Shown here in pieces: positions 1-64,000 of a stretch of DNA of 64,000 nt. The stretch is from NCBI RefSeq assembly GCF_013912065.1, contig NZ_JACESA010000014.1:1-64000 (forward strand). The letters run 5' to 3'. This stretch comes from Brevundimonas sp. (GTDB taxonomy: Bacteria > Pseudomonadota > Alphaproteobacteria > Caulobacterales > Caulobacteraceae). How positions within the stretch are numbered: position 1 is the stretch's first letter; every line of letters begins with the position of its first letter. Below the pieces are notes generated by a model. The model was not told the DNA's origin. It ran no database searches and saw only the letters and a list, made by a program, of their open reading frames with translations. A program made the position numbers and the translations under genes.

Positions 1-925
1 TGATGTTGGCGGCCATCTCTTCCATCGAGGCCGAGGCCTGTTCGGCGGCGGCGGCCTGTTCGGTCGCGCCCTGGCTCATCTGTTCCGACGTCGAAGACAG
101 TTCCTGACTGCCCGCCGAGACATTGTCGGCGGCCGACAGCGCGTCGGAGACGACGCCGCGCAGGCGTTCGACCATCAGGTTGAGATCGCTCATCATGTCG
201 CCGATTTCGTCCCGGCTCGTTATCACGACGGTCTTCGTCAGGTCCCCGTCCGCGACTGTGCGAATGGATTCGCTTGCGCGGTTCAGGCCCTTGCGAATGA
301 TCAGGGTGATCGCGACGCCGCCGGCGGTCGCGCACAACAGAGCGATTATGGCGACGCTAATCAGGCTGATGCGCGCTTCATCGAACACGGCCTTCGCCTC
401 TTCGTCTGTTTGCGCCATCTTCGCCTTGTCGATCGAGACAATGGCCTGCGCGGCCTTCTCCATCGCGGACAGACTGACGCGCGCATCGTTCAGCATCAGC
501 GACGTCGCGCCGGCCCTGTCGCGGCGCAGAGCCCGCTGATGGATCTCGGCGCTTATCGGCTTGTAATCCGACCAGGCCTTGGCCAGCGAAATCCATTCGG
601 CCTTTGCTTGCGGCGACGCGGCCGCCTGCCCTTCGGCGAGCACTCGCTCCAGTCTCTCGCGCCCCTCGTCGACCTCGCTCGAGAAGGTCCGAATCTCCTC
701 GGGGTTTGTGGTCAGCAACATGCCGCGCTCGCGTCGGACGATTGCGCTGAACTCGGCTTCTATGGTCTGGGCGCGGCTCAATTGGGCGGCCGGCCCCGAG
801 ATCACATCGTGGGTCGCGGCGTTCAAGGACGACAAATGGTTGAGGGACAGGGCGACGAGCACGCCGATCGCCGCGATCAGCAACCCGAAGGTCAGGATCA
901 ACTTGGCCTTGATGGTAAAACGCAT
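1..925 (-). CDS. Methyl-accepting chemotaxis protein (partial, C-terminus off the left edge)
   Basis: This is a transmembrane chemoreceptor that signals to CheA/CheW. The 308 visible residues contain TM1 (about 8-30), an all-helical periplasmic sensor of the four-helix-bundle type (about 31-185), TM2 (about 187-210), a HAMP linker (about 205-257, with DGDLTKTV and RDEIGDMM) and the start of the coiled-coil signalling domain. The signalling part shows the family repeat EQAAAAEQASASMEEMAANI at the window edge. The ATG at 923-925 follows a GGGAGA-type ribosome site. The signalling tip lies outside the window. The ligand cannot be inferred. Family assignment is secure. Confidence 0.93.
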   Translation of the reverse strand, partial: MRFTIKAKLILTFGLLIAAIGVLVALSLNHLSSLNAATHDVISGPAAQLSRAQTIEAEFSAIVRRERGMLLTTNPEEIRTFSSEVDEGRERLERVLAEGQAAASPQAKAEWISLAKAWSDYKPISAEIHQRALRRDRAGATSLMLNDARVSLSAMEKAAQAIVSIDKAKMAQTDEEAKAVFDEARISLISVAIIALLCATAGGVAITLIIRKGLNRASESIRTVADGDLTKTVVITSRDEIGDMMSDLNLMVERLRGVVSDALSAADNVSAGSQELSSTSEQMSQGATEQAAAAEQASASMEEMAANI

Positions 926-1591
926 AGCCTATCTCCCGAAGAGCCGATCAATGACGAGCGACGGACGCGACCTGCGAAAGGGCGTCCTGGTGCAAATTGA
1001 AGACAACCGATAGCCGAGACGGTCAGGGCGATCTGGGGACTGAGCGAGTCAACGACCATCGGATTCGGCTCTCGAAGGGCTCGCGACATCGCAAACCCCA
1101 GACCACACCCCCCGATAATCGTCTCGCCATCCCTCGCCCATATGTTCGGCGCACAGCAACACAACTTAGGCTCATCATTACTGGAGATAGTTAAACCGAC
1201 TTCAAACGGTGAGTAAGGGATTCCACTTATCTATAAGCACCGATTATAACTAAGATTTTTTTGCATCGAGCTTAGCTCATGCCTCGCTAAGGATACACTT
1301 CTCGGTCGCTTTGAGGCTGAAATTGATCTCTACCCTGAACACATCTCCAGGTCGCCCTCACTAAAATCATGGAAACTCGCCCGAACCCTACATCGGGCTC
1401 TCAATCCCGATTCCATAAGGGGATGAAGCAGCGCGAGCCCACGTAAGACGCTTCTCCTCCTGGAGGGCGGCCGCGTGTCCGATCACGGGCTTGTCCTAGC
1501 CGAAAGGATTTCAGCGCCGCGCCAAACATTATCTCCCCGTTAACCATCCTCCCGGCATTTTCTGCCCAGTGATTTGCGGGAGCCTGTGGCG
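926..1591. other. Intergenic region, no gene seen
   Basis: About 665 bp between the chemoreceptor and fliQ. No reading frame here has coding character. A patch at roughly 1190-1290 is clearly richer in A and T than its surroundings and probably carries promoter signals. The right end holds a CtrA-type site before fliQ. I see no tRNA, no insertion-sequence end and no long repeat. Confidence 0.6.
1529..1547 (+). promoter_or_regulatory. Candidate CtrA binding site upstream of fliQ
   Basis: TTAT at 1529-1532, seven bases, then TTAACCAT at 1540-1547. This fits the CtrA site TTAA-N7-TTAA with one mismatch, and the right part is the TTAACCAT half-site. It lies about 45 bp before the fliQ ATG. In Caulobacter the fliQR operon is a CtrA-controlled class II flagellar operon, so position and target agree. 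Binding is inferred. Confidence 0.6.
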
Positions 1592-1855
1592 ATGAACGGC
1601 GCGGAAGTTCTGGATGTGGGGCGCGACGCCATCTGGCTGACGATCCAGCTTTGCCTGCCGGTCCTGCTGGTCGGCCTTGTTGTCGGCGTGGTGATCGGCC
1701 TGTTCCAGGCCCTGACGCAGATCCAGGAACAGACCCTGATCTATGCGCCCAAGATCATCGCCATCTTCGTGTCCCTGCTGCTGTTCCTGCCGTTGATGGG
1801 CGCCCTGCTGGGCGGGTTCATGCGCCAGATCGCGGCCCGCATCGCGGGTATGTAA
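1592..1855 (+). CDS. fliQ: Flagellar export apparatus protein FliQ
   Basis: Small inner-membrane component of the flagellar type III export gate, working with FliP and FliR. It has 87 residues and two hydrophobic helices around the family core LFQALTQIQEQTL. The normal FliQ length is about 88. I chose the ATG at 1592, which has a GCGGGAGC ribosome site upstream; an in-frame TTG at 1574 is the alternative. It is first in fliQ-fliR-flhB, with three bases between its stop and fliR. Confidence 0.93.
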   Translation: MNGAEVLDVGRDAIWLTIQLCLPVLLVGLVVGVVIGLFQALTQIQEQTLIYAPKIIAIFVSLLLFLPLMGALLGGFMRQIAARIAGM

Positions 1856-1858
1856 CAG

Positions 1859-2644
1859 GTGGAGGCGTATGCCACCGCAGACCAGGTCTGGGCCGGCGGG
1901 CTGATCTTCGCCCGGATCGGGGCGATCCTGATGCTGATCCCCGGAATCGGCGAGGCCTATGTCTCGCCGCGCATCCGCCTGTCGCTGGCCCTGTTGATCA
2001 GCCTGGCCCTGTGGCCTGTCGTGCGCGCCGGCCTGCCCGGCCTGCCCGAGACCTTGGGCGGCATGGCCGGCTGGGTGATCCGCGAGGTGGCGACTGGCCT
2101 GATGATCGGCCTGCTGCTGCGGATGTTCATGACCTCCCTGACGACGGCGGGCGAGATCGTGTCGCTGCAGACCACCCTCAGCTTCGCCCAGACGGCCAAT
2201 CCGCTGCAGGCCCAGCCTGGATCGACGGTGGCGTCCTTCCTGATGCTGTTCGGGGTGACGCTGATCTTCGCGACCGACACCCATCATCTGTTCATCGCGG
2301 GCATGGTGGGCTCCTATGATCTGATCGCTCCGGCTCGGCCCCTGATCATGAGCGATTTCACCGAAATGGCGGTGCGGACCCTGGGCGACAGTTTCCTGCT
2401 GGGGGTTCAATTATCGGCGCCGGTTCTGGTGTTCGCCCTGATCTTCAACCTGGCCTCGGGCCTGGTGGCGCGGGTCATGCCGTCGTTCCAGGTCTATTTC
2501 GCCGCCGCGCCCCTGAGCGTCATTCTGGGGCTGTCGATCTTCGCCCTGAGCCTGGGCGCCCTGGGCACCGTCTTCATCGACCGCTACCGCCGCCTCGCCG
2601 AGGTGTTCGCGGCCGGCGCCTTCGGGGGAGGCGCCGGTGGCTGA
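1859..2644 (+). CDS. fliR: Flagellar export apparatus protein FliR
   Basis: Polytopic inner-membrane protein of the flagellar type III export gate. It is 261 residues long, the usual size, with about six hydrophobic segments and FliR signatures such as RIGAILMLIPGIGEAYVSPR near the N-terminus. It starts with GTG at 1859, three bases after the fliQ stop. Its end overlaps the flhB start by eight bases, which suggests translational coupling. Confidence 0.93.
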   Translation: MEAYATADQVWAGGLIFARIGAILMLIPGIGEAYVSPRIRLSLALLISLALWPVVRAGLPGLPETLGGMAGWVIREVATGLMIGLLLRMFMTSLTTAGEIVSLQTTLSFAQTANPLQAQPGSTVASFLMLFGVTLIFATDTHHLFIAGMVGSYDLIAPARPLIMSDFTEMAVRTLGDSFLLGVQLSAPVLVFALIFNLASGLVARVMPSFQVYFAAAPLSVILGLSIFALSLGALGTVFIDRYRRLAEVFAAGAFGGGAGG

Positions 2645-3713
2645 AGGCGCCGATCCCGAGTCAAAAACCGAAGAGGCGACCCCGCGAAAACTCGAGGAGG
2701 CGCGCAAGAAGGGCGACTCCGCCAAGTCGCCCGACGTCGCCCAGGTCCTGTCCCTGGCGGGTGCGGCGGCCGTCATCCTGACCAGCGGCGGGTGGTTCGC
2801 CTCGTCCATGGCCGAACAGTTGGCCCCCTTCATCGCCCAACCCCATCAGATGCTGGGGATGCTGGAAGGCGGCGGCGGGGTTCAGATCCTGGTCCGGGCC
2901 CTGTGGGCCATGACCCCGTTCCTGGGCGCTGTCATGCTGGCCACCATCATCGGCGGGGCGGGCGGCAACCTGGCCCAGTCCGGCCTGATCTTCACGGCGG
3001 AGAAGTTGAAGCCGAAATGGTCGGCCGTGAACCCGCTGGAAGGCTTCAAGCGGATCTTCGGCCCCGATGGCCTGGTGCAGTTCCTCAAGACCTTCCTGAA
3101 GCTGATCGCCGTCTTCGTCGTCTGCTGGATGGTGCTGAAGCCTCATGTCCGCGAGTTCGAGAACATGGTGGCCATGAGCCCCCTGGCGATCCTGCCGCTG
3201 GCGCGGGATATGGCTCTGGCCCTGTTCGTGGCGGCGATCATCCTGCTGGGCGCCACGGCGGGCGCCGACTTCATCTGGCAGAAGTTCCGCTTCGCCAAGC
3301 GGATGCGGATGACCAAGGAAGAGGTCAAGGAAGACTACAAGCAGTCCGAGGGCGACCCCCACGTCAAGGCCAAGCTGAAACAGATCCGCATGCAGCGCAG
3401 CCGACAGCGGATGATGGCGAACGTACCCAAGGCCACGGTGATCGTGACCAACCCGACCCACTATTCCGTGGCTCTGCGCTACGAGCCCGACCAGGGCGAC
3501 GGGGCGCCGGTCTGCGTCGCCAAGGGCGTCGACGCCCTGGCCATGCGCATCCGGGAAGTAGCCAAGGAGCACAACGTGCCGATCATCGAGAACGTGCCCC
3601 TGGCCCGCGCCCTCTACGCCTCGGTCGAGGTGGACGCGGTCATTCCGAAGGAACATTTTGAAGCCGCCGCCAAGATCATCGGCTTCGTCTTCCAGTCCCG
3701 CAAACGTCGGTAA
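2637..3713 (+). CDS. flhB: Flagellar export switch protein FlhB
   Basis: Controls the substrate-specificity switch of flagellar export from rod/hook to filament proteins. It has 358 residues: a charged N-terminus (EEATPRKLEEARKKGD), four transmembrane segments and a cytoplasmic domain with the self-cleaving NPTH motif at about residues 272-275 (VTNPTHYSVALRY). The start is GTG at 2637, inside the end of fliR. It is last in the fliQ-fliR-flhB operon, and cckA follows after 63 bp, as in Caulobacter. Confidence 0.95.
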   Translation: MAEGADPESKTEEATPRKLEEARKKGDSAKSPDVAQVLSLAGAAAVILTSGGWFASSMAEQLAPFIAQPHQMLGMLEGGGGVQILVRALWAMTPFLGAVMLATIIGGAGGNLAQSGLIFTAEKLKPKWSAVNPLEGFKRIFGPDGLVQFLKTFLKLIAVFVVCWMVLKPHVREFENMVAMSPLAILPLARDMALALFVAAIILLGATAGADFIWQKFRFAKRMRMTKEEVKEDYKQSEGDPHVKAKLKQIRMQRSRQRMMANVPKATVIVTNPTHYSVALRYEPDQGDGAPVCVAKGVDALAMRIREVAKEHNVPIIENVPLARALYASVEVDAVIPKEHFEAAAKIIGFVFQSRKRR

Positions 3714-3776
3714 GAGCCCTGTAAGGCTTGCGGCCGGATTTGAGGTTATGATCAGTCCTCTGATTCGCGAGGCCGC

Positions 3777-5828
3777 ATGACGCCCACCCGTCGCCGTTCG
3801 TTCGATATCCTGTCCGCCGCGACGGCCTTCGGCGTCGTCGTGGCCGTGGCGGCGTTGGCCTATCCGGCGTTCAAGACCAATCCGACCTCGGCGCCGGGCA
3901 TGATCCTGATCATCACCGTCGGGCTGATCGCCCTGATCGGCCTGTTCGGGTTTCGCCGCGCTGAGACGGTCAAACCGTCCAGCGACGTCGCGGTGGACCT
4001 GCTCGACGCCATGGCCGAGCCGGCGGCCCTGGTGTGGGACACGGGCCAGGTCCTGGCCTTCAACGCCGCCTGGGCCCAGGCGGACGGCGCCACGACCGCC
4101 CTGCCGCGCGGCAAGTCGGCCCAGGCCCTGTACATGGCCTTCGCCCAGGCGCGCCGGGGAGAGCCGGGCCACGCCATCGTCCAGATCGGCGAGCGCGAGG
4201 CCGAGGTCGTCATCGGCCGTGCCGGCGACGACCGTTTCCTGATGCGGGTCGCGCCCGAGGCTGTCCTGCCCCTGGCCGCCCCTCCTGCCCCCACGACCAA
4301 CGGCGCGGGCGCCGGTGAATCCCGCGCCATGGCCGCGGGCGCGCCTTTCGGCTCGGCCGTGATCGACGGCGACGACCTGTTCGCCGGCCGGGCCCAGGAG
4401 GCCAACACCGCCCTGGCGGTGCTGACCGGCCCCAACGCCGCGCGCGACGCCGCTTTCGGTCATCTGTTCGATCCCATCGGCGTGGCCGAGGCCCGGCTGA
4501 AGCTGGCTGCCGGATCTTCCGGCCCGATCGAGCTGGTCGCCCGCGCCCATCCCGACAAGATGCTTCATCTGTATGTGGCGCCCGAAGGCGGGCAGCAGCG
4601 CATCTGGCTGTTCGACGTCTCGGCGCAGAAGTCGATGGAGCTGCAGCTGTCCCAGGCCCAGAAGATGCAGGCCGTGGGCCAGCTGGCCGGGGGCGTGGCG
4701 CACGATTTCAACAATCTGCTGACCGCGATCCAGCTGCAGCTGTCGGGCCTGCTGGAACGGCATCCGGTCGGCGACCCCTCCTACGAGGGGCTGAACGAGA
4801 TCCGCCAGACCGCAATCCGCGCCGCCGACCTGGTGCGTAAGCTGCTGGCCTTCTCGCGCAAGTCGACCGTGCGGCGCGAGCGGCTGGATCTGGGCGAACT
4901 GGTCGGCGAATTCGCCATACTGCTGCGCCGGCTGCTGCGCGAGGACGTGCGGCTGGAGACCGACTATGGCCGCGACCTGCCGGTGGTGCTGGCCGACAAG
5001 AGCCAGCTGGAAACCGCCGTCATGAACCTGGCCGTCAACGCCCGCGACGCCATGCGCGGCGTGGTCGAGCCAGGCGACGCGGTCGTGACCATCACCACCC
5101 GTCGTCTGACCGCCCAACAGGCCCGCGACCTGGGCTGGATCGACGCCCCCACCGACGAGGTCGCCCTGATCGAGGTGTCCGACACCGGCCCCGGCGTCCC
5201 GCCCGAACTGGTCGACAAGATCTTCGAACCCTTCTTCACCACCAAGGCGGTGAACGAAGGCACCGGCATGGGGCTGGCCACCGTCTACGGCATCGCACAG
5301 CAGGCCGGCGGCCATATCTCGGTCAGCAATATCGAGGGGCCGCACGGGATGAGCATGGGGGCGTCCTTCCGCATCTTCCTGCCGGCGGCGGGCGAGGCGG
5401 AACTGGCCGAGGTTCAGCCGGTCGAGGTCAAGGTCAAGGCGCCGCGCGACCTGTCGGGCGCCGGCCGCATCCTGTTCGTCGAGGACGAGGACGCCGTGCG
5501 CGGCATCGCCGCCCGCCTGCTGCGCCAACGCGGCTATGAGGTGATCGAGGCCGCCGACGGCGAGGAGGCCCTGATCCTGGCGGAAGAGCACGCGGGCCAG
5601 ATCGACATGATGATCTCCGACGTCATCATGCCCGGCCTGGACGGCCCGTCGCTGCTGAAGAAGGCGCGCAAATACCTGGGCGACGCCCCGGTCATGTTCA
5701 TCTCGGGCTATGCCGAAAGCGACTTCTCCGACCTGCTGCAGGACGAGGTCGGGGTGTCCTTCCTGCCCAAGCCGCTGGATATCAAGACCCTGGCGGAACG
5801 GGTGAAACAGGAACTGCACGCGGGCTGA
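3777..5828 (+). CDS. cckA: Hybrid sensor histidine kinase CckA
   Basis: Essential cell-cycle kinase/phosphatase that feeds phosphate through ChpT to CtrA and CpdR. It has 683 residues, against about 690 in Caulobacter. Visible parts are two N-terminal transmembrane segments (about 13-33 and 40-60), a divergent PAS-like region, a phosphoacceptor motif GGVAHDFNN (His309), an ATPase domain with DTGPGVP and [11 protein letters not shown], and a C-terminal receiver with MISDVIMPG (Asp615). It follows flhB. The ATG at 3777 is the only reasonable start. I see no clear promoter in the 63-bp gap, so it may be transcribed partly from the flagellar operon. Confidence 0.95.
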
Positions 5829-5911
5829 GCCCTGCGACGATCAACAGGCTTGCCAGACGCGGCCGGGCGCCGACCAATGTCCTCCTGTTATGTTCCAAGA
5901 GGGGTTCCGCC

Positions 5912-7711
5912 ATGATCGATCGTCGCCGACTGATGTTGTCCGTCGCCGGAGCGGGCCTGGCCTCGGCCTTGCCGGCCTTCGCCCGGACGCCCGAAGCCGA
6001 TGCGCGACTGGACGCCCTGCTGACCGGCTGGTTCGACGAGGATATCGAGGACAGCCCCGAGAGCGCGACCAGCCTGGGCCTCGACAAGGGCGACAGGGCC
6101 GAGCTGTCCGGCCGCCTGTCTCAGCGTGGCCCGGCCGATGTGGCGCGCGACAAGGCCAGGGCGGTCGAGCGGTGGCGCGTCCTGCAAACCTTCCCCAAGG
6201 CCGAACTGAGCCCGGCGTCGCTGATCACCTATGAGATCGCTGCCTTCAACGCCGAAACCGGGGCCTCGGCGGCGCGGTTCGACTACGGCAATGTGGGCGG
6301 CGGCGGCCGCCAGGGCCCCTATGTCGTGACCCAGATGTCCGGCGCCTATTTCACCGTGCCGGACTTCCTGGAGAACCAGCACCGGATAGAGACGACGACC
6401 GACGCCGAAGCCTTCCTGGAGCGGGTCGAGGCCTTCGGCGACGTGCTGGACCAGGAAACCCAGCGGGTGCGGGCCGACGGCGACCGGGACATCGTCCTGT
6501 CGACGGTGCTGATGCAGAAGACGCTGGATCAGCTCAACGCCCTATCCCGCATGTCCGGCGCGGACATGGCCTTCGTCAAGGCTCTGGGCCGCAAGACGGC
6601 GGAGCGCGGAATCCCCGGCGACTGGAGCACCCGCGCCGCCGCACTGGTCGAGGAGAAGGTCAAACCGGCCCTGTCCCGTCAGGCCGAGACATTGAAGGCG
6701 CAACAGCCCAGGTCGTCCGAGGACGTGGGCCTCTGGCGCTTCCCGCAAGGCGACGCCCTCTACGCGCAGAACCTGAAGACCTATACGACCACCGACCTGT
6801 CGGGCGGCGAGATCCACCGGATGGGGCTGGAACAGGTGGCGGAGATCAGCGCCGAGATCGATGCGATCCTGAAGGCCCAGGGCATGACCCGGGGCACGGT
6901 CGGCGAACGGATCGCCGCCCTCAACGCCGATCCGGCCCAGCTCTGGCCCAACACCGACGCCGGCAAGATGGAATTGATCGCTTCGCTTAACGCCCAGGTC
7001 GAGGCGCTGCAGCCGTTGCTGCCGCGGATGTTCGGCCATCTGCCGAAGTCGAAGGTCGAGGTTCGCCGGGTGCCGCCGTCGATCGAGGTCGGAGCGCCGG
7101 GCGGGTACTACCAGGCGCCGACGCTGGATGGATCACGACCGGGCGCCTATTACATCAACCTGCGCGATACGGCGAACTGGCCGAAATTCTCGCTGCCGAC
7201 CCTGACCTATCACGAGGCTTCGCCCGGCCACCATCTGCAGGTCGCCCTGGCGCGCGAGATGGACAGCCTGCCGATCTATCGCCGCGCCGGCGGATTCTCG
7301 GCCTTCAACGAGGGCTGGGCGCTCTATGCCGAAGGCGTCGCCGCCAACGACCTGGACGTCTATGCCGACGATCCGCTGGGCCGGGTCGGCTTCCTGGGGT
7401 CATACCTGTTCCGCGCCGTTCGTCTGGTGGTCGACACCGGTCTGCATCACGAGCGCTGGAGCCGTCAGCGGGCCATCGACTATATGGCCGCCTCCGGCGC
7501 CAAACCGGGCGACGCCTCGGCCAGCGAGATCGACCGCTATTGCGTCATGCCGGGCCAGGCCTGTTCCTACAAGATCGGCCACACCGTCATCGCGGGCCTG
7601 CGCCGCGAGGCCGAAGCCCGTCCCGGCTTCGACCTCAAGGCCTTCCACGACAAGGTCCTGGCCAACGGATCGGTCCCGCTGTCGGTGCTGCAGAAGATCA
7701 TGACGGCCTGA
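5912..7711 (+). CDS. Exported DUF885 family protein (putative metallopeptidase)
   Basis: A 599-residue protein with a cleavable signal (MIDRRRLMLSVAGAGLASA, with the Ala-rich end LPAFA), so it probably acts in the periplasm. The arginine pair before the hydrophobic core may suggest Tat export. The rest is one DUF885 domain with the family hallmark HEASPGHHLQ at about residue 430 and FNEGWALYAEG soon after. These His/Glu motifs look like metal ligands of a zinc peptidase fold. Substrate unknown. It stands alone between cckA and the convergent cheR. Confidence 0.85.
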   Translation: MIDRRRLMLSVAGAGLASALPAFARTPEADARLDALLTGWFDEDIEDSPESATSLGLDKGDRAELSGRLSQRGPADVARDKARAVERWRVLQTFPKAELSPASLITYEIAAFNAETGASAARFDYGNVGGGGRQGPYVVTQMSGAYFTVPDFLENQHRIETTTDAEAFLERVEAFGDVLDQETQRVRADGDRDIVLSTVLMQKTLDQLNALSRMSGADMAFVKALGRKTAERGIPGDWSTRAAALVEEKVKPALSRQAETLKAQQPRSSEDVGLWRFPQGDALYAQNLKTYTTTDLSGGEIHRMGLEQVAEISAEIDAILKAQGMTRGTVGERIAALNADPAQLWPNTDAGKMELIASLNAQVEALQPLLPRMFGHLPKSKVEVRRVPPSIEVGAPGGYYQAPTLDGSRPGAYYINLRDTANWPKFSLPTLTYHEASPGHHLQVALAREMDSLPIYRRAGGFSAFNEGWALYAEGVAANDLDVYADDPLGRVGFLGSYLFRAVRLVVDTGLHHERWSRQRAIDYMAASGAKPGDASASEIDRYCVMPGQACSYKIGHTVIAGLRREAEARPGFDLKAFHDKVLANGSVPLSVLQKIMTA

Positions 7712-7733
7712 AGCGCGCCGTCGTCGCCCGAGG

Positions 7734-8549
7734 TCAGGCGGCGCGGCGAAGGGCCGAGGGGCTCTTGACGTAGAGCCCCTTGCGGCCGCTGACGGGGCGG
7801 AAGGCGACGGTCTCGCCTTCCAGCTGTTCGTCGGCGCCGAGGAAGAGGCAACCGTCATCGACCAGGCGGCGTTCCAGCCCGTCCAGCACGCGGGCGCGAC
7901 GCGTCGGCTCCATGTCGACGAGCACATTGCGGCAGAAGATGACGTCGAATCGGGCGTCGTCGGTCGGTTCGTCCAGCAGATTGGCCCGGCCGAAGCGGAC
8001 GGCGGCGGCCAGTTCGTCGCGGACCCGCCAATTGTCCTCGACCGGCTCGAACCAGCGCAGCATGGTCCGGGCGGTCAGGCCGCGCTGGATCTCGAAACCG
8101 GTGTAGAGGCCCGATCGCGCCTTTTCGATCGCGCGCTGCGACAGGTCGGTGGCGACCAGGTCCACGGGGATGCCGATCTCCAGACCGGCCATGGCGACAG
8201 ACCAGGCCTCCTGGCCCGTGGAGCAGCCGGCGGACCAGAGGCTGACCCGGCCGCCCGGCCTGACACGGCTCAGCGCCGGAAGCAGTTCCTTCTCCAGCAC
8301 GGCGAAGGGGGAGCGGTCGCGGCGGAACCAGGTCTCGGCGTTCAACAGGGCCTCGATCACCGCCCAGCCAAGAGAGGCGACGGGATTGGCCCAGAGATTG
8401 GTCAACAGGGCCTCGACATTGGCATAGCCCTCGCGACGCGCGATCGGCCCCAGCCGGTGTTCGGCCAGATGGATGCGATCCCGCGTCAGCCGATAGCCGG
8501 CGCGGGTGGCCAAGAGTCCTTGGAGCCTATCGAAATCCTCGGGTGTCAT
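7734..8549 (-). CDS. cheR: CheR-type protein-glutamate methyltransferase
   Basis: SAM-dependent methyltransferase that methylates chemoreceptor glutamates. It has 271 residues: an N-terminal CheR helical domain (MTPEDFDRLQGLLATRAGY), then the catalytic domain with LWSAGCSTGQEAWSVAM (SAM loop) and FDVIFCRNVLVDM. The ATG at 8547-8549 overlaps the stop of the upstream cheY by four bases (ATGA), so the two are coupled. With cheY and chpT it forms a minus-strand group like the chpT neighbourhood of Caulobacter. An adaptor role outside classical chemotaxis is possible. Confidence 0.9.
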   Translation of the reverse strand: MTPEDFDRLQGLLATRAGYRLTRDRIHLAEHRLGPIARREGYANVEALLTNLWANPVASLGWAVIEALLNAETWFRRDRSPFAVLEKELLPALSRVRPGGRVSLWSAGCSTGQEAWSVAMAGLEIGIPVDLVATDLSQRAIEKARSGLYTGFEIQRGLTARTMLRWFEPVEDNWRVRDELAAAVRFGRANLLDEPTDDARFDVIFCRNVLVDMEPTRRARVLDGLERRLVDDGCLFLGADEQLEGETVAFRPVSGRKGLYVKSPSALRRAA

Positions 8550-8923
8550 GCCGCGATCGCCCCGACCTCCATCAGCTTGGATTGGAGGATCTCGCCGTCG
8601 AAGGGCTTCATCACATAGTCGTCGGCGCCGGCGGCGAGGGCCTCGGCGATCCGTTCGGGGCGGGTCTCGATGGTGCAGAACAGGATCTTGGGCTGGTCGC
8701 CGCCCGGCAGGGCGCGCAGGCGCCGCAACAAGGTCAGTCCGTCCATCACCGGCATGTTCCAGTCGATCAGCAGCATGTCCGGCATGGCGCCGGTGCAATA
8801 GGCTAGGGCCTCGGCGCCGTCGGCGGCCTCGTCGACCTCATAGCCCAGGCCCTCGACGATCCGGCGGGCCACCTTGCGGATGATCCGGCTATCGTCGACG
8901 ATGAGACAGGTTTTGAAATCCAA
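8546..8923 (-). CDS. cheY: CheY-like single-domain response regulator
   Basis: A 125-residue stand-alone receiver domain. It has the acidic pair (CLIVDDSRIIRKVARR), the phosphoacceptor in LLIDWNMPVMDG, and the conserved Lys in DDYVMKPFDG. There is no output domain, so it acts by protein binding, for example at the flagellar switch or another partner. The start is TTG at 8921-8923 with GGGAG six bases upstream. It lies directly upstream of cheR and 87 bp downstream of chpT on the same strand. Confidence 0.88.
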   Translation of the reverse strand: MDFKTCLIVDDSRIIRKVARRIVEGLGYEVDEAADGAEALAYCTGAMPDMLLIDWNMPVMDGLTLLRRLRALPGGDQPKILFCTIETRPERIAEALAAGADDYVMKPFDGEILQSKLMEVGAIAA

Positions 8924-9010
8924 GGCGGGCTCCCAGGCGCTGGACCTCCGGCAGAAGCCACGCGTCTACAGCATTCCCCGATTCCAGTTAACGAGTCGTT
9001 GGGAAACGCC

Positions 9011-9691
9011 TCACGCGGGCATTCGCGCGACCAGAACGACCCGACCGTCCTCGACTGTCACATTCAACGCGCCGCCCGCCTCGACGACGGTCAGCCACAG
9101 CCAGTAGGGCTGGATCCATTGTCCCGCCAACCCCTCGGTCAGCCGCTCTCCCGCCAGGCCCGTGACCGCCTCGGGTTTCAGCCGCGCGCGGGCGCCTTCG
9201 GCGAAACCCTCGATGAAAAGGTCACCGTTTTCAACGCGCGACTGCACCACCGCATTGCCGCCCATCGGCAGGGCGCCGACGGTCAGATAGGCCAGGTTGG
9301 TCAGGGCGCGGGCCTGGGGCTTGGAGAACTCGCCTTCTGCGATGCGCCAGTCCAGCGAGGCGCGCCCACCCTCCGTCATGCCGGTGACCAGACCCTGAAG
9401 CTCCCGGGCGGTGAACCGCTCGCTGGTGGTCGCCGCACCGAAGGCGACACGGGCGAAATGCACCAGAGAGACCATTTTCCGGGCGCTCTGTTCGATCAGG
9501 CCCATGGCGTCTTCACGCATGTCCTGGGCCGACGGATCCTTCAGAAGGTCCAGTCCCGACACGATGGCGCCAGACGGGCTGATGAAGTCGTGACAAAGCT
9601 TGGCGGCGATGAAAGTGGCCAGTTCGGCGCCGTCGACGGGGAGGTCCAGCGGGGCTTCGGCGGCGTCGGTCGGGGTCATGGAGGCCAGCAT
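9011..9691 (-). CDS. chpT: Histidine phosphotransferase ChpT
   Basis: Carries phosphate from CckA to CtrA and CpdR in the cell-cycle relay. The motif KLCHDFISPSGAIVSGLDLL holds the phosphorylated His (His34 with this start), followed by a degenerate, non-catalytic Bergerat-like domain as in the Caulobacter protein. The frame is open to 9769, but the extra upstream segment has low coding character and would leave only 18 bp before the divergent cysQ. I therefore prefer the ATG at 9689-9691; an ATG at 9677-9679 is also possible. It is first in chpT-cheY-cheR. Confidence 0.92.
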   Translation of the reverse strand: MLASMTPTDAAEAPLDLPVDGAELATFIAAKLCHDFISPSGAIVSGLDLLKDPSAQDMREDAMGLIEQSARKMVSLVHFARVAFGAATTSERFTARELQGLVTGMTEGGRASLDWRIAEGEFSKPQARALTNLAYLTVGALPMGGNAVVQSRVENGDLFIEGFAEGARARLKPEAVTGLAGERLTEGLAGQWIQPYWLWLTVVEAGGALNVTVEDGRVVLVARMPA

Positions 9692-9787
9692 GCTTTCGTC
9701 GGCGTTCAGGTCACAGTTGGTGTCGCGCGCGAAGCTGACGTGATTTGCCGGTTCATGGAACCGCCGCAATAGTCTATCGAGCCCGCA

Positions 9788-10615
9788 ATGACGACCTCCC
9801 CCTCAAAGAAACTGGCGCTGGACCTGAACTCCGGCGCCCTGTCCGTGGCCATCGCCGAGATCGCCGAAGACGCCGCGCGCGTGATCCTGCCCTACTGGCG
9901 CAATGACACAGCGGTCGAGACCAAGTCCGACGACAGTCCCGTCACCCAGGCCGATCGCGCCGCCGAGGCCCTGATCCTGGAACGGCTGGCCGCCCTCTAC
10001 CCCGGCGTCCAGACGGTGGCCGAGGAAGCCGTGGCGGCGAACGGCGTTCCGGATTCGGCTGAGGACTGGTTCTGGCTGATCGACCCGCTGGACGGCACCA
10101 AGGGGTTCGTGCGCGGCGGCGAGGCCTTCACCGTCAATATCGCCCTCATGAACGCCGGCTATCCGGTAGCGGGCGTGGTCACTGCCCCGGCGACCGGGAC
10201 CACCTGGCGCACCGACGTCCCCGGCGGCGGCGCCTTCCGTCGCCAGTTCGGTGAGCAGCAGGAGGGCGAGGCCCATTCCGGCGCAGAATGGCGGCCGATC
10301 AAGGTCCGCGACCGGCCGCAGGAGGGCATGGCCCTGCTGAGCCACAGCGTCACCGACGAGGAGGCCGCCCGCCTGGCCGCCCGCCACGGCTGCACCCGCT
10401 GGCAGGGCACCGATTCGTCGTTGAAATTCTGCCTGATCGCCGAGGGCCGGTTCGACGCCTATCCGCGCTCCGGCCCGACATCTGAATGGGACACGGCGGC
10501 GGGTCAGGCCGTGCTGGAGGCCGCCGGCGGCCGCGTCCTGGCCGACGACGGCCAGCGGCTGGCCTACGGCAAGCCGAAATTCCTGAACGGTCCCTTCGTG
10601 GCCATGGGCGGCTGA
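9788..10615 (+). CDS. cysQ: 3'(2'),5'-bisphosphate nucleotidase CysQ
   Basis: Magnesium-dependent phosphatase of the inositol-monophosphatase superfamily. It removes the 3' phosphate of PAP, the by-product of sulfate assimilation. In 275 residues it has the metal-binding motifs DSPVTQADRAAE, EEAV and WLIDPLDGTKGFV, plus the C-terminal SEWDTAAGQAVLEAAGG. The wording around DPLDGTKGFVRGGEAFTVNIAL is CysQ-like rather than SuhB- or HisN-like. A second superfamily member (hisN) is at 55.6 kb. It is divergent from chpT. Confidence 0.85.
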   Translation: MTTSPSKKLALDLNSGALSVAIAEIAEDAARVILPYWRNDTAVETKSDDSPVTQADRAAEALILERLAALYPGVQTVAEEAVAANGVPDSAEDWFWLIDPLDGTKGFVRGGEAFTVNIALMNAGYPVAGVVTAPATGTTWRTDVPGGGAFRRQFGEQQEGEAHSGAEWRPIKVRDRPQEGMALLSHSVTDEEAARLAARHGCTRWQGTDSSLKFCLIAEGRFDAYPRSGPTSEWDTAAGQAVLEAAGGRVLADDGQRLAYGKPKFLNGPFVAMGG

Positions 10616-10720
10616 CCCCTTCGGGGCGACGCCGGGATGAGGGGGAGGATTCTCTCCCTTCACCTTTCCGGCCTATATGAGGACCGAAGACCGGCGCACG
10701 CCGAGTTAGCGGACGATTCG

Positions 10721-12763
10721 ATGGCCGAGCCCCTCTCCTTCCATTCGCCGAAAATCCACGGCTTCGTTCGCGTCGCAGCGGCCACCCCCGTCAGCCATGT
10801 CGGCGATCCGAAGGCGAACGCCGAGGAACACCTGGCCCTGATCCGTCAGGCGGGCGACCAGGGCGTCGACCTGATGGTCTTTCCGGAACTGTCGCTTTCG
10901 GCCTACGCTATCGACGACCTGCACATGCAGGCGGCCCTGCTGGACGAGGTCGAACGTCAGATCGCCGTCATCGCACAGGCGACGGCGGACAGCGATCTGG
11001 TGGCCGTGATCGGGGCGCCGATCCGCAACGGCGACGCCCTCTACAACTGCGCCGTAGTCATGGGCGCCGGCGAGATTCTGGGGGTCGTGCCCAAGACCTA
11101 TCTGCCCAACTACCGGGAATATTACGAGAAACGCTGGTTCGCCCCGGCCACAGCTCGCAGCGAGGATGTGATCCAGCTGAACGGCGAGACGGTGGATTTC
11201 GCGCCGGGTCTGATCTTCGAGGCGGTCAACCGGCCCGGCTTCGTCTTCGCGGCCGAGATCTGCGAGGACTATTGGGCGCCCCTGCCCCCCTCGACCCGGG
11301 CGGCCCTGGCGGGGGCGCGCATCCTGCTGAACCTGTCGGCGTCCAACATCGTCATCGGCAAGGCCGACGAGCGCGCCATGCTGAGCGCCAGCCATTCGGC
11401 GCGGACCCTGTCGGCCTACGTCTTCACCGCATCGGGCTGGGGCGAGAGCACCACCGACCTGGCCTGGGACGGCCAGGCCACGGTCCATGAGTTGGGTTCT
11501 AAACTGGCCGAGGGCGAGCGGTTTTCGCTGGAAAGCCACCTGACGATCGCCGACATCGACGTGGACCGGATAGGCTTGGACCGGCTGAGGAACGGCACCT
11601 TCTCCGAATGCGCCCGCAACGAAGGCGAGGCCGCGACCATCGTGCCCTTCGCGGCGCGCGAGGACCACGAGGCCAGCGACCTGATCCGACCGCTGGACCG
11701 GTTCCCCTTCGTGCCTGACGATGCTGGACGGCTGGACCAGGACTGCTACGAGGCCTTCAACATCCAGGTTCAGGGCCTGATGCGCCGGATGACGGCGACG
11801 AACGGCGAGCGGCTGGTGATCGGAGTGTCGGGCGGGCTGGATTCGACCCAGGCCCTGCTGGTCGCCTGCCGCGCCTTCGACCGGCTGGACCTGCCCCGGA
11901 CCAACATCCTGGCCTATACGATGCCGGGCTTCGCCACCTCGGACGGCACCAAGTCCAACGCCTGGGCCCTGATGAAGGCCCTGGGGGTGACGGGGGCCGA
12001 GATCGACATCCGCCCCGCCGCCGAACAGATGTTCAAGGACATCGGCCACGCCTACGCCGCCGGCGAGCCGGTGCACGACATCACCTTCGAGAATGTGCAG
12101 GCTGGACTGCGGACCGACTATCTGTTCCGGCTGGCCAACCAGAACCGGGCCTTCGTCCTGGGCACCGGCGACCTATCGGAACTGGCCCTAGGCTGGGCCA
12201 CCTATGGCGTCGGCGACCATATGAGCCACTACAACGTCAACGGCGGGGTGGCGAAGACCCTGATCCGCCACCTGATCCGCTGGGTGGCCGAGCGCGAACT
12301 GGTCGGCGCCGAGGCGACCCCGACCCTGCACGCCATTCTGGACACCGAAATCTCGCCCGAACTGGTCCCGGCCAAGGACGGGGTGATCCAGTCGACCGAG
12401 GGGACGGTCGGCCCCTATGCGCTGAACGACTTCTTCCTGTTCTACATCAGCCGGTTCGGCCTGAAACCGTCCAAGGTCGCCTTCCTGGCGCACCAGGCCT
12501 GGGGCGATGCTGCGAGCGGCGACTGGCCCGTCGGCACGCCCGAGGCCGAAAAGGTCGAATACGACCTGGCGACCATCAAGGCCTGGCTGAGGAAGTTCCT
12601 TATCCGCTTCTTCCAGACCGCCCAGTTCAAACGCTCGGCCCTGCCGAACGGCCCCAAGGTAGTGACCGGCGGCTCGCTTTCGCCCCGCGGCGACTGGCGT
12701 GCGCCGTCGGACGGTTCGGCGCGGGTCTGGCTGGACGAACTGGACGCCAACGTCCCGGACTAG
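10721..12763 (+). CDS. nadE: Glutamine-dependent NAD+ synthetase
   Basis: Makes NAD from deamido-NAD, with ammonia from glutamine. The 680 residues hold an N-terminal nitrilase-type glutaminase domain with the Glu-Lys-Cys triad in VFPELSLSAY, VPKTYLPNYREYYEKRWF and AAEICEDYWAP. A C-terminal ATP pyrophosphatase domain follows, with the P-loop VSGGLDSTQALL. The length matches the two-domain type, about 680. I chose the ATG at 10721; the open frame reaches back to 10637 but that part does not align with the family. Confidence 0.95.
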   Translation: MAEPLSFHSPKIHGFVRVAAATPVSHVGDPKANAEEHLALIRQAGDQGVDLMVFPELSLSAYAIDDLHMQAALLDEVERQIAVIAQATADSDLVAVIGAPIRNGDALYNCAVVMGAGEILGVVPKTYLPNYREYYEKRWFAPATARSEDVIQLNGETVDFAPGLIFEAVNRPGFVFAAEICEDYWAPLPPSTRAALAGARILLNLSASNIVIGKADERAMLSASHSARTLSAYVFTASGWGESTTDLAWDGQATVHELGSKLAEGERFSLESHLTIADIDVDRIGLDRLRNGTFSECARNEGEAATIVPFAAREDHEASDLIRPLDRFPFVPDDAGRLDQDCYEAFNIQVQGLMRRMTATNGERLVIGVSGGLDSTQALLVACRAFDRLDLPRTNILAYTMPGFATSDGTKSNAWALMKALGVTGAEIDIRPAAEQMFKDIGHAYAAGEPVHDITFENVQAGLRTDYLFRLANQNRAFVLGTGDLSELALGWATYGVGDHMSHYNVNGGVAKTLIRHLIRWVAERELVGAEATPTLHAILDTEISPELVPAKDGVIQSTEGTVGPYALNDFFLFYISRFGLKPSKVAFLAHQAWGDAASGDWPVGTPEAEKVEYDLATIKAWLRKFLIRFFQTAQFKRSALPNGPKVVTGGSLSPRGDWRAPSDGSARVWLDELDANVPD

Positions 12764-12818
12764 ACGTCTCCTCCTCACAGAGTGGGGAGCAATCATGTCC
12801 GTTCTCCATCGGCCTCCC

Positions 12819-12993
12819 CCTTTCGTCATTCCGGGCGAAGGGCCGCTTGGCCCGTAGACCCGGAACCCAGCGGCGCCGAAGGCGAAATCTATCCGCCGCA
12901 CCATGCTGAAACACCGAGTCCGCGACAGGTTCGCGCTCTCGCGCGCCGCTGGGTTCCGGGTCTACGCTGCGCTCCGCCCGGAATGACGAAAGG
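12819..12993. repeat. 175-bp nested inverted-repeat element (MITE/BIME-like)
   Basis: The outer arms 12819-12837 and 12975-12993 are perfect 19-bp inverted copies beginning CCTTTCGTCATTCC. The inner arms 12854-12875 and 12944-12965 are perfect 22-bp inverted copies containing GACCCGGAACCCAGCGG. About 68 bp separate the inner arms. The element sits between nadE and the PhnA-domain gene and has no gene of its own. The structure suggests a dispersed non-autonomous element. Its copy number elsewhere cannot be seen here. Confidence 0.85.
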
Positions 12994-13122
12994 AAACAGG
13001 CGTGACCTCCCCGGTCGTCTTCGCGAGGCGGGAGCAGACCGTCAACACACACAAGGAGACAGCGCAAAAATCCCGCGTCTCCAGTGTGGATATTCGCCGA
13101 CCAGAGCGCTAGAAGCTTCGCC

Positions 13123-13347
13123 ATGACCGACGACGTGACCAAAGACTCCAACGGCAACATCCTGGCCGATGGCGACAGCGTGACCCTGATCAAGGACCTC
13201 AAGGTCAAGGGATCGGGCGGGGTGACCCTGAAACGCGGAACCCTGGTGAAGAATATCCGCCTGACCGGCGACACCGACGAGATCGAGGCCAATGTCGACA
13301 AGGTGCGCGGCCTGGTCCTGCGTGTCGAGTTCGTGAAGAAGGCTTAG
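13123..13347 (+). CDS. PhnA/YjdM-domain protein
   Basis: A 74-residue protein made of the PhnA C-terminal domain only: [20 protein letters not shown] and [16 protein letters not shown]. The N-terminal zinc ribbon of longer YjdM proteins (about 111 residues in E. coli) is absent. Despite the family name (alkylphosphonate utilisation), a role in phosphonate metabolism is not established. The ATG at 13123 was chosen because the upstream extension lies in non-coding-like sequence. It stands 44 bp before the CobW gene. Confidence 0.82.
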
Positions 13348-13391
13348 CGCCCCCTCTTTCCAAGTGCGACATCAGCCGCCATCTAGCGGCG

Positions 13392-14507
13392 ATGACCGAC
13401 ACCCTCGCCGCCCCCGCCTCGACCGCCACGCTTGGCAAGATTCCAGTGACCGTCCTGACCGGCTATCTCGGCGCGGGCAAGACCACCCTGCTGAACCGGA
13501 TCCTGACCGAGGACCACGGCAAGCGCTACGCCGTCATCGTCAACGAGTTCGGCGAGATCGGCATCGACAACGATCTGGTGGTCGGCGCCGACGAGGACGT
13601 GTTCGAGATGAACAACGGCTGCGTCTGCTGCACGGTGCGCGGCGACCTGATCCGCGTGGTCGCCGGCCTGATGAAGCGCCAACGTCCCGGCAAGCCGGCC
13701 TTCGACGCCATCATCGTCGAGACCACGGGCCTGGCCGATCCCGGCCCGGTGGCCCAGACCTTCTTCGTCGACGAGGACGTCAAGGCCAAGACCCAGCTGG
13801 ACAGCGTCACTACCCTGGTGGACGCCAAACACGTGATGGCCCGGCTGGACGACTCGAAAGAGGCGCGCGAACAGGTGGCCTTCGCCGACCGCATCATCCT
13901 GAACAAGGTCGATCTGGCGACCCCGGACGAACTGGACGCCGTCGAGGCCCGTCTGCGGGCGCTGAACCCCCTGGCCCCCATCGTGCGGGCCGAGCGATCG
14001 AACGTGCCGCTGGATCAGGTGCTGGGCCTGGGCGCCTTCGACCTGGATCGTATCCTGGAGGTCCAGCCGGACTTCGCCAACCCGCCGCACGGCGCGGACG
14101 GACATGTCCACGACGAACATTGCGGCCACGACCACCACGATCATGACCATGGGCACGACCACGGCCATGCTCACGATCATACGCATGGCGCGCGCGGTCA
14201 CGCCCACCAGGACGACATCAAGGGAATCTCCCTGTCGCTGGACCGGCCGCTGGACGGCGCCAAATTCACCGCCTGGCTGGATCGGCTGCTTGGCGAACAG
14301 GGGCAGAACATCCTGCGCGCGAAGGGGATCATCGACGTTCAGGGCGAGAACCGCCGCCTGGTCTTCCAGGCCGTGCACATGATTCTGGAAGGCGACCTGC
14401 AACGCGAATGGGGCGCCGGCGAACGCCGCTGGAGCCGCGCGGTCTTTATTGGCCGCGACCTGGACGAGGCGGCGCTGAAGGCCGGGTTCGAGGCCTGCGC
14501 GGCATGA
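13392..14507 (+). CDS. CobW/COG0523 family GTPase, putative metal chaperone
   Basis: GTP-dependent metallochaperone of the G3E family. The 371 residues show Walker A (GYLGAGKTT, 24-32), the metal-binding CxCC (Cys77, Cys79, Cys80 in NNGCVCC), NKVD for guanine recognition, and a long His/Asp-rich stretch (about 237-275) that could bind zinc, followed by the CobW C-terminal domain. Such proteins are often part of zinc-starvation responses, but I see no Zur-type palindrome upstream. The stop overlaps the next start by four bases (ATGA). Confidence 0.9.
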
Positions 14508-14944
14508 CCGGCTGGATTGATCCGAGCCGGGAGGCCATGGCGGCGTTCCGCGACCTGCCGCCGGATCAACCCATCGCCATGATCAATCTGCTGCGCTTCC
14601 GCGACGACGCCGCCTATCCGGCCGATCATCCGGATGCGGACAAGGGTCGAACGGGCGCCCAGGCCTATGCCGCCTATGGCAAGGCCGCCGCGGCGCCCTT
14701 CGCCCGCTCTGGCGGCGATCAGGTCTGGCTTGGACGCCCCCAACTGACCTTGATCGGCCCGGCCGACGAGGCCTGGGACCTGGCCTTCATCGCCCGATAC
14801 CCGACCGCCGCCGCCTTCGTCTCGATGTTGCAGGACCCGGAATATCGAGTAGCGGTCATTCACCGCCAGGCGGCGGTGGCGGATTCTCGCCTGATCCGCT
14901 GCGAACCGGTCGAAGCCGGCAAGGCGTTTGGCGAAGCCGGATAG
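14504..14944 (+). CDS. DUF1330 family protein
   Basis: A 146-residue protein with a ferredoxin-like alpha-beta-barrel pattern: [16 protein letters not shown], then [14 protein letters not shown] and a [20 protein letters not shown] segment typical of DUF1330/EthD-like folds. Function unknown. It starts at the ATGA overlap with the CobW gene, so it is translationally coupled to it. It ends at a strong bidirectional terminator. Confidence 0.75.
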
Positions 14945-14982
14945 TAAAAAAGGGCGGCTCCTTGCAGAGCCGCCCTTTTTCT
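14945..14982. terminator. Bidirectional intrinsic terminator
   Basis: Perfect 13-bp stem (14948-14960 with 14967-14979) with a six-base loop. There is a T-run on the right and an A-run on the left, so it can stop both the CobW-DUF1330 operon (plus) and the deoxyhypusine-synthase-like gene (minus). Confidence 0.9.
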
Positions 14983-16040
14983 CAGGACGTTTTTTCGAAC
15001 AGCTTGTTCCAGCGGCGCTTGTCGCGGGCCTTCCAGGCGCCGCGGTGATAGGCGTCCGAGCCGATCAGGGGCACGACGGTGGTGGCCTCGGCGAAGACCA
15101 TCTGTTCGTGCGTGGTCTGGACCTTGCCCCACGAAGCCGCCTCCTTCAGCGTCGAGGACGAGCAAGCGCCGTCGCGGACGTCGGCGACCGTGATCTGGAC
15201 CGCATAGCGGTGCATCTCGGCCTCGACGCCCAGGATTTCGGCGCAGACCACCGTGTCCTGGGCGAAGTTCTTGGGCACGCCGCCGCCGACCATGAACAGG
15301 CCGGTAACGCCGGCGGCGATCTTGATGTCGGTCAGTTCGCGGAAGTCGGCGATGGCGTCCAGCATCAGATAGGCCTGGCCGGCGGCCGCGCGTTCCTTCT
15401 GATGCTTGACCAGGCCGAAACCAGCCGAGCTGTCGACGAAGGCCGGGCAGAAGATCGGGACGCCCTCTTCATAGGCGGTCTGGATCAGGGAACCGGGCTT
15501 TTTCGCATTCCCCTCGCTCAGCCACTTGCCCATCTCCCAGATGAATTCGCGGCTGGAATAGCCGCGCGGCTCCAGACGATTGGCGATCTCCAGGATGGTG
15601 TGGTCGCAGGCCTGGAGTTCTTCCTCGTCGATATAGGTGTCGTAGATCCGGTCGATGTAGTTTTCGCGCAGGACATTGTCGTCCACCTCGCCGGCCGCCT
15701 GGTAGTGTTTGAAGCCCAGGGCCTCGAAGAAATCCATGTCCACGATCGAGGCGCCGGTGGCGACGACGGCGTCGACCATGCCGAACTTCACCATGTCGCG
15801 GTAGACGTGCATGCAGCCGCCGGCCGAGGTCGAACCCGCCAGGATCAGCCAGGGCGAGCAGTCCTTGTCCTCAATGGCCATGGAGAAGATGTCGGCGGCG
15901 CGGGCGGTGTCGCGCGACGAGAAGCTCATTTTGCGCATCGAGTCGATGATCGGACGGGCGTCGAAGCTGGTGATGTCGACGTGTTCGACGACATCCTGCA
16001 GCAGTTGGGCCTTGGTGTTGGCCTGAACGGGTGCGTTCAT
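14982..16040 (-). CDS. Deoxyhypusine-synthase-like polyamine enzyme
   Basis: Member of the deoxyhypusine synthase family, 352 residues. It keeps the NAD site region (LAGSTSAGGCMHVYRDMV), VGGGVPKN and the catalytic-lysine motif EAASWGK (Lys306). Bacteria have no eIF5A to modify. The neighbouring ornithine/lysine-type decarboxylase makes a role in forming a polyamine such as homospermidine or spermidine likely. It is last in a minus-strand group after the decarboxylase and a broken SEC-C gene. A 10-bp leader hairpin (16082-16113) precedes it. Confidence 0.85.
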   Translation of the reverse strand: MNAPVQANTKAQLLQDVVEHVDITSFDARPIIDSMRKMSFSSRDTARAADIFSMAIEDKDCSPWLILAGSTSAGGCMHVYRDMVKFGMVDAVVATGASIVDMDFFEALGFKHYQAAGEVDDNVLRENYIDRIYDTYIDEEELQACDHTILEIANRLEPRGYSSREFIWEMGKWLSEGNAKKPGSLIQTAYEEGVPIFCPAFVDSSAGFGLVKHQKERAAAGQAYLMLDAIADFRELTDIKIAAGVTGLFMVGGGVPKNFAQDTVVCAEILGVEAEMHRYAVQITVADVRDGACSSSTLKEAASWGKVQTTHEQMVFAEATTVVPLIGSDAYHRGAWKARDKRRWNKLFEKTS

Positions 16041-16124
16041 TTCGGAGGTTTCCCTTGATTTGAGCGCCGTCGAGGGAAACGCCGACCCGCCGGACGGAGC
16101 GACGGCGGGTCGGAAATCTACTTG

Positions 16125-16354
16125 CTACGCCTGTAATGCTTCAGGTCCTTGAAAGGATCGAGCAGCGATGCAGCAAGCCTTGAATCTACGCCCTGAGCCG
16201 CAGGGGCACGGGTCCTGACGCCCGAGCTTTTCCAGCAGCTCCTTGTCGCCATGGACGACACGGTCGCCCGTCTTGACACGGGTTTCGCTGGGGAAAGCCT
16301 CTCCGGCGTTTGCTAGTGGGCTGGAAAGCTGAAGTCCTGGTCGCGCGTTCGCAT
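16125..16354 (-). pseudogene. Frameshifted small SEC-C motif protein
   Basis: The C-terminal half of this stretch encodes [20 protein letters not shown], a textbook SEC-C zinc-binding motif, ending at the stop 16125-16127. That frame has no usable start. A good start (ATG 16352-16354, with GGAGG five bases upstream) opens the neighbouring frame, gives [13 protein letters not shown] and stops at once. A single lost C in the run at 16318-16320 would join both parts into a protein of about 75 residues. This is either a real frameshift or a base-calling error. SEC-C proteins are often accessory metal-binding or SecB-binding factors. Confidence 0.65.
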
Positions 16355-16422
16355 GGTCGCCTCCATTGGCTTGGGTGGACGCGCGCCTTCTAGGGACGCG
16401 GGCCCACCCGTGCAAATGAAGT

Positions 16423-17688
16423 TTACCGCCGCGACTTCTTGCGTTGACCGGCCTTGCCCTTCGGGCGCGACAGACGCACGACCTTGCGGGCGTTCTCCTC
16501 GGCCGTGGTGCGCACGGTCGGGATGGAGCGCGGGGCGAGACCGTAGAGCGAGGCCATCGGAGCGTCCTCGACCGCGGCGATATCGTGTTCGCCGTAACCG
16601 TTGAAGCCCGTCGACATGGCGACGCCGTAAGCGCCGAGCATGCCGATTTCGATGAAATCGCCTTCGCGGATGTCGGCCGGCAGCCAGAACGGACCCGGCA
16701 TATGGTCGATGGAATCGCAGGTCGGGCCGTAGAATTGAAACGCCTTAAGATCGCCCGACGCCTCGCCGTCCCGGACCAGCTTGGTCGGGAAGGGCCAGCG
16801 CGAGTGGGTCGCGTCAAACAGCGAGCCGTACGAGCCGTCGTTCAGATACAGGGCGTCGCCCTTGCGCAGATCGACGCGGGCCAGGATCGACGAAGATTCG
16901 GCGACCAGCGCCCGGCCGGGTTCGCACCACAGCTCGGTCGTTTCCGACACCGGCATCTCGTTGAAGCCGCGATGGATGGCGTCTGCGTATTCGCTCATGT
17001 CCGGCGGGACCATGCCCGGATAGACCGAGGGGAAGCCGCCGCCGACATCGACGATGTCCACGATGACGCCCGCACGGCTGATCGAACGGCCGACCTGAGC
17101 CATGGCGGCCTGGTAGGCGGTCGGGCGCATGCACTGGCTGCCGACATGGAAGCTGACGCCCATCAGACCATCCTTGACCGCCTGGCGCGTGGCCATAAGC
17201 AGGGCCGGGGCCTGGTCAGTCGAGACGCCGAACTTGCCCGAAAGCGTATAGGCGGCGCCATCGGCCGAAACCGCCATGCGCACGATCAGATTCAGGTCGT
17301 CCGCGCCGCCGGTGGCGTCGAGGATCTTGTTCAGCTCATCCTCGCAGTCGAGCGAGAAGGTGCGAACGCCGTGTTCGAAATAGGCCTTGGTGATCGCAGA
17401 CCGGCTCTTGACCGGGTGCATGAAGGCCAGGCGAACGTCATGGCTGACCGAACGAACGAGTTCGATCTCGGCGATGGACGCCACGTCGAAGCCGCGAACC
17501 CCGGCCTCGATCAGGGTCTCGACGACCCAACGCGACGGGTTCGCCTTCACCGCATAGAAGACGTCGGCCTTTAGATTATCCTGGAACCAGCGCGCCGCTA
17601 CGGAAACCGAACGCGGTCGCACGAGGGCGACGGGACGTTCAGGGGACCGCTCACGGACCAGGTCCAGGGGAAACTGGTACGTGCGCAA
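16423..17688 (-). CDS. Type III PLP-dependent ornithine/lysine decarboxylase
   Basis: Makes putrescine (or cadaverine), the first step of polyamine synthesis. It has 421 residues of the alanine-racemase-fold decarboxylase family: PLP lysine Lys48 in YAVKANP, FHVGSQ, the glycine-rich VGGGFPS phosphate loop, CEPGRALV, and catalytic Cys324 in GPTCDSID. The start appears to be TTG at 17686-17688 with GGGGG nine bases upstream. A Lys/Arg-rich tail ends the protein. The substrate (ornithine versus lysine) is not decided by sequence alone. Confidence 0.88.
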
Positions 17689-17701
17689 TTCACGTAACCC
17701 C

Positions 17702-17735
17702 CTGCTAATTGTTAAACCCAGACCGGCGTTAGCAG
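17702..17735 (-). promoter_or_regulatory. Leader hairpin next to the decarboxylase ribosome site
   Basis: A 7-bp inverted repeat, CTGCTAA (17702-17708) and TTAGCAG (17729-17735), lies directly before the GGGGG ribosome site of the decarboxylase. It could modulate translation. Ornithine decarboxylase genes of alphaproteobacteria are known to carry structured leaders (speF type), but I cannot show this is one. Confidence 0.3.
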
Positions 17736-17919
17736 CGCTTAACGGTTAGACCACGGGGTCCGCCGGAAGGCGCGATATGGGGGCATCGAACTGTCATGTA
17801 AAGGGGTTTTTTCGTGGCAGGGCCTGGATTTGACTGTCACAAATCCGCGGGGACGCCTGTGGACAACCTCCAGCGGGCAACCTTGGCCGTTCTGCGCCGT
17901 TCCTTGACAGGAGGTCCGC

Positions 17920-19149
17920 ATGAATCGGTGGCTGTTTTTCTGGCGCAAGCTAGCACGCCAACTTTGGGTGAAAGCGACGGCCTATGCCGGCGTAGGCGTC
18001 GCGGCGTCGCTGTTGGCCGCAGCCCTGGCGCCCTGGGTGCCGGACGACATGGCCGAGCGATTGGGCGGCGAGTCGGTCGAATCCATCCTGACGATCCTGG
18101 CCTCCAGCCTTCTGGGGGTCGCGACCTTTTCGGTCGGCGCCATGGTCACCGCCTATACTTCCGTTTCGACGGCGGCCAGCCCGCGCGTGGCCGCCCTGGT
18201 GACGACTGACGAGGAGACCCAGAAGGCGCTGGCGACCTTCGTCGGCGCCTTTCTCTACGCCATCGTCTCGGTGACGGCGATCAACGCCCACTATTACGGT
18301 CAAAGCGGCCGAGCCATACTGTTTCTGGTCAGCCTGGCCATGGTCGGACTGGTGGCCTATCGGCTGCTGGCCTGGATCAATCGGCTGTCCAGTCTGGCCC
18401 GCGTGGGCCACACCATAGATCTGGTGGAGGCGCGTGCGCTGGAGGCGCTGGAAATGCGTCGCGATTCTCCGTTTTTCGGCGGCCGGTCGGGGCGGCTGGA
18501 GCGGGGCGCAGAGGTTACGGCCAAGGCGACCGGCTATGTCCAGAACGTTGATCCCGAACGTCTGCAAGCCGTGGCCAAAGCCCGCGATTGCCACGTCGAG
18601 GTGGTCGCGGTGCCGGGCGCCTTCGTCCGGCGCGGCAGCATCCTGGCGCGCATCAGCCTGGCCGCGTGCGACGACGAGGCGCAGGCCGATTTCCATTCCG
18701 CCTTCACCCTGGGTGACTCGCGATCCTTCGATCAGGACCCCCGTTTCGGCCTGATCGTGCTGGGCGAGATCGCCGCAAAGGCCCTGTCGCCGGGCGTGAA
18801 TGATCCCGGCACCGCCATCCAGGTGACGGGAACCGGGGTGCGTCTGCTCGACGCCTGGGTCCAGGACGGCGCCAAGGACCGGGATCAGCCCCTGCGCGAC
18901 CGGGTGATGGGGCCGGCGATCGAGCATGAGGATCTGCTGGAAGACGTCTTCGGTCCCATCGCCCGGTACGGGGCGGGCGATCTGGTGGTCGCGCTGAGGC
19001 TGCAGAAGGCCCTGAAGACCCTGGCGACGACGCCCGCCCTGGCGCCCGCCGCCACGGCCCTCGCGCGGGAGGCGCTGGAACGGTCGCGCATCGCCCTGCC
19101 GATCACCGCCGACGTACGGCGGGTCGAGGAGGCGGCCCTGTCGAGCTGA
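17920..19149 (+). CDS. DUF2254 family membrane protein
   Basis: A 409-residue inner-membrane protein with four predicted helices in the first 150 residues (for example AYAGVGVAASLLAAALAPWV and LFLVSLAMVGLVAYRLLAWI), then a large soluble part with the family motif KALSPGVNDPGTAI. Function unknown. It has a strong ribosome site (AGGAGGT) eight bases before the ATG. It is divergent from the decarboxylase and shares a 231-bp intergenic region with it. Confidence 0.85.
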   Translation: MNRWLFFWRKLARQLWVKATAYAGVGVAASLLAAALAPWVPDDMAERLGGESVESILTILASSLLGVATFSVGAMVTAYTSVSTAASPRVAALVTTDEETQKALATFVGAFLYAIVSVTAINAHYYGQSGRAILFLVSLAMVGLVAYRLLAWINRLSSLARVGHTIDLVEARALEALEMRRDSPFFGGRSGRLERGAEVTAKATGYVQNVDPERLQAVAKARDCHVEVVAVPGAFVRRGSILARISLAACDDEAQADFHSAFTLGDSRSFDQDPRFGLIVLGEIAAKALSPGVNDPGTAIQVTGTGVRLLDAWVQDGAKDRDQPLRDRVMGPAIEHEDLLEDVFGPIARYGAGDLVVALRLQKALKTLATTPALAPAATALAREALERSRIALPITADVRRVEEAALSS

Positions 19150-19255
19150 CGGATCGGGGTCTGGACGAGATTGCGCACGACGTGCGATTAAGGACTTGCC
19201 CAAACGCTCCTGTCGCGTCATGCGGCGCCGTTCGCCACAGCCTCCCAGCGAGTTC

Positions 19256-20065
19256 ATGAGTTCATCCGCAGCCGCCGTCGCCCCCGGGCTTGTCCTGGCG
19301 CGCGATGTGTCGAAGACCTTCGGATCGCGAAAGGCGCTGGACGGCGTCTCGATTTCCGTCGACTCGGGCGAGATGGTCGCCTTGATCGGCCCGTCCGGGT
19401 CCGGCAAGTCGACCCTGCTGCGTTCCATCACCGGCCTGCAGTCGATCGACGCCGGCAAGGGCGTGATCACCGTCTTCGGCGAGACGGTGCAGAAGGACGG
19501 GCGGGTCACCGGCGCCGTGCGCAAGGCGCGCGGCAAGCTGGGCATGATCTTTCAGCAGTTCAACCTGGTCGGCCGCCTCAGCCTGTTCGCCAATGTCATG
19601 CTGGGCGCCCTGGGGCGTCTGCCGGTCTGGCGGGGTCTGCTGGGCCTGTGGCCCCAGGCCGACAAGGACCGGGCCATGGCGGCCCTGCACCGGGTCGGAG
19701 TCAGCGACTACGCCGGGCAGCGCGCCAATACGCTTTCGGGCGGCCAGCAGCAGCGGGGCGCCATCGCCCGCGCCATCGTGCAGGGCGCCCAGGCCATCCT
19801 GGCCGACGAGCCGGTCGCCTCGCTAGACCCCGTGTCGGCCCGTAAGGTGATGGAGCTGCTGGTCGAGCTGAACAGGCGCGACGGCATGGGGGTGATCGTC
19901 ACCCTGCACCAGGTCGACTACGCCATCCGCTACTGCGACCGCGTCATCGCCCTGCAGGGCGGCAAAATCGTCTATGACGGTCCCGCCACGGGCCTGGATC
20001 AACAGCGCCTGATCGAAATCTACGGTCCTGAATTCGAGGACGCGTTCTGGGAGACCAAGGCATGA
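19256..20065 (+). CDS. phnC: Phosphonate-type ABC transporter ATPase PhnC
   Basis: Cytoplasmic ATPase of a phosphonate/phosphite-type importer, 269 residues. It has Walker A GPSGSGKST, the Q-loop MIFQQFNLVGRL, the signature LSGGQQQR, Walker B ILADEPVASLD and the switch His in VTLHQVDYA. The LVGRLSLFANVMLGALGR segment is typical of PhnC. The ATG at 19256 begins the domain; an upstream in-frame start at 19196 is unlikely. Its stop overlaps phnD by four bases. Confidence 0.92.
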   Translation: MSSSAAAVAPGLVLARDVSKTFGSRKALDGVSISVDSGEMVALIGPSGSGKSTLLRSITGLQSIDAGKGVITVFGETVQKDGRVTGAVRKARGKLGMIFQQFNLVGRLSLFANVMLGALGRLPVWRGLLGLWPQADKDRAMAALHRVGVSDYAGQRANTLSGGQQQRGAIARAIVQGAQAILADEPVASLDPVSARKVMELLVELNRRDGMGVIVTLHQVDYAIRYCDRVIALQGGKIVYDGPATGLDQQRLIEIYGPEFEDAFWETKA

Positions 20066-21093
20066 GCCCTTCCCGTACCCCCCTTTCCCTCAAGGGCTCG
20101 GTCCGTCGCCTGTTCGTGGCCGCCGGCGCCGCCGTCCTGATGCTTGGCGTCGCCTCGTGCGGCGGCGGTGACGACAAGAAGACCACCGGCGCCATGCCGT
20201 CGGAACTGACCTTCTCGATCCTGTCGGCGGAAGGCCAGGCCTCGTCCGGGCCGCTGTGGCAGCCGTTGCTGGACGACATGTCCGAAGCCATCGGCATTCC
20301 GGTGAAACCCTTTTTCGCCGGCAACTATAATGTCCTGATCGAGGCCATGCGCTTCAACCAGACCCAGGTGGCCTGGTTCTCGGCCAAGCCGGCGCTGGAA
20401 GCCGTCGATCGCGCCCAGGGCGAGGTCATCGCCCGCATCGTCGATCCCGAAGGCCGCGACAGCTACACCTCGACCCTGATCGTGCAGAAGGGCTCGGGCA
20501 TCACGCTGGACAAGGTGCTGGCTTGCGGCAAGCAGTACGACTTCGGCATCGGCGACGCCCAGTCGACCTCGGGCACCCTGGCCCCCCTGACCTTCCTGTT
20601 CAATCCGCGCGGCATCGTGCCGAACCAGTGTTTCAAGACGGTGCGCTCGGCCAGCCACCAGGCCAACGCCTTCGCCGTCGCGACGGGCGTGGTCGACATC
20701 GCCACCTCCAACTCGGTCAACACGGTCTTCATGCGCCGCGAAAACCCGCAGCTGGCCGCCCAGATCGAGGACATCTGGGTTTCGCCGCCGATTCCGGAAT
20801 CCGGCATCGTCATCCGTGAGGATCTGGATCCGGTCCTGAAGGAGAAGCTGCGCAGCTTCTTCCTGACCTATGGCCAGGGCCAGGGGCCGGAAGCCGATCG
20901 CCAGCGCCAGGTGCTGGCCGGGCTGAACTATTCGATGTTCCGCGCCGCCGATGATTCCTATCTCGATCCGGTGCGCGAGATGGTCGCCGACCAGAAGCTG
21001 AACGAGGCCAAGGCCAAGAACGACCAGGCCGGGGTCGCCGCCGCCGAACGCGATCTGGCCGCCCTGCGCGCCAAGCGCGAGGTCCAGCCTTGA
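20062..21093 (+). CDS. phnD: Phosphonate-type ABC transporter binding lipoprotein PhnD
   Basis: Periplasmic binding protein, 343 residues. It has a lipoprotein signal ending in VASC|GGG, followed by a PhnD-like domain with PLLDDMSEAIGIPVKPFFAG, NQTQVAWFSAKPALEA and the ligand-loop region STSGTLAP. Family members bind phosphonates, phosphite or related oxyanions. No C-P lyase genes are in the window, so the cargo is open. It overlaps phnC (ATGA) and phnE (TTGA). Confidence 0.9.
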   Translation: MSPSRTPLSLKGSVRRLFVAAGAAVLMLGVASCGGGDDKKTTGAMPSELTFSILSAEGQASSGPLWQPLLDDMSEAIGIPVKPFFAGNYNVLIEAMRFNQTQVAWFSAKPALEAVDRAQGEVIARIVDPEGRDSYTSTLIVQKGSGITLDKVLACGKQYDFGIGDAQSTSGTLAPLTFLFNPRGIVPNQCFKTVRSASHQANAFAVATGVVDIATSNSVNTVFMRRENPQLAAQIEDIWVSPPIPESGIVIREDLDPVLKEKLRSFFLTYGQGQGPEADRQRQVLAGLNYSMFRAADDSYLDPVREMVADQKLNEAKAKNDQAGVAAAERDLAALRAKREVQP

Positions 21094-21992
21094 GCGACGT
21101 CACCGCAGACATGGCGGCCCAGGGCGGCGTCGCCCCTGGCGCAGTGCCGGGCGCCATCCCCGCAGCGCCCACCAAGTCCCTGTCCTCGACCCTGTTCGAC
21201 ATCATGCTGTGGGGCGGACTGGCGATCATCCTGATCGCCAGCTTCGGCAAGGTCGACATGCAGAATATCGGCCGGCTGTTCTCGGGCTCGTCGAACATCT
21301 CGACCTATGGCGCCGATCTGCTTCGGCCCGATTGGGGCGCCATCTTCCCCGCCGGCGACTTCTGGACCTCCTTCACCCACGTCTTCACCCAGCCGACGAC
21401 CAGCCTGGCCGGTCAGATGTGGCTGACAGTGCAGATCGCCCTGTGGGGCACTTTCCTGGCCGTCTTCCTGGCCTTGCCGCTCAGCCTGATGGCGTCGCGT
21501 AACATCGCGCCGGGCTGGATGGTGTTCGTCGTACGCCGGTTCATGGACCTGCTGCGCTCGATCCCGGACCTGGTCATCGCCACCCTGTTCATCGTCGCCG
21601 TGGGCCTGGGTCCGCTCGCCGGGGTGCTGGCCCTGGCGCTGAACACCGGCGGCGTCCTGGCCAAGCTGTTTTCCGAAGCGGTCGAGTCGATCGACAAGGG
21701 GCCGGTCGAAGGGGTGCGCGCCACCGGCGCCGGCAAGCTGCACGAAATCGTCTGGGGCGTCTTCCCCCAGGTGGCGCCCTTGTGGACCTCCTTCGCCCTC
21801 TATCGGTTCGAATCCAACAGCCGCGCGGCCACCGTGCTGGGCCTGATCGGCGCCGGCGGCATCGGGCAGACCCTGTTCGAAAGCATCCAGGCCTTCGACT
21901 ACAGCCGGGTCGCCGCCATCGCCATCGTCATCGTGGTCGCCGTGACCTTGATCGACACCCTGTCTCAGGTCATGCGCAAGCGGCTGCTGTAG
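21090..21992 (+). CDS. phnE: Phosphonate-type ABC transporter permease PhnE
   Basis: Inner-membrane permease, up to 300 residues, with about six hydrophobic helices and the coupling motif GVRATGAGKLHEIVWGVFPQ that contacts PhnC. SNSRAATVLGLIGAGGIGQ is a strong PhnE signature. The start is probably TTG at 21090, overlapping the phnD stop; an ATG at 21111 is the alternative. A single PhnE protein implies a homodimeric pore. Confidence 0.9.
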   Translation: MSDVTADMAAQGGVAPGAVPGAIPAAPTKSLSSTLFDIMLWGGLAIILIASFGKVDMQNIGRLFSGSSNISTYGADLLRPDWGAIFPAGDFWTSFTHVFTQPTTSLAGQMWLTVQIALWGTFLAVFLALPLSLMASRNIAPGWMVFVVRRFMDLLRSIPDLVIATLFIVAVGLGPLAGVLALALNTGGVLAKLFSEAVESIDKGPVEGVRATGAGKLHEIVWGVFPQVAPLWTSFALYRFESNSRAATVLGLIGAGGIGQTLFESIQAFDYSRVAAIAIVIVVAVTLIDTLSQVMRKRLL

Positions 21993-22099
21993 ATGATTTC
22001 GGCCTTTCGGCTGCCTCTTCCGGCTGTCACAGCGCCTTAAAAACCTTCACACTCGTCTGATCTAAACGTCGTGAAATCGATGCTCAGGGAGAGCTCAGA

Positions 22100-23158
22100 A
22101 TGATCCGTGCACTGAAACTCGCGACTTCGGCCGCGGCCCTGCTGGCCCTAGCGGCCTGCGGAGACGGCGGCGGAAGCTCGAGCGCCCGGTCGGGCATCTG
22201 GGCGGCGGGCTCCTCTACTGTCTTCCCCTTCGCCACGCGCGTGGCCGAAAACTTCGCCCGCACCTCGGGCGGCGCCGCGCCACGCGTCGAGTCTCTGGGC
22301 ACCGGCGGCGGCATCCAGGCCTTCTGCCAGGGTGTGGGACCGACCACCCCGGACATCGCCAACGCCTCGCGCCAGATGAAGGCGTCCGAGTTCGACCTGT
22401 GCCAGAAGAACGGCGTCACCGACATCGTAGAGATCAAGATCGGCTTCGACGGCATCGTCATCGCCACGGCGCGCAACGGCAACAGCTTCAACTTCGAGCT
22501 GAACGATCTGTACGAAGGCCTGGCCAAGGAAGTCCCCGGGCCGAACGGCGAATTCATCGCCAACCCGGCCAAGACCTGGAACCAGGTCAACAGCGGCCTG
22601 CCGAACCAGCGGATCCAAGTCTATGGCCCGCCCCCCACCTCGGGCACGCGCGACGCCTTCCTGGAGCTGGGCATGACGCCGGGCGCCAAGCTGGTGCCTG
22701 CCGTGGCGGCGGTGGCGGAGTCGGACGAAGATCGTTTCGAAGCCCTGGCCCACACCCTGCGTGAAGACGGCGCCTGGATCGACTCGGGCGAGAATGACAA
22801 CGCCATCGTCCAGACCCTGAGCCGTACGCCGGGCTCGCTGGGCGTGTTCGGCTTTTCCTTCCTGGAACAGAACCTGGACACCGTGAAGCCCGAGACCATC
22901 GACGGCGTCGCACCCAATGCGGACACCATCGCCAGCGGCGAATACCCGCTGTCGCGCAGCCTCTACATCTATGTGAAGAAGGCCCATATCGGCGTGATCC
23001 CGGGCCTGCAGCAGTTCGTGCAGGAATTTCTGTCCGAAGGCGCCGCCGGCAAGGGCGGCTATCTGGCCGACCGTGGCCTGATCCCTTTGCCGGAAGATCA
23101 GCTTCAGGCCCAGCGCGCCGTCGCCACGGCGATGACGCCGATGCAGCGTCCGCAATAA
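22100..23158 (+). CDS. pstS: Phosphate-binding PstS family lipoprotein
   Basis: Periplasmic phosphate-binding protein of the Pst type, 352 residues. It has a lipoprotein signal ending LALAAC|GDG, then AAGSSTVFPF (phosphate loop), SLGTGGGIQAF and YGPPPTSGTRDAF (second phosphate-contact loop). It follows phnE by about 107 bp and has no pstCAB beside it, so it probably works with a transporter encoded elsewhere. A CTGTCAC at 22024 resembles half a Pho box, but the second half is poor. Confidence 0.85.
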   Translation: MIRALKLATSAAALLALAACGDGGGSSSARSGIWAAGSSTVFPFATRVAENFARTSGGAAPRVESLGTGGGIQAFCQGVGPTTPDIANASRQMKASEFDLCQKNGVTDIVEIKIGFDGIVIATARNGNSFNFELNDLYEGLAKEVPGPNGEFIANPAKTWNQVNSGLPNQRIQVYGPPPTSGTRDAFLELGMTPGAKLVPAVAAVAESDEDRFEALAHTLREDGAWIDSGENDNAIVQTLSRTPGSLGVFGFSFLEQNLDTVKPETIDGVAPNADTIASGEYPLSRSLYIYVKKAHIGVIPGLQQFVQEFLSEGAAGKGGYLADRGLIPLPEDQLQAQRAVATAMTPMQRPQ

Positions 23159-23242
23159 CAACGCTCTTCCGGATACTCCCGCCCCTTTCCACGGCCGATC
23201 CGTCGGTTATGATGGGGGCGGGATAGCAATCAGGAAAACCCT

Positions 23243-24121
23243 ATGACTTCTCAGCCCGCGCGTTTGCGCAAGGCCGTGCTGCCTGTCGCCGGCCTCGGAA
23301 CCCGTGTCCTCCCCGGCACGAAGACCACGCCGAAGGAACTGCTGAACGTCGTTGATCGGCCGATCCTGTCTTACATCGTCGAAGAGGCCCGCGAGGCCGG
23401 GATCGAGCATATCGTCTTCGTCACCGGCCGGTCCAAAGGCGCGATCGAGGACTATTTCGATCACCAGATCGAGCTGGAAAGCCAGCTGGAGGCCAAGGGC
23501 AAGACCGAGATTCTCGACCAGTTGCGGGCTGAGCTGCCGAACGCCGGCGAGATGAGCTTCACTCGCCAGATGTCGCCCAAGGGCCTGGGCCACGCCGTCT
23601 GGTGCGCCCGCGACATCATCGGGCATGAACCCTTCGCCGTGCTGCTGCCCGACGTCATCGTCGACAGCCGGCCGGGCGCGCTGAAACAGCTGATCGACGC
23701 CTATAACGAGGTCGGCGGCAATCTGATCGGCGTCGAGGCCGTGCCCGAGAGCGAGACCCACAAATACGGCATCGTCGATCCCTCGGCGCGCGACGGCCGT
23801 CGCATCACCATGAAAGGCATGATCGAAAAGCCGGCCAAGGGCACGGCGCCGTCGAACCTGTCGATCTCGGGCCGCTATATCCTGCAGCCGGAAATCTTCG
23901 ATCTGCTGGCCACTCAGGAACGGGGCGCCGGCAACGAGATCCAGCTGACCGACGCCATGGCCCGACTGATGGCCGACCAGTTGTTCACCGCCGTCGAATA
24001 CGAGGGCGTGACCCACGACTGCGGCGACAAGATCGGCCTGCTGAAGGCCAATGTCGCCCTGGCCCTGAAACGCCCCGACCTAGGCGAGGCCGCGCGCGCG
24101 GCGGTGACGGCCCTGCTGTAA
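23243..24121 (+). CDS. galU: UTP-glucose-1-phosphate uridylyltransferase
   Basis: Makes UDP-glucose for envelope polysaccharides. It has 292 residues, the usual GalU length, with the nucleotide-binding motif PVAGLGTRVLPGTKTTPKEL, DRPILSYIVEEA, and the sugar/metal loop VLLPDVIVD. It ends CGDKIGLLKANVALAL, also typical. Stand-alone gene between pstS and fabI, with a repeat element behind it. Confidence 0.94.
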   Translation: MTSQPARLRKAVLPVAGLGTRVLPGTKTTPKELLNVVDRPILSYIVEEAREAGIEHIVFVTGRSKGAIEDYFDHQIELESQLEAKGKTEILDQLRAELPNAGEMSFTRQMSPKGLGHAVWCARDIIGHEPFAVLLPDVIVDSRPGALKQLIDAYNEVGGNLIGVEAVPESETHKYGIVDPSARDGRRITMKGMIEKPAKGTAPSNLSISGRYILQPEIFDLLATQERGAGNEIQLTDAMARLMADQLFTAVEYEGVTHDCGDKIGLLKANVALALKRPDLGEAARAAVTALL

Positions 24122-24134
24122 ATACGGCGAGTTT

Positions 24135-24293
24135 TCTCCCTCCCCCGCGGGGGGGGAGGGGCGTCGCGTCAGCGACGGGGTGGGGGCGGCAAGGCGACGT
24201 CGCACGGATCTTGTTTCAGTGATGGGGCGCCCGGCCGTTCCCACCCGGCTTCGGCTACGCCTTCGCCCCCCTCCCCCGCAGGGGGGAGGGAGA
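24135..24293. repeat. Paired-hairpin intergenic repeat (BIME-like)
   Basis: Two G/C-run palindromes, 24135-24161 (TCTCCCTCCCCC core) and 24266-24293, are imperfect inverted copies of each other, about 100 bp apart. Both can fold alone, and they can pair with each other. The element lies between galU and fabI and may also act as a transcription terminator or mRNA stabiliser. Confidence 0.75.
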
Positions 24294-24353
24294 AGCGTTG
24301 AGCCTGTGGCCGACCCCTGCTAACCCTCCGCGGAAATCATCAGGAGACGAACC

Positions 24354-25175
24354 ATGGCCACTTCCGAAGGCTGGGACATGCCGACCGGCGACCTCATGAA
24401 GGGCAAGAAGGGCCTGATCATGGGTGTGGCGAACTCAAGCTCCATCGCCTGGGGCATCGCCTCGCAACTGGCGGCGCAGGGCGCCGAACTGGCCTTCACC
24501 TATCTGGGCGAAAGCCTGGAACGACGCGTGCGCCCGTTGGCCGAAAGCGTCGGCGCCAAGCTGCTGATCCCCGCCGACGTCACCGACGACGCCTCGATGG
24601 ACGCCGCCTTCGCCGAGCTGGAAAAGACCTTCGGCACGATCGACTTCGTCGTCCACTCGGTGGCCTTCGCCAACAAGGACGAGTTGAAGGGTTCGTTCGT
24701 CGACAACACCACCCGCGACAGCTTCCTGCTGGCCCTGAACATCTCGGCCTTCAGCTTCGTGGACGTGTCCAAGCGCGCCGCCAAACTGATGCCGAACGGC
24801 GGCAGCCTCATCACCCTGACCTATCTGGGGTCCGAGCGGGTCATCCCGAACTACAACACCATGGGCGTGGCCAAGGCGGCGCTGGAGGCCGCGACCCGCT
24901 ATATCGCCCGCGATCTGGGGCCGAAGAACATCCGCGTCAACGCCATCTCGGCCGGGGCCATGCGGACCCTGTCGCTGGCCGGTATCTCGGGCGGCCGGGG
25001 CCTGCACTCCAAGAGCGCCCAGTTCTCGCTGATCAAGGAAGAGACCTCGATGGAGGGCGTCGCCGGCGCGGCCCTGTGGCTGTGCTCTAACCTGGGTCGC
25101 TCGACCACGGGCGAGGTCGTCCACGTCGACGCGGGCTTCCACGCCGTGGGCCTGCCGGAAGACATCGAAGGCTGA
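24354..25175 (+). CDS. fabI: Enoyl-[acyl-carrier-protein] reductase FabI
   Basis: NADH-dependent last step of each fatty-acid elongation round. It has 273 residues of the short-chain dehydrogenase fold: GVANSSSIAWGIA dinucleotide loop, FVVHSVAFANKDELKG, and the active-site Tyr-x6-Lys in YNTMGVAKAALEA. The segment NAISAGAMRTLSLAGISG is the substrate-loop region, the usual site of triclosan-type inhibitor binding. The start is ATG at 24354 after GGAGACG. Confidence 0.95.
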   Translation: MATSEGWDMPTGDLMKGKKGLIMGVANSSSIAWGIASQLAAQGAELAFTYLGESLERRVRPLAESVGAKLLIPADVTDDASMDAAFAELEKTFGTIDFVVHSVAFANKDELKGSFVDNTTRDSFLLALNISAFSFVDVSKRAAKLMPNGGSLITLTYLGSERVIPNYNTMGVAKAALEAATRYIARDLGPKNIRVNAISAGAMRTLSLAGISGGRGLHSKSAQFSLIKEETSMEGVAGAALWLCSNLGRSTTGEVVHVDAGFHAVGLPEDIEG

Positions 25176-25210
25176 TGCGGCGCGCGGCCTGGGCCGCCGC
25201 GACCGAAGAC

Positions 25211-25246
25211 CAAGGGCCGGAGCGGATGCTCGGGCCCTTTTTCATT
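25211..25246. terminator. Intrinsic terminator after fabI
   Basis: Stem AAGGGCCGGAGC with GCTCGGGCCCTT (one mismatch) and a four-base loop, followed by TTTTTC. It lies between fabI and the convergent GST gene. Confidence 0.75.
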
Positions 25247-25947
25247 CAAGCCTTGGCGGGGATCGTCAGCCCGCGCTGGACGGCCGGGCGGGCCAGGCCG
25301 CGCTCCAGCCAGGCGGCGACGTGCGGAAAGTCCTTGAAACCGACGATCTCCCCCGCCTCGTAGAAGCCGACCAGATTGCGGACCCAGCCCAGGGTCGCGA
25401 CGTCGGCGATGGAATAGTCGCCCATGATCCAGTCCCTGCCCTCTAGCCGGGTCTCCAGTACGCCCAGCAGGCGGCGGCTCTCGGCGACGTAGCGGTCGCG
25501 TGGGCGCTTGTCCTCGTAGTCCTTGCCGGCGAACCTGTGGAAGAAGCCCAGCTGGCCGAACATCGGGCCGATCGCGCCCATCTGGAACATGACCCACTGG
25601 ATCGTCTCGTAGCGTTCGGCGGGGTCGGCGGAGAGCAGCTTGCCGGTCTTTTCGGCCAGATAGATCAGGATGGCGCCGGATTCGAACAGGGCCAGCGGCT
25701 TGCCGCCCGGGCCGTTCGGATCGAGGATCGCGGGGATCTTGCCGTTGGGGTTCAGCGACAGATACTCCGGCTCCCAGGTCTCGTTGGCCGAGATGTCGAT
25801 GAAATGCGGCTCATAGGCCAGCCCGATCTCCTCCAGCATGATCGAGGCCTTCACCCCATTGGGCGTCGGTAGCGAATAGAGCTGCAGCCGGTCGGGATGC
25901 TGGGCCGGCCAGCGCCGGGTGATCGGAAATTGGGACAGGTCGGTCAT
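25246..25947 (-). CDS. Glutathione S-transferase family protein (YfcG/Ure2-like)
   Basis: A 233-residue protein with a thioredoxin-like N-terminal domain (LYSLPTPNGVKASIMLEEIG, NPNGKIPAIL, ALFESGAILIYLAE) and an all-helical C-terminal domain with the N-capping box MGDYSIADV. The TPNG motif is that of nu-class, YfcG-like enzymes, which act as disulfide-bond reductases on glutathione. It is convergent with fabI. Confidence 0.85.
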   Translation of the reverse strand: MTDLSQFPITRRWPAQHPDRLQLYSLPTPNGVKASIMLEEIGLAYEPHFIDISANETWEPEYLSLNPNGKIPAILDPNGPGGKPLALFESGAILIYLAEKTGKLLSADPAERYETIQWVMFQMGAIGPMFGQLGFFHRFAGKDYEDKRPRDRYVAESRRLLGVLETRLEGRDWIMGDYSIADVATLGWVRNLVGFYEAGEIVGFKDFPHVAAWLERGLARPAVQRGLTIPAKA

Positions 25948-26103
25948 GGCGAATCCTCCGTGAGACCCTCATGTGGCGCGCGCCTCCCGATCCGCAACCG
26001 GGTCCGTTCCTTTTTTGCTCTCAGGTTTGTGTCTGGAAACGCACACAGCGGCGGGCCAGCTTGGCCGTGACCCGATCAGGGTCGAGACTGGAGAGGGCCC
26101 CCG

Positions 26104-26280
26104 ATGGCGCACAAGTTCGAGATCTACAAGGACAAGGCCGGCGAGTTCCGCGTCCGCTTCAAATACAACAGCGAGACGATGTTCTCGACCGAAGGCTACA
26201 GCTCCAAGGCCTCGGCCCAGAACGCCATCGACTCCATCAAGAAAAACGGCCCGGACGCCGAGGTCGAGGACAACAGCTAG
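26104..26280 (+). CDS. DUF1508 (YegP-like) protein
   Basis: A 58-residue protein forming one DUF1508 repeat: KFEIYKDKAGEFRVRFKYN then STEGYSSKASAQNAIDSIK. E. coli YegP has two such repeats. Function unknown; related proteins are often stress induced, but I found no EcfG-type promoter here. Its TAG stop (26278-26280) shares the palindrome CTAG with the stop of rimM on the other strand. Confidence 0.8.
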   Translation: MAHKFEIYKDKAGEFRVRFKYNSETMFSTEGYSSKASAQNAIDSIKKNGPDAEVEDNS

Positions 26281-26804
26281 TCCGGCTCGCGCTCGCCCAC
26301 CTCTGTCGGCGGCGCGGCTATCAGCCAGCCGTCGGCGAGGTGCAGTTCGGGCGTCGCCTCCTTGGTGAAAGGCAAGTACCAGGTCGGGCCGCCGCCTGCG
26401 GGGGCGATCTCCAGCATGTCGTCGGCGCCGAAATTCTGGACCGACTTGACCGCGCCCATGACGGCGCCGGCCGTGTCGCGGACCTCGATCCCGATCAGAT
26501 CGGCGAGGTAGAATTCGTCCTCTTCCGGCTCGGGGAAACGGTCGCGGGGGACGTGCAGCTTCAGGCCGCGCAGGGCGTCGGCCTGTTCCTTGGTCGTGAT
26601 TTCCTTTGCCCGGCCGACCACGCCGTTCTTGTCCGGCCGGGTCGAGGTCAGGGTCAGGGCGACCGTCCCGTCGGCGCGCAACAGCGGCCCGTAGGCGGTC
26701 AGGGCCAGAGGATCGGCGGTGAAGGCGGTCACCCGCACCTCGCCCCGCACCCCGAAACCGCCGCCGATCTGGCCGACGAGGATGAGTCTGCTGTCCTGGG
26801 TCAT
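26277..26804 (-). CDS. rimM: Ribosome maturation factor RimM
   Basis: Assembly factor for the 30S head, binding protein S19. It has 175 residues: an N-terminal beta-barrel (LVGQIGGGFGVRGEVRV) and a C-terminal PRC-barrel (FYLADLIGIEVRD, VKSVQNFGADDMLEI, YLPFTKE). It follows rpsP on the minus strand, the usual order, but a terminator-like hairpin lies between them. In many genomes trmD and rplS follow, but here the next gene is convergent DUF1508. Confidence 0.92.
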   Translation of the reverse strand: MTQDSRLILVGQIGGGFGVRGEVRVTAFTADPLALTAYGPLLRADGTVALTLTSTRPDKNGVVGRAKEITTKEQADALRGLKLHVPRDRFPEPEEDEFYLADLIGIEVRDTAGAVMGAVKSVQNFGADDMLEIAPAGGGPTWYLPFTKEATPELHLADGWLIAAPPTEVGEREPD

Positions 26805-26819
26805 GGGCGTCCTTAGCGC

Positions 26820-26852
26820 ATGAAAAAGGCGGCGTCGAAAGACGCCGCCTTG
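26820..26852 (-). terminator. Terminator-like hairpin between rpsP and rimM
   Basis: Perfect 11-bp stem AAGGCGGCGTC/GACGCCGCCTT with a four-base loop at 26825-26850. On the minus strand a T5 run follows about 20 bases before the rimM ATG. It likely lowers rimM expression relative to rpsP. Confidence 0.8.
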
Positions 26853-26873
26853 ATCGTATCGAGACCGAAGAAC

Positions 26874-27440
26874 TTAGGCTTCGGTCTTTTCTTCGGCGGC
26901 TTCTTCAGCAGCCGGAGCCTCTTCAACAGCAGCCTCGGCGGCCGGAGCTTCGACAGCGGCTTCGACAGCGGCTTCTTCAGCCGGGGCTTCTTCGACGGCC
27001 GGAGCGGCGGCGGCGGCTTCGGCTTCAGCCTTGGCGGCGGCGGCGGCTTCAGCAGCCTCGGCCTTGGCGGCGGCTTCGGCTTCCAGACGGTCGGCTTCGC
27101 GCTGGGCGCGCTCGGCGGCGCGTTCCTGGGCCTTCTTGCCGGGTTGGGCGCGGTTCGGGTTGTTGGACTGGGTCCATTTCACCTTCTGGCCCAGGGTCTC
27201 GTCCTGCGACAGGAAGCGGGCGACGCGGTCGGTCGGCTGGGCGCCCTTGCCGAGCCATTCGGCGATACGCTCGACCTTCAGGGCGACGCGCGGTTGGGCG
27301 CCGTCCTTGGGCAGCATCGGGTTGTAGCTGCCGACCTTCTCGATGAACTTGCCGTCGCGCGGCGAGTGCGAGTCGGCGATGACGATGTGGTAGTAGGGGC
27401 GCTTCTTGGCGCCGCCGCGGGCCAGACGAATCTTCAGCAT
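26874..27440 (-). CDS. rpsP: 30S ribosomal protein S16 with long acidic/Ala tail
   Basis: The first 80 or so residues are normal S16 ([49 protein letters not shown]). From about residue 95 to 188 the protein continues as a low-complexity tail of Ala, Glu and some Lys/Val with repeated EEAPA-like units, first helical and charged ([16 protein letters not shown]). Most bacterial S16 proteins end near 80-90 residues; Caulobacterales tend to have extensions. The tail is probably flexible or coiled-coil and surface exposed. Confidence 0.93.
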
Positions 27441-27464
27441 TTCAAGTCTCTTTCTAGGATGTCG

Positions 27465-29021
27465 TTATTTCTTGGGAGGGAAGCCCGGAAGGCCCGGAAG
27501 GCCTCCCGGAAGTTGTCCGCCGCCCCCGAGGGGGTTTCCAAGTCCCGCGAGGCGGTCCTGGATGGCTTTCAGTTCGTCGGCGCTAGGTTCCGGCGTCTTG
27601 CCGCCGCCCAGGGCCTTCAATCGGTTCATGTCCGGGCCGCCGGCTCCCCCCATGCCGGGGATGCCGCCGCCGCCGAGACCGCCCAGCATGGCGGCCATCT
27701 GCTGCATCTTCCTGGGGCCGCCGCGCGCCATCTGCTTGACCACGTCGGCCATCTGGCGGTGCTGTTTCAGAACCCGGTTGACGTCCTGGACCTCGACGCC
27801 GGCGCCGGCGGCGATGCGCTTCTTGCGGCTGGCGTTCAGCAGGTCCGGCTTCTTGCGCTCGACCTTGGTCATCGAGGAGATGATAGCTTCCTGGCGCAGG
27901 ATCATGCGGTCGTCGATGCCGCTTTCGGCCATCTGGCCCTTCATCTTGGCCACGCCGGGCAGCATGCCCATGATGCCCTGAAGCCCGCCCATCCGCTTCA
28001 TCTGCTGAAGCTGACCGGCCAGGTCGTCCAGGTCGAACTGGCCCTTGGCCAGTTTGCGGGCCATCTTCTCGGCCTTGGCCTGGTCCAGGTCCTGGCTGGC
28101 CTTTTCGACCAGGGCGACGATATCGCCCTGGCCCAGGATGCGGCCGGCGACGCGACGGGCGTCGAACACGTCCAGCGCATCGACCTTTTCGCCCGCGCCC
28201 AGATATTTGATCGGCAGGCCGGTGACAGCCCGCATCGACAGCATGGCGCCGCCGCGCCCGTCGCCGTCGGCGCGGGTCAGGACCAGGCCGGTCAGAGGCA
28301 GGCGTGCGTGGAAGGCGGCGGCGGTGCGTACGGCGTCCTGGCCGGTCAGGCTGTCGGCGACCAGCAGGGTCTCGACGGGCTGGGCGATCTCGGCGACCTC
28401 GGCCACCTCGTTCATCAGCCCCTCGTCCAGGGTGATGCGGCCGGCCGTGTCGAGGAGCAGGACGTCGAAGCCCTGAAGCTTGGCCGACTGAAGCGCCCGG
28501 CGGGTGATCTGGACCGCGCTCTCGCCCGCCACGATGGGCAGGACAGCGACCTCGATCTGCCGGCCCAGTTGGGCCAGTTGTTCCATCGCGGCCGGACGAC
28601 GCGTGTCCAGCGAGGCCATCATGACCTTCTTGCGATCGAACTTGGTCAGGCGCAGCGCCAGCTTGGCCGAGGTCGTGGTCTTGCCCGAGCCCTGCAGGCC
28701 GGCCATCAGCACCACGGCGGGCGGATTGGCGTTGGTGTTCAGCGGGACCGGCTCTTCGCCGCCCAGCATCTCGATCAGGCCGTCATAGACGATCTTGACC
28801 ACCTGGTCGGCCGGCTTGACCGAACGGATGACCTCTTCGCCGGTCGCGCGCTCGGTGGCGAAGGCGATGAATTCCTTGACCACGGGCAGGGCGACGTCGG
28901 CCTCGAGCAGGGCCACGCGCACCTCGCGCATCGCCTCGGCCACGTCCTTTTCGGACAGGGCGCCGCGGCCGGTGATCCGGTCGAAGACGCCTGTAAGCCG
29001 CTCGTTCAGAGCCTCGAACAT
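27465..29021 (-). CDS. ffh: Signal recognition particle GTPase Ffh
   Basis: Binds signal peptides of membrane proteins and 4.5S RNA and docks on FtsY. The 518 residues comprise the N domain (MFEALNERLTGVFDRITGRG), the G domain with GLQGSGKTTTSAKLAL, DTAGR, DSLTGQDAV and TRADGDGRGGAML, and a Met-rich M domain ending in a Gly/Pro-rich tail (about 470-518). It lies 24 bp upstream of rpsP on the same strand, so ffh-rpsP probably form one transcript. I saw no 4.5S RNA signature in the window. Confidence 0.95.
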   Translation of the reverse strand: MFEALNERLTGVFDRITGRGALSEKDVAEAMREVRVALLEADVALPVVKEFIAFATERATGEEVIRSVKPADQVVKIVYDGLIEMLGGEEPVPLNTNANPPAVVLMAGLQGSGKTTTSAKLALRLTKFDRKKVMMASLDTRRPAAMEQLAQLGRQIEVAVLPIVAGESAVQITRRALQSAKLQGFDVLLLDTAGRITLDEGLMNEVAEVAEIAQPVETLLVADSLTGQDAVRTAAAFHARLPLTGLVLTRADGDGRGGAMLSMRAVTGLPIKYLGAGEKVDALDVFDARRVAGRILGQGDIVALVEKASQDLDQAKAEKMARKLAKGQFDLDDLAGQLQQMKRMGGLQGIMGMLPGVAKMKGQMAESGIDDRMILRQEAIISSMTKVERKKPDLLNASRKKRIAAGAGVEVQDVNRVLKQHRQMADVVKQMARGGPRKMQQMAAMLGGLGGGGIPGMGGAGGPDMNRLKALGGGKTPEPSADELKAIQDRLAGLGNPLGGGGQLPGGLPGLPGFPPKK

Positions 29022-29267
29022 TCACTACCTCGTGGCGACGGGTGAAACGGCTCCATACGACAACGACCCCCGGCGACGATCACGTCGGCGGAGGGTTCTC
29101 GCCAGCCTCGTCCATCAGAGATGGGGTCGTGCTGGTGGAGACGCGAGGTTCACTTGCGTCGGAAGCGGCGGCTTATGAAGGAAAACAAGGGGAATGTCGA
29201 CTCCCGCGGCCGTTTCGCAGCTCGGAGCAAAGCCCGACCGGCTCGACGCAATGAAATCAGAGGCGAG

Positions 29268-29639
29268 TCAGACCGAAATATCCACCAGCACGGCCGTCGT
29301 CTTTCCCGTCTCGGCGGCTTCCTGGACCTTGGCCTTCATCGCCTCCTGCAGTTTTTGGGCGATCAGTTTGGCTATCTCGTCTTCGACGGCGGCCTGGTGT
29401 TCAGCCGGCATGGCGGCGACGTCGCTCTCGCTCATCTTCTTGTCGGACAGGACTTCCGCGCGGAGCCGCTCCTTCAGCTTCTCCATCTGCTGATCGTGCG
29501 CCCAGACGCTGAAACCCTTTTCCCGGATCTGGTCCAGATCGCCCTGGATCGACGAGGTCGGCTGATATTTCCCGGTCGACAGGGCTAAACCGACCGAGGC
29601 GACATTTCCGATGGAGCCGTTAAGTGACGAAACCGACAT
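29268..29639 (-). CDS. Hypothetical protein, helical and charged
   Basis: A 123-residue protein that I do not recognise. It starts MSVSSLNGSIGNVASVGLAL, then QGDLDQIREKGFSVWAHDQQ and a long Glu/Lys/Ala-rich helix, ending in TGKTTAVLVDISV. No signal peptide or membrane helix is visible. The start region (surface-like SSLNGS) and the downstream helix recall small flagellar or export-related proteins, but this is only an impression. The ATG at 29637-29639 follows directly on a terminator-like hairpin whose 3' arm contains the only ribosome site (GGGAG). Confidence 0.7.
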   Translation of the reverse strand: MSVSSLNGSIGNVASVGLALSTGKYQPTSSIQGDLDQIREKGFSVWAHDQQMEKLKERLRAEVLSDKKMSESDVAAMPAEHQAAVEDEIAKLIAQKLQEAMKAKVQEAAETGKTTAVLVDISV

Positions 29640-29642
29640 GAA

Positions 29643-29690
29643 AAACGTCTCCCGACAGGCCGGTTCAGCCGGCTGCTGCGGGAGACGTTG
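29643..29690 (-). terminator. Hairpin after ctpA overlapping a ribosome site
   Basis: The 10-bp outer stem is AACGTCTCCC/GGGAGACGTT, with an inner GC-rich stem. On the minus strand a T5 run follows, then C and the ATG of the next gene. It looks like the ctpA terminator, but its 3' arm supplies GGGAG for that next gene. Confidence 0.75.
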
Positions 29691-29714
29691 CAAGGCGCGG
29701 GCCGAGGCCCGGCT

Positions 29715-31094
29715 CTATTCGTCCTCGGGCAGGTCCTCGTCGGTCGTCGGCGCGTCCGTCTTCGGCTCCGACCCAGGCTCGGTCACGACAATATTCTCCG
29801 GCGGGGCGGACAGCTTCGACAGGTCGCCGCCGGCGCGCAGGACGTCGAGCGCGCGCAGCAGCTGGTAGTCCTTCTCCTTGTCGAAGTCCTTGCCCGGGGC
29901 TTCGTGGGGGGTGTGCGGTCCCTTGCGCTCGGCGCCGATGGAGGAGTCCAGGGCGGTGGAGTAGGCCGCCTCCGAATAGATGAAGCTGGAGCGCGAGACG
30001 ATCCGGGCCTCGGCCTCAGACCGGGCCACCTCGAGGTCCGGCTCGATGCCGATCTTCTGGATCGAGGCGCCGGACGGGGTGTAGTAGCGGGCCGTGGTGA
30101 TCGACAGGGCGCCGTCCTGACCCTGGCGCAACGGGATCACCGTCTGAACCGAGCCCTTGCCGAAGCTGGTCAGGCCGACGACGATCGCCCGCTCATGGTC
30201 CTTCAGGGCGCCGGCGACGATTTCCGAAGCCGAGGCCGAGCCGTAGTTGACCAGGACCACCACCGGCAGGCCGCCGGTCAGGTCGCCGGCCTTGGCGGAA
30301 TAACGCTGAATCTGCTCGGGCTTGCGGCCGCGCTGACTGACGATCTCGCCGCGTTCCAGGAAGGCGTCGGACACGTCGATGGCGGCGTTCAACAAGCCGC
30401 CGCCGTTGTTGCGCAGGTCCAGCACATAGCCCTTCACGCCCGGCTTCTGGGCCTTGATCTTGGCGATGGCCTCGGTCAGTTCGCGGCCGGTGTTCTCGTT
30501 GAAGGTCGAGACCCGCAGATAGCCGAAGTCGCCCTCGACGCGGCCGGTGACCGACTGGACCTTGATGATTTCGCGGGTCAGGACCACCTCGCGCGGCTCT
30601 TCGCCGTCGCGCAGGAAGGTGACGCGGACGCTGGTGCCAACCTCGCCGCGCAGCTTCTCGGACACCTGGGTGACGGTCAGGCCCGCGGCGTTCTGGCCCT
30701 CGATCGAGGAGATGACGTCCCCGGCCTGGACCCCGGCCTTGGCGGCGGGGCTTTCGTCCATAGGCGAGATGACCTTCACCAGACCGCCTTCGGAGGTGAT
30801 GGTCAAGCCGACGCCCGAATACTGGCCCTCGGTCCGCTCGCGCAGTTCGTCATAGCTGGAAGGCGGCAGATAGTTGGAATGGGGATCCAGCGCCGTCATC
30901 ATGCCGGCGAGAGCGGCCTCGATCAGCTTCTTGTTGTCGACCGGCACCACATAGGCCTGCTCGACGATGCCGACCACGTCGCCGAACAGCTCTAGCATGC
31001 GGAAGGTTTCGTTGCGGGGCGTCTGGCTGGTGGCGACGGCGGCCGAGCCGCCGAGAACCAGTGCGGCGCAGCCGACGAGGAGCAGTTTACGCAT
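29715..31094 (-). CDS. ctpA: C-terminal processing protease CtpA (S41 family)
   Basis: Periplasmic serine protease of the tail-specific type. It has about 459 residues: a signal peptide (MRKLLLVGCAALVLGGSAA), a PDZ domain (VISPMDESPAAKAGVQAGDVI), and the S41 catalytic domain with YGSASASEIVAGAL (Ser) and TSFGKGSVQT (Lys). The C-terminus is Asp/Glu-rich. I chose the ATG at 31092-31094, nine codons inside the longest frame, because it begins the signal peptide. It follows the EnvC-like gene, which it may help regulate by degrading cell-wall factors. Confidence 0.93.
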   Translation of the reverse strand: MRKLLLVGCAALVLGGSAAVATSQTPRNETFRMLELFGDVVGIVEQAYVVPVDNKKLIEAALAGMMTALDPHSNYLPPSSYDELRERTEGQYSGVGLTITSEGGLVKVISPMDESPAAKAGVQAGDVISSIEGQNAAGLTVTQVSEKLRGEVGTSVRVTFLRDGEEPREVVLTREIIKVQSVTGRVEGDFGYLRVSTFNENTGRELTEAIAKIKAQKPGVKGYVLDLRNNGGGLLNAAIDVSDAFLERGEIVSQRGRKPEQIQRYSAKAGDLTGGLPVVVLVNYGSASASEIVAGALKDHERAIVVGLTSFGKGSVQTVIPLRQGQDGALSITTARYYTPSGASIQKIGIEPDLEVARSEAEARIVSRSSFIYSEAAYSTALDSSIGAERKGPHTPHEAPGKDFDKEKDYQLLRALDVLRAGGDLSKLSAPPENIVVTEPGSEPKTDAPTTDEDLPEDE

Positions 31095-31233
31095 TCGGTC
31101 TCTTTCGGTCGGGCCGATCATGATGGGCGCCCGTTGGGAGGGGTAAGCCTCGCCGACACGACGAAATCGTGGCGACGCGGCGTCGCGCCGATAAAATCAG
31201 CGTCGGAGCAGAATGCAAAGCTCTATTGCGGGT

Positions 31234-32313
31234 TCATCTCAGCCAGGGGCCGGGGTCGATGGGCCGTTCCTCGCGGCGCAGCTCGAAATAGACGTCGCCG
31301 TCCGGCCCGCTGCGTCCCAAGGGCTGGCCGTCGGCGACGCGGGCGTCAGGCGTCACCTCCACACTTTCCAGCCCGGCGATCACGGCGCGCCAGCCGGGGC
31401 CCAAGTCCAGGATGACCACCTGACCCCAGCCGGTCAGAGGACCGGCATAGGCGACCTTGGCGTCGGCGGGCGCGACCACCGCGGCCCGGTCCGCCCGCCA
31501 GCGCCAGCCCGAGGTCCCCGCTCCCCACGTCTGGGTCGGCGCGCCCTGGACCGGCGAACTGAGGCGGCTGCGGCCCGCGGGAAGGCGGGCGGGCGCCGCG
31601 TCGGCAGGCTCGGCGGTGGGGACGGAGCCGCCCAGTTCCCGGATTCGGCCTTCCAGCACACGGGCGACGCGTTCGGCGGCGCGGGCCTCAGCGTTCAGCA
31701 CGGCGGTCAGGGCGGTCTTGCGCGCGGTCACGCCCTCGATCTCGGCGCGGCGGTCGCCTTGAGCGCTCTCGGTCGTCAGCAAGCGCTCCGACGACAGGAC
31801 GGCTAGACGGCGGATGCGCATGATTTCGTCCTGACGATCAGCCAGGGTCCTGGCCCGCTTCTCCAGATCGGGCGTCATGGCCTTCAGCAGAATGGAGGCG
31901 CGCACCGTGTCCACCGCCTTATCCGCCGGCACCAGCAGGGGCGGCGGCGGGCGGCGGCTCATCATCTGCAGGGCGCTGAGCAGCCGGCCCTGGGCGCCGC
32001 GTTCCCGGGCCAGGTTCGCGACCAGTTCAGCCTCCCGCACGCTGAGCTGCTGAAGGCGGGCGCGCTGATCCTCGATCTGGCGGTCGTCGGTCCGTTCGTC
32101 GGCGCGCAGAGCGGCCAGACGGCGTTCAAGGGTCGTCAGCTCCGCCTTGGCGGCGTCGGCGTCGGCACGCAGACGGCGGGCCCGCACGGCCTCGTCGCGG
32201 TATTCCGCCTGGATGCGCGACAGCTCGCTCTCGCCTGCCTGACGCCCCACGGCGGGTGCGGCGAGGACGAGACCCGTCAGCAGGGCGAGGGAGAGTGTGG
32301 TGGCGCGACCCAT
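31234..32313 (-). CDS. EnvC-like murein hydrolase activator, degenerate LytM domain
   Basis: A 359-residue secreted protein: signal peptide (ending AAPAVGRQ), long coiled coil (about 25-245), then a LytM/M23 domain (about 255-359). The zinc ligands of active M23 enzymes are gone. The usual HxH before the last strand reads DVYFELR, and the other His/Asp positions read RWRADRA and VVILDLG. It is thus an activator of amidases at division sites, like EnvC, rather than an enzyme. It sits between rlmH and ctpA, the usual alphaproteobacterial order. Confidence 0.88.
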   Translation of the reverse strand: MGRATTLSLALLTGLVLAAPAVGRQAGESELSRIQAEYRDEAVRARRLRADADAAKAELTTLERRLAALRADERTDDRQIEDQRARLQQLSVREAELVANLARERGAQGRLLSALQMMSRRPPPPLLVPADKAVDTVRASILLKAMTPDLEKRARTLADRQDEIMRIRRLAVLSSERLLTTESAQGDRRAEIEGVTARKTALTAVLNAEARAAERVARVLEGRIRELGGSVPTAEPADAAPARLPAGRSRLSSPVQGAPTQTWGAGTSGWRWRADRAAVVAPADAKVAYAGPLTGWGQVVILDLGPGWRAVIAGLESVEVTPDARVADGQPLGRSGPDGDVYFELRREERPIDPGPWLR

Positions 32314-32314
32314 G

Positions 32315-32779
32315 TCAGTCGCGATGATAGGGTGATCCGGCCAGGATGGTCACGGCCCGATACAACTGTTCCGCCAGCATGGCGCGGGCCAGGGCGTGGG
32401 GCCAGGTCTGGGGGCCGAAAGCCAGGGTCGATCCGGCGGCGGCGCGCACGCTCTCGTCCAGCCCGTCGGCCCCGCCGATGGCGAAGACCAGCCGGCGTTC
32501 GCCCTGATCGCGCAGTTTGGCCACATGATCGGCGAAGGCGCGCGACGGATAGGTCTTGCCGCGTTCGTCGCAGGCGATCAGATGCGCGCCTTCGGCGGCG
32601 GCGAGGATCAGCTCGGCCTCCGGCGCCTTGCCCGGCTTGCGGGCCTCCAGATCGATCAGTTCGAGGGGACCGAGGCCCAGCGCGCGGCCCGCGAGGGTGG
32701 CGCGCCGGGCGTAGTCGTCGGCGAGCGTCGCCTCAGGCCCCCGGCCCGGTCGGCCGATGGCGACGATGCTCAGCCTCAC
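32315..32779 (-). CDS. rlmH: 23S rRNA pseudouridine-1915 N3-methyltransferase RlmH
   Basis: SPOUT-family enzyme that methylates pseudouridine 1915 in helix 69 of 23S rRNA. It has 154 residues, the normal size, with LIACDERGKTYPSRAFA, the knot motif VFAIGGADGLDESV and the C-terminal LAEQLYRAVTILAGSPYHRD, an RlmH hallmark. It lies four bases after rsfS and two before the EnvC-like gene, so it is mid-operon. Confidence 0.95.
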   Translation of the reverse strand: MRLSIVAIGRPGRGPEATLADDYARRATLAGRALGLGPLELIDLEARKPGKAPEAELILAAAEGAHLIACDERGKTYPSRAFADHVAKLRDQGERRLVFAIGGADGLDESVRAAAGSTLAFGPQTWPHALARAMLAEQLYRAVTILAGSPYHRD

Positions 32780-32783
32780 GGTC

Positions 32784-33209
32784 CTAGTCGCGGACCATGC
32801 GGTGGGCGGAATCGACGGCCCAGATCTTCTCGATATTGTAGAAGGTCCGTACTTCCGGGCGGAACAGGTGGACGATCACGTCGCCGGCGTCGATCAGAAC
32901 CCAGTCGCAGTGCGGCAGGCCCTCGACCTTGGCCTTGCCCAGACCCTGTTCCTTGAGGGTGCGCAGCAGGTGGTCGGCAATGGCGCCGACGTGGCGGTGC
33001 GACCGGCCCGAGGCGACAATCATGGTGTCGGCCATGGCGCTTTTGCCCTTGAGGTCGATCAGGACCATGTCCTGGGCCTTGTCCTCGTCGAGGCGGGTCA
33101 GCAGGGCTTCTTCAAGCGGGGTCGAGCCGACCGGACGCGGGCCGGAATCGCCGAAAGCGGCGACAGACTCGGATCCGTCTTCGGAATGGAGAGGTTCGAT
33201 AGCGTCCAT
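32784..33209 (-). CDS. rsfS: Ribosomal silencing factor RsfS
   Basis: Binds protein L14 and blocks subunit joining in starvation. The core domain shows LIDLKGKSAMADTMIVASG, HRHVGAIADHLLRTLKE and the closing DAGDVIVHLFRPEVRTFYNI. With the ATG at 33209 it has 141 residues including a variable acidic N-terminus. The frame is open to a GTG at 33311, so the start is uncertain. The gene order nadD-rsfS-rlmH is conserved. Confidence 0.9.
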   Translation of the reverse strand: MDAIEPLHSEDGSESVAAFGDSGPRPVGSTPLEEALLTRLDEDKAQDMVLIDLKGKSAMADTMIVASGRSHRHVGAIADHLLRTLKEQGLGKAKVEGLPHCDWVLIDAGDVIVHLFRPEVRTFYNIEKIWAVDSAHRMVRD

Positions 33210-33342
33210 CTCGTGCGCCGTGTTCGAAACGGCGGCGTCTTGCGTATCATACGCGGGCGAGGGGGTCAGCGGAGGGCTCCGGGAGCGTTGACTAAAGCAG
33301 CCCTTTAGCACGGATAGGCCGAAACGTGAACCGGCGCCGGGA

Positions 33343-33921
33343 TCACGAGGCCGAGCGTCGTCCGTCCGAGGTTCGGATCGCGGTCGAGGACAGGGGATTC
33401 AGCGGCGCCGTCAGATAGGTCCAGGCAGGGGCCGCCAGGGTCGGCAACAGGCCGGCCTGCTCCGCCGGAACGCGGAAGGTGGCGAACCGCGCGGCCGCCG
33501 GGGCGGTGCGGCTGTCGAGCAGAGACCCCGGCCGGGCGATCACCGCCACCGGCGTCAGCCGCATGATGTCGGTCCAGCCCCGCCAGCGGTGGAAACTGGC
33601 CAGATTGTCCGACCCCATCAGCCAGACGAAGTGGACGCCGGGGTGGCGGGCGACCAGCAGGCGCAGGGTGTCCACCGTCCAGGCCGTCCCGGCCCGGCTC
33701 TCGAAGTCCGACACGATCATCGACGGACCGCGCGCCTGTTCGCGGGCCGAGGCCATGCGGTCTTCCAGGGGGGCGCTGTGGCGGGCGTCCTTCAATGGAT
33801 TCTGGGGCGAGACCAGCCAGACGACCCGATCCAGGCCCAGGCGACGCATCGCGGTCTCGGCCACATGGGCGTGCCCCTCGTGCGCCGGATTGAAGGAACC
33901 GCCGAACAGGCCGACCTTCAT
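33343..33921 (-). CDS. nadD: Nicotinate-nucleotide adenylyltransferase NadD
   Basis: Adenylates nicotinate mononucleotide to make deamido-NAD, the substrate of the NadE encoded at 10.7 kb. From the ATG at 33919-33921 it has 192 residues, with GLFGGSFNPAHEGHAHVAE (GxFxPxHxGH motif) and the C-terminal ISSTAIR-like end here read as LSSTAIRTSDGR. The frame is open upstream to 34083, and the PGM before the start is similar in relatives, so the true start may be further up. Confidence 0.9.
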   Translation of the reverse strand: MKVGLFGGSFNPAHEGHAHVAETAMRRLGLDRVVWLVSPQNPLKDARHSAPLEDRMASAREQARGPSMIVSDFESRAGTAWTVDTLRLLVARHPGVHFVWLMGSDNLASFHRWRGWTDIMRLTPVAVIARPGSLLDSRTAPAAARFATFRVPAEQAGLLPTLAAPAWTYLTAPLNPLSSTAIRTSDGRRSAS

Positions 33922-34089
33922 CCCCGGCGTCAGGATCAATCCGTCGCGCAACCCCCCGGAGCGGGGGCCGGCGCCTTTGGGCGCGGGACCGGCGTGGAAG
34001 AAGGACAAGCGGGCGTCTCGGGGGGAGTTATGCTCAACGGCGCCCTTATCATGGGGCTCGGCGCCTGTCCCCCGATTAATCATCCGCGC

Positions 34090-34986
34090 TCAGACGGCGG
34101 CCTCGAACAGGGCGTCGCGGGCGACGTCGGCGTGGGTCATGGGGAACAGATGCCCGCCGCCGGCCACCGCCTCGACCGAGACATGGGACAGGCCGCGCGG
34201 GGCGACGGGCACGCTGGTCAGGGCGCCGTGCTCGGCCTTCAGGATCCGGGTCGGGCCGTGATAGCGCCGTAGCGCCCGCCATGGATTGTGCGCCTGGGCC
34301 GAATAATTGGCCGCCTCCCAGGCCGGGGTCGCCGTCAGGGCCAGGCCCTGGGGCGTCTCGGCCAGGCCTTCCGACAGATAGTCGGCCAGCACCATGTCGG
34401 GCCAGCCCTTGAAGGCGCCCCGCCCGCGATAGGCGGCCATGGCCTGTTCGCGGCTGTCGAACAGACTGCGGCGGCGCAGGGTGGATTTGGCGAGCGGGAT
34501 GGCCGCCATCAGCCGGTGGGCGAAGGGCAGGTTGAAGGCCAGCACTGCGGACCGTTTCCAGATCACCGGATCGAACAGGACCAGGCGCGAGACGCGGTCC
34601 GGCCGTTCGGCGGCGGCCAACAGCGAGGCGGTGCCCCCCATCGAATGGCCGGCCAGAACCACCGGCGGGCCGTCGATGGACTGGATCAGGCTCAGCAGAT
34701 CGTCCCTATGGTCCAGCCAACTGGTCTTGGGACGGGCGAACACCGGCAGGTCCGATCCGCCGTGGCCGCGAAGATCCGGCGCCCAGATCCGCAGCGACGC
34801 CGACAGGGGCGAGAGCAGGCTTCGATAGGTCGCGGCGTTGAAGCCGTTGGCGTGGGAGAAGATCAGATCGACGGGCCGGTTCGGGTCCCCGTAATCCATC
34901 ACGGACATCCGGCCCGCGCCCCAGCGGTTGTCGATCGGCACGCTGAGACGGCGGGGCGGGGACATCAGCGCGGCGTCCATGATCAT
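34090..34986 (-). CDS. Alpha/beta hydrolase
   Basis: A 298-residue hydrolase: oxyanion region FSHANGFNA, nucleophile elbow AGHSMGG (Ser), acid in the C-terminal part and catalytic His in VAGGGHLFPMTH. The SHANGFNAATYRSLL wording is typical of a small conserved bacterial hydrolase group of unknown substrate. The ATG at 34984-34986 overlaps the zur stop (ATGA), so it is coupled to zur. A link to zinc physiology is only inferred. Confidence 0.82.
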   Translation of the reverse strand: MIMDAALMSPPRRLSVPIDNRWGAGRMSVMDYGDPNRPVDLIFSHANGFNAATYRSLLSPLSASLRIWAPDLRGHGGSDLPVFARPKTSWLDHRDDLLSLIQSIDGPPVVLAGHSMGGTASLLAAAERPDRVSRLVLFDPVIWKRSAVLAFNLPFAHRLMAAIPLAKSTLRRRSLFDSREQAMAAYRGRGAFKGWPDMVLADYLSEGLAETPQGLALTATPAWEAANYSAQAHNPWRALRRYHGPTRILKAEHGALTSVPVAPRGLSHVSVEAVAGGGHLFPMTHADVARDALFEAAV

Positions 34987-35474
34987 GCAGCCTCTCGGCA
35001 GGCGGCGCACAGACCGTGCGCCTCTATGGTCGTGCGGGCGATCGCATAGCCCACGGCGGCCGCGGCGGCGTCTATGACGCCCTGGTCCGGTCCGCTGATC
35101 TCACGCGTCGAGCCGCAGCAGTCGCAGATCAGGAAGGCCGCCGCATGGGTCGTCTCCCCTTCGTGACCGGCGCAGGCGACATAGGCGCTGATGGAGGCGA
35201 TCCGGTGCGCCATGCCCTGGCGTTCCAGGAACTCGAGGGCGCGATATACGGTCGGCGGCTTGGCGGCCTGACCGTCCTCGCCGAACCGGGCGATCAGATC
35301 ATAGGCCTTCACCGGTTCGCCGGTCTGAAGCAGCAGAGACAGGACCCGCCGGCGCGGCGGCGTCATCCTTTCGCCCGCTGCCGCCATGCGCGCTTCCGCC
35401 CCCTCCAGCGCGCGGGTCAGAGCCGCGCCGTTCAGGCCCGAAGGATCGTGGTCATGGTCGCAGGTGGAACTCAT
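34983..35474 (-). CDS. zur: Zinc uptake regulator Zur (Fur family)
   Basis: Metal-dependent repressor, 163 residues. It has an N-terminal winged helix (ERMTPPRRRVLSLLLQ, PPTVYRALEFLERQGMAHR), then a dimerisation domain with CAGHEGETTHAAAFLICDCCGS and a last Cys pair CAAC, the structural-zinc cysteines of the family. The N-terminus is His/Asp-rich (CDHDHD). The Zur reading is favoured by the neighbouring ZnuD-like receptor and the palindrome between them. It is divergent from the receptor. Confidence 0.87.
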   Translation of the reverse strand: MSSTCDHDHDPSGLNGAALTRALEGAEARMAAAGERMTPPRRRVLSLLLQTGEPVKAYDLIARFGEDGQAAKPPTVYRALEFLERQGMAHRIASISAYVACAGHEGETTHAAAFLICDCCGSTREISGPDQGVIDAAAAAVGYAIARTTIEAHGLCAACREAA

Positions 35475-35534
35475 GCGCCACAGCTAGTCGCTGACCGCCT
35501 CCGCCGCAACAGAACACGGCTTGACGTTTCGTGA

Positions 35535-35549
35535 TGTTATCTCATAACA
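35535..35549. promoter_or_regulatory. Candidate Zur operator
   Basis: Perfect palindrome TGTTAT-CTC-ATAACA in a GTGATGTTAT context, close to the ATGTTATA-type Zur boxes of alphaproteobacteria. It lies 61 bp upstream of zur and 34 bp before the receptor ATG, so it can control both, with strong repression of the receptor expected. Confidence 0.75.
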
Positions 35550-35582
35550 CATTCAGCCCTCCTACCGAAAGAAGTCGTGTCC

Positions 35583-37622
35583 ATGCGTCATTTCGCCCCT
35601 CGCTCCCTTCTGTTGTCCGCCGCAACCGGCGCCTTGGCATGGAGCGCCCTGGGCGGCGCCGCTCTGGCCCAGACAGCCCCGGGTCCGACCGCTCAGGTGG
35701 ACGACATCATCGTCACGGCGACTCCGTTCGGCGTCACCCAGCGCGCGACCACCATCGCCACCGACGTGCTGGACGAGCAGAAGCTGGCCATCGCCCCGGC
35801 GACCTCGCTGGGCGATCTGGTCAACGGCATGCCGGGCATCCGTTCGACCGACTTCGCGCCGGGCGCCAGCCGACCGGTGATCCGCGGCCTGTCCGGCCCG
35901 CGCGTCCAGGTGCTGACCAACGGCCTGGGCCAGATCGACGCCAGCTCGGTCTCGCCCGACCACGCCGTCGCCACCGATCCCGGCGAGGCTCACCGTATCG
36001 AGATCGTGCGCGGCCCGGCGACCCTGATCTATGGCGGCTCGGCCATCGGCGGGGTGGTCAACATCATCGACGACCGCATCCCCGAGACTCTGCCCGAGGG
36101 CGGTATCGAGGGCCGGGTCTCGACCCAGTATTCCAGCGTCGACGACGGACGCGGCGCCTCGGGCCATGTCACGGTCGGGGCCGGCCATTTCGCCCTGAAC
36201 GTCAGCGGCGTGACGCGCAAGACCGACGACTACGACATCCCCTCCCCCGCCCGCTCGCAGGTTCTGGCCGACAGCGACGGCGAGCCGCGCGGCGAGGGCG
36301 ACAAGCAGCCTAACAGCTGGTCTGAACTGAACGCCTGGGGCGTCGGCGGCTCCTATATCGCCGACAAGGGCTTCGTCGGCCTGTCCTACAAGTCGACCGA
36401 GAGCGAATACGGCACGGTGGCCGAGCCGGAGGTCTTCATCAACCTGGAGCAGGAACGCTGGGACGGGCGCGGCGAATACCGCTTCGACAGCGGTCCCTTC
36501 GCCAAGGTGCGCGCCTCCTACGGCCATGCCGACTACACCCACACCGAGTTCGAAGGCCCGGGCGAGCCGGGCACCGTCTTCAACTCCGACGGCTGGGAAA
36601 CGCGCGGCGAACTGATCCAGCGTGAGCAGAACGGCTGGAACGGCGCCGTCGGCGTCCAGGCCCTGGAGCGCAATTTCGAGGCCATCGGCGAAGAGGCCTT
36701 CGTCCCGACCGTCAAGATCGAGGAACAGGGCGTCTACACCGTCCAGCGCTACGACCTGGGCCGTTACGGCTTCGAGGGCGGCCTGCGCTACGACCGCCGC
36801 ACCCTGACCGCCACCCCGATCGGCGAAACGGCCGAGGTCGAGCGCGAGTTCGACAATTGGTCGGCCAGCGCCGCCGCCTTCGTGCGTCCCCAGGCCGGTC
36901 TGTTCCTGGGCCTGAGCCTGTCGCGCACCGAAAGGGCGCCCAGCGAGGTCGAGCTGTTCGCCGACGGCGTCCATATCGCCACCGCCGTCTACGAGACCGG
37001 CGACGTGAACCTGGACACCGAAAAGGTCACGACCCTGGAAGGCACGGTCCACTATGACCGCGGTGCCTTCACCGGCGACCTGCATGTCTACAAGTCCTGG
37101 TACGACGGCTTCATCGACGAGCGGGCGACCGGCGAAGACTTCTACTTCGAGGAAGAGGACGAGCTGTTCCCGATCTATCAGTTCGTCCAGACCGACGCCG
37201 ACTTCCAGGGCTTCGAGGCCGAGGCCGCCTACGCCCTGTGGCAGAGCGGCGACCGCAAGCTGTCGCTGGAAGGCGCGGCGGACTACGTCAAGGCGGACAC
37301 CGACCTGGGTCCCGCCGCACGTATCCCGCCGTGGTCCGCGACCGCCCGCCTGGCCTGGACATCGAGGACCTGGGATCTGGCGGGCGAAGTGCGTCACGTC
37401 GGCGAGCAGGATCGCCTGTCCGACAACGAACTCCCGACCGACGCCTACACCATGGTCAATCTGCGCGGCGCGGTCCGCCCGTTCGGCGATCGCAACGTCA
37501 CCGTCTTCGCCGAGGCGCACAATCTGACGGACGAGGAGGCGCGCGAGCATACCTCCTTCCTGAAGGACATCGCGCCCCTGCCCGGACGGAACCTTCGCGT
37601 CGGCGTCACCTACGCCTTCTGA
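35583..37622 (+). CDS. TonB-dependent receptor, ZnuD/ZnuK-like zinc uptake
   Basis: Outer-membrane receptor of 679 residues: signal peptide (ending ALAQ), TonB box region (VDDIIVTATP), plug domain with RPVIRGLSGPRVQVLTNGLG and IEIVRGPATLIYGGSAIGGVVNIID, then a 22-strand barrel ending in an aromatic residue (GVTYAF). Loops contain acidic patches (FYFEEEDELFP) that could gather zinc. The overall wording is of the ZnuD family. I chose the ATG at 35583, eight bases after GAAAGAAG; a GTG at 35577 is too close. Zur control is inferred from the palindrome upstream. Confidence 0.88.
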   Translation: MRHFAPRSLLLSAATGALAWSALGGAALAQTAPGPTAQVDDIIVTATPFGVTQRATTIATDVLDEQKLAIAPATSLGDLVNGMPGIRSTDFAPGASRPVIRGLSGPRVQVLTNGLGQIDASSVSPDHAVATDPGEAHRIEIVRGPATLIYGGSAIGGVVNIIDDRIPETLPEGGIEGRVSTQYSSVDDGRGASGHVTVGAGHFALNVSGVTRKTDDYDIPSPARSQVLADSDGEPRGEGDKQPNSWSELNAWGVGGSYIADKGFVGLSYKSTESEYGTVAEPEVFINLEQERWDGRGEYRFDSGPFAKVRASYGHADYTHTEFEGPGEPGTVFNSDGWETRGELIQREQNGWNGAVGVQALERNFEAIGEEAFVPTVKIEEQGVYTVQRYDLGRYGFEGGLRYDRRTLTATPIGETAEVEREFDNWSASAAAFVRPQAGLFLGLSLSRTERAPSEVELFADGVHIATAVYETGDVNLDTEKVTTLEGTVHYDRGAFTGDLHVYKSWYDGFIDERATGEDFYFEEEDELFPIYQFVQTDADFQGFEAEAAYALWQSGDRKLSLEGAADYVKADTDLGPAARIPPWSATARLAWTSRTWDLAGEVRHVGEQDRLSDNELPTDAYTMVNLRGAVRPFGDRNVTVFAEAHNLTDEEAREHTSFLKDIAPLPGRNLRVGVTYAF

Positions 37623-37728
37623 TCGACGAGCGCGGCCTGGCGGTCCCCCGACCGTCAGGCCGTTTGCCGCTGAGGCGGGCTTGGGCTAGAAGGCCCGCCT
37701 CATTCCATTCCAGAGTGCCTGGCTTCTC

Positions 37729-38505
37729 ATGACCGACACGACCAATTCGCCGCTCGAAGGCAATGTCCTCTTCTACACCAACCCCGAGCCGTTGGACCCG
37801 ACCCTGCACGCAACGCTGGGCGTCAATCCGGCTGAGAAGCCCTATGCCTTCGTGGGCCAGACCAATGTCGTGCCGCTGACGGTGACCGAGTTCGCCGCCG
37901 CCGCCCTGTCCTATCCGGTGATCTTCACCGGCGACAACCGGCAGCCGGTCGTGGTCATGGGCCTGCGCCAAGGCGAGAACCTGTTCGTCGCGGCTGACGG
38001 CGAGTTCCGTCCCGACGCCTATATCCCGGCCTATGTTCGCCGCTATCCGTTCGTCTTCGCCGACGACAAGCAGAACCAGCGCCTGATCCTGTGCATCGAC
38101 CGCGGCGCCTCGATCGTGACCGAAGGCGGCCAGAACCCGCTGTTCGTCAACGGCCAGGCCAGCGACTACACCACCATGGCGATGGAGTTCTGCAACAACT
38201 TCGAGCAGGAGCGCCAGCGCACCGAAGCCTTCGTCAAACTGATCCAGGACCTGGACCTGTTGGACGTCCGCGAAGCCGTCTTCACGCCGCGCAACCCGGA
38301 CGGCTCGCCCGGCGCGCCGCAGAAGCTGGCCGAATATTACGCCGTGTCGGAAGACAAGCTGAAGGCTCTGCCGGTCGAGAAGCTGGCCGAGCTGCGCGAC
38401 AACGGCGCCCTGGGCCAGATCTACGCCCACCTGGTGTCGCTGCTGGGCTGGGATCGTCTGATCGCCCTGGCCTTCCTCCGTCAGGCGCCCGGCACGGTCA
38501 ACTAA
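37729..38505 (+). CDS. SapC family protein
   Basis: A 258-residue protein with the SapC pattern: EFAAAALSYPVIFTGDN, then IPAYVRRYPFVFADD, CIDRGAS and LFVNGQASDY. The name comes from S-layer-associated proteins of Campylobacter, but the family is broad and its function in alphaproteobacteria is not established. In Caulobacterales it often accompanies TonB receptors, as here 106 bp downstream. A strong terminator follows. Confidence 0.8.
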   Translation: MTDTTNSPLEGNVLFYTNPEPLDPTLHATLGVNPAEKPYAFVGQTNVVPLTVTEFAAAALSYPVIFTGDNRQPVVVMGLRQGENLFVAADGEFRPDAYIPAYVRRYPFVFADDKQNQRLILCIDRGASIVTEGGQNPLFVNGQASDYTTMAMEFCNNFEQERQRTEAFVKLIQDLDLLDVREAVFTPRNPDGSPGAPQKLAEYYAVSEDKLKALPVEKLAELRDNGALGQIYAHLVSLLGWDRLIALAFLRQAPGTVN

Positions 38506-38528
38506 GACCCGCAACCGAGTATCGAGAC

Positions 38529-38563
38529 AACGCCCCGCCGGTCAGCCGGCGGGGCGTTTTTCG
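38529..38563 (+). terminator. Intrinsic terminator after the SapC gene
   Basis: 12-bp GC-rich stem ACGCCCCGCCGG with its inverted copy, a three-base loop, then TTTTTCGTTT. Confidence 0.9.
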
Positions 38564-38565
38564 TT

Positions 38566-38973
38566 TCAGCGTCGTGCGAACAACGCCCGCGTCAGGCAGG
38601 AAAAGACCAGGCGCCCTGCCTCGTCCAGCAGATCGTGCGAGGCGATGACGATGCCTTTTTCGTCACCGACCGGATCCTTGCCCATCACCGTCATGCGGCC
38701 GCGCAACAGTTCGCCCGGCGGCGGATTGCGCATATAGCGCAGTCCGTCCACCGCCAGCACCTTGCTCTGGGCCCAACCGCCGGACTTTTCGGCCGCCATC
38801 CGGCTCCACAGGGCGTAGACCATGGCGTCCGGCGCCCCATAGGCGGCGTCCCAACCCGGCGAAAACCGCTCGACGAAGACGTCCAGCGCCGCCGCATCGA
38901 CTGCGCAGGCGCCCAGGGGCACGACCTGCCCTGTCTCCAGATCCTCGAAATGGACGAGCAGGGGATCGCTCAT
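38566..38973 (-). CDS. Hot-dog fold (MaoC-like) protein
   Basis: A 135-residue protein that resembles acyl-CoA dehydratase/thioesterase hot-dog domains: FEDLETGQVVPLGACAVD at the start, FSPGWDAAYGAPDAMVYALW, and DGLRYMRNPPPGELLRGRM, which is the usual strand pattern. The full R-hydratase His/Asp motif is not evident, so activity is uncertain. It ends at the terminator and lies nine bases downstream of the oxidoreductase, forming an operon with it. Confidence 0.7.
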   Translation of the reverse strand: MSDPLLVHFEDLETGQVVPLGACAVDAAALDVFVERFSPGWDAAYGAPDAMVYALWSRMAAEKSGGWAQSKVLAVDGLRYMRNPPPGELLRGRMTVMGKDPVGDEKGIVIASHDLLDEAGRLVFSCLTRALFARR

Positions 38974-38982
38974 GGACTTCCT

Positions 38983-40011
38983 TCAGGCCGGTTCTTCGGA
39001 AACGCGAACCAGCAGCTTGCCGTCGTGATCGCCGGTGAACAAGCGGTTCAATGAGTCCACCGCGCCTTCCAGTCCGTCATCGACATGGACCTTCCACTTG
39101 ACCTTGCCTTCGGCGAGCCACGGGCCCATCTCGGCGACCATTTCGCGGGCGCGGTGGGCGTAGTCCAGCACCAGGAAGCCCTGAACGTTAAGGCGATGGG
39201 TGATGAGGCGGGCGAAGTTCGGCGACGGCGGCGCCTTGGTCGCATTATAGGACGACACCAGCCCGCATACGGCCATGCGGCCATGCACCTTCAGACGATT
39301 GAACACGGCGATCATGATGTCGCCGCCGACGTTTTCGAAATTCAGTTCGATCCCGTCCGGCGCCAGTCGATCCAGCGCCGTGCCTACATCCTCGTTCTTG
39401 TAGTCGACAGCCGCGTCGAAGCCGAGTTCATCCGTCAGCCAGGCGCATTTCTCCGGCCCGCCGGCGATGCCGATGACCCGGCAACCGCGCTGTTTGGCGA
39501 TCTGCCCGGCGATGGATCCCACCGCGCCGGCCGCCGCCGAGATCACGAGGGTTTCGCCGGCCTTGGCCTTCAAGACATCGGTTACGCCGAAATAGGCGGT
39601 CAGGCCGGTCATGCCGAGGACCGACATGTTCGCCGTCAGCGGCATTCCCGGCGCGCGGTGCACCGGTCGCAGGCCGGTGTCCGGCACGACCGCATAATCC
39701 GCCCAGCCGCCCGAGGCCGGCATCACCACATCCCCGACCTTGAACCGGTCCGAACGGCTGTGCTCGACGACGCCCAAGGTCAGGCCGCGCATGACCTCGC
39801 CCAGGGCTACGGGCGGCAGATAGCCTTCGGAATCGTTCATCCACGTGCGATTGGTCGGATCCAGCGACAGATAGACGGTGCGGACCAGAACCTCTGAATC
39901 GTTCAGCGCGGGGATCGGGCTCTCCACCAACTCCAAGTCGCCGGGCTGGATCAGCCCCCGTGGTCGTTGGCGCAGCACCCATTGGCGATTGATCTTGCCG
40001 TTCGAAGCCAT
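38983..40011 (-). CDS. NADP-dependent MDR oxidoreductase (CurA/PTGR-like)
   Basis: Zinc-free medium-chain reductase of 342 residues. It has RQRPRGLIQPGDLELVE at the start, YLSLDPTNRTWMND, LGMTGLTAYFGVTDV, the NADPH loop SAAAGAVGSIAGQIAKQ and FENVGGDIM. These are marks of the enone/alkenal double-bond reductase group that detoxifies reactive carbonyls. The ATG at 40009-40011 follows GAGAGA. An EcfG-type promoter further upstream reads in this direction, but a terminator stands between them. Confidence 0.88.
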   Translation of the reverse strand: MASNGKINRQWVLRQRPRGLIQPGDLELVESPIPALNDSEVLVRTVYLSLDPTNRTWMNDSEGYLPPVALGEVMRGLTLGVVEHSRSDRFKVGDVVMPASGGWADYAVVPDTGLRPVHRAPGMPLTANMSVLGMTGLTAYFGVTDVLKAKAGETLVISAAAGAVGSIAGQIAKQRGCRVIGIAGGPEKCAWLTDELGFDAAVDYKNEDVGTALDRLAPDGIELNFENVGGDIMIAVFNRLKVHGRMAVCGLVSSYNATKAPPSPNFARLITHRLNVQGFLVLDYAHRAREMVAEMGPWLAEGKVKWKVHVDDGLEGAVDSLNRLFTGDHDGKLLVRVSEEPA

Positions 40012-40087
40012 GCGTCTCTCTCCGTGCGTTTTCTTTATAGACCATCCTGACCCGAGCGAACGCGACGGTCGAGGCCTATTCGGAAAG

Positions 40088-40202
40088 AAAAAGGGCGACC
40101 CATGGCGGGCCGCCCTGAAAGTGGCATCATCGAGAATGAGGCGCGGAGGCGACAGATTGGCTGTCGCCAATCTCAAGTCGGGGGGCGTCGCCGCCTCCGC
40201 AG
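40088..40202 (-). ncRNA. gsrN: Candidate general-stress small RNA, GsrN-like
   Basis: No gene occupies this interval, but the minus strand has a complete small-transcript layout. An exact EcfG promoter (40209-40233) predicts a start near 40202. Next come an 8-bp outer stem (40193-40200 with 40143-40150), an exposed run of six C (40180-40185 as read on minus), and a perfect 8-bp hairpin AGATTGGC/GCCAATCT (40154-40173). Last is a hairpin with G-rich and C-rich arms (40093-40115) followed by T5. Length is about 115 nt. Caulobacter GsrN is a sigma-T-dependent RNA with a C-rich loop that targets mRNA leaders such as katG, and related copies tend to lie near GSR genes. The identity is inferred; expression is not shown. 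Confidence 0.65.
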
Positions 40203-40208
40203 GCCGAT

Positions 40209-40233
40209 AACGGCACGTGTGAACAGTGGTTCC
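40209..40233 (-). promoter_or_regulatory. EcfG (sigma-T) promoter for the small RNA
   Basis: On the minus strand, GGAAC (40233-40229), 16 bases, then CGTT (40212-40209). Exact match to the alphaproteobacterial GSR sigma consensus. Confidence 0.75.
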
Positions 40234-40293
40234 CGACGTCGTCGGATTTATTTCACACGCCACATAACCGGGACAGCCATAGGGCCCGCAGGC

Positions 40294-40318
40294 GGAACGT
40301 CGCCTCTCACCCCGCGTT
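40294..40318 (+). promoter_or_regulatory. EcfG promoter for the small membrane protein
   Basis: GGAAC at 40294-40298, 16 bases, CGTT at 40315-40318. Exact match. The next ATG is 38 bp downstream. Confidence 0.78.
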
Positions 40319-40356
40319 GAGCGGCGGCCAGAAAAATAACAGCGGGAGCCCCGGAC

Positions 40357-40704
40357 ATGACCCAGCAAGATCCCCACGCCAATACAACGAAGGTCCACAC
40401 GCTTCGCCCGGTGGACGCCAAGTCGGCCCGTCAGGGTCGCTCAGGCACGCGAATTCTGTGGGTTCTGATCCTTTCGGCCGGCGCGGCGGCCTTTTTGATG
40501 ATCGGGATCTGGTTCTTCAGCCAGTGGGGGCTGTCGGCGACCAACGCCAATGACGGCGATCAGCCGGTGGACGTGCAGGCTTTCCAGGACGACGCCGCCA
40601 CTCCGCCCGCCGCAGACGCCCCGACGGGACCCAACGGAGAAGCCCGGCCGCAGCCCACCGGCGAAACGCCCAACGTCAACGCCCCGACCGAGCCGTCCAA
40701 CTGA
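40357..40704 (+). CDS. Small single-pass membrane protein, GSR-controlled
   Basis: A 115-residue protein not recognised as a named family. Residues 1-30 are polar and basic, 31-53 form one hydrophobic helix (ILWVLILSAGAAAFLMIGIW), and 60-115 form a Pro/Ala/Asp-rich tail that should lie in the periplasm (N-in topology). An exact EcfG promoter precedes it, and GGGAG lies about ten bases before the ATG. It is convergent with phyR, separated by a 13-bp-stem hairpin. A role in envelope stress is inferred from regulation only. Confidence 0.75.
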   Translation: MTQQDPHANTTKVHTLRPVDAKSARQGRSGTRILWVLILSAGAAAFLMIGIWFFSQWGLSATNANDGDQPVDVQAFQDDAATPPAADAPTGPNGEARPQPTGETPNVNAPTEPSN

Positions 40705-40709
40705 CACGC

Positions 40710-40746
40710 GGCAGAACCCTCGCGACGCCGTCCCGAGGGTTCTGCC
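40710..40746. terminator. Hairpin between convergent genes
   Basis: Perfect 13-bp stem GGCAGAACCCTCG/CGAGGGTTCTGCC with an 11-base loop between the small membrane protein gene and phyR. There is no strong T-run on either side, so the terminator role is likely but not certain. Confidence 0.6.
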
Positions 40747-40764
40747 ATAGGCCGTCAGGATCTT

Positions 40765-41559
40765 TTAGGCGGCTTCCTTGTGACGCGAAGGGTGGAAGAA
40801 CAGCGCCTGACTGATCGCCGCCTTCACCGTCTCCGGCTGGAAGGGTTTGGTGATCAGGAAGGTCGGTTCGGGACGTTCGCCGGTCAGCAACCGTTCGGGG
40901 AAGGCGGTGATGAAGATCACCGGCACGTCGATATTCTTCAGGATTTCCTTGACGGCGTCGATCCCCGAAGAGCCGTCGGCCAGCTGGATGTCGGCGAGAA
41001 CAAGGCCCGGCTTGTGACGGGCGACGGCGTCGATGGCCTCCTCGTGCGTGGTGGCGGCGCCGGTCACGCGGTGACCCAGTTCCTTCACCAGGCTCTGGAT
41101 GTCGGCGGAGATGATGGCCTCGTCCTCGATCACCAGGACGTCGGTCGCCAGTTCGGCGTCGATGTCGGACTGGGCGTCCGCGATCAGGCGTTCGACGTCG
41201 CGCGCGTCAGCCGACAGGATCTGGGCCGCTTCCGACGGCGTGAAGCCCTCGAGCGCGGTCAGCAAAAACGCCTGACGGGACCGCGGCGCGATGCGGAGCA
41301 GCCGGCTCGAGGCGTCGCTGCCGCCTTCGGCCTCGCCGCCGTCCTCCAACTGCGCTCCGGTCGAGGACCAGATGGCGTGAAAGACGTGATACAGGGCGAC
41401 GCGAGGCGTCATTTCCGGCGAAAGCTGTTGCTCGCCTGCAGCCAGCGCTTCCAGCGCGACGCGGACATAGTTGTCGCCGGTGGCCTGATCGCCCGTCAGC
41501 GCCCGCGCATAGCGACGGACATAGGGCAGGTGCGGCGCAAGTCTGGCCAATAGGCTCAT
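40765..41559 (-). CDS. phyR: General stress response anti-anti-sigma regulator PhyR
   Basis: When phosphorylated, its sigma-like domain captures NepR and so frees EcfG. It has 264 residues: an N-terminal sigma-like domain (LLARLAPHLPYVRRYARALTG, LEGFTPSEAAQIL) and a C-terminal receiver with VLVIEDEAIISADI, the phosphoacceptor in LVLADIQLADGSSGID and the FITAFPERLL/TKPF switch region. The FATGUY-like TAFPERLL wording is typical. The ATG at 41557-41559 was preferred over the longer frame. It is divergent from nepR and has its own EcfG promoter, giving positive feedback. Confidence 0.95.
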   Translation of the reverse strand: MSLLARLAPHLPYVRRYARALTGDQATGDNYVRVALEALAAGEQQLSPEMTPRVALYHVFHAIWSSTGAQLEDGGEAEGGSDASSRLLRIAPRSRQAFLLTALEGFTPSEAAQILSADARDVERLIADAQSDIDAELATDVLVIEDEAIISADIQSLVKELGHRVTGAATTHEEAIDAVARHKPGLVLADIQLADGSSGIDAVKEILKNIDVPVIFITAFPERLLTGERPEPTFLITKPFQPETVKAAISQALFFHPSRHKEAA

Positions 41560-41622
41560 ATAGGTAGTCCCCGACAAAGTTTGCTGAACCGTCCCTTCGG
41601 ACGCAGCGCTACAGCGGATCGA

Positions 41623-41647
41623 AACGTATGAAATGGATCACGGTTCC
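41623..41647 (-). promoter_or_regulatory. EcfG promoter for phyR
   Basis: Minus strand GGAAC (41647-41643), 16 bases, CGTT (41626-41623). Exact match, about 64 bp before the phyR ATG. Confidence 0.82.
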
Positions 41648-41687
41648 GCACGGCCTCGCAAGCTTGAGTATTTAATCTCGAAGGGGA

Positions 41688-41712
41688 GGAACCCAGCGAC
41701 GAGGGCGACGTT
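41688..41712 (+). promoter_or_regulatory. EcfG promoter for nepR-ecfG
   Basis: GGAAC at 41688-41692, 16 bases, CGTT at 41709-41712. Exact match, 48 bp before the nepR ATG; it supports autoregulation of the sigma factor operon. Confidence 0.85.
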
Positions 41713-41760
41713 ATCTACGCTGCATTTCTGCACTGCAGTTGGGTGGGCGGTGTTCTGTCT

Positions 41761-41964
41761 ATGATTGATTCTTCCGATTCCTCGCGGCGCAAGGGCGCCG
41801 ACAAAGCGGGGGAGGCGGGGCTCGAGGAAGCTCGGCTTCGCCAACAGGCTATCGGCGTCAAATTGCGCCATATGTTCGACGAGGTCGTCAACGAACCCGT
41901 GCCAGATGAATTCCTGGACATTCTGAAGCGCGCCGACGCCAAGTCATCGGGTGGTGGCGCATGA
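41761..41964 (+). CDS. nepR: Anti-sigma factor NepR
   Basis: A 67-residue anti-sigma factor that holds EcfG inactive until PhyR-P displaces it. The family core is present: QAIGVKLRHMFDEVVNEPVP then DEFLDILKRAD. The flanking ends are disordered and charged, as usual. I chose the ATG at 41761; a GTG at 41743 is possible. The stop overlaps the ecfG start by four bases (ATGA), so sigma and anti-sigma are made in a coupled ratio. Confidence 0.94.
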   Translation: MIDSSDSSRRKGADKAGEAGLEEARLRQQAIGVKLRHMFDEVVNEPVPDEFLDILKRADAKSSGGGA

Positions 41965-42572
41965 GTTCCCCTCGCCTGGGCGCCGCGCCTAAACCCGCGT
42001 CCGCAGATGACGAGGGCTTCAAGCGCGAACTGGTCCAGCTGATTCCTCATCTGCGCGCCTTCGCGCGAACCTTGACCGGCGATCCGACCGCAGCAGACGA
42101 CCTGGCCCAGGACGCCATGATGAAGGCGTGGGACGCCCGCGCCAGCTATCAGATGGGCACCAACATGAAGGCCTGGACCTTCATGATCCTGCGCAACCAG
42201 TTCTATTCCGAAAAACGCCGGTCCTGGCGCCAGTCGCAACTGGATCAGGAAGCGGCCGAGCGGACCCTGGTGGCGGTCGATGATCCCGAGGCGCCGGTCG
42301 CCCTGGACGAACTGCGTCAAGCGCTGAAGACCCTGCCTGAAGAACAGCGCGAGGCCCTTATCCTCGTCGGCGCGGGCGGTTTCGCCTATGAAGAGGCGGC
42401 CGAAATCTGCGGCTGCGCCGTGGGGACCGTGAAAAGCCGGGTCAGCCGCGCGCGCCGGGCGCTTCAGGCCACGCTCGAAAAGGGCGGTTACGGGCGCGAC
42501 GGCAAGGCCGCCGGCGACGCCATGCGCACCATCCTGGGCGAGGCCGACAGACTGGCCGGCGCCAGGTCCTGA
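41961..42572 (+). CDS. ecfG: ECF sigma factor EcfG (SigT)
   Basis: General stress sigma factor, group ECF15, 203 residues. Region 2 is LIPHLRAFARTLTGDPTAADDLAQDAMMKAWDA and region 4 is LPEEQREALILVGAGGFAYEEAAEICGCAVGTVKSRVSRARRAL (quoted here only as start and end: LPEEQREALILVG ... GTVKSRVSRARRAL). It recognises GGAAC-N16/17-CGTT, which occurs five times around this locus. Starts in the nepR stop and is followed seven bases later by phyK. Confidence 0.94.
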   Translation: MSSPRLGAAPKPASADDEGFKRELVQLIPHLRAFARTLTGDPTAADDLAQDAMMKAWDARASYQMGTNMKAWTFMILRNQFYSEKRRSWRQSQLDQEAAERTLVAVDDPEAPVALDELRQALKTLPEEQREALILVGAGGFAYEEAAEICGCAVGTVKSRVSRARRALQATLEKGGYGRDGKAAGDAMRTILGEADRLAGARS

Positions 42573-42578
42573 GCCTCG

Positions 42579-44387
42579 GTGACGCAGGGGTCCAGATCAG
42601 GCGACGCCGAGACCCGGCCTCGTCTCGGCCGGAAATGGAGCACGGCCCGGTTTCAGGGCATCCGCTTTCGGCTCGGCACGGCCATGGCCCTGGCCCTGCT
42701 GCCCTTCTTCATCCTGATCCTGATCCAGACCCAGGCTGACTTCAGCCGACAGGCGGAGGATCGCAAGATCGATCTGCAACTGGCCGCGGAACGCAGCGCC
42801 GGCGACGCCAAGGCGCGGCTGGACAGCGCCCAGGTGCTGTTGCGGGCCCTCAGTCCAGATGCGCTCGGCCCCTATTGCGCCCCGCGTCTTACGGCCCTGG
42901 TCGATCGGCTGGAGGGCTACGAAGGCCTGTACCGCCTCAGCCCCACCGGCGATGCGGTCTGCTCGTCCGGGCGGCTGGACGGCCTTCGTTCCGGCGTGGC
43001 CCCGGCAGCGCAGGCGGACTGGTTCCAGCGCCTGCGACAAGGCGAGGAAATGGTCGTGGTCCGGGCGCCGGCCGACGCAGGCTATCCGGCGGCCCTGATC
43101 ATCGCCATCCGCGCGGAGCGGCCGATGGGACGGTTCGACGGCGCCATGGCCGCCGTCATTCCCCTGTCCGTCCTTCAGCCCGACATCCGCGATCCCGCCC
43201 TGCCCGCCGCATCCGAGGCCGCCCTGACCGACGGCGCGGGCCGCATACTGATCGCCAGCGATCCCGCAGCCTTCCACCTGTCCGACGGCGGCGACGTGTC
43301 GGGCTGGGTCGCCCGAGCACGTGACAGGGGTTCGGCCGTCTTCGCAGCGACCGACAGTCGTAATCAGCGCCGCGACTACGCCGGCGCCGTGCTCGCGGGC
43401 GGCGATCTCTATGCCCTGTTGTCGGCGCCGGCGCCGGGACTGCTATCGTGGGCGCGGCTGAATCCGATCGGCACCCTGCTGCTGCCGCTGGGCGCCTGGC
43501 TGGCCGCCTTCGCGGCGGTCATGCTGCTGTCGGAACGCATCTTCATCCGCTGGCTCGACTATCTGGAGCGGATCGCGGCCCTCTACGCCAGGGGACGGTT
43601 CTCGGTGCGGCCGTTGCAGGCGATGAACGCTCCGTCCGAGATTCGCACCATGGCCCGGACCCTGGACGAGATGGCCGAGGCCATCACCGTCCGCGACCGC
43701 GAGCTGATGAACTCCATCGCCGAGAAGGACGCGCTGATGCGCGAGATCCATCACCGGGTGAAGAACAATCTGCAGATCATCTCCTCCCTGCTGTCCATGC
43801 AGCAACGGGCCCTGACCGACGCCCCGGCCAAGGCGGCCCTGGGCGACACGCGCCAGAGGATTTCGGCCCTCGCCCTTATCTATCGCACCCTCTACCAGAG
43901 CGAGGATATCCGTCACGCCGACGCACGCGACTTCCTCACCGAACTGGTCGGGCAGCTGATCGCCAGCGAAGCCGGCAGAGGACCGGTCGTGATCAGTTCA
44001 GTGGATGCGGATTCCCTGCTGGTCGATCCCGACAAGCTGGCGCCGCTCGCCCTCTGGCTGGTCGAGGCGGTGACGAACGCTCAGAAGCACGCCTTCGCGG
44101 GGCGGGGCGGGTCGCTGAAGGTCCGCTTCCGGGTTCACGGCGACACTTCGGTGTTGGAGGTCGAAGACGACGGTCCCGGCCTCGCGTCCGGTGCGGAGGC
44201 GGGTGTCGGACGAACCCTGATGGGGGCCTTCGCCAAACAGTTGCGGGGCGAAGCGGAATTCTTCGAGGCGCCGGAAGGCGGAGCTATCGCCCGCATGACC
44301 TTCGCAACGCCTGAAGCGCTTTCGCCCGTGGATCCCGCCGACAAGACGAGCGCGGCCGACGGAACCGGCGCCGTGCGGTCGCGTTGA
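42579..44387 (+). CDS. phyK: Sensor histidine kinase PhyK (HisKA_2 type)
   Basis: Membrane kinase expected to phosphorylate PhyR. It has 602 residues: TM1 (about 31-50), a large periplasmic sensor (about 51-285), TM2 (about 292-315), a HAMP-like linker (IRTMARTLDEMAEAI), a HisKA_2 phosphoacceptor (IHHRVKNNLQIISSLL, His391/392) and an ATPase domain with ALWLVEAVTNAQKHAF and EVEDDGPGL. The start is GTG at 42579. The order phyR / nepR-ecfG-phyK equals that of Caulobacter. The end of this gene carries an EcfG promoter for the next one. Confidence 0.92.
   Translation: MTQGSRSGDAETRPRLGRKWSTARFQGIRFRLGTAMALALLPFFILILIQTQADFSRQAEDRKIDLQLAAERSAGDAKARLDSAQVLLRALSPDALGPYCAPRLTALVDRLEGYEGLYRLSPTGDAVCSSGRLDGLRSGVAPAAQADWFQRLRQGEEMVVVRAPADAGYPAALIIAIRAERPMGRFDGAMAAVIPLSVLQPDIRDPALPAASEAALTDGAGRILIASDPAAFHLSDGGDVSGWVARARDRGSAVFAATDSRNQRRDYAGAVLAGGDLYALLSAPAPGLLSWARLNPIGTLLLPLGAWLAAFAAVMLLSERIFIRWLDYLERIAALYARGRFSVRPLQAMNAPSEIRTMARTLDEMAEAITVRDRELMNSIAEKDALMREIHHRVKNNLQIISSLLSMQQRALTDAPAKAALGDTRQRISALALIYRTLYQSEDIRHADARDFLTELVGQLIASEAGRGPVVISSVDADSLLVDPDKLAPLALWLVEAVTNAQKHAFAGRGGSLKVRFRVHGDTSVLEVEDDGPGLASGAEAGVGRTLMGAFAKQLRGEAEFFEAPEGGAIARMTFATPEALSPVDPADKTSAADGTGAVRSR
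44361..44385 (+). promoter_or_regulatory. EcfG promoter inside the 3' end of phyK
   Basis: GGAAC at 44361-44365, 16 bases, CGTT at 44382-44385; the last T is the first base of the phyK stop codon. Exact consensus, 51 bp before the entericidin-like ATG. Confidence 0.72.
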
Positions 44388-44436
44388 GAAGGCCAAGACC
44401 GACAGACTCCCGTGTCGGCTCAACCGGAGCTTTCTC

Positions 44437-44574
44437 ATGCGCAAGATTTTCGTACTGTTCGCCGCCGCCGCCGCCCTGACCACCGCCGCCTGCAACACCG
44501 TCGAAGGCGTGGGCCGCGACACCCAGGCCGCCGGTCAGGCCGTCACGGGCGCCGCCCAGGACGCCCAGAACTGA
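44437..44574 (+). CDS. Entericidin-like small lipoprotein
   Basis: A 45-residue protein with a basic start (MRKIF), a hydrophobic core (VLFAAAAALTTAA), a lipobox ending LTTAAC and the entericidin-type tail NTVEGVGRDTQAAGQAVTGA. It should be an outer-membrane lipoprotein after processing at Cys19. Entericidins are known as stress-linked lipoproteins. An exact EcfG promoter lies in the end of phyK, and a hairpin terminator follows, so it is a stress-induced single-gene unit. CGGAG lies about eight bases before the ATG. Confidence 0.88.
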   Translation: MRKIFVLFAAAAALTTAACNTVEGVGRDTQAAGQAVTGAAQDAQN

Positions 44575-44609
44575 TCGTCCGCGGCCTCGGCCGCATAGAC
44601 GACGCTTGC

Positions 44610-44640
44610 AAGGCCCCGCTTCGTCGGGGCCTTGTTCGTT
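44610..44640 (+). terminator. Terminator after the entericidin-like gene
   Basis: Nine-base stem AAGGCCCCG/CGGGGCCTT with a six-base loop, followed by a T-rich stretch (GTTCGTTT). It also precedes the next gene by about 30 bp. Confidence 0.75.
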
Positions 44641-44665
44641 TCAGGACCGCCTCAGGAGACTTGTC

Positions 44666-46120
44666 GTGAACCAGACCGCCCGCAACGCCGGCCTCGCCCT
44701 TCTTCGCCAGCACGCGCTGATCGCCGGAGAGCCGATACCCGCGAACGGCGGCGGCATCGCGGTGGATGACCCGGCGACCGGTGAGATCATCGGCCATATC
44801 CCTGATCTTGGCGTGGCCGAGACCGAGCGCGCCGTCCAGGCCGCCGCCGAGGCCTTCCCGGACTGGTCGCGGTCCGATCCACACAGGCGGGCCCTGTTCC
44901 TGCGCAAATGGGCCCTGCTCATCGACGAAAATATCGAGGGGTTGGGCGCCCTGATGTCCCTGGAGAACGGCAAGCCGTTCGCCGAGGCCAAGGGCGAGGT
45001 CGCCTATGCCAACGGCTTCCTGAAATGGTTCGCCGGCGAGGCCGAACGGCTGATCGGCGAGACCCAGGACAGCCCTCTGGGCCATCTGCTGCTGACCTAT
45101 CGCGAGGCAGTGGGGCCGTGCGCCCTGATCACCCCGTGGAACTTCCCGGCCGCCATGTTGACCCGCAAGCTGGGGCCGGCCTTCGCCGCCGGCTGCACCG
45201 CCGTGGTCAAGCCGGCCAGCCAGACCCCCTTCACCGCCATCGCCCTGGCCGAACTGGCCTATCAGGCCGGCTTGCCAATCGGCGCCCTGTCCATCGTCAC
45301 GGGCGAGGCCTCGGTGATCGGTCAGGTGATGACCGACAGCCCGCTGATCCGCAAACTGTCCTTCACCGGATCGACCGGAGTGGGCCGCAAACTGGCCGCG
45401 CAGTGCGCGCCGACCCTGAAACGGGTTTCGATGGAGCTGGGCGGGGCGGCGCCCCTGATCGTCTTCGCCGACGCCGACCTGGATCTGGCGGTGGCGGAGA
45501 CCATCAAGGGCAAGTTCCGCAACGCAGGCCAGACCTGCATCTGCCCCAACCGAGTCTATGTCGAACGGTCGGTCGCCGAGGCCTATGCCGAGAAGCTGGC
45601 TGCCGAGGTGGCGAAGATCAAGGTCGGCGCCGCCTTCGAAGACGGGGTCACGGTCGGGCCGCTGATCGAAGACAAGGCCATCGAAAAGGTGGAACGCCAT
45701 GTGGCGGCGGTCGTCGCCGACGGCGGGCGCGTCCTGACCGGCGGCGCGCGCCATGACCTGGGCGGCCGCTTCTTCCAGCCCACCGTGACCCTGGGCGGAA
45801 ACGACGAACTGTTCCGCGAAGAAGAGACCTTCGGCCCGATGATCCCCGTCTTCCCGTTCAACACCGAGGAAGAAGCGCTGGAAAAGGCCAACGCCAGCGA
45901 GTTCGGCCTGGCCTCCTATCTGTTCACCCGCGACCTGGACCGCGCCATGCGGTTCAGTCGTAGGATCGAGGCGGGCATGTGCGGGGTCAACACCGGCCTG
46001 ATCTCCACCGCCGTCGCCCCGTTCGGCGGGGTCAAACAGTCCGGCTACGGCCGCGAGGGCTCGATCCACGGCATCGACGAATATGTTGACGTGAAGACGG
46101 TGACCCTGGCGCTGAGGTAG
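44666..46120 (+). CDS. gabD: NAD(P)+-dependent succinate-semialdehyde dehydrogenase
   Basis: Oxidises succinate semialdehyde to succinate, closing the GABA/putrescine degradation route. It has 484 residues of the aldehyde dehydrogenase fold: LITPWNFPAAMLTRKLGPA, FTGSTGVGRKL, the general base in MELGGAAPLIVF, the catalytic Cys in AGQTCICPNRVYVE, and EETFGPMIPVFPF. The NRVYVE wording after the Cys is GabD-like. I chose GTG at 44666 with AGGAGA six bases before. Substrate is inferred from family. Confidence 0.9.
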   Translation: MNQTARNAGLALLRQHALIAGEPIPANGGGIAVDDPATGEIIGHIPDLGVAETERAVQAAAEAFPDWSRSDPHRRALFLRKWALLIDENIEGLGALMSLENGKPFAEAKGEVAYANGFLKWFAGEAERLIGETQDSPLGHLLLTYREAVGPCALITPWNFPAAMLTRKLGPAFAAGCTAVVKPASQTPFTAIALAELAYQAGLPIGALSIVTGEASVIGQVMTDSPLIRKLSFTGSTGVGRKLAAQCAPTLKRVSMELGGAAPLIVFADADLDLAVAETIKGKFRNAGQTCICPNRVYVERSVAEAYAEKLAAEVAKIKVGAAFEDGVTVGPLIEDKAIEKVERHVAAVVADGGRVLTGGARHDLGGRFFQPTVTLGGNDELFREEETFGPMIPVFPFNTEEEALEKANASEFGLASYLFTRDLDRAMRFSRRIEAGMCGVNTGLISTAVAPFGGVKQSGYGREGSIHGIDEYVDVKTVTLALR

Positions 46121-46122
46121 GG

Positions 46123-46530
46123 TCAGACCCTTTTCAGGGACCGGCCGAAATCAGCCACATCCTGGATCATCAAGTCCTGACCTTCGAACCAGAAGCTTGT
46201 GAGGGCCTCATGGTTCAAAGCGACCCACTCCAGAGCCTTGGGCGCGATCCGCTTAAGATCGCGCTCCTCCAGACTGCTCGCCAGGACACGGGGGTTTGGA
46301 TCTATCGAAATCGATGCGCTGGGCTGGCCCCTGCCCGTCTTGAGATAGAGTTTGATCTTCGGACCATGGCCGCCCAATGCGGTTGAAATGAAGACGGTCG
46401 CCAGCACCCCGGTCCAGTCGGGCGGCAGATTAGCCATCTCGAAGACGTCCTCCTCGCCCAGCGCGCGCAGTTCTTCATCGAGCGTGGGCTCGCGATCAGT
46501 CCAGACAGCGATGCTTTCTTCTACACCCAT
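46123..46530 (-). CDS. Hypothetical protein
   Basis: A 135-residue protein of no family I recognise. The N-terminus is acidic (EESIAVWTDREPTLDEELRA), followed by a predicted alpha/beta domain with TGVLATVFIST and KIKLYLKTGRGQPSASISID. The C-terminal half contains ALEWVALNHEALTSFWFEG. No signal peptide. The ATG at 46528-46530 has GGGGGG directly upstream. It is convergent with gabD (two bases apart). Base use is slightly less GC-rich than its neighbours. Confidence 0.65.
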   Translation of the reverse strand: MGVEESIAVWTDREPTLDEELRALGEEDVFEMANLPPDWTGVLATVFISTALGGHGPKIKLYLKTGRGQPSASISIDPNPRVLASSLEERDLKRIAPKALEWVALNHEALTSFWFEGQDLMIQDVADFGRSLKRV

Positions 46531-46576
46531 GCCCCCCTGATCTTCCTGCGTCCCAAGGGCGTCAAGGCCACACAAT

Positions 46577-47053
46577 CTAAACGGGCAGCGCCCCGCGCTT
46601 GACGACCGACCGCATGGCCACGCTGGACGAGACCCGATGCACCCCCGGCAGGCGGGTCAGGGTCTTGGCGTGGACCCGCTCCAGATCGTCGACGTCGCGC
46701 ACCACCAGCCGCAGCAGATAGTCGGCGCCCCCGGTCATCAGATAACATTCCATCACCTCGGGCGCGGCGGCGACGGCTTGTTCGAAGGCGGTCAGCACCG
46801 CCTCGGACTGGGACGACAGAGTGACGGTGACGAAGACGCTGATCGGCAGGCCCACGGCCCGTTCGCTGATCACGGCGGCGTAGTGGTCGATCACCCCGAC
46901 CGCCTCCAGCGCCCGCAGCCGACGCAGACAGGCGCTTTCCGACAGCGCAACCTGCCGCGCCAGGTCGGCGTTGGTCACGCGGCCGTCCTGCTGCAAAAGG
47001 CGGAGCATTTTTCTGTCGGTTCCGTCCAGTTCGACGGCGGAAACAGTCTTCAT
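46577..47053 (-). CDS. Lrp/AsnC family transcriptional regulator
   Basis: A 158-residue regulator with an N-terminal winged helix (LDGTDRKMLRLLQQDGRVTN, SESACLRRLRALEAVGVI) and a C-terminal RAM amino-acid-sensing domain (VMECYLMTGGADYLLRLVV). It is divergent from ald with 145 bp between them. This arrangement strongly suggests that it controls alanine dehydrogenase in response to an amino acid, like AldR. Confidence 0.9.
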   Translation of the reverse strand: MKTVSAVELDGTDRKMLRLLQQDGRVTNADLARQVALSESACLRRLRALEAVGVIDHYAAVISERAVGLPISVFVTVTLSSQSEAVLTAFEQAVAAAPEVMECYLMTGGADYLLRLVVRDVDDLERVHAKTLTRLPGVHRVSSSVAMRSVVKRGALPV

Positions 47054-47198
47054 AGTCGCAATTCCTCGCAGATGCTGCGCATGTACGGCGATCAGATCGC
47101 GAAATGAACAGGATTCTGCGCCCCGCTCGGCGCTATATCTTCGGCAAAGGCGATCCGCTCACACAACGGACGCCGCCAATATCCAAGGAGAGGCTCCC

Positions 47199-48317
47199 AT
47201 GCGCGTCGGCGTTCCCAGCGAGATCAAGAAGAACGAACACCGGGTCGGCCTGACGCCGACGGCGGTGCGCGAATATGTGGCCCACGGCCATAGCGTCTCT
47301 GTGCAGACCGGCGCCGGTCTGGGCGCCGGTTTCACCGACGCTGATTACGAAAAGGCGGGCGCGACTCTGGTCGCCGACGCCGCGACCGTCTTCGCGAACA
47401 ACGACATGATCGTGAAGGTCAAGGAGCCCCAGAAGGTCGAGTGGGAGATGCTGCGCGAGGACCAGATCCTTTACACCTATCTGCACCTCGCGCCTGACCC
47501 GGAACAGACCAAGGGCCTGCTGGCGTCGAAATGCGCCGCGGTGGCCTATGAGACCGTCACCGACGCCCGCGGCGGCCTGCCGCTGCTGGCGCCCATGTCG
47601 GAAGTCGCCGGCCGGATCGCCGTCTTCTCGGCGGCCGAGACCCTGCTGAAGCACAACGGTGGCATGGGCCTGCTGTTCTGCGGCGTGCCGGGCGTGGCGC
47701 CGGCGCGGGTTCTGGTGCTGGGTGGCGGCGTCGTCGGTCTGAACGCGGCGCGGATGGCCATGGGCCTGGGCGCCGAGGTGGTGGTGCTGGAACGCTCGAT
47801 CCCGCGCATGGCCTATATTGACGAAGTCACCCAGGGCCGGGTCATCACCCGCTATTCGTCCATCGGCGCGATCGACGAAGAGATCGTCAAGGCCGACGTG
47901 GTCATCGGCGCCGTCCTGGTGCCCGGCGCCTCGGCGCCCAAACTGGTCAAACGCGAGCACCTGACCAAGATGAAGCCCGGTTCGGTCCTGGTTGACGTCG
48001 CCATCGACCAGGGCGGCTGTTTCGAGACCTCAAAGCCGACGACCCACGAAGACCCCACCTATGTCATCGACGGCGTGGTCCATTATTGCGTCGCCAACAT
48101 GCCGGGCGCCGCGCCGCGCACCAGTTCCGAGGCCCTGAACAACGCCACCTTGCCGTTCGGCCTGGCCCTGGCGGACAAGGGCTTGGACGCCCTGAAGACC
48201 GACCCGCACCTGGCGCGCGGCCTGAACGTGCTGAAGGGCGAGATCACCTATCCGGCGGTGGCGCAGGCGCTGGGGATGGAATGGAGCGACCCGTTCGGGG
48301 TGTGGGCGAAGGGGTGA
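47199..48317 (+). CDS. ald: Alanine dehydrogenase
   Basis: NAD-dependent interconversion of alanine and pyruvate plus ammonia. It has 372 residues, the usual length: [20 protein letters not shown] (Lys/Arg substrate site), LYTYLHLA, the NAD loop [20 protein letters not shown], and [19 protein letters not shown]. The start is ATG at 47199 with AAGGAGAGG upstream. It is divergent from an Lrp-type regulator. Confidence 0.95.
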
Positions 48318-48323
48318 CGCCTC

Positions 48324-48473
48324 CTCCTTCTCGCCTTGCGGGAGAAGGCAGCCCAGAGGGCCGGATGAGGGGTGACACGGGCGTCCAAGCGCCTGTGAAA
48401 CCCCTCGCCCGACGGCGCCAGAACGACGGCTTCGTCGCCGTGCGCGGTCTCCCTCTCCCGCAAGGGGAGAGGG
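48324..48473. repeat. Paired-hairpin intergenic repeat (BIME-like)
   Basis: Two palindromes, 48326-48348 (CCTTCTCGCCTTGCGGGAGA) and 48451-48473, are inverted variants of each other with the shared CCTTGCGGGAGA core, about 100 bp apart. Same architecture as the element at 24.1 kb but different sequence. It lies between ald and obg. Confidence 0.75.
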
Positions 48474-48482
48474 CGTCTGTAA

Positions 48483-49559
<1,077 letters not shown>

Positions 49560-49691
49560 GGCCGTCGACAGGTGTGACGCCTGGACCGCACCGAAGGATT
49601 TCGATTTCGAAATCTCGCGGCGATCAAGCGCACGACGGTTTTCGGTGTTATGCGTTAACCGCCCCAATGGTGTAGCTGGAGCCTCGTCCCG

Positions 49692-50609
49692 ATGCGTCGC
49701 TTGTTGATATGGACCGGCCTGGCCGCCCTCGTCGGGCTGGTTATCGCCGGGGTCGCCTATTGGGCCTACTGGAACTTCTATTCGCGTTTCCAGCCGGTGG
49801 TGATCAGCCGCAATCAGGCCGAGATCCAGCAGCTTCTGGACGAGGCCTCCTGGGTGTCCGGCGGCGGCGGGGGACAGCCCCTCTATATCGTCGCCTACCG
49901 CGACAGCGCCTCGGCCCAGCGTTACGAGCACGAGGAGGCTGAAAAGCTTCGCGCCGCCGGTGTCGAGCCCAGGATCATCCTGTTCGCCCGCCCCGACCTC
50001 GAAGGCCTGGCCCAGTCCACGGCCGCCGAACGGGCGACCATCGCCGAACTGTGGCTGACCCGCGACTGGTCGCTGTATCAGCGCTGGACCGCGACGCCGG
50101 CGCGTCAGTGGACCGCCGCCGGGATCCCCCCGGCGGACGGCAATCTGGCCCGCGCCGCCGTGGTGGAGGCCAGCCGCCAGTTTAACACGCGCCTGACCGC
50201 CCTGCTCGAGGACGCCGGGGTGCAGATCACCTATCCGCTGATCCTCTGGCGCGACCGCGACGGCTTCCTGAAGGCCTGCGGCTGCGCCGACAGCCGGTCC
50301 TGGCCCTTTATCCGCGACGATCTGAACGCGCCCGAACGTGTGGGGCAGGCCGAGCCCGTCGACGCCCTGCCGGCGGCGGAAACCTATCCGGGCGACGGAA
50401 CGCCGGCGGACGCGAACGCCCCCGCCGCCCTGCCCTATCCCGCCTTGCCGGGCATCCCGCCGGCGGACGGCCAGGCTCCCGAAGGCCCGGCGCCGGACGG
50501 CCAGAACCCCGGTGTGGCGCCATCGTCCAGTCCTGCGGGACAGAACCGATCCGCCGCGCCACGGGCCGCGCCCGTGGCCAAGAAGCAGGAAGACAGCACC
50601 TTCTTCTAG
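49692..50609 (+). CDS. Hypothetical membrane-anchored protein with Pro-rich tail
   Basis: A 305-residue protein. An N-terminal helix (residues about 4-27, LLIWTGLAALVGLVIAGVAY) anchors it with the rest probably in the periplasm. The middle (about 55-210) has an alpha/beta pattern ending ITYPLILWRDRDGFLKACGC, with a CGC motif that recalls thioredoxin-like folds. Residues 225-305 are Pro/Ala/Gly-rich. I do not recognise the family. Its stop shares a CTAG with the stop of the convergent aminotransferase gene. Confidence 0.7.
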   Translation: MRRLLIWTGLAALVGLVIAGVAYWAYWNFYSRFQPVVISRNQAEIQQLLDEASWVSGGGGGQPLYIVAYRDSASAQRYEHEEAEKLRAAGVEPRIILFARPDLEGLAQSTAAERATIAELWLTRDWSLYQRWTATPARQWTAAGIPPADGNLARAAVVEASRQFNTRLTALLEDAGVQITYPLILWRDRDGFLKACGCADSRSWPFIRDDLNAPERVGQAEPVDALPAAETYPGDGTPADANAPAALPYPALPGIPPADGQAPEGPAPDGQNPGVAPSSSPAGQNRSAAPRAAPVAKKQEDSTFF

Positions 50610-51775
50610 AGGCGCTGAATCCGGCGACAAGCGGTGATCAGCCGGTCCACGTCCTCGGCCTCCTGGTACAGGCCGAAGCCGAACCGGATGACGTCGTCGC
50701 GCACGTCGGTCACCACTCCATCCGCCAACAGGGCCGTGCGCCAGGCCTGGGCCTCCTCGTGGCGCAGGGCCAGAAAGCGCGCGCGGGGACCGTCGCCCGC
50801 GACAGGATTGAGGATCTCGGCCTCGTCGAACACCCCCGCGTCACCCGCCCGAACCGCATCCTGAAACCGAACCGCCAGCGCCCGACCGTGATCGGCGACA
50901 TCGGCGGTCGTCAGTCCGGCCCCGGTCAACATCCCGCGCACCGCGTTGAAGCGGTAGAGGGCCGAACTGTCGAAGGTCGCCCCCCAGAACCGGCCGCCGT
51001 CCGACCGGTACTGGACCCCGCCCGGCGGACCTGACAGGTCCCCGAACTCGGCGAACCAGCCGGTGACCACGGGCCGGGGCGCGAAACCGGCGGGCGCGTG
51101 CAGGAAACAGACGCCCTCGCCCGCCATGGCGTATTTATAGCCCCCGGCGACATAGAAGATCCGGTCCGCGACCTTGGACAGGTCGGTCGGGGTCGCCATG
51201 AAGCCGTGATAGCCGTCGACCAGCACCCAAGGACCTTCCGGCCGGGCCAGGGCCGCCAGATCCTCCATCCGGTCGAACAGGCCGCCGGTGCGGAAGAAGA
51301 CCTGACTGACTACGATCCAGTCGTGCCCGCCCGCCTTCGCCGCCGCCACGAACCGTTCGGCGAAGGTCTCGAACGGCGCCAGGGGCACGCGCGTGACCAC
51401 CGCCTCGCCCGCCTCCTCCCAGCGATCGGCCTGACGCCGGAACGAATGGAATTCGCCGTCGGTCGACAGGATGCGCACCGGCCGGGTCTCGAAGGCCGAA
51501 AATACCCGCAGCAGCAGGTCATGGGTGTTGGGCGCGAACACCAGGCTGTCGGACGAGGACAGTCCGAGCTCCGCCGCAACCTCGGCCTGCGCGCGCGGGA
51601 TGACCTCGCCGAAGATCAGATCCCACTTTCGATCGGCGTGCTGATTGGCGTCGATCCAGGCCTGCTGCTGGGCCTCGAAACTGGCGTCGGGCCACAGGTG
51701 ATGGCTGTGGGCGGCGAAATGCAGACGCTCGGGCGACAGGGCCAGGGCGCGCGAAAAGAGGGGCTTGAACGACAT
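50606..51775 (-). CDS. Class V aminotransferase-fold enzyme (kynureninase-like)
   Basis: PLP-dependent enzyme of 389 residues. It has HFAAHSHHLWPDASFEAQQQ near the start, LVFAPNTHDLLLRV, VDGYHGFM (PLP-contacting Asp/His) and YVAGGYKYAMAGEG with the PLP lysine. The layout is that of the class V group containing kynureninase and cysteine desulfurases. A Trp-catabolism role is not supported by the neighbours. It is convergent with the hypothetical gene at 49.7 kb. Confidence 0.8.
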   Translation of the reverse strand: MSFKPLFSRALALSPERLHFAAHSHHLWPDASFEAQQQAWIDANQHADRKWDLIFGEVIPRAQAEVAAELGLSSSDSLVFAPNTHDLLLRVFSAFETRPVRILSTDGEFHSFRRQADRWEEAGEAVVTRVPLAPFETFAERFVAAAKAGGHDWIVVSQVFFRTGGLFDRMEDLAALARPEGPWVLVDGYHGFMATPTDLSKVADRIFYVAGGYKYAMAGEGVCFLHAPAGFAPRPVVTGWFAEFGDLSGPPGGVQYRSDGGRFWGATFDSSALYRFNAVRGMLTGAGLTTADVADHGRALAVRFQDAVRAGDAGVFDEAEILNPVAGDGPRARFLALRHEEAQAWRTALLADGVVTDVRDDVIRFGFGLYQEAEDVDRLITACRRIQRL

Positions 51776-51812
51776 GGGCGCACCATGACGGCTTCGGGCC
51801 CGCCAGTCGATA

Positions 51813-53471
51813 TCAGCGCCCCTTGCGCAGCCCCAGCATTCCCAGCCAGCCGCCGCTGGTCAGCAGCGCGACGTCCAGCAGGGCCAGGGGCAGAGGCGTG
51901 GAGACCGGGGCGGCGATGAAGCGGGCCTTCCAGTCCGGGGCGAATTTAGCCTTGTAGCTTCGCAGGCCCTGGAAGCCGTACAGGGCGCCGCCCTCCTCGA
52001 ACACCAGGGCGCCGACGCGGGCGAAGACGGGGGCCACGCGCCGATCCTCCAGTCCGGCCAGAGGCGCCATGCCCAGGTCGAAGGCGGCGATTCCCTCGGC
52101 CTTGGCCCACTGAACGCAGCGAGTGAACAGATAGTCCATCACCCCGTGCGGCGCGTCGGGGGTGTAGCGCATCAGGTCCACGGCCGCTTCGCCCGGCGTG
52201 ACCAGAAGATTGGCGAAGGCCACGATCCGCTCGCCCTCGCGCACCAGGGCCAGGGGCGTCAGGTTCAGATAGTCGATGTCGAACCGGCCAAGAGAAAAAG
52301 CCTTTTCCGAGCCGTTGTGCATCGCCAGCCAGGCGTCGGAAATCGCCTTCAATTCCGGCTCCAGCGTAATGGCTGCGCCAGGCGGCAGGACCTCGAAGCG
52401 GGCGCCTTCGCGCTCGGCCCGATTGAGGGCGGTGCGCAGGTTTTGCTTGCCCTTGCCTTCGGTGGTGAAGGCCTCTGTGCGGATAACCGCCGTCTCGCCG
52501 ACCTTGCGCATGGCCAGGCCCATGGTCGCCAATTCGCTGAGGATGTGGTCCCCCACCGAATAGAAGACCGCCGAGCCGCCATAGCTGTCGGCCATTTCGG
52601 CGAAGGCCCACAACAGTTCCTGACGTTCCTCCGGTGATCCGGCCGGTTCGCCCATGGCGATCCAGCGCCGGCCCCGCACCCTATAGGCCAGGAAGCTGCG
52701 GCCGGACGGGCTGAACAACAGCGCCTTGTCGCCCAGCATGGCCAGCCAGGCTTCCGGGGTCGCATGTTCGGCGGCCTCCAGCGCGATGCGCGCGCGCTCG
52801 ACCTCTTCTGGCGCGGCGGGGCCATGGCTGTCGGCGCCGGGCGAGCTCAGCAGCGACCGCCCCGCCACCAGCAGGGTCAGCAGCGACAGGACCAGACCCG
52901 CCCGCAGGAAGCCCGAGGCCTGGCGGTCCACCAGGAACCGCCACCACAGCTCGTCCGAATAGGCCACGTCCCGATAGGCGAAGAAGCCCAACCACAGCAT
53001 GGACGCCACCACGGCGATCAGCAGCAGCAGCCACCCCGGCCGCAGCGGCTCGCTGAGACGTGAACGCCGATCAAAGGCCGTGCGGCACGGCGCCAGCAGG
53101 GCGGCGACGACGATCAGGTCGATCGACTCCTCCCAGTCCAGCCCCTTCAGCAGCGAGAAGACGGCGCCGACCGCCAGGACCGCCAGGGCGGCCCAATAGG
53201 CGCCGCGCCGCCGGCGCCACAGCCCCGCCGACAGCAGCATCAGCACGAATCCGGCGATGCTGGCGACGAAGTGCGACAGGTCGATCAGGATCGGCGAGAC
53301 CACGCCCGTCAGCTGGCGTAGTCGGCCGTCGAACTCGGGCGTCACCGCCGAGATCAGCATCAGGGCGCCCGCGCCGAAGGCCAGCACCGCGAAAATCTGC
53401 GGCGTCAGCTCATAGGCGAGACCCAGCAACCTGCGCAGCAGGCCGGGGACATAGGCGTTCCGGCGATTCAA
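51813..53471 (-). CDS. MprF-like phosphatidylglycerol lysyltransferase (short form)
   Basis: A 552-residue membrane protein: about six helices in the first 210 residues, then a DUF2156 lysyltransferase domain with FLAYRVRGRRWIAMGEPAG, LRTALNRAEREGARFEVLPP and DLMRYTPDAPHGVMDYLF. Full MprF proteins have about 840 residues with a larger flippase half; here that half is mostly missing. It may transfer a lysyl or alanyl group from tRNA to phosphatidylglycerol and so reduce surface charge. The amino acid used cannot be read from sequence. Confidence 0.82.
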   Translation of the reverse strand: MNRRNAYVPGLLRRLLGLAYELTPQIFAVLAFGAGALMLISAVTPEFDGRLRQLTGVVSPILIDLSHFVASIAGFVLMLLSAGLWRRRRGAYWAALAVLAVGAVFSLLKGLDWEESIDLIVVAALLAPCRTAFDRRSRLSEPLRPGWLLLLIAVVASMLWLGFFAYRDVAYSDELWWRFLVDRQASGFLRAGLVLSLLTLLVAGRSLLSSPGADSHGPAAPEEVERARIALEAAEHATPEAWLAMLGDKALLFSPSGRSFLAYRVRGRRWIAMGEPAGSPEERQELLWAFAEMADSYGGSAVFYSVGDHILSELATMGLAMRKVGETAVIRTEAFTTEGKGKQNLRTALNRAEREGARFEVLPPGAAITLEPELKAISDAWLAMHNGSEKAFSLGRFDIDYLNLTPLALVREGERIVAFANLLVTPGEAAVDLMRYTPDAPHGVMDYLFTRCVQWAKAEGIAAFDLGMAPLAGLEDRRVAPVFARVGALVFEEGGALYGFQGLRSYKAKFAPDWKARFIAAPVSTPLPLALLDVALLTSGGWLGMLGLRKGR

Positions 53472-53625
53472 GCGACCTCCTGCCGATTCGGCGCGACATG
53501 CATCCTAAACCAGGAATCGTCCAATCGAGGCAGGTCGGAGGTCATTTAGGGGCAGGTGAAACAATCGGTAACAGGGCGGGTTCTGTCGTTGCGGGCGTCG
53601 GGCCCGTGCAACACGGGACAGTCCC

Positions 53626-54126
53626 ATGAGCTTCAAGACCGCCATTCTGGCCAGCGCCGCCGCCTTCCTGATCGCCTCTCCCGCCCTGGCGCAAGACGCC
53701 GCGACGACAACGCCGGCGGACCAAGACCCGGCCGCCGCAACCGCCGCCCCGCAGAGCCTTTCGTTGAATCCCGGCACGGCGGTCCACGGTCCTGACGGCG
53801 AACTGGGCAAGCTTGAAGGCGTTCAGAATAATGAATCGGGCGCGCAGGAGCTGACCGTGCGCGGCGCCGACGGACAGTTGCGCGCCGTGCCGCTGAACGG
53901 CATCCGCCAGGACGGCGCCCATGTCGTCGTGGCCTACACCAAGGCCGAGTATGACGCCGCCGCTCCGATCCCGGGCGCTCCGCCCGCCATGGAGTCCGCT
54001 CCGGCCCCTGCTGCGGTGTCCGATCCCGCCGCCGATCCCGCGACGCCGCCCCCGACCGAGCCGGTCGATCCGTCGGGCAGCAGCGATCCGATGGCCCCGC
54101 CGACCGGCGACCAACCGCAACGATGA
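53626..54126 (+). CDS. Secreted PRC-barrel-like protein
   Basis: A 166-residue exported protein. The signal peptide ends SPALAQ|D. A linker follows, then a small domain (about 50-110) with the PRC-barrel look: NPGTAVHGPDGELGKLEGVQ, LTVRGADGQLRAVPLNGIR. The last 55 residues are Pro/Ala-rich and likely disordered. It is followed after 78 bp by a second secreted protein of similar design. Confidence 0.7.
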   Translation: MSFKTAILASAAAFLIASPALAQDAATTTPADQDPAAATAAPQSLSLNPGTAVHGPDGELGKLEGVQNNESGAQELTVRGADGQLRAVPLNGIRQDGAHVVVAYTKAEYDAAAPIPGAPPAMESAPAPAAVSDPAADPATPPPTEPVDPSGSSDPMAPPTGDQPQR

Positions 54127-54204
54127 TCGCCTGAGTTTCTCCCCGCTGACGCTGCACCTCGAAGCGGTCGCCTCGGCCGCCTATTCAAACAAGGAGGACT
54201 GACC

Positions 54205-54696
54205 ATGAAAACCCTCGCATCCCTCGCCGGCCTCACGGCCGCAGCCGCTCTCGCCCTGCCGGCCTCGGCCCAGGTTCTGGGCGGCGATATCTCCGGCCAG
54301 GCCGGCGTCTCCACGCCGCCGATCGGCGGGGTGACCGGCACGGTCGCCGGCGCCGCGCGCGGCGCCGGCGACCTGACCCGCGACACCGTCCGAAACACGC
54401 GCGACGTAGTTCAGGACGCCACGTCTGTCGGCGCGAACGCCCAGACCGACACCCATGTCGATCACGACTCCGCCACCGCCGATGTCTCGGTCGGCGCCGC
54501 GGTGCGCGCTTCGGACGGCGACTTGCTGGGTCAGGTCGTGGGCCTGAGCCGCGACACGGCGGGCCGTACCCAGGGCTATCTCGTCCGCACGATCGACGGG
54601 GCCACCCGCCTGCTGCCGGCCGGCGCCGCCTCCGTGCAGGGCGGCGTCGTCATCGGCGCGCAAGGCGATTTGCAGCCCGCGCCTCGCGATCAATAG
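54205..54696 (+). CDS. Secreted PRC-barrel-like protein, second copy type
   Basis: A 163-residue exported protein: signal peptide ending ASAQ|V, a Gly/Ala/Thr-rich middle with alternating Asp/Arg (TRDTVRNTRDVVQD), then a PRC-like domain (GAAVRASDGDLLGQVVGLSR, GYLVRTIDGATRLLPAGA). The start ATG has GGAGG six bases upstream. A bidirectional terminator follows. Function unknown; location between an MprF-like gene and glsB hints at an envelope role. Confidence 0.68.
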   Translation: MKTLASLAGLTAAAALALPASAQVLGGDISGQAGVSTPPIGGVTGTVAGAARGAGDLTRDTVRNTRDVVQDATSVGANAQTDTHVDHDSATADVSVGAAVRASDGDLLGQVVGLSRDTAGRTQGYLVRTIDGATRLLPAGAASVQGGVVIGAQGDLQPAPRDQ

Positions 54697-54713
54697 ACCG
54701 ATCGCGGCGAATG

Positions 54714-54746
54714 CAAAAAAGGGCGGCTCTCGCGAGCCGCCCTTTT
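54714..54746. terminator. Bidirectional intrinsic terminator
   Basis: 12-bp stem AAAGGGCGGCTC/GAGCCGCCCTTT with a four-base loop and A/T runs on both sides, between a plus-strand secreted protein and minus-strand glsB. Confidence 0.9.
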
Positions 54747-54768
54747 CCATTTCTGTGCTTCTAGTTGA

Positions 54769-55011
54769 TCAAGCGCGACGCTTGACCAGCCCCAGCAGGA
54801 ACAGAAGAATGATGGCGCCGATGGTGGCGACGATGGTCGAACCGATCCAACCGCCCCAGGCGAAGCCCAGCGCATTGGCGATGAAGCCGCCGATCAGGGC
54901 GCCGATCACGCCGACGATGAGATTGGTGATCAGGCCGTGGTTACGACCCATGATCTGTTCCGCGAGCCAGCCCGCGACGATGCCGATGATGATCCAGGCG
55001 ATAATGCCCAT
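54769..55011 (-). CDS. GlsB/YeaQ/YmgE family membrane protein
   Basis: An 80-residue inner-membrane protein with three hydrophobic helices and the family signatures IIIGIVAGWLAEQIMGR, GVIGALIGGFIANALG and GAIILLFLLGLVKRR. The family is known as a stress-response group. I looked for an EcfG promoter upstream and did not find one. Confidence 0.88.
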   Translation of the reverse strand: MGIIAWIIIGIVAGWLAEQIMGRNHGLITNLIVGVIGALIGGFIANALGFAWGGWIGSTIVATIGAIILLFLLGLVKRRA

Positions 55012-55202
55012 GGTATTCCCTTCCTGTATAAGCCTAGCTGCGGACTAAATGCGCCCGGCCTCATTGGGTTGCGGCCGGAGCGTATCCCGCGTTCGAAGAA
55101 CCCCGGAACTCCCCTGACGCGCGACCTGCGGCACGCGGATTGCGACGTGGCAGGCGAACCGTCCCGCGTCGGGACAGGTCGCAAGATGAGGAACTGGGGG
55201 CC

Positions 55203-55583
55203 ATGGCCACCGACATCGATCTCCACCTGGGCCGCCGCCTGCGTCGTCGCCGTCGCCTGCTGGGTCTGACCCAGCAGCAGTTGGCCGTTCAGGTCGGCAT
55301 CCGCTTCCAGCAGATCCAGAAATACGAATGCGGCGCCAACCGCATCTCGGCCGCCCGCCTGTGGCAGCTGGCCGAGGCCCTGGAAACGCCCGTCAGCTAT
55401 TTCTACGACGGCGTGAACGAGGCGCTGGAACGCAAGGACGCGGCCCCGGCTAGCGGCGAAATGTTCTCGCGCAAGGAAACCCTGGATCTGATCCAGGCCT
55501 ATTACCAGCTCGGTGAACGGCCGCGGCGGCGACTGCTGGACCTGGCCAAGTCCCTGCACGACGCCAACGACGTCGCGGCCTGA
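55203..55583 (+). CDS. XRE family transcriptional regulator
   Basis: A 126-residue DNA-binding protein with an N-terminal Cro/CI helix-turn-helix (RRRRLLGLTQQQLAVQVGIR, FQQIQKYECGANRISAARLW) and a C-terminal helical region with YQLGERPRRRLLDLAKSL. Such short XRE proteins with the FQQIQKYE recognition helix are widespread in alphaproteobacteria. The target is unknown. The ATG at 55203 follows GAGGAAC; a longer frame to 55140 is less likely. Confidence 0.85.
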   Translation: MATDIDLHLGRRLRRRRRLLGLTQQQLAVQVGIRFQQIQKYECGANRISAARLWQLAEALETPVSYFYDGVNEALERKDAAPASGEMFSRKETLDLIQAYYQLGERPRRRLLDLAKSLHDANDVAA

Positions 55584-55639
55584 GCCTCGGGTCATGCGCG
55601 GGGTTCTCGCGGCGCGGTGATCCGCGCTAAGAGCCGTGC

Positions 55640-56425
55640 ATGACTGAATTCGAATCCTTCGCCGTGGAACTGGCGCGCGAGGCTGCGCGCGTCACCCTTC
55701 CCTTCTTCCGCTCGGATCTCAGGCATGAGGACAAGGGCGGAGCGGCGGGCTTTGATCCCGTCACCGAGGCCGACCGCCAGGCCGAGGCCGCGATCCGTCG
55801 TCTGATCGCCGCCCGCTATCCCGATCACGGCGTGATCGGCGAGGAATATGGCGAGGACCGGCCGGACGCCGAACACGTCTGGGTGCTGGACCCCATCGAC
55901 GGCACCCGCGCCTTCATCTCCGGCCTGCCGCTGTGGACCACCCTGATCGCCCTGCGCGCGGAAGGCCGACCGAGCGTCGGCGTCATCGCCCAACCCTATC
56001 TGGACGAGATCTTCCTCGGCGGTCCGAACGGCGCCCGCCTGCTGCGCGGCGAGACCGAGACGCCCCTGGCCGTCCGGGCGTGCGCGCATCTGACCGACGC
56101 CGTCATCTCGACCACGGACCCCGACATCTTCAACGGTGCCGAACGGGGCGCCTGGACCCAGGTGCGCGCCGCCGCCCGCCTGGCCCGTCTGGGCTGCGAC
56201 GCCTACGCCTACGCCATGGTCGCGGCCGGCAAGATGGATCTGGTCGCGGAGGCCAGCCTGAAGTCCTGGGACTGGTCCGCCCTGGTTCCCGTGATCGAGG
56301 CCGCCGGAGGCCAGGTCGTCAACTGGCGCGGCGACACGCCGGACGACAGCGGCCAGATCCTCGCCGTTGGCGACCCTCGCCTGATCGACCAGGCTCTGGT
56401 GACGTTGAAGCGCGCGGCGGGGTAG
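55640..56425 (+). CDS. hisN: Histidinol-phosphatase (inositol-monophosphatase type)
   Basis: Dephosphorylates histidinol phosphate in His synthesis. It has 261 residues: metal sites DPVTEADRQAE, GEEYG and WVLDPIDGTRAFISGLPLW, and closing KSWDWSALVPVIEAAGG. The RAFISGLPLWTTLIAL wording is typical for HisN and differs from the CysQ-like gene at 9.8 kb. No other his genes are in the window, which is normal for this type. Confidence 0.85.
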   Translation: MTEFESFAVELAREAARVTLPFFRSDLRHEDKGGAAGFDPVTEADRQAEAAIRRLIAARYPDHGVIGEEYGEDRPDAEHVWVLDPIDGTRAFISGLPLWTTLIALRAEGRPSVGVIAQPYLDEIFLGGPNGARLLRGETETPLAVRACAHLTDAVISTTDPDIFNGAERGAWTQVRAAARLARLGCDAYAYAMVAAGKMDLVAEASLKSWDWSALVPVIEAAGGQVVNWRGDTPDDSGQILAVGDPRLIDQALVTLKRAAG

Positions 56426-56462
56426 CGGACTAGGCGACGAAAGCGGTCATCTTCCGCCACCC

Positions 56463-57518
56463 TCACGCCACCGACGGCGTCTCCTGCGTCACGTCGTTGG
56501 TCTGGGCGGAGGGGTCGGGGATGGCGGACAGGTCCTGGATCGGGGAGACATAGTCGGCCATGGCGTCGAACTCGTCCAGGAAGACGGCGCGCATGTCGTC
56601 GGCCTCCATGATCACCTCGTGCTTGGCGCCGGGAACCTCGACATAGCGGCCGCGGCCCAGGCGTTTGGCGGCCCAGCGGCAGGTCTGTTTCCACACCACG
56701 TCGTCATTGTCGGCCTGGACGATGGAGACCGGAATACGCACGGTTTTCAGCGCCTTGGGCTTCAGCGCCCGTTCACCGGCGTCGAGCGCGAAGGCCAGCC
56801 AGCCGTAGGTGGGGCCGCCGACGGCCAGGTGGGGGCAGGCGTACAGTTGCTGGCGCCACATCTCGTAACGGGTCTCGTCCGAGGTCAGGGCGTCCTCGGC
56901 GAACGTATGGTCGAACGGATCGTCGGGGTCGCCCAGGATATAGTCGCCGGCATGGCCGTGGCGGATGTTCCAGCGCACCGCCAGTTTGACCGACCACATC
57001 GACCGTTTGCCGGTCTTGATGCGCAGCATGGGGCTGGACAGGAGGGCGCCGGAGAACCGGTCCTCGCCGGCCTCAAGCGTCAGCAGGTTCAGGCAGGCGC
57101 CCATCGAATGGCCGACCATGATCCACGGCTTGGGGCAGCGGTCCTCGAAGGCGTCCAGCAGGCGGCCGTAGTCGTCCAGGAATTCCTCGACCGCGCGAGC
57201 ATGGCCCTTCAGCCGGTCGGGCAGCAGGCGGGCGGACAGGCCCTGGCCGCGCCAGTCGTGGGCCAGGACGCACCAGCCGCGCGCCAGGAAATTGCCGATG
57301 ACCTCGAAATATTTCTCGATCGGCTCGGTGCGGCCGGGGCTGAGCACCACGGTGCCGCGCGGCTTTTCGGCGGTCAGGTGCGACGGGGTCCAGACGGCGG
57401 CGCGCAGGCGCATGCCGCCGGCGCCGCGATACCAGTCGCCCTTGCCGCCCGGCGGCGAGGACGCGCCCGGAACCCCCATCAGGGGCGCATTGGCGGCGAA
57501 GGCTTGGGCGCGGTTCAC
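56463..57518 (-). CDS. Alpha/beta hydrolase (serine aminopeptidase S33 / lysophospholipase type)
   Basis: A 351-residue hydrolase similar to monoacylglycerol lipases: GTVVLSPGRTEPIEKYFEVI, AHDWRGQGLS, nucleophile elbow VGHSMGACL, Asp in VQADNDDVV and His in PGAKHEVIME. No clear signal peptide. The ATG at 57516-57518 overlaps the stop of the exported methyltransferase-fold protein (ATGA), so both are cotranslated. Confidence 0.85.
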   Translation of the reverse strand: MNRAQAFAANAPLMGVPGASSPPGGKGDWYRGAGGMRLRAAVWTPSHLTAEKPRGTVVLSPGRTEPIEKYFEVIGNFLARGWCVLAHDWRGQGLSARLLPDRLKGHARAVEEFLDDYGRLLDAFEDRCPKPWIMVGHSMGACLNLLTLEAGEDRFSGALLSSPMLRIKTGKRSMWSVKLAVRWNIRHGHAGDYILGDPDDPFDHTFAEDALTSDETRYEMWRQQLYACPHLAVGGPTYGWLAFALDAGERALKPKALKTVRIPVSIVQADNDDVVWKQTCRWAAKRLGRGRYVEVPGAKHEVIMEADDMRAVFLDEFDAMADYVSPIQDLSAIPDPSAQTNDVTQETPSVA

Positions 57519-58438
57519 TCGGGCTTCCTGAACTTCAAGGTCATGCGATCGCTCTCGCCGATCTCATCGAACTTTGATCGGTCGAATGCGGGGTCGGCGG
57601 GCTCGCCCCTGGGTGCGGTCAGGCGCATCGGCGGCAGGGTGTCGACCCCGAACGGATGGTCCTTGGTGTCCTTCTCGTTGGCGTTGACCTCGGAGGCGGC
57701 GACGAAGACGAAGCCGGCCTCGGCCGCCAGCTGGCGCACGAAGGCCTCCTGGACATATCCGTTGGCCGCCACCGGATCCTGGTCCTCTTCGGGCGCCAGA
57801 CGGTGCTGTTCGATGCCCAGGACCCCGCCGGGTTTCAAGGCGGCGAAGGCGTCGGAAAAGGCTTTCTCGGCGATCCCGGCGGCCATCCAGCCGTGCAGGG
57901 TGCGCATGAACAGACACAGGTCCGCCGTGCCCGCCGGCGTCACGGGGCCGGAGGCGGCGCCGAAGGTGGTGAACTGGGGCTCGCCGTACAGTCGCTTGTC
58001 GGCGCTGAACCGGGTCTGGAAGGCGGCGTTCAGGGCGGCCTGGGCCGGGTCGGCCATCGGGCCTTCCGGGAACACGGCGGCGACATAGACGCCCTTGCCC
58101 CGCGCCAGATAGGGCGCAAGGATTTCCGTGTACCAACCGCTGCCGGGCCAGAACTCGACCACCGTCATCGCCGGTTGCAGGCCGAAGAAGCGCAGGGTCT
58201 CCATTGGATGGCGGAAGGCGTCGCGCCCTCGATCCTGTGCGCGCCAAGGGCCGGCGACGGCCCATTCCAGAGAGCCCTCGGGCGGGCCGGCCGGCGCGGG
58301 CGGGGCTTCGGACGCGGCGTCTTTCTTGCGATCGCAGGCGGTCAGGCCGGCCGCGAGCCCCGTGAGAGCCAGCGCGGTCGCGCCGGACAGCAGGGATCGG
58401 CGGGACGGGCCGCTGGAAATCGCAGAAAGATCAACCAT
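57515..58438 (-). CDS. Exported class I methyltransferase-fold protein (copy 1)
   Basis: A 307-residue protein with an export signal (SRRSLLSGATALALTGLAAG, then LTAC|DRKK, a lipobox). It is probably a periplasmic lipoprotein, possibly exported by Tat (RR). The rest resembles SAM methyltransferases: VVEFWPGSGWYTEILAPYL in place of motif I, a LALKPGGVLGIEQH-like motif (AALKPGGVLGIEQHRL) and a C-terminal GESDRMTLKFRKPE. It is 37% or so alike by eye to the next gene upstream, sharing the unusual end. SAM is not expected in the periplasm, so the activity is unclear. The ATG is at 58436-58438. Confidence 0.82.
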   Translation of the reverse strand: MVDLSAISSGPSRRSLLSGATALALTGLAAGLTACDRKKDAASEAPPAPAGPPEGSLEWAVAGPWRAQDRGRDAFRHPMETLRFFGLQPAMTVVEFWPGSGWYTEILAPYLARGKGVYVAAVFPEGPMADPAQAALNAAFQTRFSADKRLYGEPQFTTFGAASGPVTPAGTADLCLFMRTLHGWMAAGIAEKAFSDAFAALKPGGVLGIEQHRLAPEEDQDPVAANGYVQEAFVRQLAAEAGFVFVAASEVNANEKDTKDHPFGVDTLPPMRLTAPRGEPADPAFDRSKFDEIGESDRMTLKFRKPE

Positions 58439-58528
58439 CAAAACACCCCCTCGGAACGCCGGGCCCCACGTCCGGCAGACCTTGGTGAAACGGGCATAAG
58501 CAGGTTCGTCGCGCGGGTCAAAACCGGA

Positions 58529-59350
58529 CTATTCGGGCTTGCGGAAACGCAGGGTCATGCGGTCGCTCTCGCCGACGGCGTCGAAGGCCGCGCGCTGTTC
58601 GGCCGTAAGGGCGCCGCTTCCGTCCCGGGCCTGCGACTGACGGACCGGCGGCAAGGTCCAGACGCCGAACGGATGATCGTGATCGTCCTTGGGATTGGCG
58701 TTCAGCTCGCTGCGCGCCTCCAGCACGAAACCCGCGTCCCGGGCGGCGTGGATGACATAGCTTTCGGGCACATAGCCGGTCGAGGCGACGTCGGCGACGT
58801 TCAGTCCCTCGGCGCTGCGATGTTGTTCGACGGCCAGGATTCCGCCCGGCTTAAGCGCCGCGTAGAAGGCCTTCAGATAGGGTTCGGTCCGGCCGTCGCG
58901 CGACCAGTTGTGGAAGGCGCGGGCCACCAGGATGAAGTCGGCCGAGCCCGGCTCGACGCCCATGCTCTCCAGCGGACGATTGACGCCGACATAGCGGCCG
59001 CCGGTCGCCGCCGCATAGGGTTCGAGGATATGGCGCCACCAGCTGGCGCCGCCCGGTTCGATCTCGACGATCGTCATGCCCGGCGTCAGGCCCCAGAAGG
59101 TCAGGGCTTCATAGGGATGACGGGCGGCGTCACGGGCGCGGTCGGCGGCGGGGCGGCTGTCGGCGGCGATGGCGGCCTGAAGCGCCGTATCCTCGGCGAG
59201 GGTCGGCATGGCGCTGGACAGGGCCGAGCGCGGCGGCGTCCAGGCGCCTTCGGTCTGGCTTTGGGCCATTACGGCGGTCGGCGCGACCAGAGCGGCGACG
59301 GGGATGAGGCTCGAAATCACGGCGGCGAGGCGGAGGGCGGTCAGACGCAT
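58529..59350 (-). CDS. Exported class I methyltransferase-fold protein (copy 2)
   Basis: A 273-residue paralog of the downstream gene with a Sec signal peptide (MRLTALRLAAVISSLIPVAA, cleavage after VMAQ). It shows RDAARHPYEALTFWGLTPGM, IVEIEPGGASWWRHILEPY where motif I would be (the glycine loop is altered), AALKPGGILAVEQHRSAEG and the shared C-terminus GESDRMTLRFRKPE. It lies 90 bp upstream of copy 1 on the same strand and is divergent from hsp20. I chose the ATG at 59348-59350, which begins the signal peptide. Confidence 0.82.
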   Translation of the reverse strand: MRLTALRLAAVISSLIPVAALVAPTAVMAQSQTEGAWTPPRSALSSAMPTLAEDTALQAAIAADSRPAADRARDAARHPYEALTFWGLTPGMTIVEIEPGGASWWRHILEPYAAATGGRYVGVNRPLESMGVEPGSADFILVARAFHNWSRDGRTEPYLKAFYAALKPGGILAVEQHRSAEGLNVADVASTGYVPESYVIHAARDAGFVLEARSELNANPKDDHDHPFGVWTLPPVRQSQARDGSGALTAEQRAAFDAVGESDRMTLRFRKPE

Positions 59351-59451
59351 GAGGGAGTTTCCTTGATCCGGTTCGATCTTCCTTAAGGAGCATGACGTCC
59401 CACGCAAATGACGATCCTGAGACACAGACGATTCGTCGCGCGGCGACGCCC

Positions 59452-59479
59452 CTTGACGCCCGTTCGCCGCATCCCATCT
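59452..59479 (+). promoter_or_regulatory. Sigma-32-like heat-shock promoter for hsp20
   Basis: CTTGAC at 59452-59457 and CCCATCT at 59473-59479 with 15 bases between. This is close to the RpoH pattern CTTGAA/CCCCATnT. It predicts a start near 59486 and a leader of about 120 nt. Confidence 0.55.
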
Positions 59480-59485
59480 CAGTGT

Positions 59486-59608
59486 CCGAGAGCGCCGGTC
59501 ACGGGCTCTCCAGACCGACGGCGCCGATTCCGGGTCGCCGGCCTGAACTCCAACCGTCCGGGCAAACCGCCGGGCGGCTCAACCTTGCTGATCCTCAGGA
59601 GGATGCTG
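59486..59608 (+). promoter_or_regulatory. ROSE-like RNA thermometer in the hsp20 leader
   Basis: The leader can fold into several GC-rich hairpins (for example GAGAGC with GCTCTC near its 5' end). It ends with CCTTGCT (59583-59589) able to pair with the ribosome site AGGAGG (59597-59602), with one bulged G and a seven-base loop. A UUGCU or UCGCU strand pairing with the Shine-Dalgarno and a bulged G is the hallmark of ROSE elements, which control small heat-shock genes in alphaproteobacteria. Confidence 0.65.
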
Positions 59609-60082
59609 ATGCGTACCTATGATTTTACACCCCTGTACCGTTCGGCCGTCGGCTTCGACCGTCTGGCCAATCTGCTGGAGACCGCCGCGCGGACCAGTCA
59701 GGACGGCGGCTATCCGCCCTATAATATCGAGACCACGGGCGAGAACGCCTATCGCATCGAGATCGCCGTCGCCGGCTTCACGCCCGACGAGCTGAACATC
59801 GAGGTGAAGGAAAACCTGCTGACCGTCACCGGCCGCAAGACCGCCAACGACGACGCCTCGGCGCAGAAGACCTATCTGCATCGTGGCCTGGCCGAGCGCG
59901 ACTTCGAGCGCCGCTTCCAGCTGGCCGACTATGTGGTCGTGACCGATGCCGATCTGGTCAACGGCCTGCTGTCGATTTCGCTGAAGCGCGAACTGCCGGA
60001 GGCCCTGAAGCCCCGCCGGATCGAGATCGGCGCCGGCCAGCCGCTGATCGAAGGCAAGACGGACAAGGCCAAGGCGGCCTGA
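59609..60082 (+). CDS. Small heat-shock protein Hsp20 (IbpA-like)
   Basis: ATP-independent chaperone that holds unfolding proteins. It has 157 residues: N-terminal arm MRTYDFTPLYRSAVGFDRLA, alpha-crystallin domain (about 35-130) with PYNIETTGENAYRIEIAVAG and NGLLSISLKRELPE, and a C-terminal tail with the PRRIEI motif used in oligomer contacts. The ATG at 59609 is six bases after CAGGAGG; an ATG at 59603 abuts the ribosome site and is unlikely. Heat control by promoter and RNA thermometer is inferred. Confidence 0.93.
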   Translation: MRTYDFTPLYRSAVGFDRLANLLETAARTSQDGGYPPYNIETTGENAYRIEIAVAGFTPDELNIEVKENLLTVTGRKTANDDASAQKTYLHRGLAERDFERRFQLADYVVVTDADLVNGLLSISLKRELPEALKPRRIEIGAGQPLIEGKTDKAKAA

Positions 60083-60103
60083 GCCGTCTTCAGGCGAAAC
60101 TGG

Positions 60104-60132
60104 AAAGGGCGGCGTTCGCGCCGCCCTTTTTC
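60104..60132. terminator. Terminator between hsp20 and rppH
   Basis: 11-bp stem AAAGGGCGGCG/CGCCGCCCTTT with a UUCG loop and a T5 run, serving hsp20 and possibly rppH. Confidence 0.9.
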
Positions 60133-60139
60133 TATGCGC

Positions 60140-60619
60140 CTATTGGGCGGCCAGATGCGAAAACGCGGCGACGACCTGTTCGTAGGCCGGCCGTTTGAAC
60201 GGCACGATCAGCTCGCAGGCGTCCGACAGCGGTCCCCAGCGCCAGGCGTCGAACTCCACCTCGTCGTCGGCCGCCAGATCGATCTCGCTGTCTTCGCCGG
60301 TGAAACGGAAGGCGAACCACTGCTGCTTCTGGCCCACGAAGCCGCGCCAGGCCTTGGGGTTGTTCATCGCCTCGGGCGGGAAGTCGTACAGGATCCAGTC
60401 CTCGGTCCGGGCCAGAAATTCGACCGAGCTCACCCCCGTCTCCTCGCGCAACTCGCGCAGGGCCGCGGCCAGCAGATCCTCGCCCTCGTCCACGCCCCCT
60501 TGCGGAAATTGCCAGTTGTGCGGCCCCGGCGTGGCGTGACGCTGGCCGTACCAGACCAGGCCGTCGCGATTGAACAGCACGACCCCGACATTGGGGCGAT
60601 ACAGGGCGAGGTCGGTCAT
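60140..60619 (-). CDS. rppH: RNA pyrophosphohydrolase RppH
   Basis: Nudix enzyme that removes the 5' pyrophosphate from mRNA and starts decay. It has 159 residues with the full Nudix box GGVDEGEDLLAAALRELREETG (G-x5-E-x7-REUxEExGU) and the RppH markers YRPNVGVVLFNRDG, PHNWQFPQGG and QKQQWFAFRF. It is preceded by a repeat-rich gap behind the polysaccharide deacetylase gene on the same strand. Confidence 0.94.
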   Translation of the reverse strand: MTDLALYRPNVGVVLFNRDGLVWYGQRHATPGPHNWQFPQGGVDEGEDLLAAALRELREETGVSSVEFLARTEDWILYDFPPEAMNNPKAWRGFVGQKQQWFAFRFTGEDSEIDLAADDEVEFDAWRWGPLSDACELIVPFKRPAYEQVVAAFSHLAAQ

Positions 60620-60737
60620 CGAGTGGCGAGTGGCGAGCGGCGAGTGGCGAGTTCGCTCGGCCCGATCCCGCCAGACCTTTCACTGCGGCGAAGGTGGACG
60701 TAATCGACAGGATGGACGCAGCCGCCACTCGCCACTT
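60620..60737. repeat. Short tandem repeats with an inverted copy
   Basis: 60620-60655 holds four near-identical 7-base units of the type GAGTGGC in tandem. The inverted form (CCACTCGCCACTT) lies at 60725-60737, just before the stop of the upstream gene. The whole 118-bp gap between two minus-strand genes is thus flanked by inverted repeats and may be a small palindromic element. Confidence 0.65.
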
Positions 60738-61934
60738 CTAACGGCCCGGCCGCAGGGTCATGGCCGAGGCCGGCGCCAGCTGCAGGCCGCGCTGTTCCAG
60801 GCCGGCGGTCCAGCGGGCGGCGGCCTCGACCGTCACCGGATAGGAGAAGCCGGTCCCCAGGGCCGAGCCGCGCAGCTTGGCCTGGGCCTCAAGGCTGTTC
60901 AGGGCGGCGATGATGGCGGCGGGCGACTGGGTCTGGTCGATGACCTTGTCGGCGCTGGCGCGGGCCCAGGCGCCGGGTCGACGCTGGAACGAGCCGTCGT
61001 CCACGAAGGCGATCCCGCGCTGACGCAGGGCCGACAGGAAGGCGTTCATCCCCGCGTCGGAGGTCGCGAACCGGTCGCCCAGATAGTTGGTGACGCCGAA
61101 ATAGCCGGTCGCCCGGCCCAGCAGCCAGTCCATCTTGGCCTGGACGTCATCGGGACCGCCGCTGGCCAGAAGGGTGTAGGGGCCGGGGTCGTTGTCCGGA
61201 TAGCCGGACGGCTCCATCGGCATTTCCAGCATGACCTCATGGCCCTGGGCGCGGGCCTGGTCGATCCAGGACTGGAGATTGTCGGCATAGGGCACGAAGC
61301 TCAGCGTCACCTCGGCCGGCAGGCGCTCGATGGCCGCGCGGGTGGTGGTTGCGTTCAGGCCCAGACCGCCGACGATCAGGGCCACGCGCGGCTTGCCGTT
61401 CGAACGGAACGGGCGGGCGTAGGCCTGGGCCGGGACCCGGCCGTCCGGCGCGATGATCGGCAGGGGACCGCTGGGGCCGGGCTGCGACAGACCGGCGAGC
61501 GGCGCCTTGGCCAGGGGCGAGGCGGCGTGGACCGGCGCGCTATAGCTGGCGCCCCCCGCGACCGTGGCGCCGTCCGGCAGGGTGATCACGGCCTCCCCGC
61601 CTTCCGCGCCCGACGGTTCGCCGGTCCCGGTCAGATCCTGATACAGGCCCATGGCCCCCATGGAGAAGGCTTCGAACCCCGTCGGCGCTGGCGGAGGCGC
61701 CGCCTCTTCGCGATGCAGGGCGACGCGAGCCGAGGGCGTGCCGGCGCGGGGATCGCCCAGAACGGTCAGGAACAGGGCGGTCGTGGACAACAGAAACAGA
61801 CCGGCGAGACCCGCGATCACCGGCGGCTTCTTCAGCACGGCGACGACGGGCTTCAGGCTCGGCTTTCCACGCGCGGCGGGCGGGGAACCGGCGGCGGCGG
61901 CGAGGGCGGACTGGCGTTTGGCGAACATGGACAC
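60738..61934 (-). CDS. Divergent polysaccharide deacetylase family protein
   Basis: A 398-residue protein anchored by one helix (about 39-60, VIAGLAGLFLLSTTALFLTV), followed by a low-complexity linker. The catalytic-type domain (about 180-395) shows KPRVALIVGGLGLNATTT, LSFVPYA, GHEVMLEMPMEP, FGVTNYLGDRF and the late FVDDGSF. This is the DUF610/divergent deacetylase family, seen in many Proteobacteria close to EnvC and CtpA genes. Here those lie 30 kb away. The start is GTG at 61934 or ATG at 61928. Activity on peptidoglycan or another polymer is not established. Confidence 0.85.
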   Translation of the reverse strand: MSMFAKRQSALAAAAGSPPAARGKPSLKPVVAVLKKPPVIAGLAGLFLLSTTALFLTVLGDPRAGTPSARVALHREEAAPPPAPTGFEAFSMGAMGLYQDLTGTGEPSGAEGGEAVITLPDGATVAGGASYSAPVHAASPLAKAPLAGLSQPGPSGPLPIIAPDGRVPAQAYARPFRSNGKPRVALIVGGLGLNATTTRAAIERLPAEVTLSFVPYADNLQSWIDQARAQGHEVMLEMPMEPSGYPDNDPGPYTLLASGGPDDVQAKMDWLLGRATGYFGVTNYLGDRFATSDAGMNAFLSALRQRGIAFVDDGSFQRRPGAWARASADKVIDQTQSPAAIIAALNSLEAQAKLRGSALGTGFSYPVTVEAAARWTAGLEQRGLQLAPASAMTLRPGR

Positions 61935-62097
61935 TGGGCGGAATCCTTCACCGCCATCCTCGCATCCGGCCGGTTAAGAAAGCCTAACGGCCGTTCACCA
62001 TGAAGAGAGCCGGTGGTCCTTGTCACGGATCGTGCGTTGACGCGCATGGCGGGCCGCTTTCAGATGCCGATCTCCCCCGCTCGCTCAGGATGCGCTC

Positions 62098-64000
62098 ATG
62101 ATGACCCCCGCCGCCGACGACGCCCTGCGTGAAGAAGTCCGACTGCTGGGCGGCATTCTCGGCGAGGTCATTCGCGACGAGGGCGGCGAGGCCCTGTTCG
62201 ACCATGTCGAGGCGGTGCGTCAGGCCTCTATCGCCTACCACCGCGACCCGGCCTCCCATCCGGCCAAGCGTCTGGAAAAGCTGCTGGCCGCCATGTCGGT
62301 CGATCAGGCCGCGGGTCTGGCCCACGGCTTCGCCCTGTTTTCGCTGCTGGCCAATATCGCCGAGGATCGCGCCACCCGTCGTCGCGCCCAGGATCAGGTC
62401 GAGGCGGGGGCCCGCGCCGACACGCCCGAGGGCGCCCTGCAACGGCTGGCCGAGCAGAAGATCGACAAGACCGCTGTCCGCGCGCTGCTGGACGAGGCCC
62501 TGGTGTCGCCTGTCCTGACCGCCCACCCGTCCGAGGTGCGGCGCAAGAGTGTGATCGACCGGATCGCCGCCATTTCCGACATGCTGGACGCCTGCGACAA
62601 GGCCGGCGACGCCTGTTCCCCCGCCCTGATCAATGCGCCTCTGCGCCGTCAGATCGTCATCCTGTGGGCCACCCGCCTGGTCCGCACCCAGGGTCTGGTG
62701 GTGCAGGACGAGATCGACACCGTCGTCTCCTTCCTCGACCGCATCTTCCTGCATGTCGCGCCGGAACAGCTTTCGGCCTGGCGTCGCCTGCTCGATGCGC
62801 CGGATCTTCAGCCCTTCATGCGGGTCGGCACCTGGGTCGGCGGCGACCGCGACGGCAATCCGAATGTGGACGGAACCGTCCTGGCCGCCGCCTTCCGCAC
62901 TCAATCGCGCGCCGTGCTCGGCTTCTATCTGGAAGAGGTCCATGCCCTGGGCGCCGAGCTCAGCCTGGCCGCCGAACTGGCCGAGGTCTCGCCTGAACTG
63001 GCCGACCTGGCCGATGCGGCCCACGACCCGTCGCCCCAGCGCGCCGACGAGCCCTATCGCCGCGCCCTGACCGGAATCTATGCGCGTCTCGCCGCCACCT
63101 ACGAGGCTCGGGGCGGAACGCCTCCGCCGCGTCGGGCCGCCGTCGCGGCCGAAGCCTATCCCGGCCCGGACGCTTTCGAGGCGGATCTGAAGATCCTGCG
63201 TGACAGTCTGGTGTCGCATCACGGCGGCGTATTCGCCGACGACCGGCTGGGCGACCTGGTCACGGCGGTCGAGATCTTCGGCTTCCACATGGCCACACTG
63301 GACCTGCGCCAGAACTCCGATGTCCATGAACGTGTGGTCGGCGACCTGCTGAAAGTCGCCGACGTCTGCCCCGACTACAGCGGTCTGGACGAGGAGGGCC
63401 GGCTGGCCGTCCTCGCCGCCGAACTGGCCTCGCCCCGCCTGTTGTTCAGCCCTTACGCCGACTACGCCGCCGAGACCCTGAAGGAGCGCGGCATTCTCCA
63501 GGCGGCGGCCGCCGCCCTGGCCGCCTTCGGGCCTCAGGCCATCCGCACCCATATCGTGTCCAAGACCGACGCGGCCTCGGACCTGCTGGAAGTCTATCTG
63601 CTGCTCAAGGAGGTCGGTCTCTATCGCCCCGAGGAGCCTGGCGCCTGTCCGATCCAGGCGGCGCCGCTATTCGAGACCATCGAAGACCTTCGCGCCTCGC
63701 GCCCCACCCTGGAGCGGCTGCTGAAGGAACCGTCCGCCCTCGCCGTCGCCAAGACCCGAGGCGTGCAGGAAGTGATGATCGGCTATTCGGACTCCAACAA
63801 GGACGGCTCCTATCTGACGTCCGGCTGGGAGTTGCACGAGGCCTCGCGCGCCCTGGTCGAGGTGACCCAGGCCGCCGGGTTGAAGCTGCAACTGTTCCAC
63901 GGGCGCGGCGGCACGGTCGGTCGCGGCGGCGGCTCGTCCTTCGCCGGGGTGCTGGCCCAGCCGGAGGGCACGGTCCAGGGCCGGATACGCACCACAGAAC
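62098..64000 (+). CDS. ppc: Phosphoenolpyruvate carboxylase (partial, C-terminus off the right edge)
   Basis: Fixes bicarbonate on PEP to replenish oxaloacetate. The visible 634 of about 900 residues include VLTAHPSEVRRKS with the catalytic His, VGGDRDGNPNV, DLRQNSDVHE, MIGYSDSNKDGSYLTSGW and FHGRGGTVGRGGG. The His motif reads HPSE where nearly all family members have HPTE. Start is ATG at 62098 or 62101; AGGA lies about eight bases before. Confidence 0.95.
   Translation, partial: MMTPAADDALREEVRLLGGILGEVIRDEGGEALFDHVEAVRQASIAYHRDPASHPAKRLEKLLAAMSVDQAAGLAHGFALFSLLANIAEDRATRRRAQDQVEAGARADTPEGALQRLAEQKIDKTAVRALLDEALVSPVLTAHPSEVRRKSVIDRIAAISDMLDACDKAGDACSPALINAPLRRQIVILWATRLVRTQGLVVQDEIDTVVSFLDRIFLHVAPEQLSAWRRLLDAPDLQPFMRVGTWVGGDRDGNPNVDGTVLAAAFRTQSRAVLGFYLEEVHALGAELSLAAELAEVSPELADLADAAHDPSPQRADEPYRRALTGIYARLAATYEARGGTPPPRRAAVAAEAYPGPDAFEADLKILRDSLVSHHGGVFADDRLGDLVTAVEIFGFHMATLDLRQNSDVHERVVGDLLKVADVCPDYSGLDEEGRLAVLAAELASPRLLFSPYADYAAETLKERGILQAAAAALAAFGPQAIRTHIVSKTDAASDLLEVYLLLKEVGLYRPEEPGACPIQAAPLFETIEDLRASRPTLERLLKEPSALAVAKTRGVQEVMIGYSDSNKDGSYLTSGWELHEASRALVEVTQAAGLKLQLFHGRGGTVGRGGGSSFAGVLAQPEGTVQGRIRTTE

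Follow-up and report, generated by a model that had tools for sequence, protein, structure and literature searches.

The minus-strand element at positions 40233–40088 of the window (the whole 64-kb stretch of DNA analysed) is, taken as a whole, best explained as the gsrN gene of this Brevundimonas species, a reading that we hold with high confidence. The earlier note had proposed a GsrN candidate here, and the proposal is borne out by an end-to-end match to the Rfam family RF01529 (CC3552), by the hallmarks of GsrN and by the place of the element beside phyR–nepR–ecfG. Family match, promoter, fold, compensated stems, a conserved C-run and synteny with stress genes are all observed, which includes the five features looked for in a GsrN of family RF01529, namely the score, the upstream promoter, the C-rich 5′ loop, compensated stems and proximity to phyR–nepR–ecfG. 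The RF01529 match is the only Rfam match at gathering score in the window. The expectation that the element would go unseen holds for ORF-based annotation only; the Rfam scan detects it. The parts of the element are as follows.

40209..40233, minus strand: sigma-EcfG (sigma-T type) promoter, exact GGAAC-N16-CGTT by pattern scan, with the −35 GGAAC at 40229–40233, the −10 CGTT at 40209–40212 and a spacer of 16
40088..40201, minus strand: inferred GsrN transcript of about 114 nt, its start also inferred, from promoter spacing, terminator end and fold (z −5.19)
40093..40198, minus strand: match to Rfam RF01529 (CC3552), model positions 1–106 of 106, 102.7 bits (gathering score 50), E 9.1e-16
40143..40200, minus strand: outer stem of the fold, arms 40190–40200 and 40143–40153
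40180..40185, minus strand: exposed C6 run in the loop GCCCCCCGAC (40177–40186), unpaired in the MFE structure, the putative target-pairing loop
40154..40173, minus strand: inner 8-bp hairpin of the fold, AGAUUGGC-GACA-GCCAAUCU
40088..40116, minus strand: intrinsic terminator hairpin and T5, by hairpin scan

The promoter had been described as pointing left into a 345-bp gap; it is exact at 40209–40233 on the minus strand, and 345 bp do separate the start of an oxidoreductase gene (40011) from the next gene (40357). The hairpin claimed some 85 nt downstream of the presumed start was likewise located, beginning at that distance from a start near 40201, with 11 pairs in the scan (40092–40116) and leading into T5, whose first T is the last paired base. 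Five strict sigma-EcfG promoters lie in the 64-kb window, compared to an average of 1.27 in dinucleotide shuffles (n = 100), and one of the five has a terminator-like hairpin less than 150 nt downstream, a combination that occurred in none of 100 dinucleotide shuffles. As sites with at most one mismatch number 19 in the window against 14 expected, the promoter alone is unremarkable; what is striking is the combination of promoter and terminator, together with conservation. Such degenerate matches are common in this GC-rich DNA and would favour a chance meeting of promoter and hairpin with no gene behind it, but the family score, the conservation and the compensated stems contradict this, and we give it practically no weight.

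The predicted fold has an MFE of −59.6 kcal/mol, compared to −40.4 (sd 3.7) for shuffled sequences (z −5.19), and none of 200 shuffles was as good. Its outer stem has 11 bp and its inner hairpin 8 bp, and the GACGCCCCCCGACUUG loop is left unpaired, in agreement with the stable outer stem, exposed C6 loop and perfect 8-bp hairpin read from the letters before. The earlier note had also suggested looking in relatives for compensatory changes in the stems, and these were found: among 40 aligned sequences, 94.1% of the pair cells are standard and 19/36 pairs show two-sided changes, compared to 7.6 pairs in column shuffles, a control inflated by the relatedness of the sequences, and 3–11 pairs in slid structures, which are the safer control. 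In the same 40 sequences the outer stem is paired in 100% of cells, with two-sided changes in 4/11 pairs; the inner hairpin has them in 6/8 pairs and the terminator helix in 9/10, counted in the register that fits most relatives, from which the stem of the own genome is one pair off. A weak middle hairpin showed compensated pairs in 0/7. The compensated pairs are those of the outer stem, the inner hairpin and the terminator.

At the level of the family, RF01529 was found in 208/299 genomes (201 above the cut-off) and in 17/22 genera. It was found in 32/37 genomes of the genus, whereas the other families of the order, sampled with 24 genomes, gave 0/24; in a set of 81 genus genomes it was present in 68, 64 of them above the cut-off, while 13/81 score as genomes without it. 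Second matches at 35 bits in two genomes (G203 and G135), below the cut-off, are likely due to chance. The proposal was to be given up if close relatives did not share the promoter, the C-run and the terminator, and the unit withstood this check. Of the 53 best-scoring loci, which we read closely (45 from Brevundimonas and 8 from genus g32), 43 carry the exact promoter and 10 carry it with a single mismatch; a run of 6–10 C is present in 53/53, and the promoter ends 10–12 nt before model position 1 with a spacer of variable sequence. A pattern joining the promoter to the 3′ motif TCGATGATG matched 85/131 genus genomes, and its reversed control matched none. Among 80 extracted genus units, 65 carry C6–C10 and 15 fewer, the latter being 12 loop variants and three units with C4–C5 (G022, G598, G600).

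GsrN is known from Caulobacter crescentus, where, according to excerpts of the GsrN paper (PMC5869019), it is ccna_R0081, a free RNA, and both its control by sigma-T and the pairing of its six-C loop with katG are experimental. The same excerpts give as hallmarks a sigma-T/EcfG-type promoter, a length of about 100 nt, a 5′ loop with six C in a row and a place beside phyR–nepR–ecfG, and name Caulobacter, Brevundimonas and Phenylobacterium as genera with BLASTn homologs, which usually adjoin ecfG, nepR and phyR. The element described here shares with GsrN of C. crescentus the promoter type, the length of about 100 nt, the outer stem with a 5′ C-rich loop of six C, the small inner hairpin and the intrinsic terminator; it differs in location, lying beside the stress-response locus, whereas gsrN of C. 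crescentus is distal to it. Rfam CC3552 would be the same RNA as GsrN, as we equate the two by matching features (the loop, the promoter and the fact that the C. vibrioides control genome gives a match). Brevundimonas homologs are already on record in the GsrN paper; the element therefore adds a member to a known sRNA family within a genus already reported, and amounts to a correct, independent rediscovery of a published homolog group. A full-text search of one literature library found no dedicated work on gsrN in Brevundimonas; in term searches, PMC11005374 has a single mention of GsrN and PMC12559287 none. The alphaproteobacterial sRNA BjrC1505 (RF02356) was considered as a distant GsrN and rejected: its full-length match to gsrN here is weak (22.5 bits, cut-off 50), and its own 26 loci (L054–L079) lack both a sigma-EcfG promoter at the corresponding position (2–4 mismatches at best) and any match to phyR, nepR or ecfG within 1.5 kb.

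The neighbourhood is that of the general stress response.

38986..40011, minus strand: downstream oxidoreductase (ADH_N_2) gene, Pfam PF16884 and PF00107
40357..40704, plus strand: predicted membrane protein of 115 aa, assigned to no Pfam family (ORF and Pfam search)
40765..41559, minus strand: phyR, Pfam PhyR_sigma2, PhyR_sigma-like and Response_reg
41761..42572, plus strand: nepR (41761–41964) and ecfG (41961–42572), Pfam NepR and sigma-70 regions 2 and 4

About 0.5 kb lies between gsrN and phyR, with nepR–ecfG beyond phyR, and a HisKA_2 histidine kinase is also among the neighbours by Pfam. The nearest named relatives of the PhyR protein are those of Brevundimonas intermedia, B. mediterranea and B. 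nasdae, which identifies the genus as Brevundimonas. The four other strict sigma-EcfG-type promoters of the window lie at 40294–40318, 41688–41712 and 44361–44385 on the plus strand and at 41623–41647 on the minus strand; the first, divergent from gsrN, precedes the gene of the 115-aa membrane protein, the second nepR–ecfG, the third the region after the histidine kinase and the fourth phyR. The 115-aa protein, whose gene is present in 35/45 genus loci, is possibly a membrane protein of the stress regulon. The place near the stress genes ascribed to GsrN recurs in the genus, with phyR within 1.5 kb of gsrN in 43/45 loci; exceptions to the synteny are genome G292 (locus L053), where the 1.5 kb to either side of gsrN contain no phyR, and B. 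variabilis (L352), where gsrN was not found around phyR.

The oxidoreductase gene lies downstream on the same strand, with the terminator about 76 nt before its start codon, and adjoins gsrN in 44/45 genus loci; one could therefore read the RNA as a leader or attenuator of this gene rather than as a free sRNA. However, the RNA and its promoter are present in 8/8 loci of genus g32, where the gene was found within 1.5 kb in 0/8, a full intrinsic terminator precedes the gene, and the Caulobacter RNA is free, as the excerpts of PMC5869019 state. We consider a leader function very improbable and retain the reading as a free sRNA.

Not all Brevundimonas units carry the canonical loop. Ten loci or units of the 13 RF01529-negative genus genomes were read, leaving out G006 (no PhyR ortholog), G578 and G593. 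In variant A, the promoter, CCUCAUUCUCGAUGAUG and the terminator are kept and the loop is of the UUCCCC type (G007, G030, G181, G244, G281, G308 and G594); G320 also has a UUCCCC-type loop, and near forms occur in G585 (AUCCCCCGGG) and G599 (UGCCCCCGG). In variant B (G023, G162, G253), the promoter and the 3′ part are kept and the 5′ half has no run of at least five C. At the place of gsrN, the loci L193, L194 and L195 keep the promoter and the 3′ part with GAUGAUGCGACU and have no run of at least five C in the 5′ half. Two genomes (G256, G224) keep the C-loop with an altered 3′ part, and no gsrN unit was seen at the locus read in G013. Named loci with the UUCCCC loop are those of B. diminuta 3F5N, B. 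diminuta 470-4, Brevundimonas sp. 357 and B. guildfordensis; these four and L345 fall short of the Rfam cut-off, which the units of B. intermedia, B. mediterranea and B. vesicularis do reach. The full-length match above gathering score in our window thus differs from these five sibling loci of the B. diminuta group. In units of that group a UUCCCC-type loop replaces GCCCCCCGACUU, with promoter, 3′ half and terminator the same; these are the named L346 3722, L356 3772, L348 3712 and L370 3764, and also L187–L189, L191, L192 and L198. The fold z scores of three variant-A units, with flanking DNA included, were −0.84, −1.91 and −4.60, two of the three being weak.

By analogy with Caulobacter and from general knowledge of the PhyR–NepR–EcfG switch, stress would free EcfG, which would drive transcription of gsrN in Brevundimonas. 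Transcription would halt at the terminator to give an RNA of about 114 nt, whose outer stem would present the unpaired CGCCCCCCGACUUG loop. On the same grounds, the C-loop would base-pair with G-rich stretches near mRNA starts and thereby alter translation or stability. Processing as in Caulobacter, where a 51–54 nt 5′ isoform and an effect of Hfq are traits of the family, may also be expected here.

As GsrN activates katG translation in Caulobacter, the same could hold in Brevundimonas, where katG is present in 71/81 genus genomes and is missing in 7/13 RF01529-negative genomes compared to 3/68 of the others (Fisher p 4.7e-5). However, a rescan independent of the start codon, in which 45/46 Brevundimonas loci were read (L099 was not found), detected GUCGGGG in 1/45 katG regions, and there at the outermost limit of the scanned stretch, 292 nt upstream of the DWWP codons. 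The earlier scan of 30 loci had been placed by open frames, which in L082, L092 and L096 begin far upstream. The rescan is able to find the site, as it did so in 4/17 katG regions of two other genera, 105–165 nt before the DWWP codons; these four loci (L173, L174, L177, L178) all belong to g32. In two site-positive g32 genomes (G134, G184), gsrN lies away from phyR, apparently as in C. vibrioides. The predicted duplex of loop and katG in the own genome is no better than shuffles (58/100 at least as strong), and among the 29/30 leaders that were scored (L089 has no recognised start), two ranked at or below 5% of shuffles, as chance allows. The co-loss of katG and gsrN was dropped as evidence because variant A is found in every one of the seven genomes lacking both, and these look like a single clade rather than independent cases. 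The PhyR tree behind this was built from one short protein in 85 rows (G012 was too short to be kept); its bootstrap is unsettled, and 3/10 variant-A rows are unresolved in it. Moreover, two variant-A genomes keep katG. Its absence from 8/10 variant-A genomes may be a single coincidence, since the group looks like one clade. The variant-loop genomes in which katG (TIGR00198) was mostly not found are G007, G030, G181, G244, G281, G308, G594 and G599. The GsrN site of Caulobacter katG was not found near the katG start in Brevundimonas, and katG, set aside as a conserved target because of the 1/45 sites and the shuffle-like duplex, is unlikely to be bound through a Caulobacter-type site in Brevundimonas. 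Activation of its translation as in Caulobacter appears quite improbable.

A G-rich stretch complementary to the loop does occur in the leader of phyR.

41568..41575, minus strand: GUCGGGGA, a complement of the GsrN loop within the leader of the phyR mRNA and a hypothetical candidate target site

The motif GUCGGGG gives 7 bp of complementarity to the loop, and its first G lies 12–18 nt before the start codon in Brevundimonas. Pairing of the C-loop with this ribosome-binding region could repress PhyR translation and damp the stress response, a possibility that we regard as doubtful; it is compatible with the identity of gsrN, for which it would name a target. Among the leaders of 86 genus genomes, 75 have GTCGGGG, five ATCGGGG and six neither, and GUCGGGGA forms an island of conservation within a variable leader. 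When 81 leaders were aligned on CGGGG, so that these five letters match by construction, the preceding base was T in 81/81, the one before it G in 75 and the following one A in 80, with variable flanks. Outside the genus, the motif was found in 3/32 leaders of the family (genera g13, g17 and g19) and in 0/11 leaders of other families. The window holds GTCGGGG 24 times, and only at phyR was it seen before a recognised gene start; among the others, 39738 (minus) is inside the oxidoreductase gene and 8566 (minus) precedes a 271-aa frame. In G005 the loop is changed and the leader along with it (CCCCAACU/AGUUGGGG), and the variant loop of G594 pairs over 9 bp; these look like paired changes, which among 80 genomes is suggestive only.

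Several results speak against such a feedback. A co-variation test of loop and leader was negative, own loops having no advantage over swapped ones: the mean pairing run was 6.79 for own and 6.81 for swapped loops (1255/2000 permutations at least as high), 6.99 and 7.08 in the canonical subset of 68 genomes (1942/2000), and 6.11 and 5.88 in the nine variant-A genomes (252/2000), by a crude score that takes the longest Watson–Crick run anywhere in both stretches. The unit of G320 was missed by the extraction rule and left out, its loop and leader being compared by eye. The motif is kept, as AUCGGGG, in three variant-B genomes without the long C-run, and also in G013, where no sRNA was seen. The phyR leaders of g32 and g16 have GGGAGG-type sites, preceded in g32 by UC or UU, and because 10/10 g32 leaders carry UCGGGAGGGG or UUGGGAGGGG at the place of the motif, the motif may descend from an ordinary ribosome-binding site. 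The loop-complementary GUCGGGG leader of Brevundimonas thus contrasts with the GGGAGGGG-type leader of g32, which we take for Caulobacter. Feedback of GsrN on the stress response was tested in Caulobacter and none was found, according to the excerpts of PMC5869019. The best candidate target seen is phyR, predicted and unproven. The wider proposal that the loop works mainly on the phyR ribosome-binding region, so that GsrN would be a feedback arm with an exchangeable 5′ target-pairing module, we think unlikely; the exchange would show in the UUCCCC-type loop of the B. diminuta group and in a second small clade that has lost the long C-run, both with promoter, 3′ half and terminator unchanged.

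A long perfect complement of the loop gained nothing as a marker of targets. The complement AAGTCGGGGGGCGT occurs in 19/81 genus genomes, once in each, and by position 18/19 matches are gsrN itself; the remaining one (G585) sits in an apparent coding frame. In the own genome, the only perfect CAAGTCGGGGGGCG is gsrN, and with up to two mismatches there were 80 matches, compared to 159 for the reversed control.

Taken alone, gsrN is a known stress sRNA located where one would expect it, and the parts worth following are the phyR site and the loop variants. A phyR feedback arm, if true, would be something that, according to the excerpts of PMC5869019, was tested and not found in Caulobacter. At sequence level, the published katG mechanism seems absent in Brevundimonas although the loop is kept, and other targets therefore probably maintain it. 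The natural loop variants, which the Rfam model misses at its cut-off, could reveal separate roles of the loop and the 3′ half.
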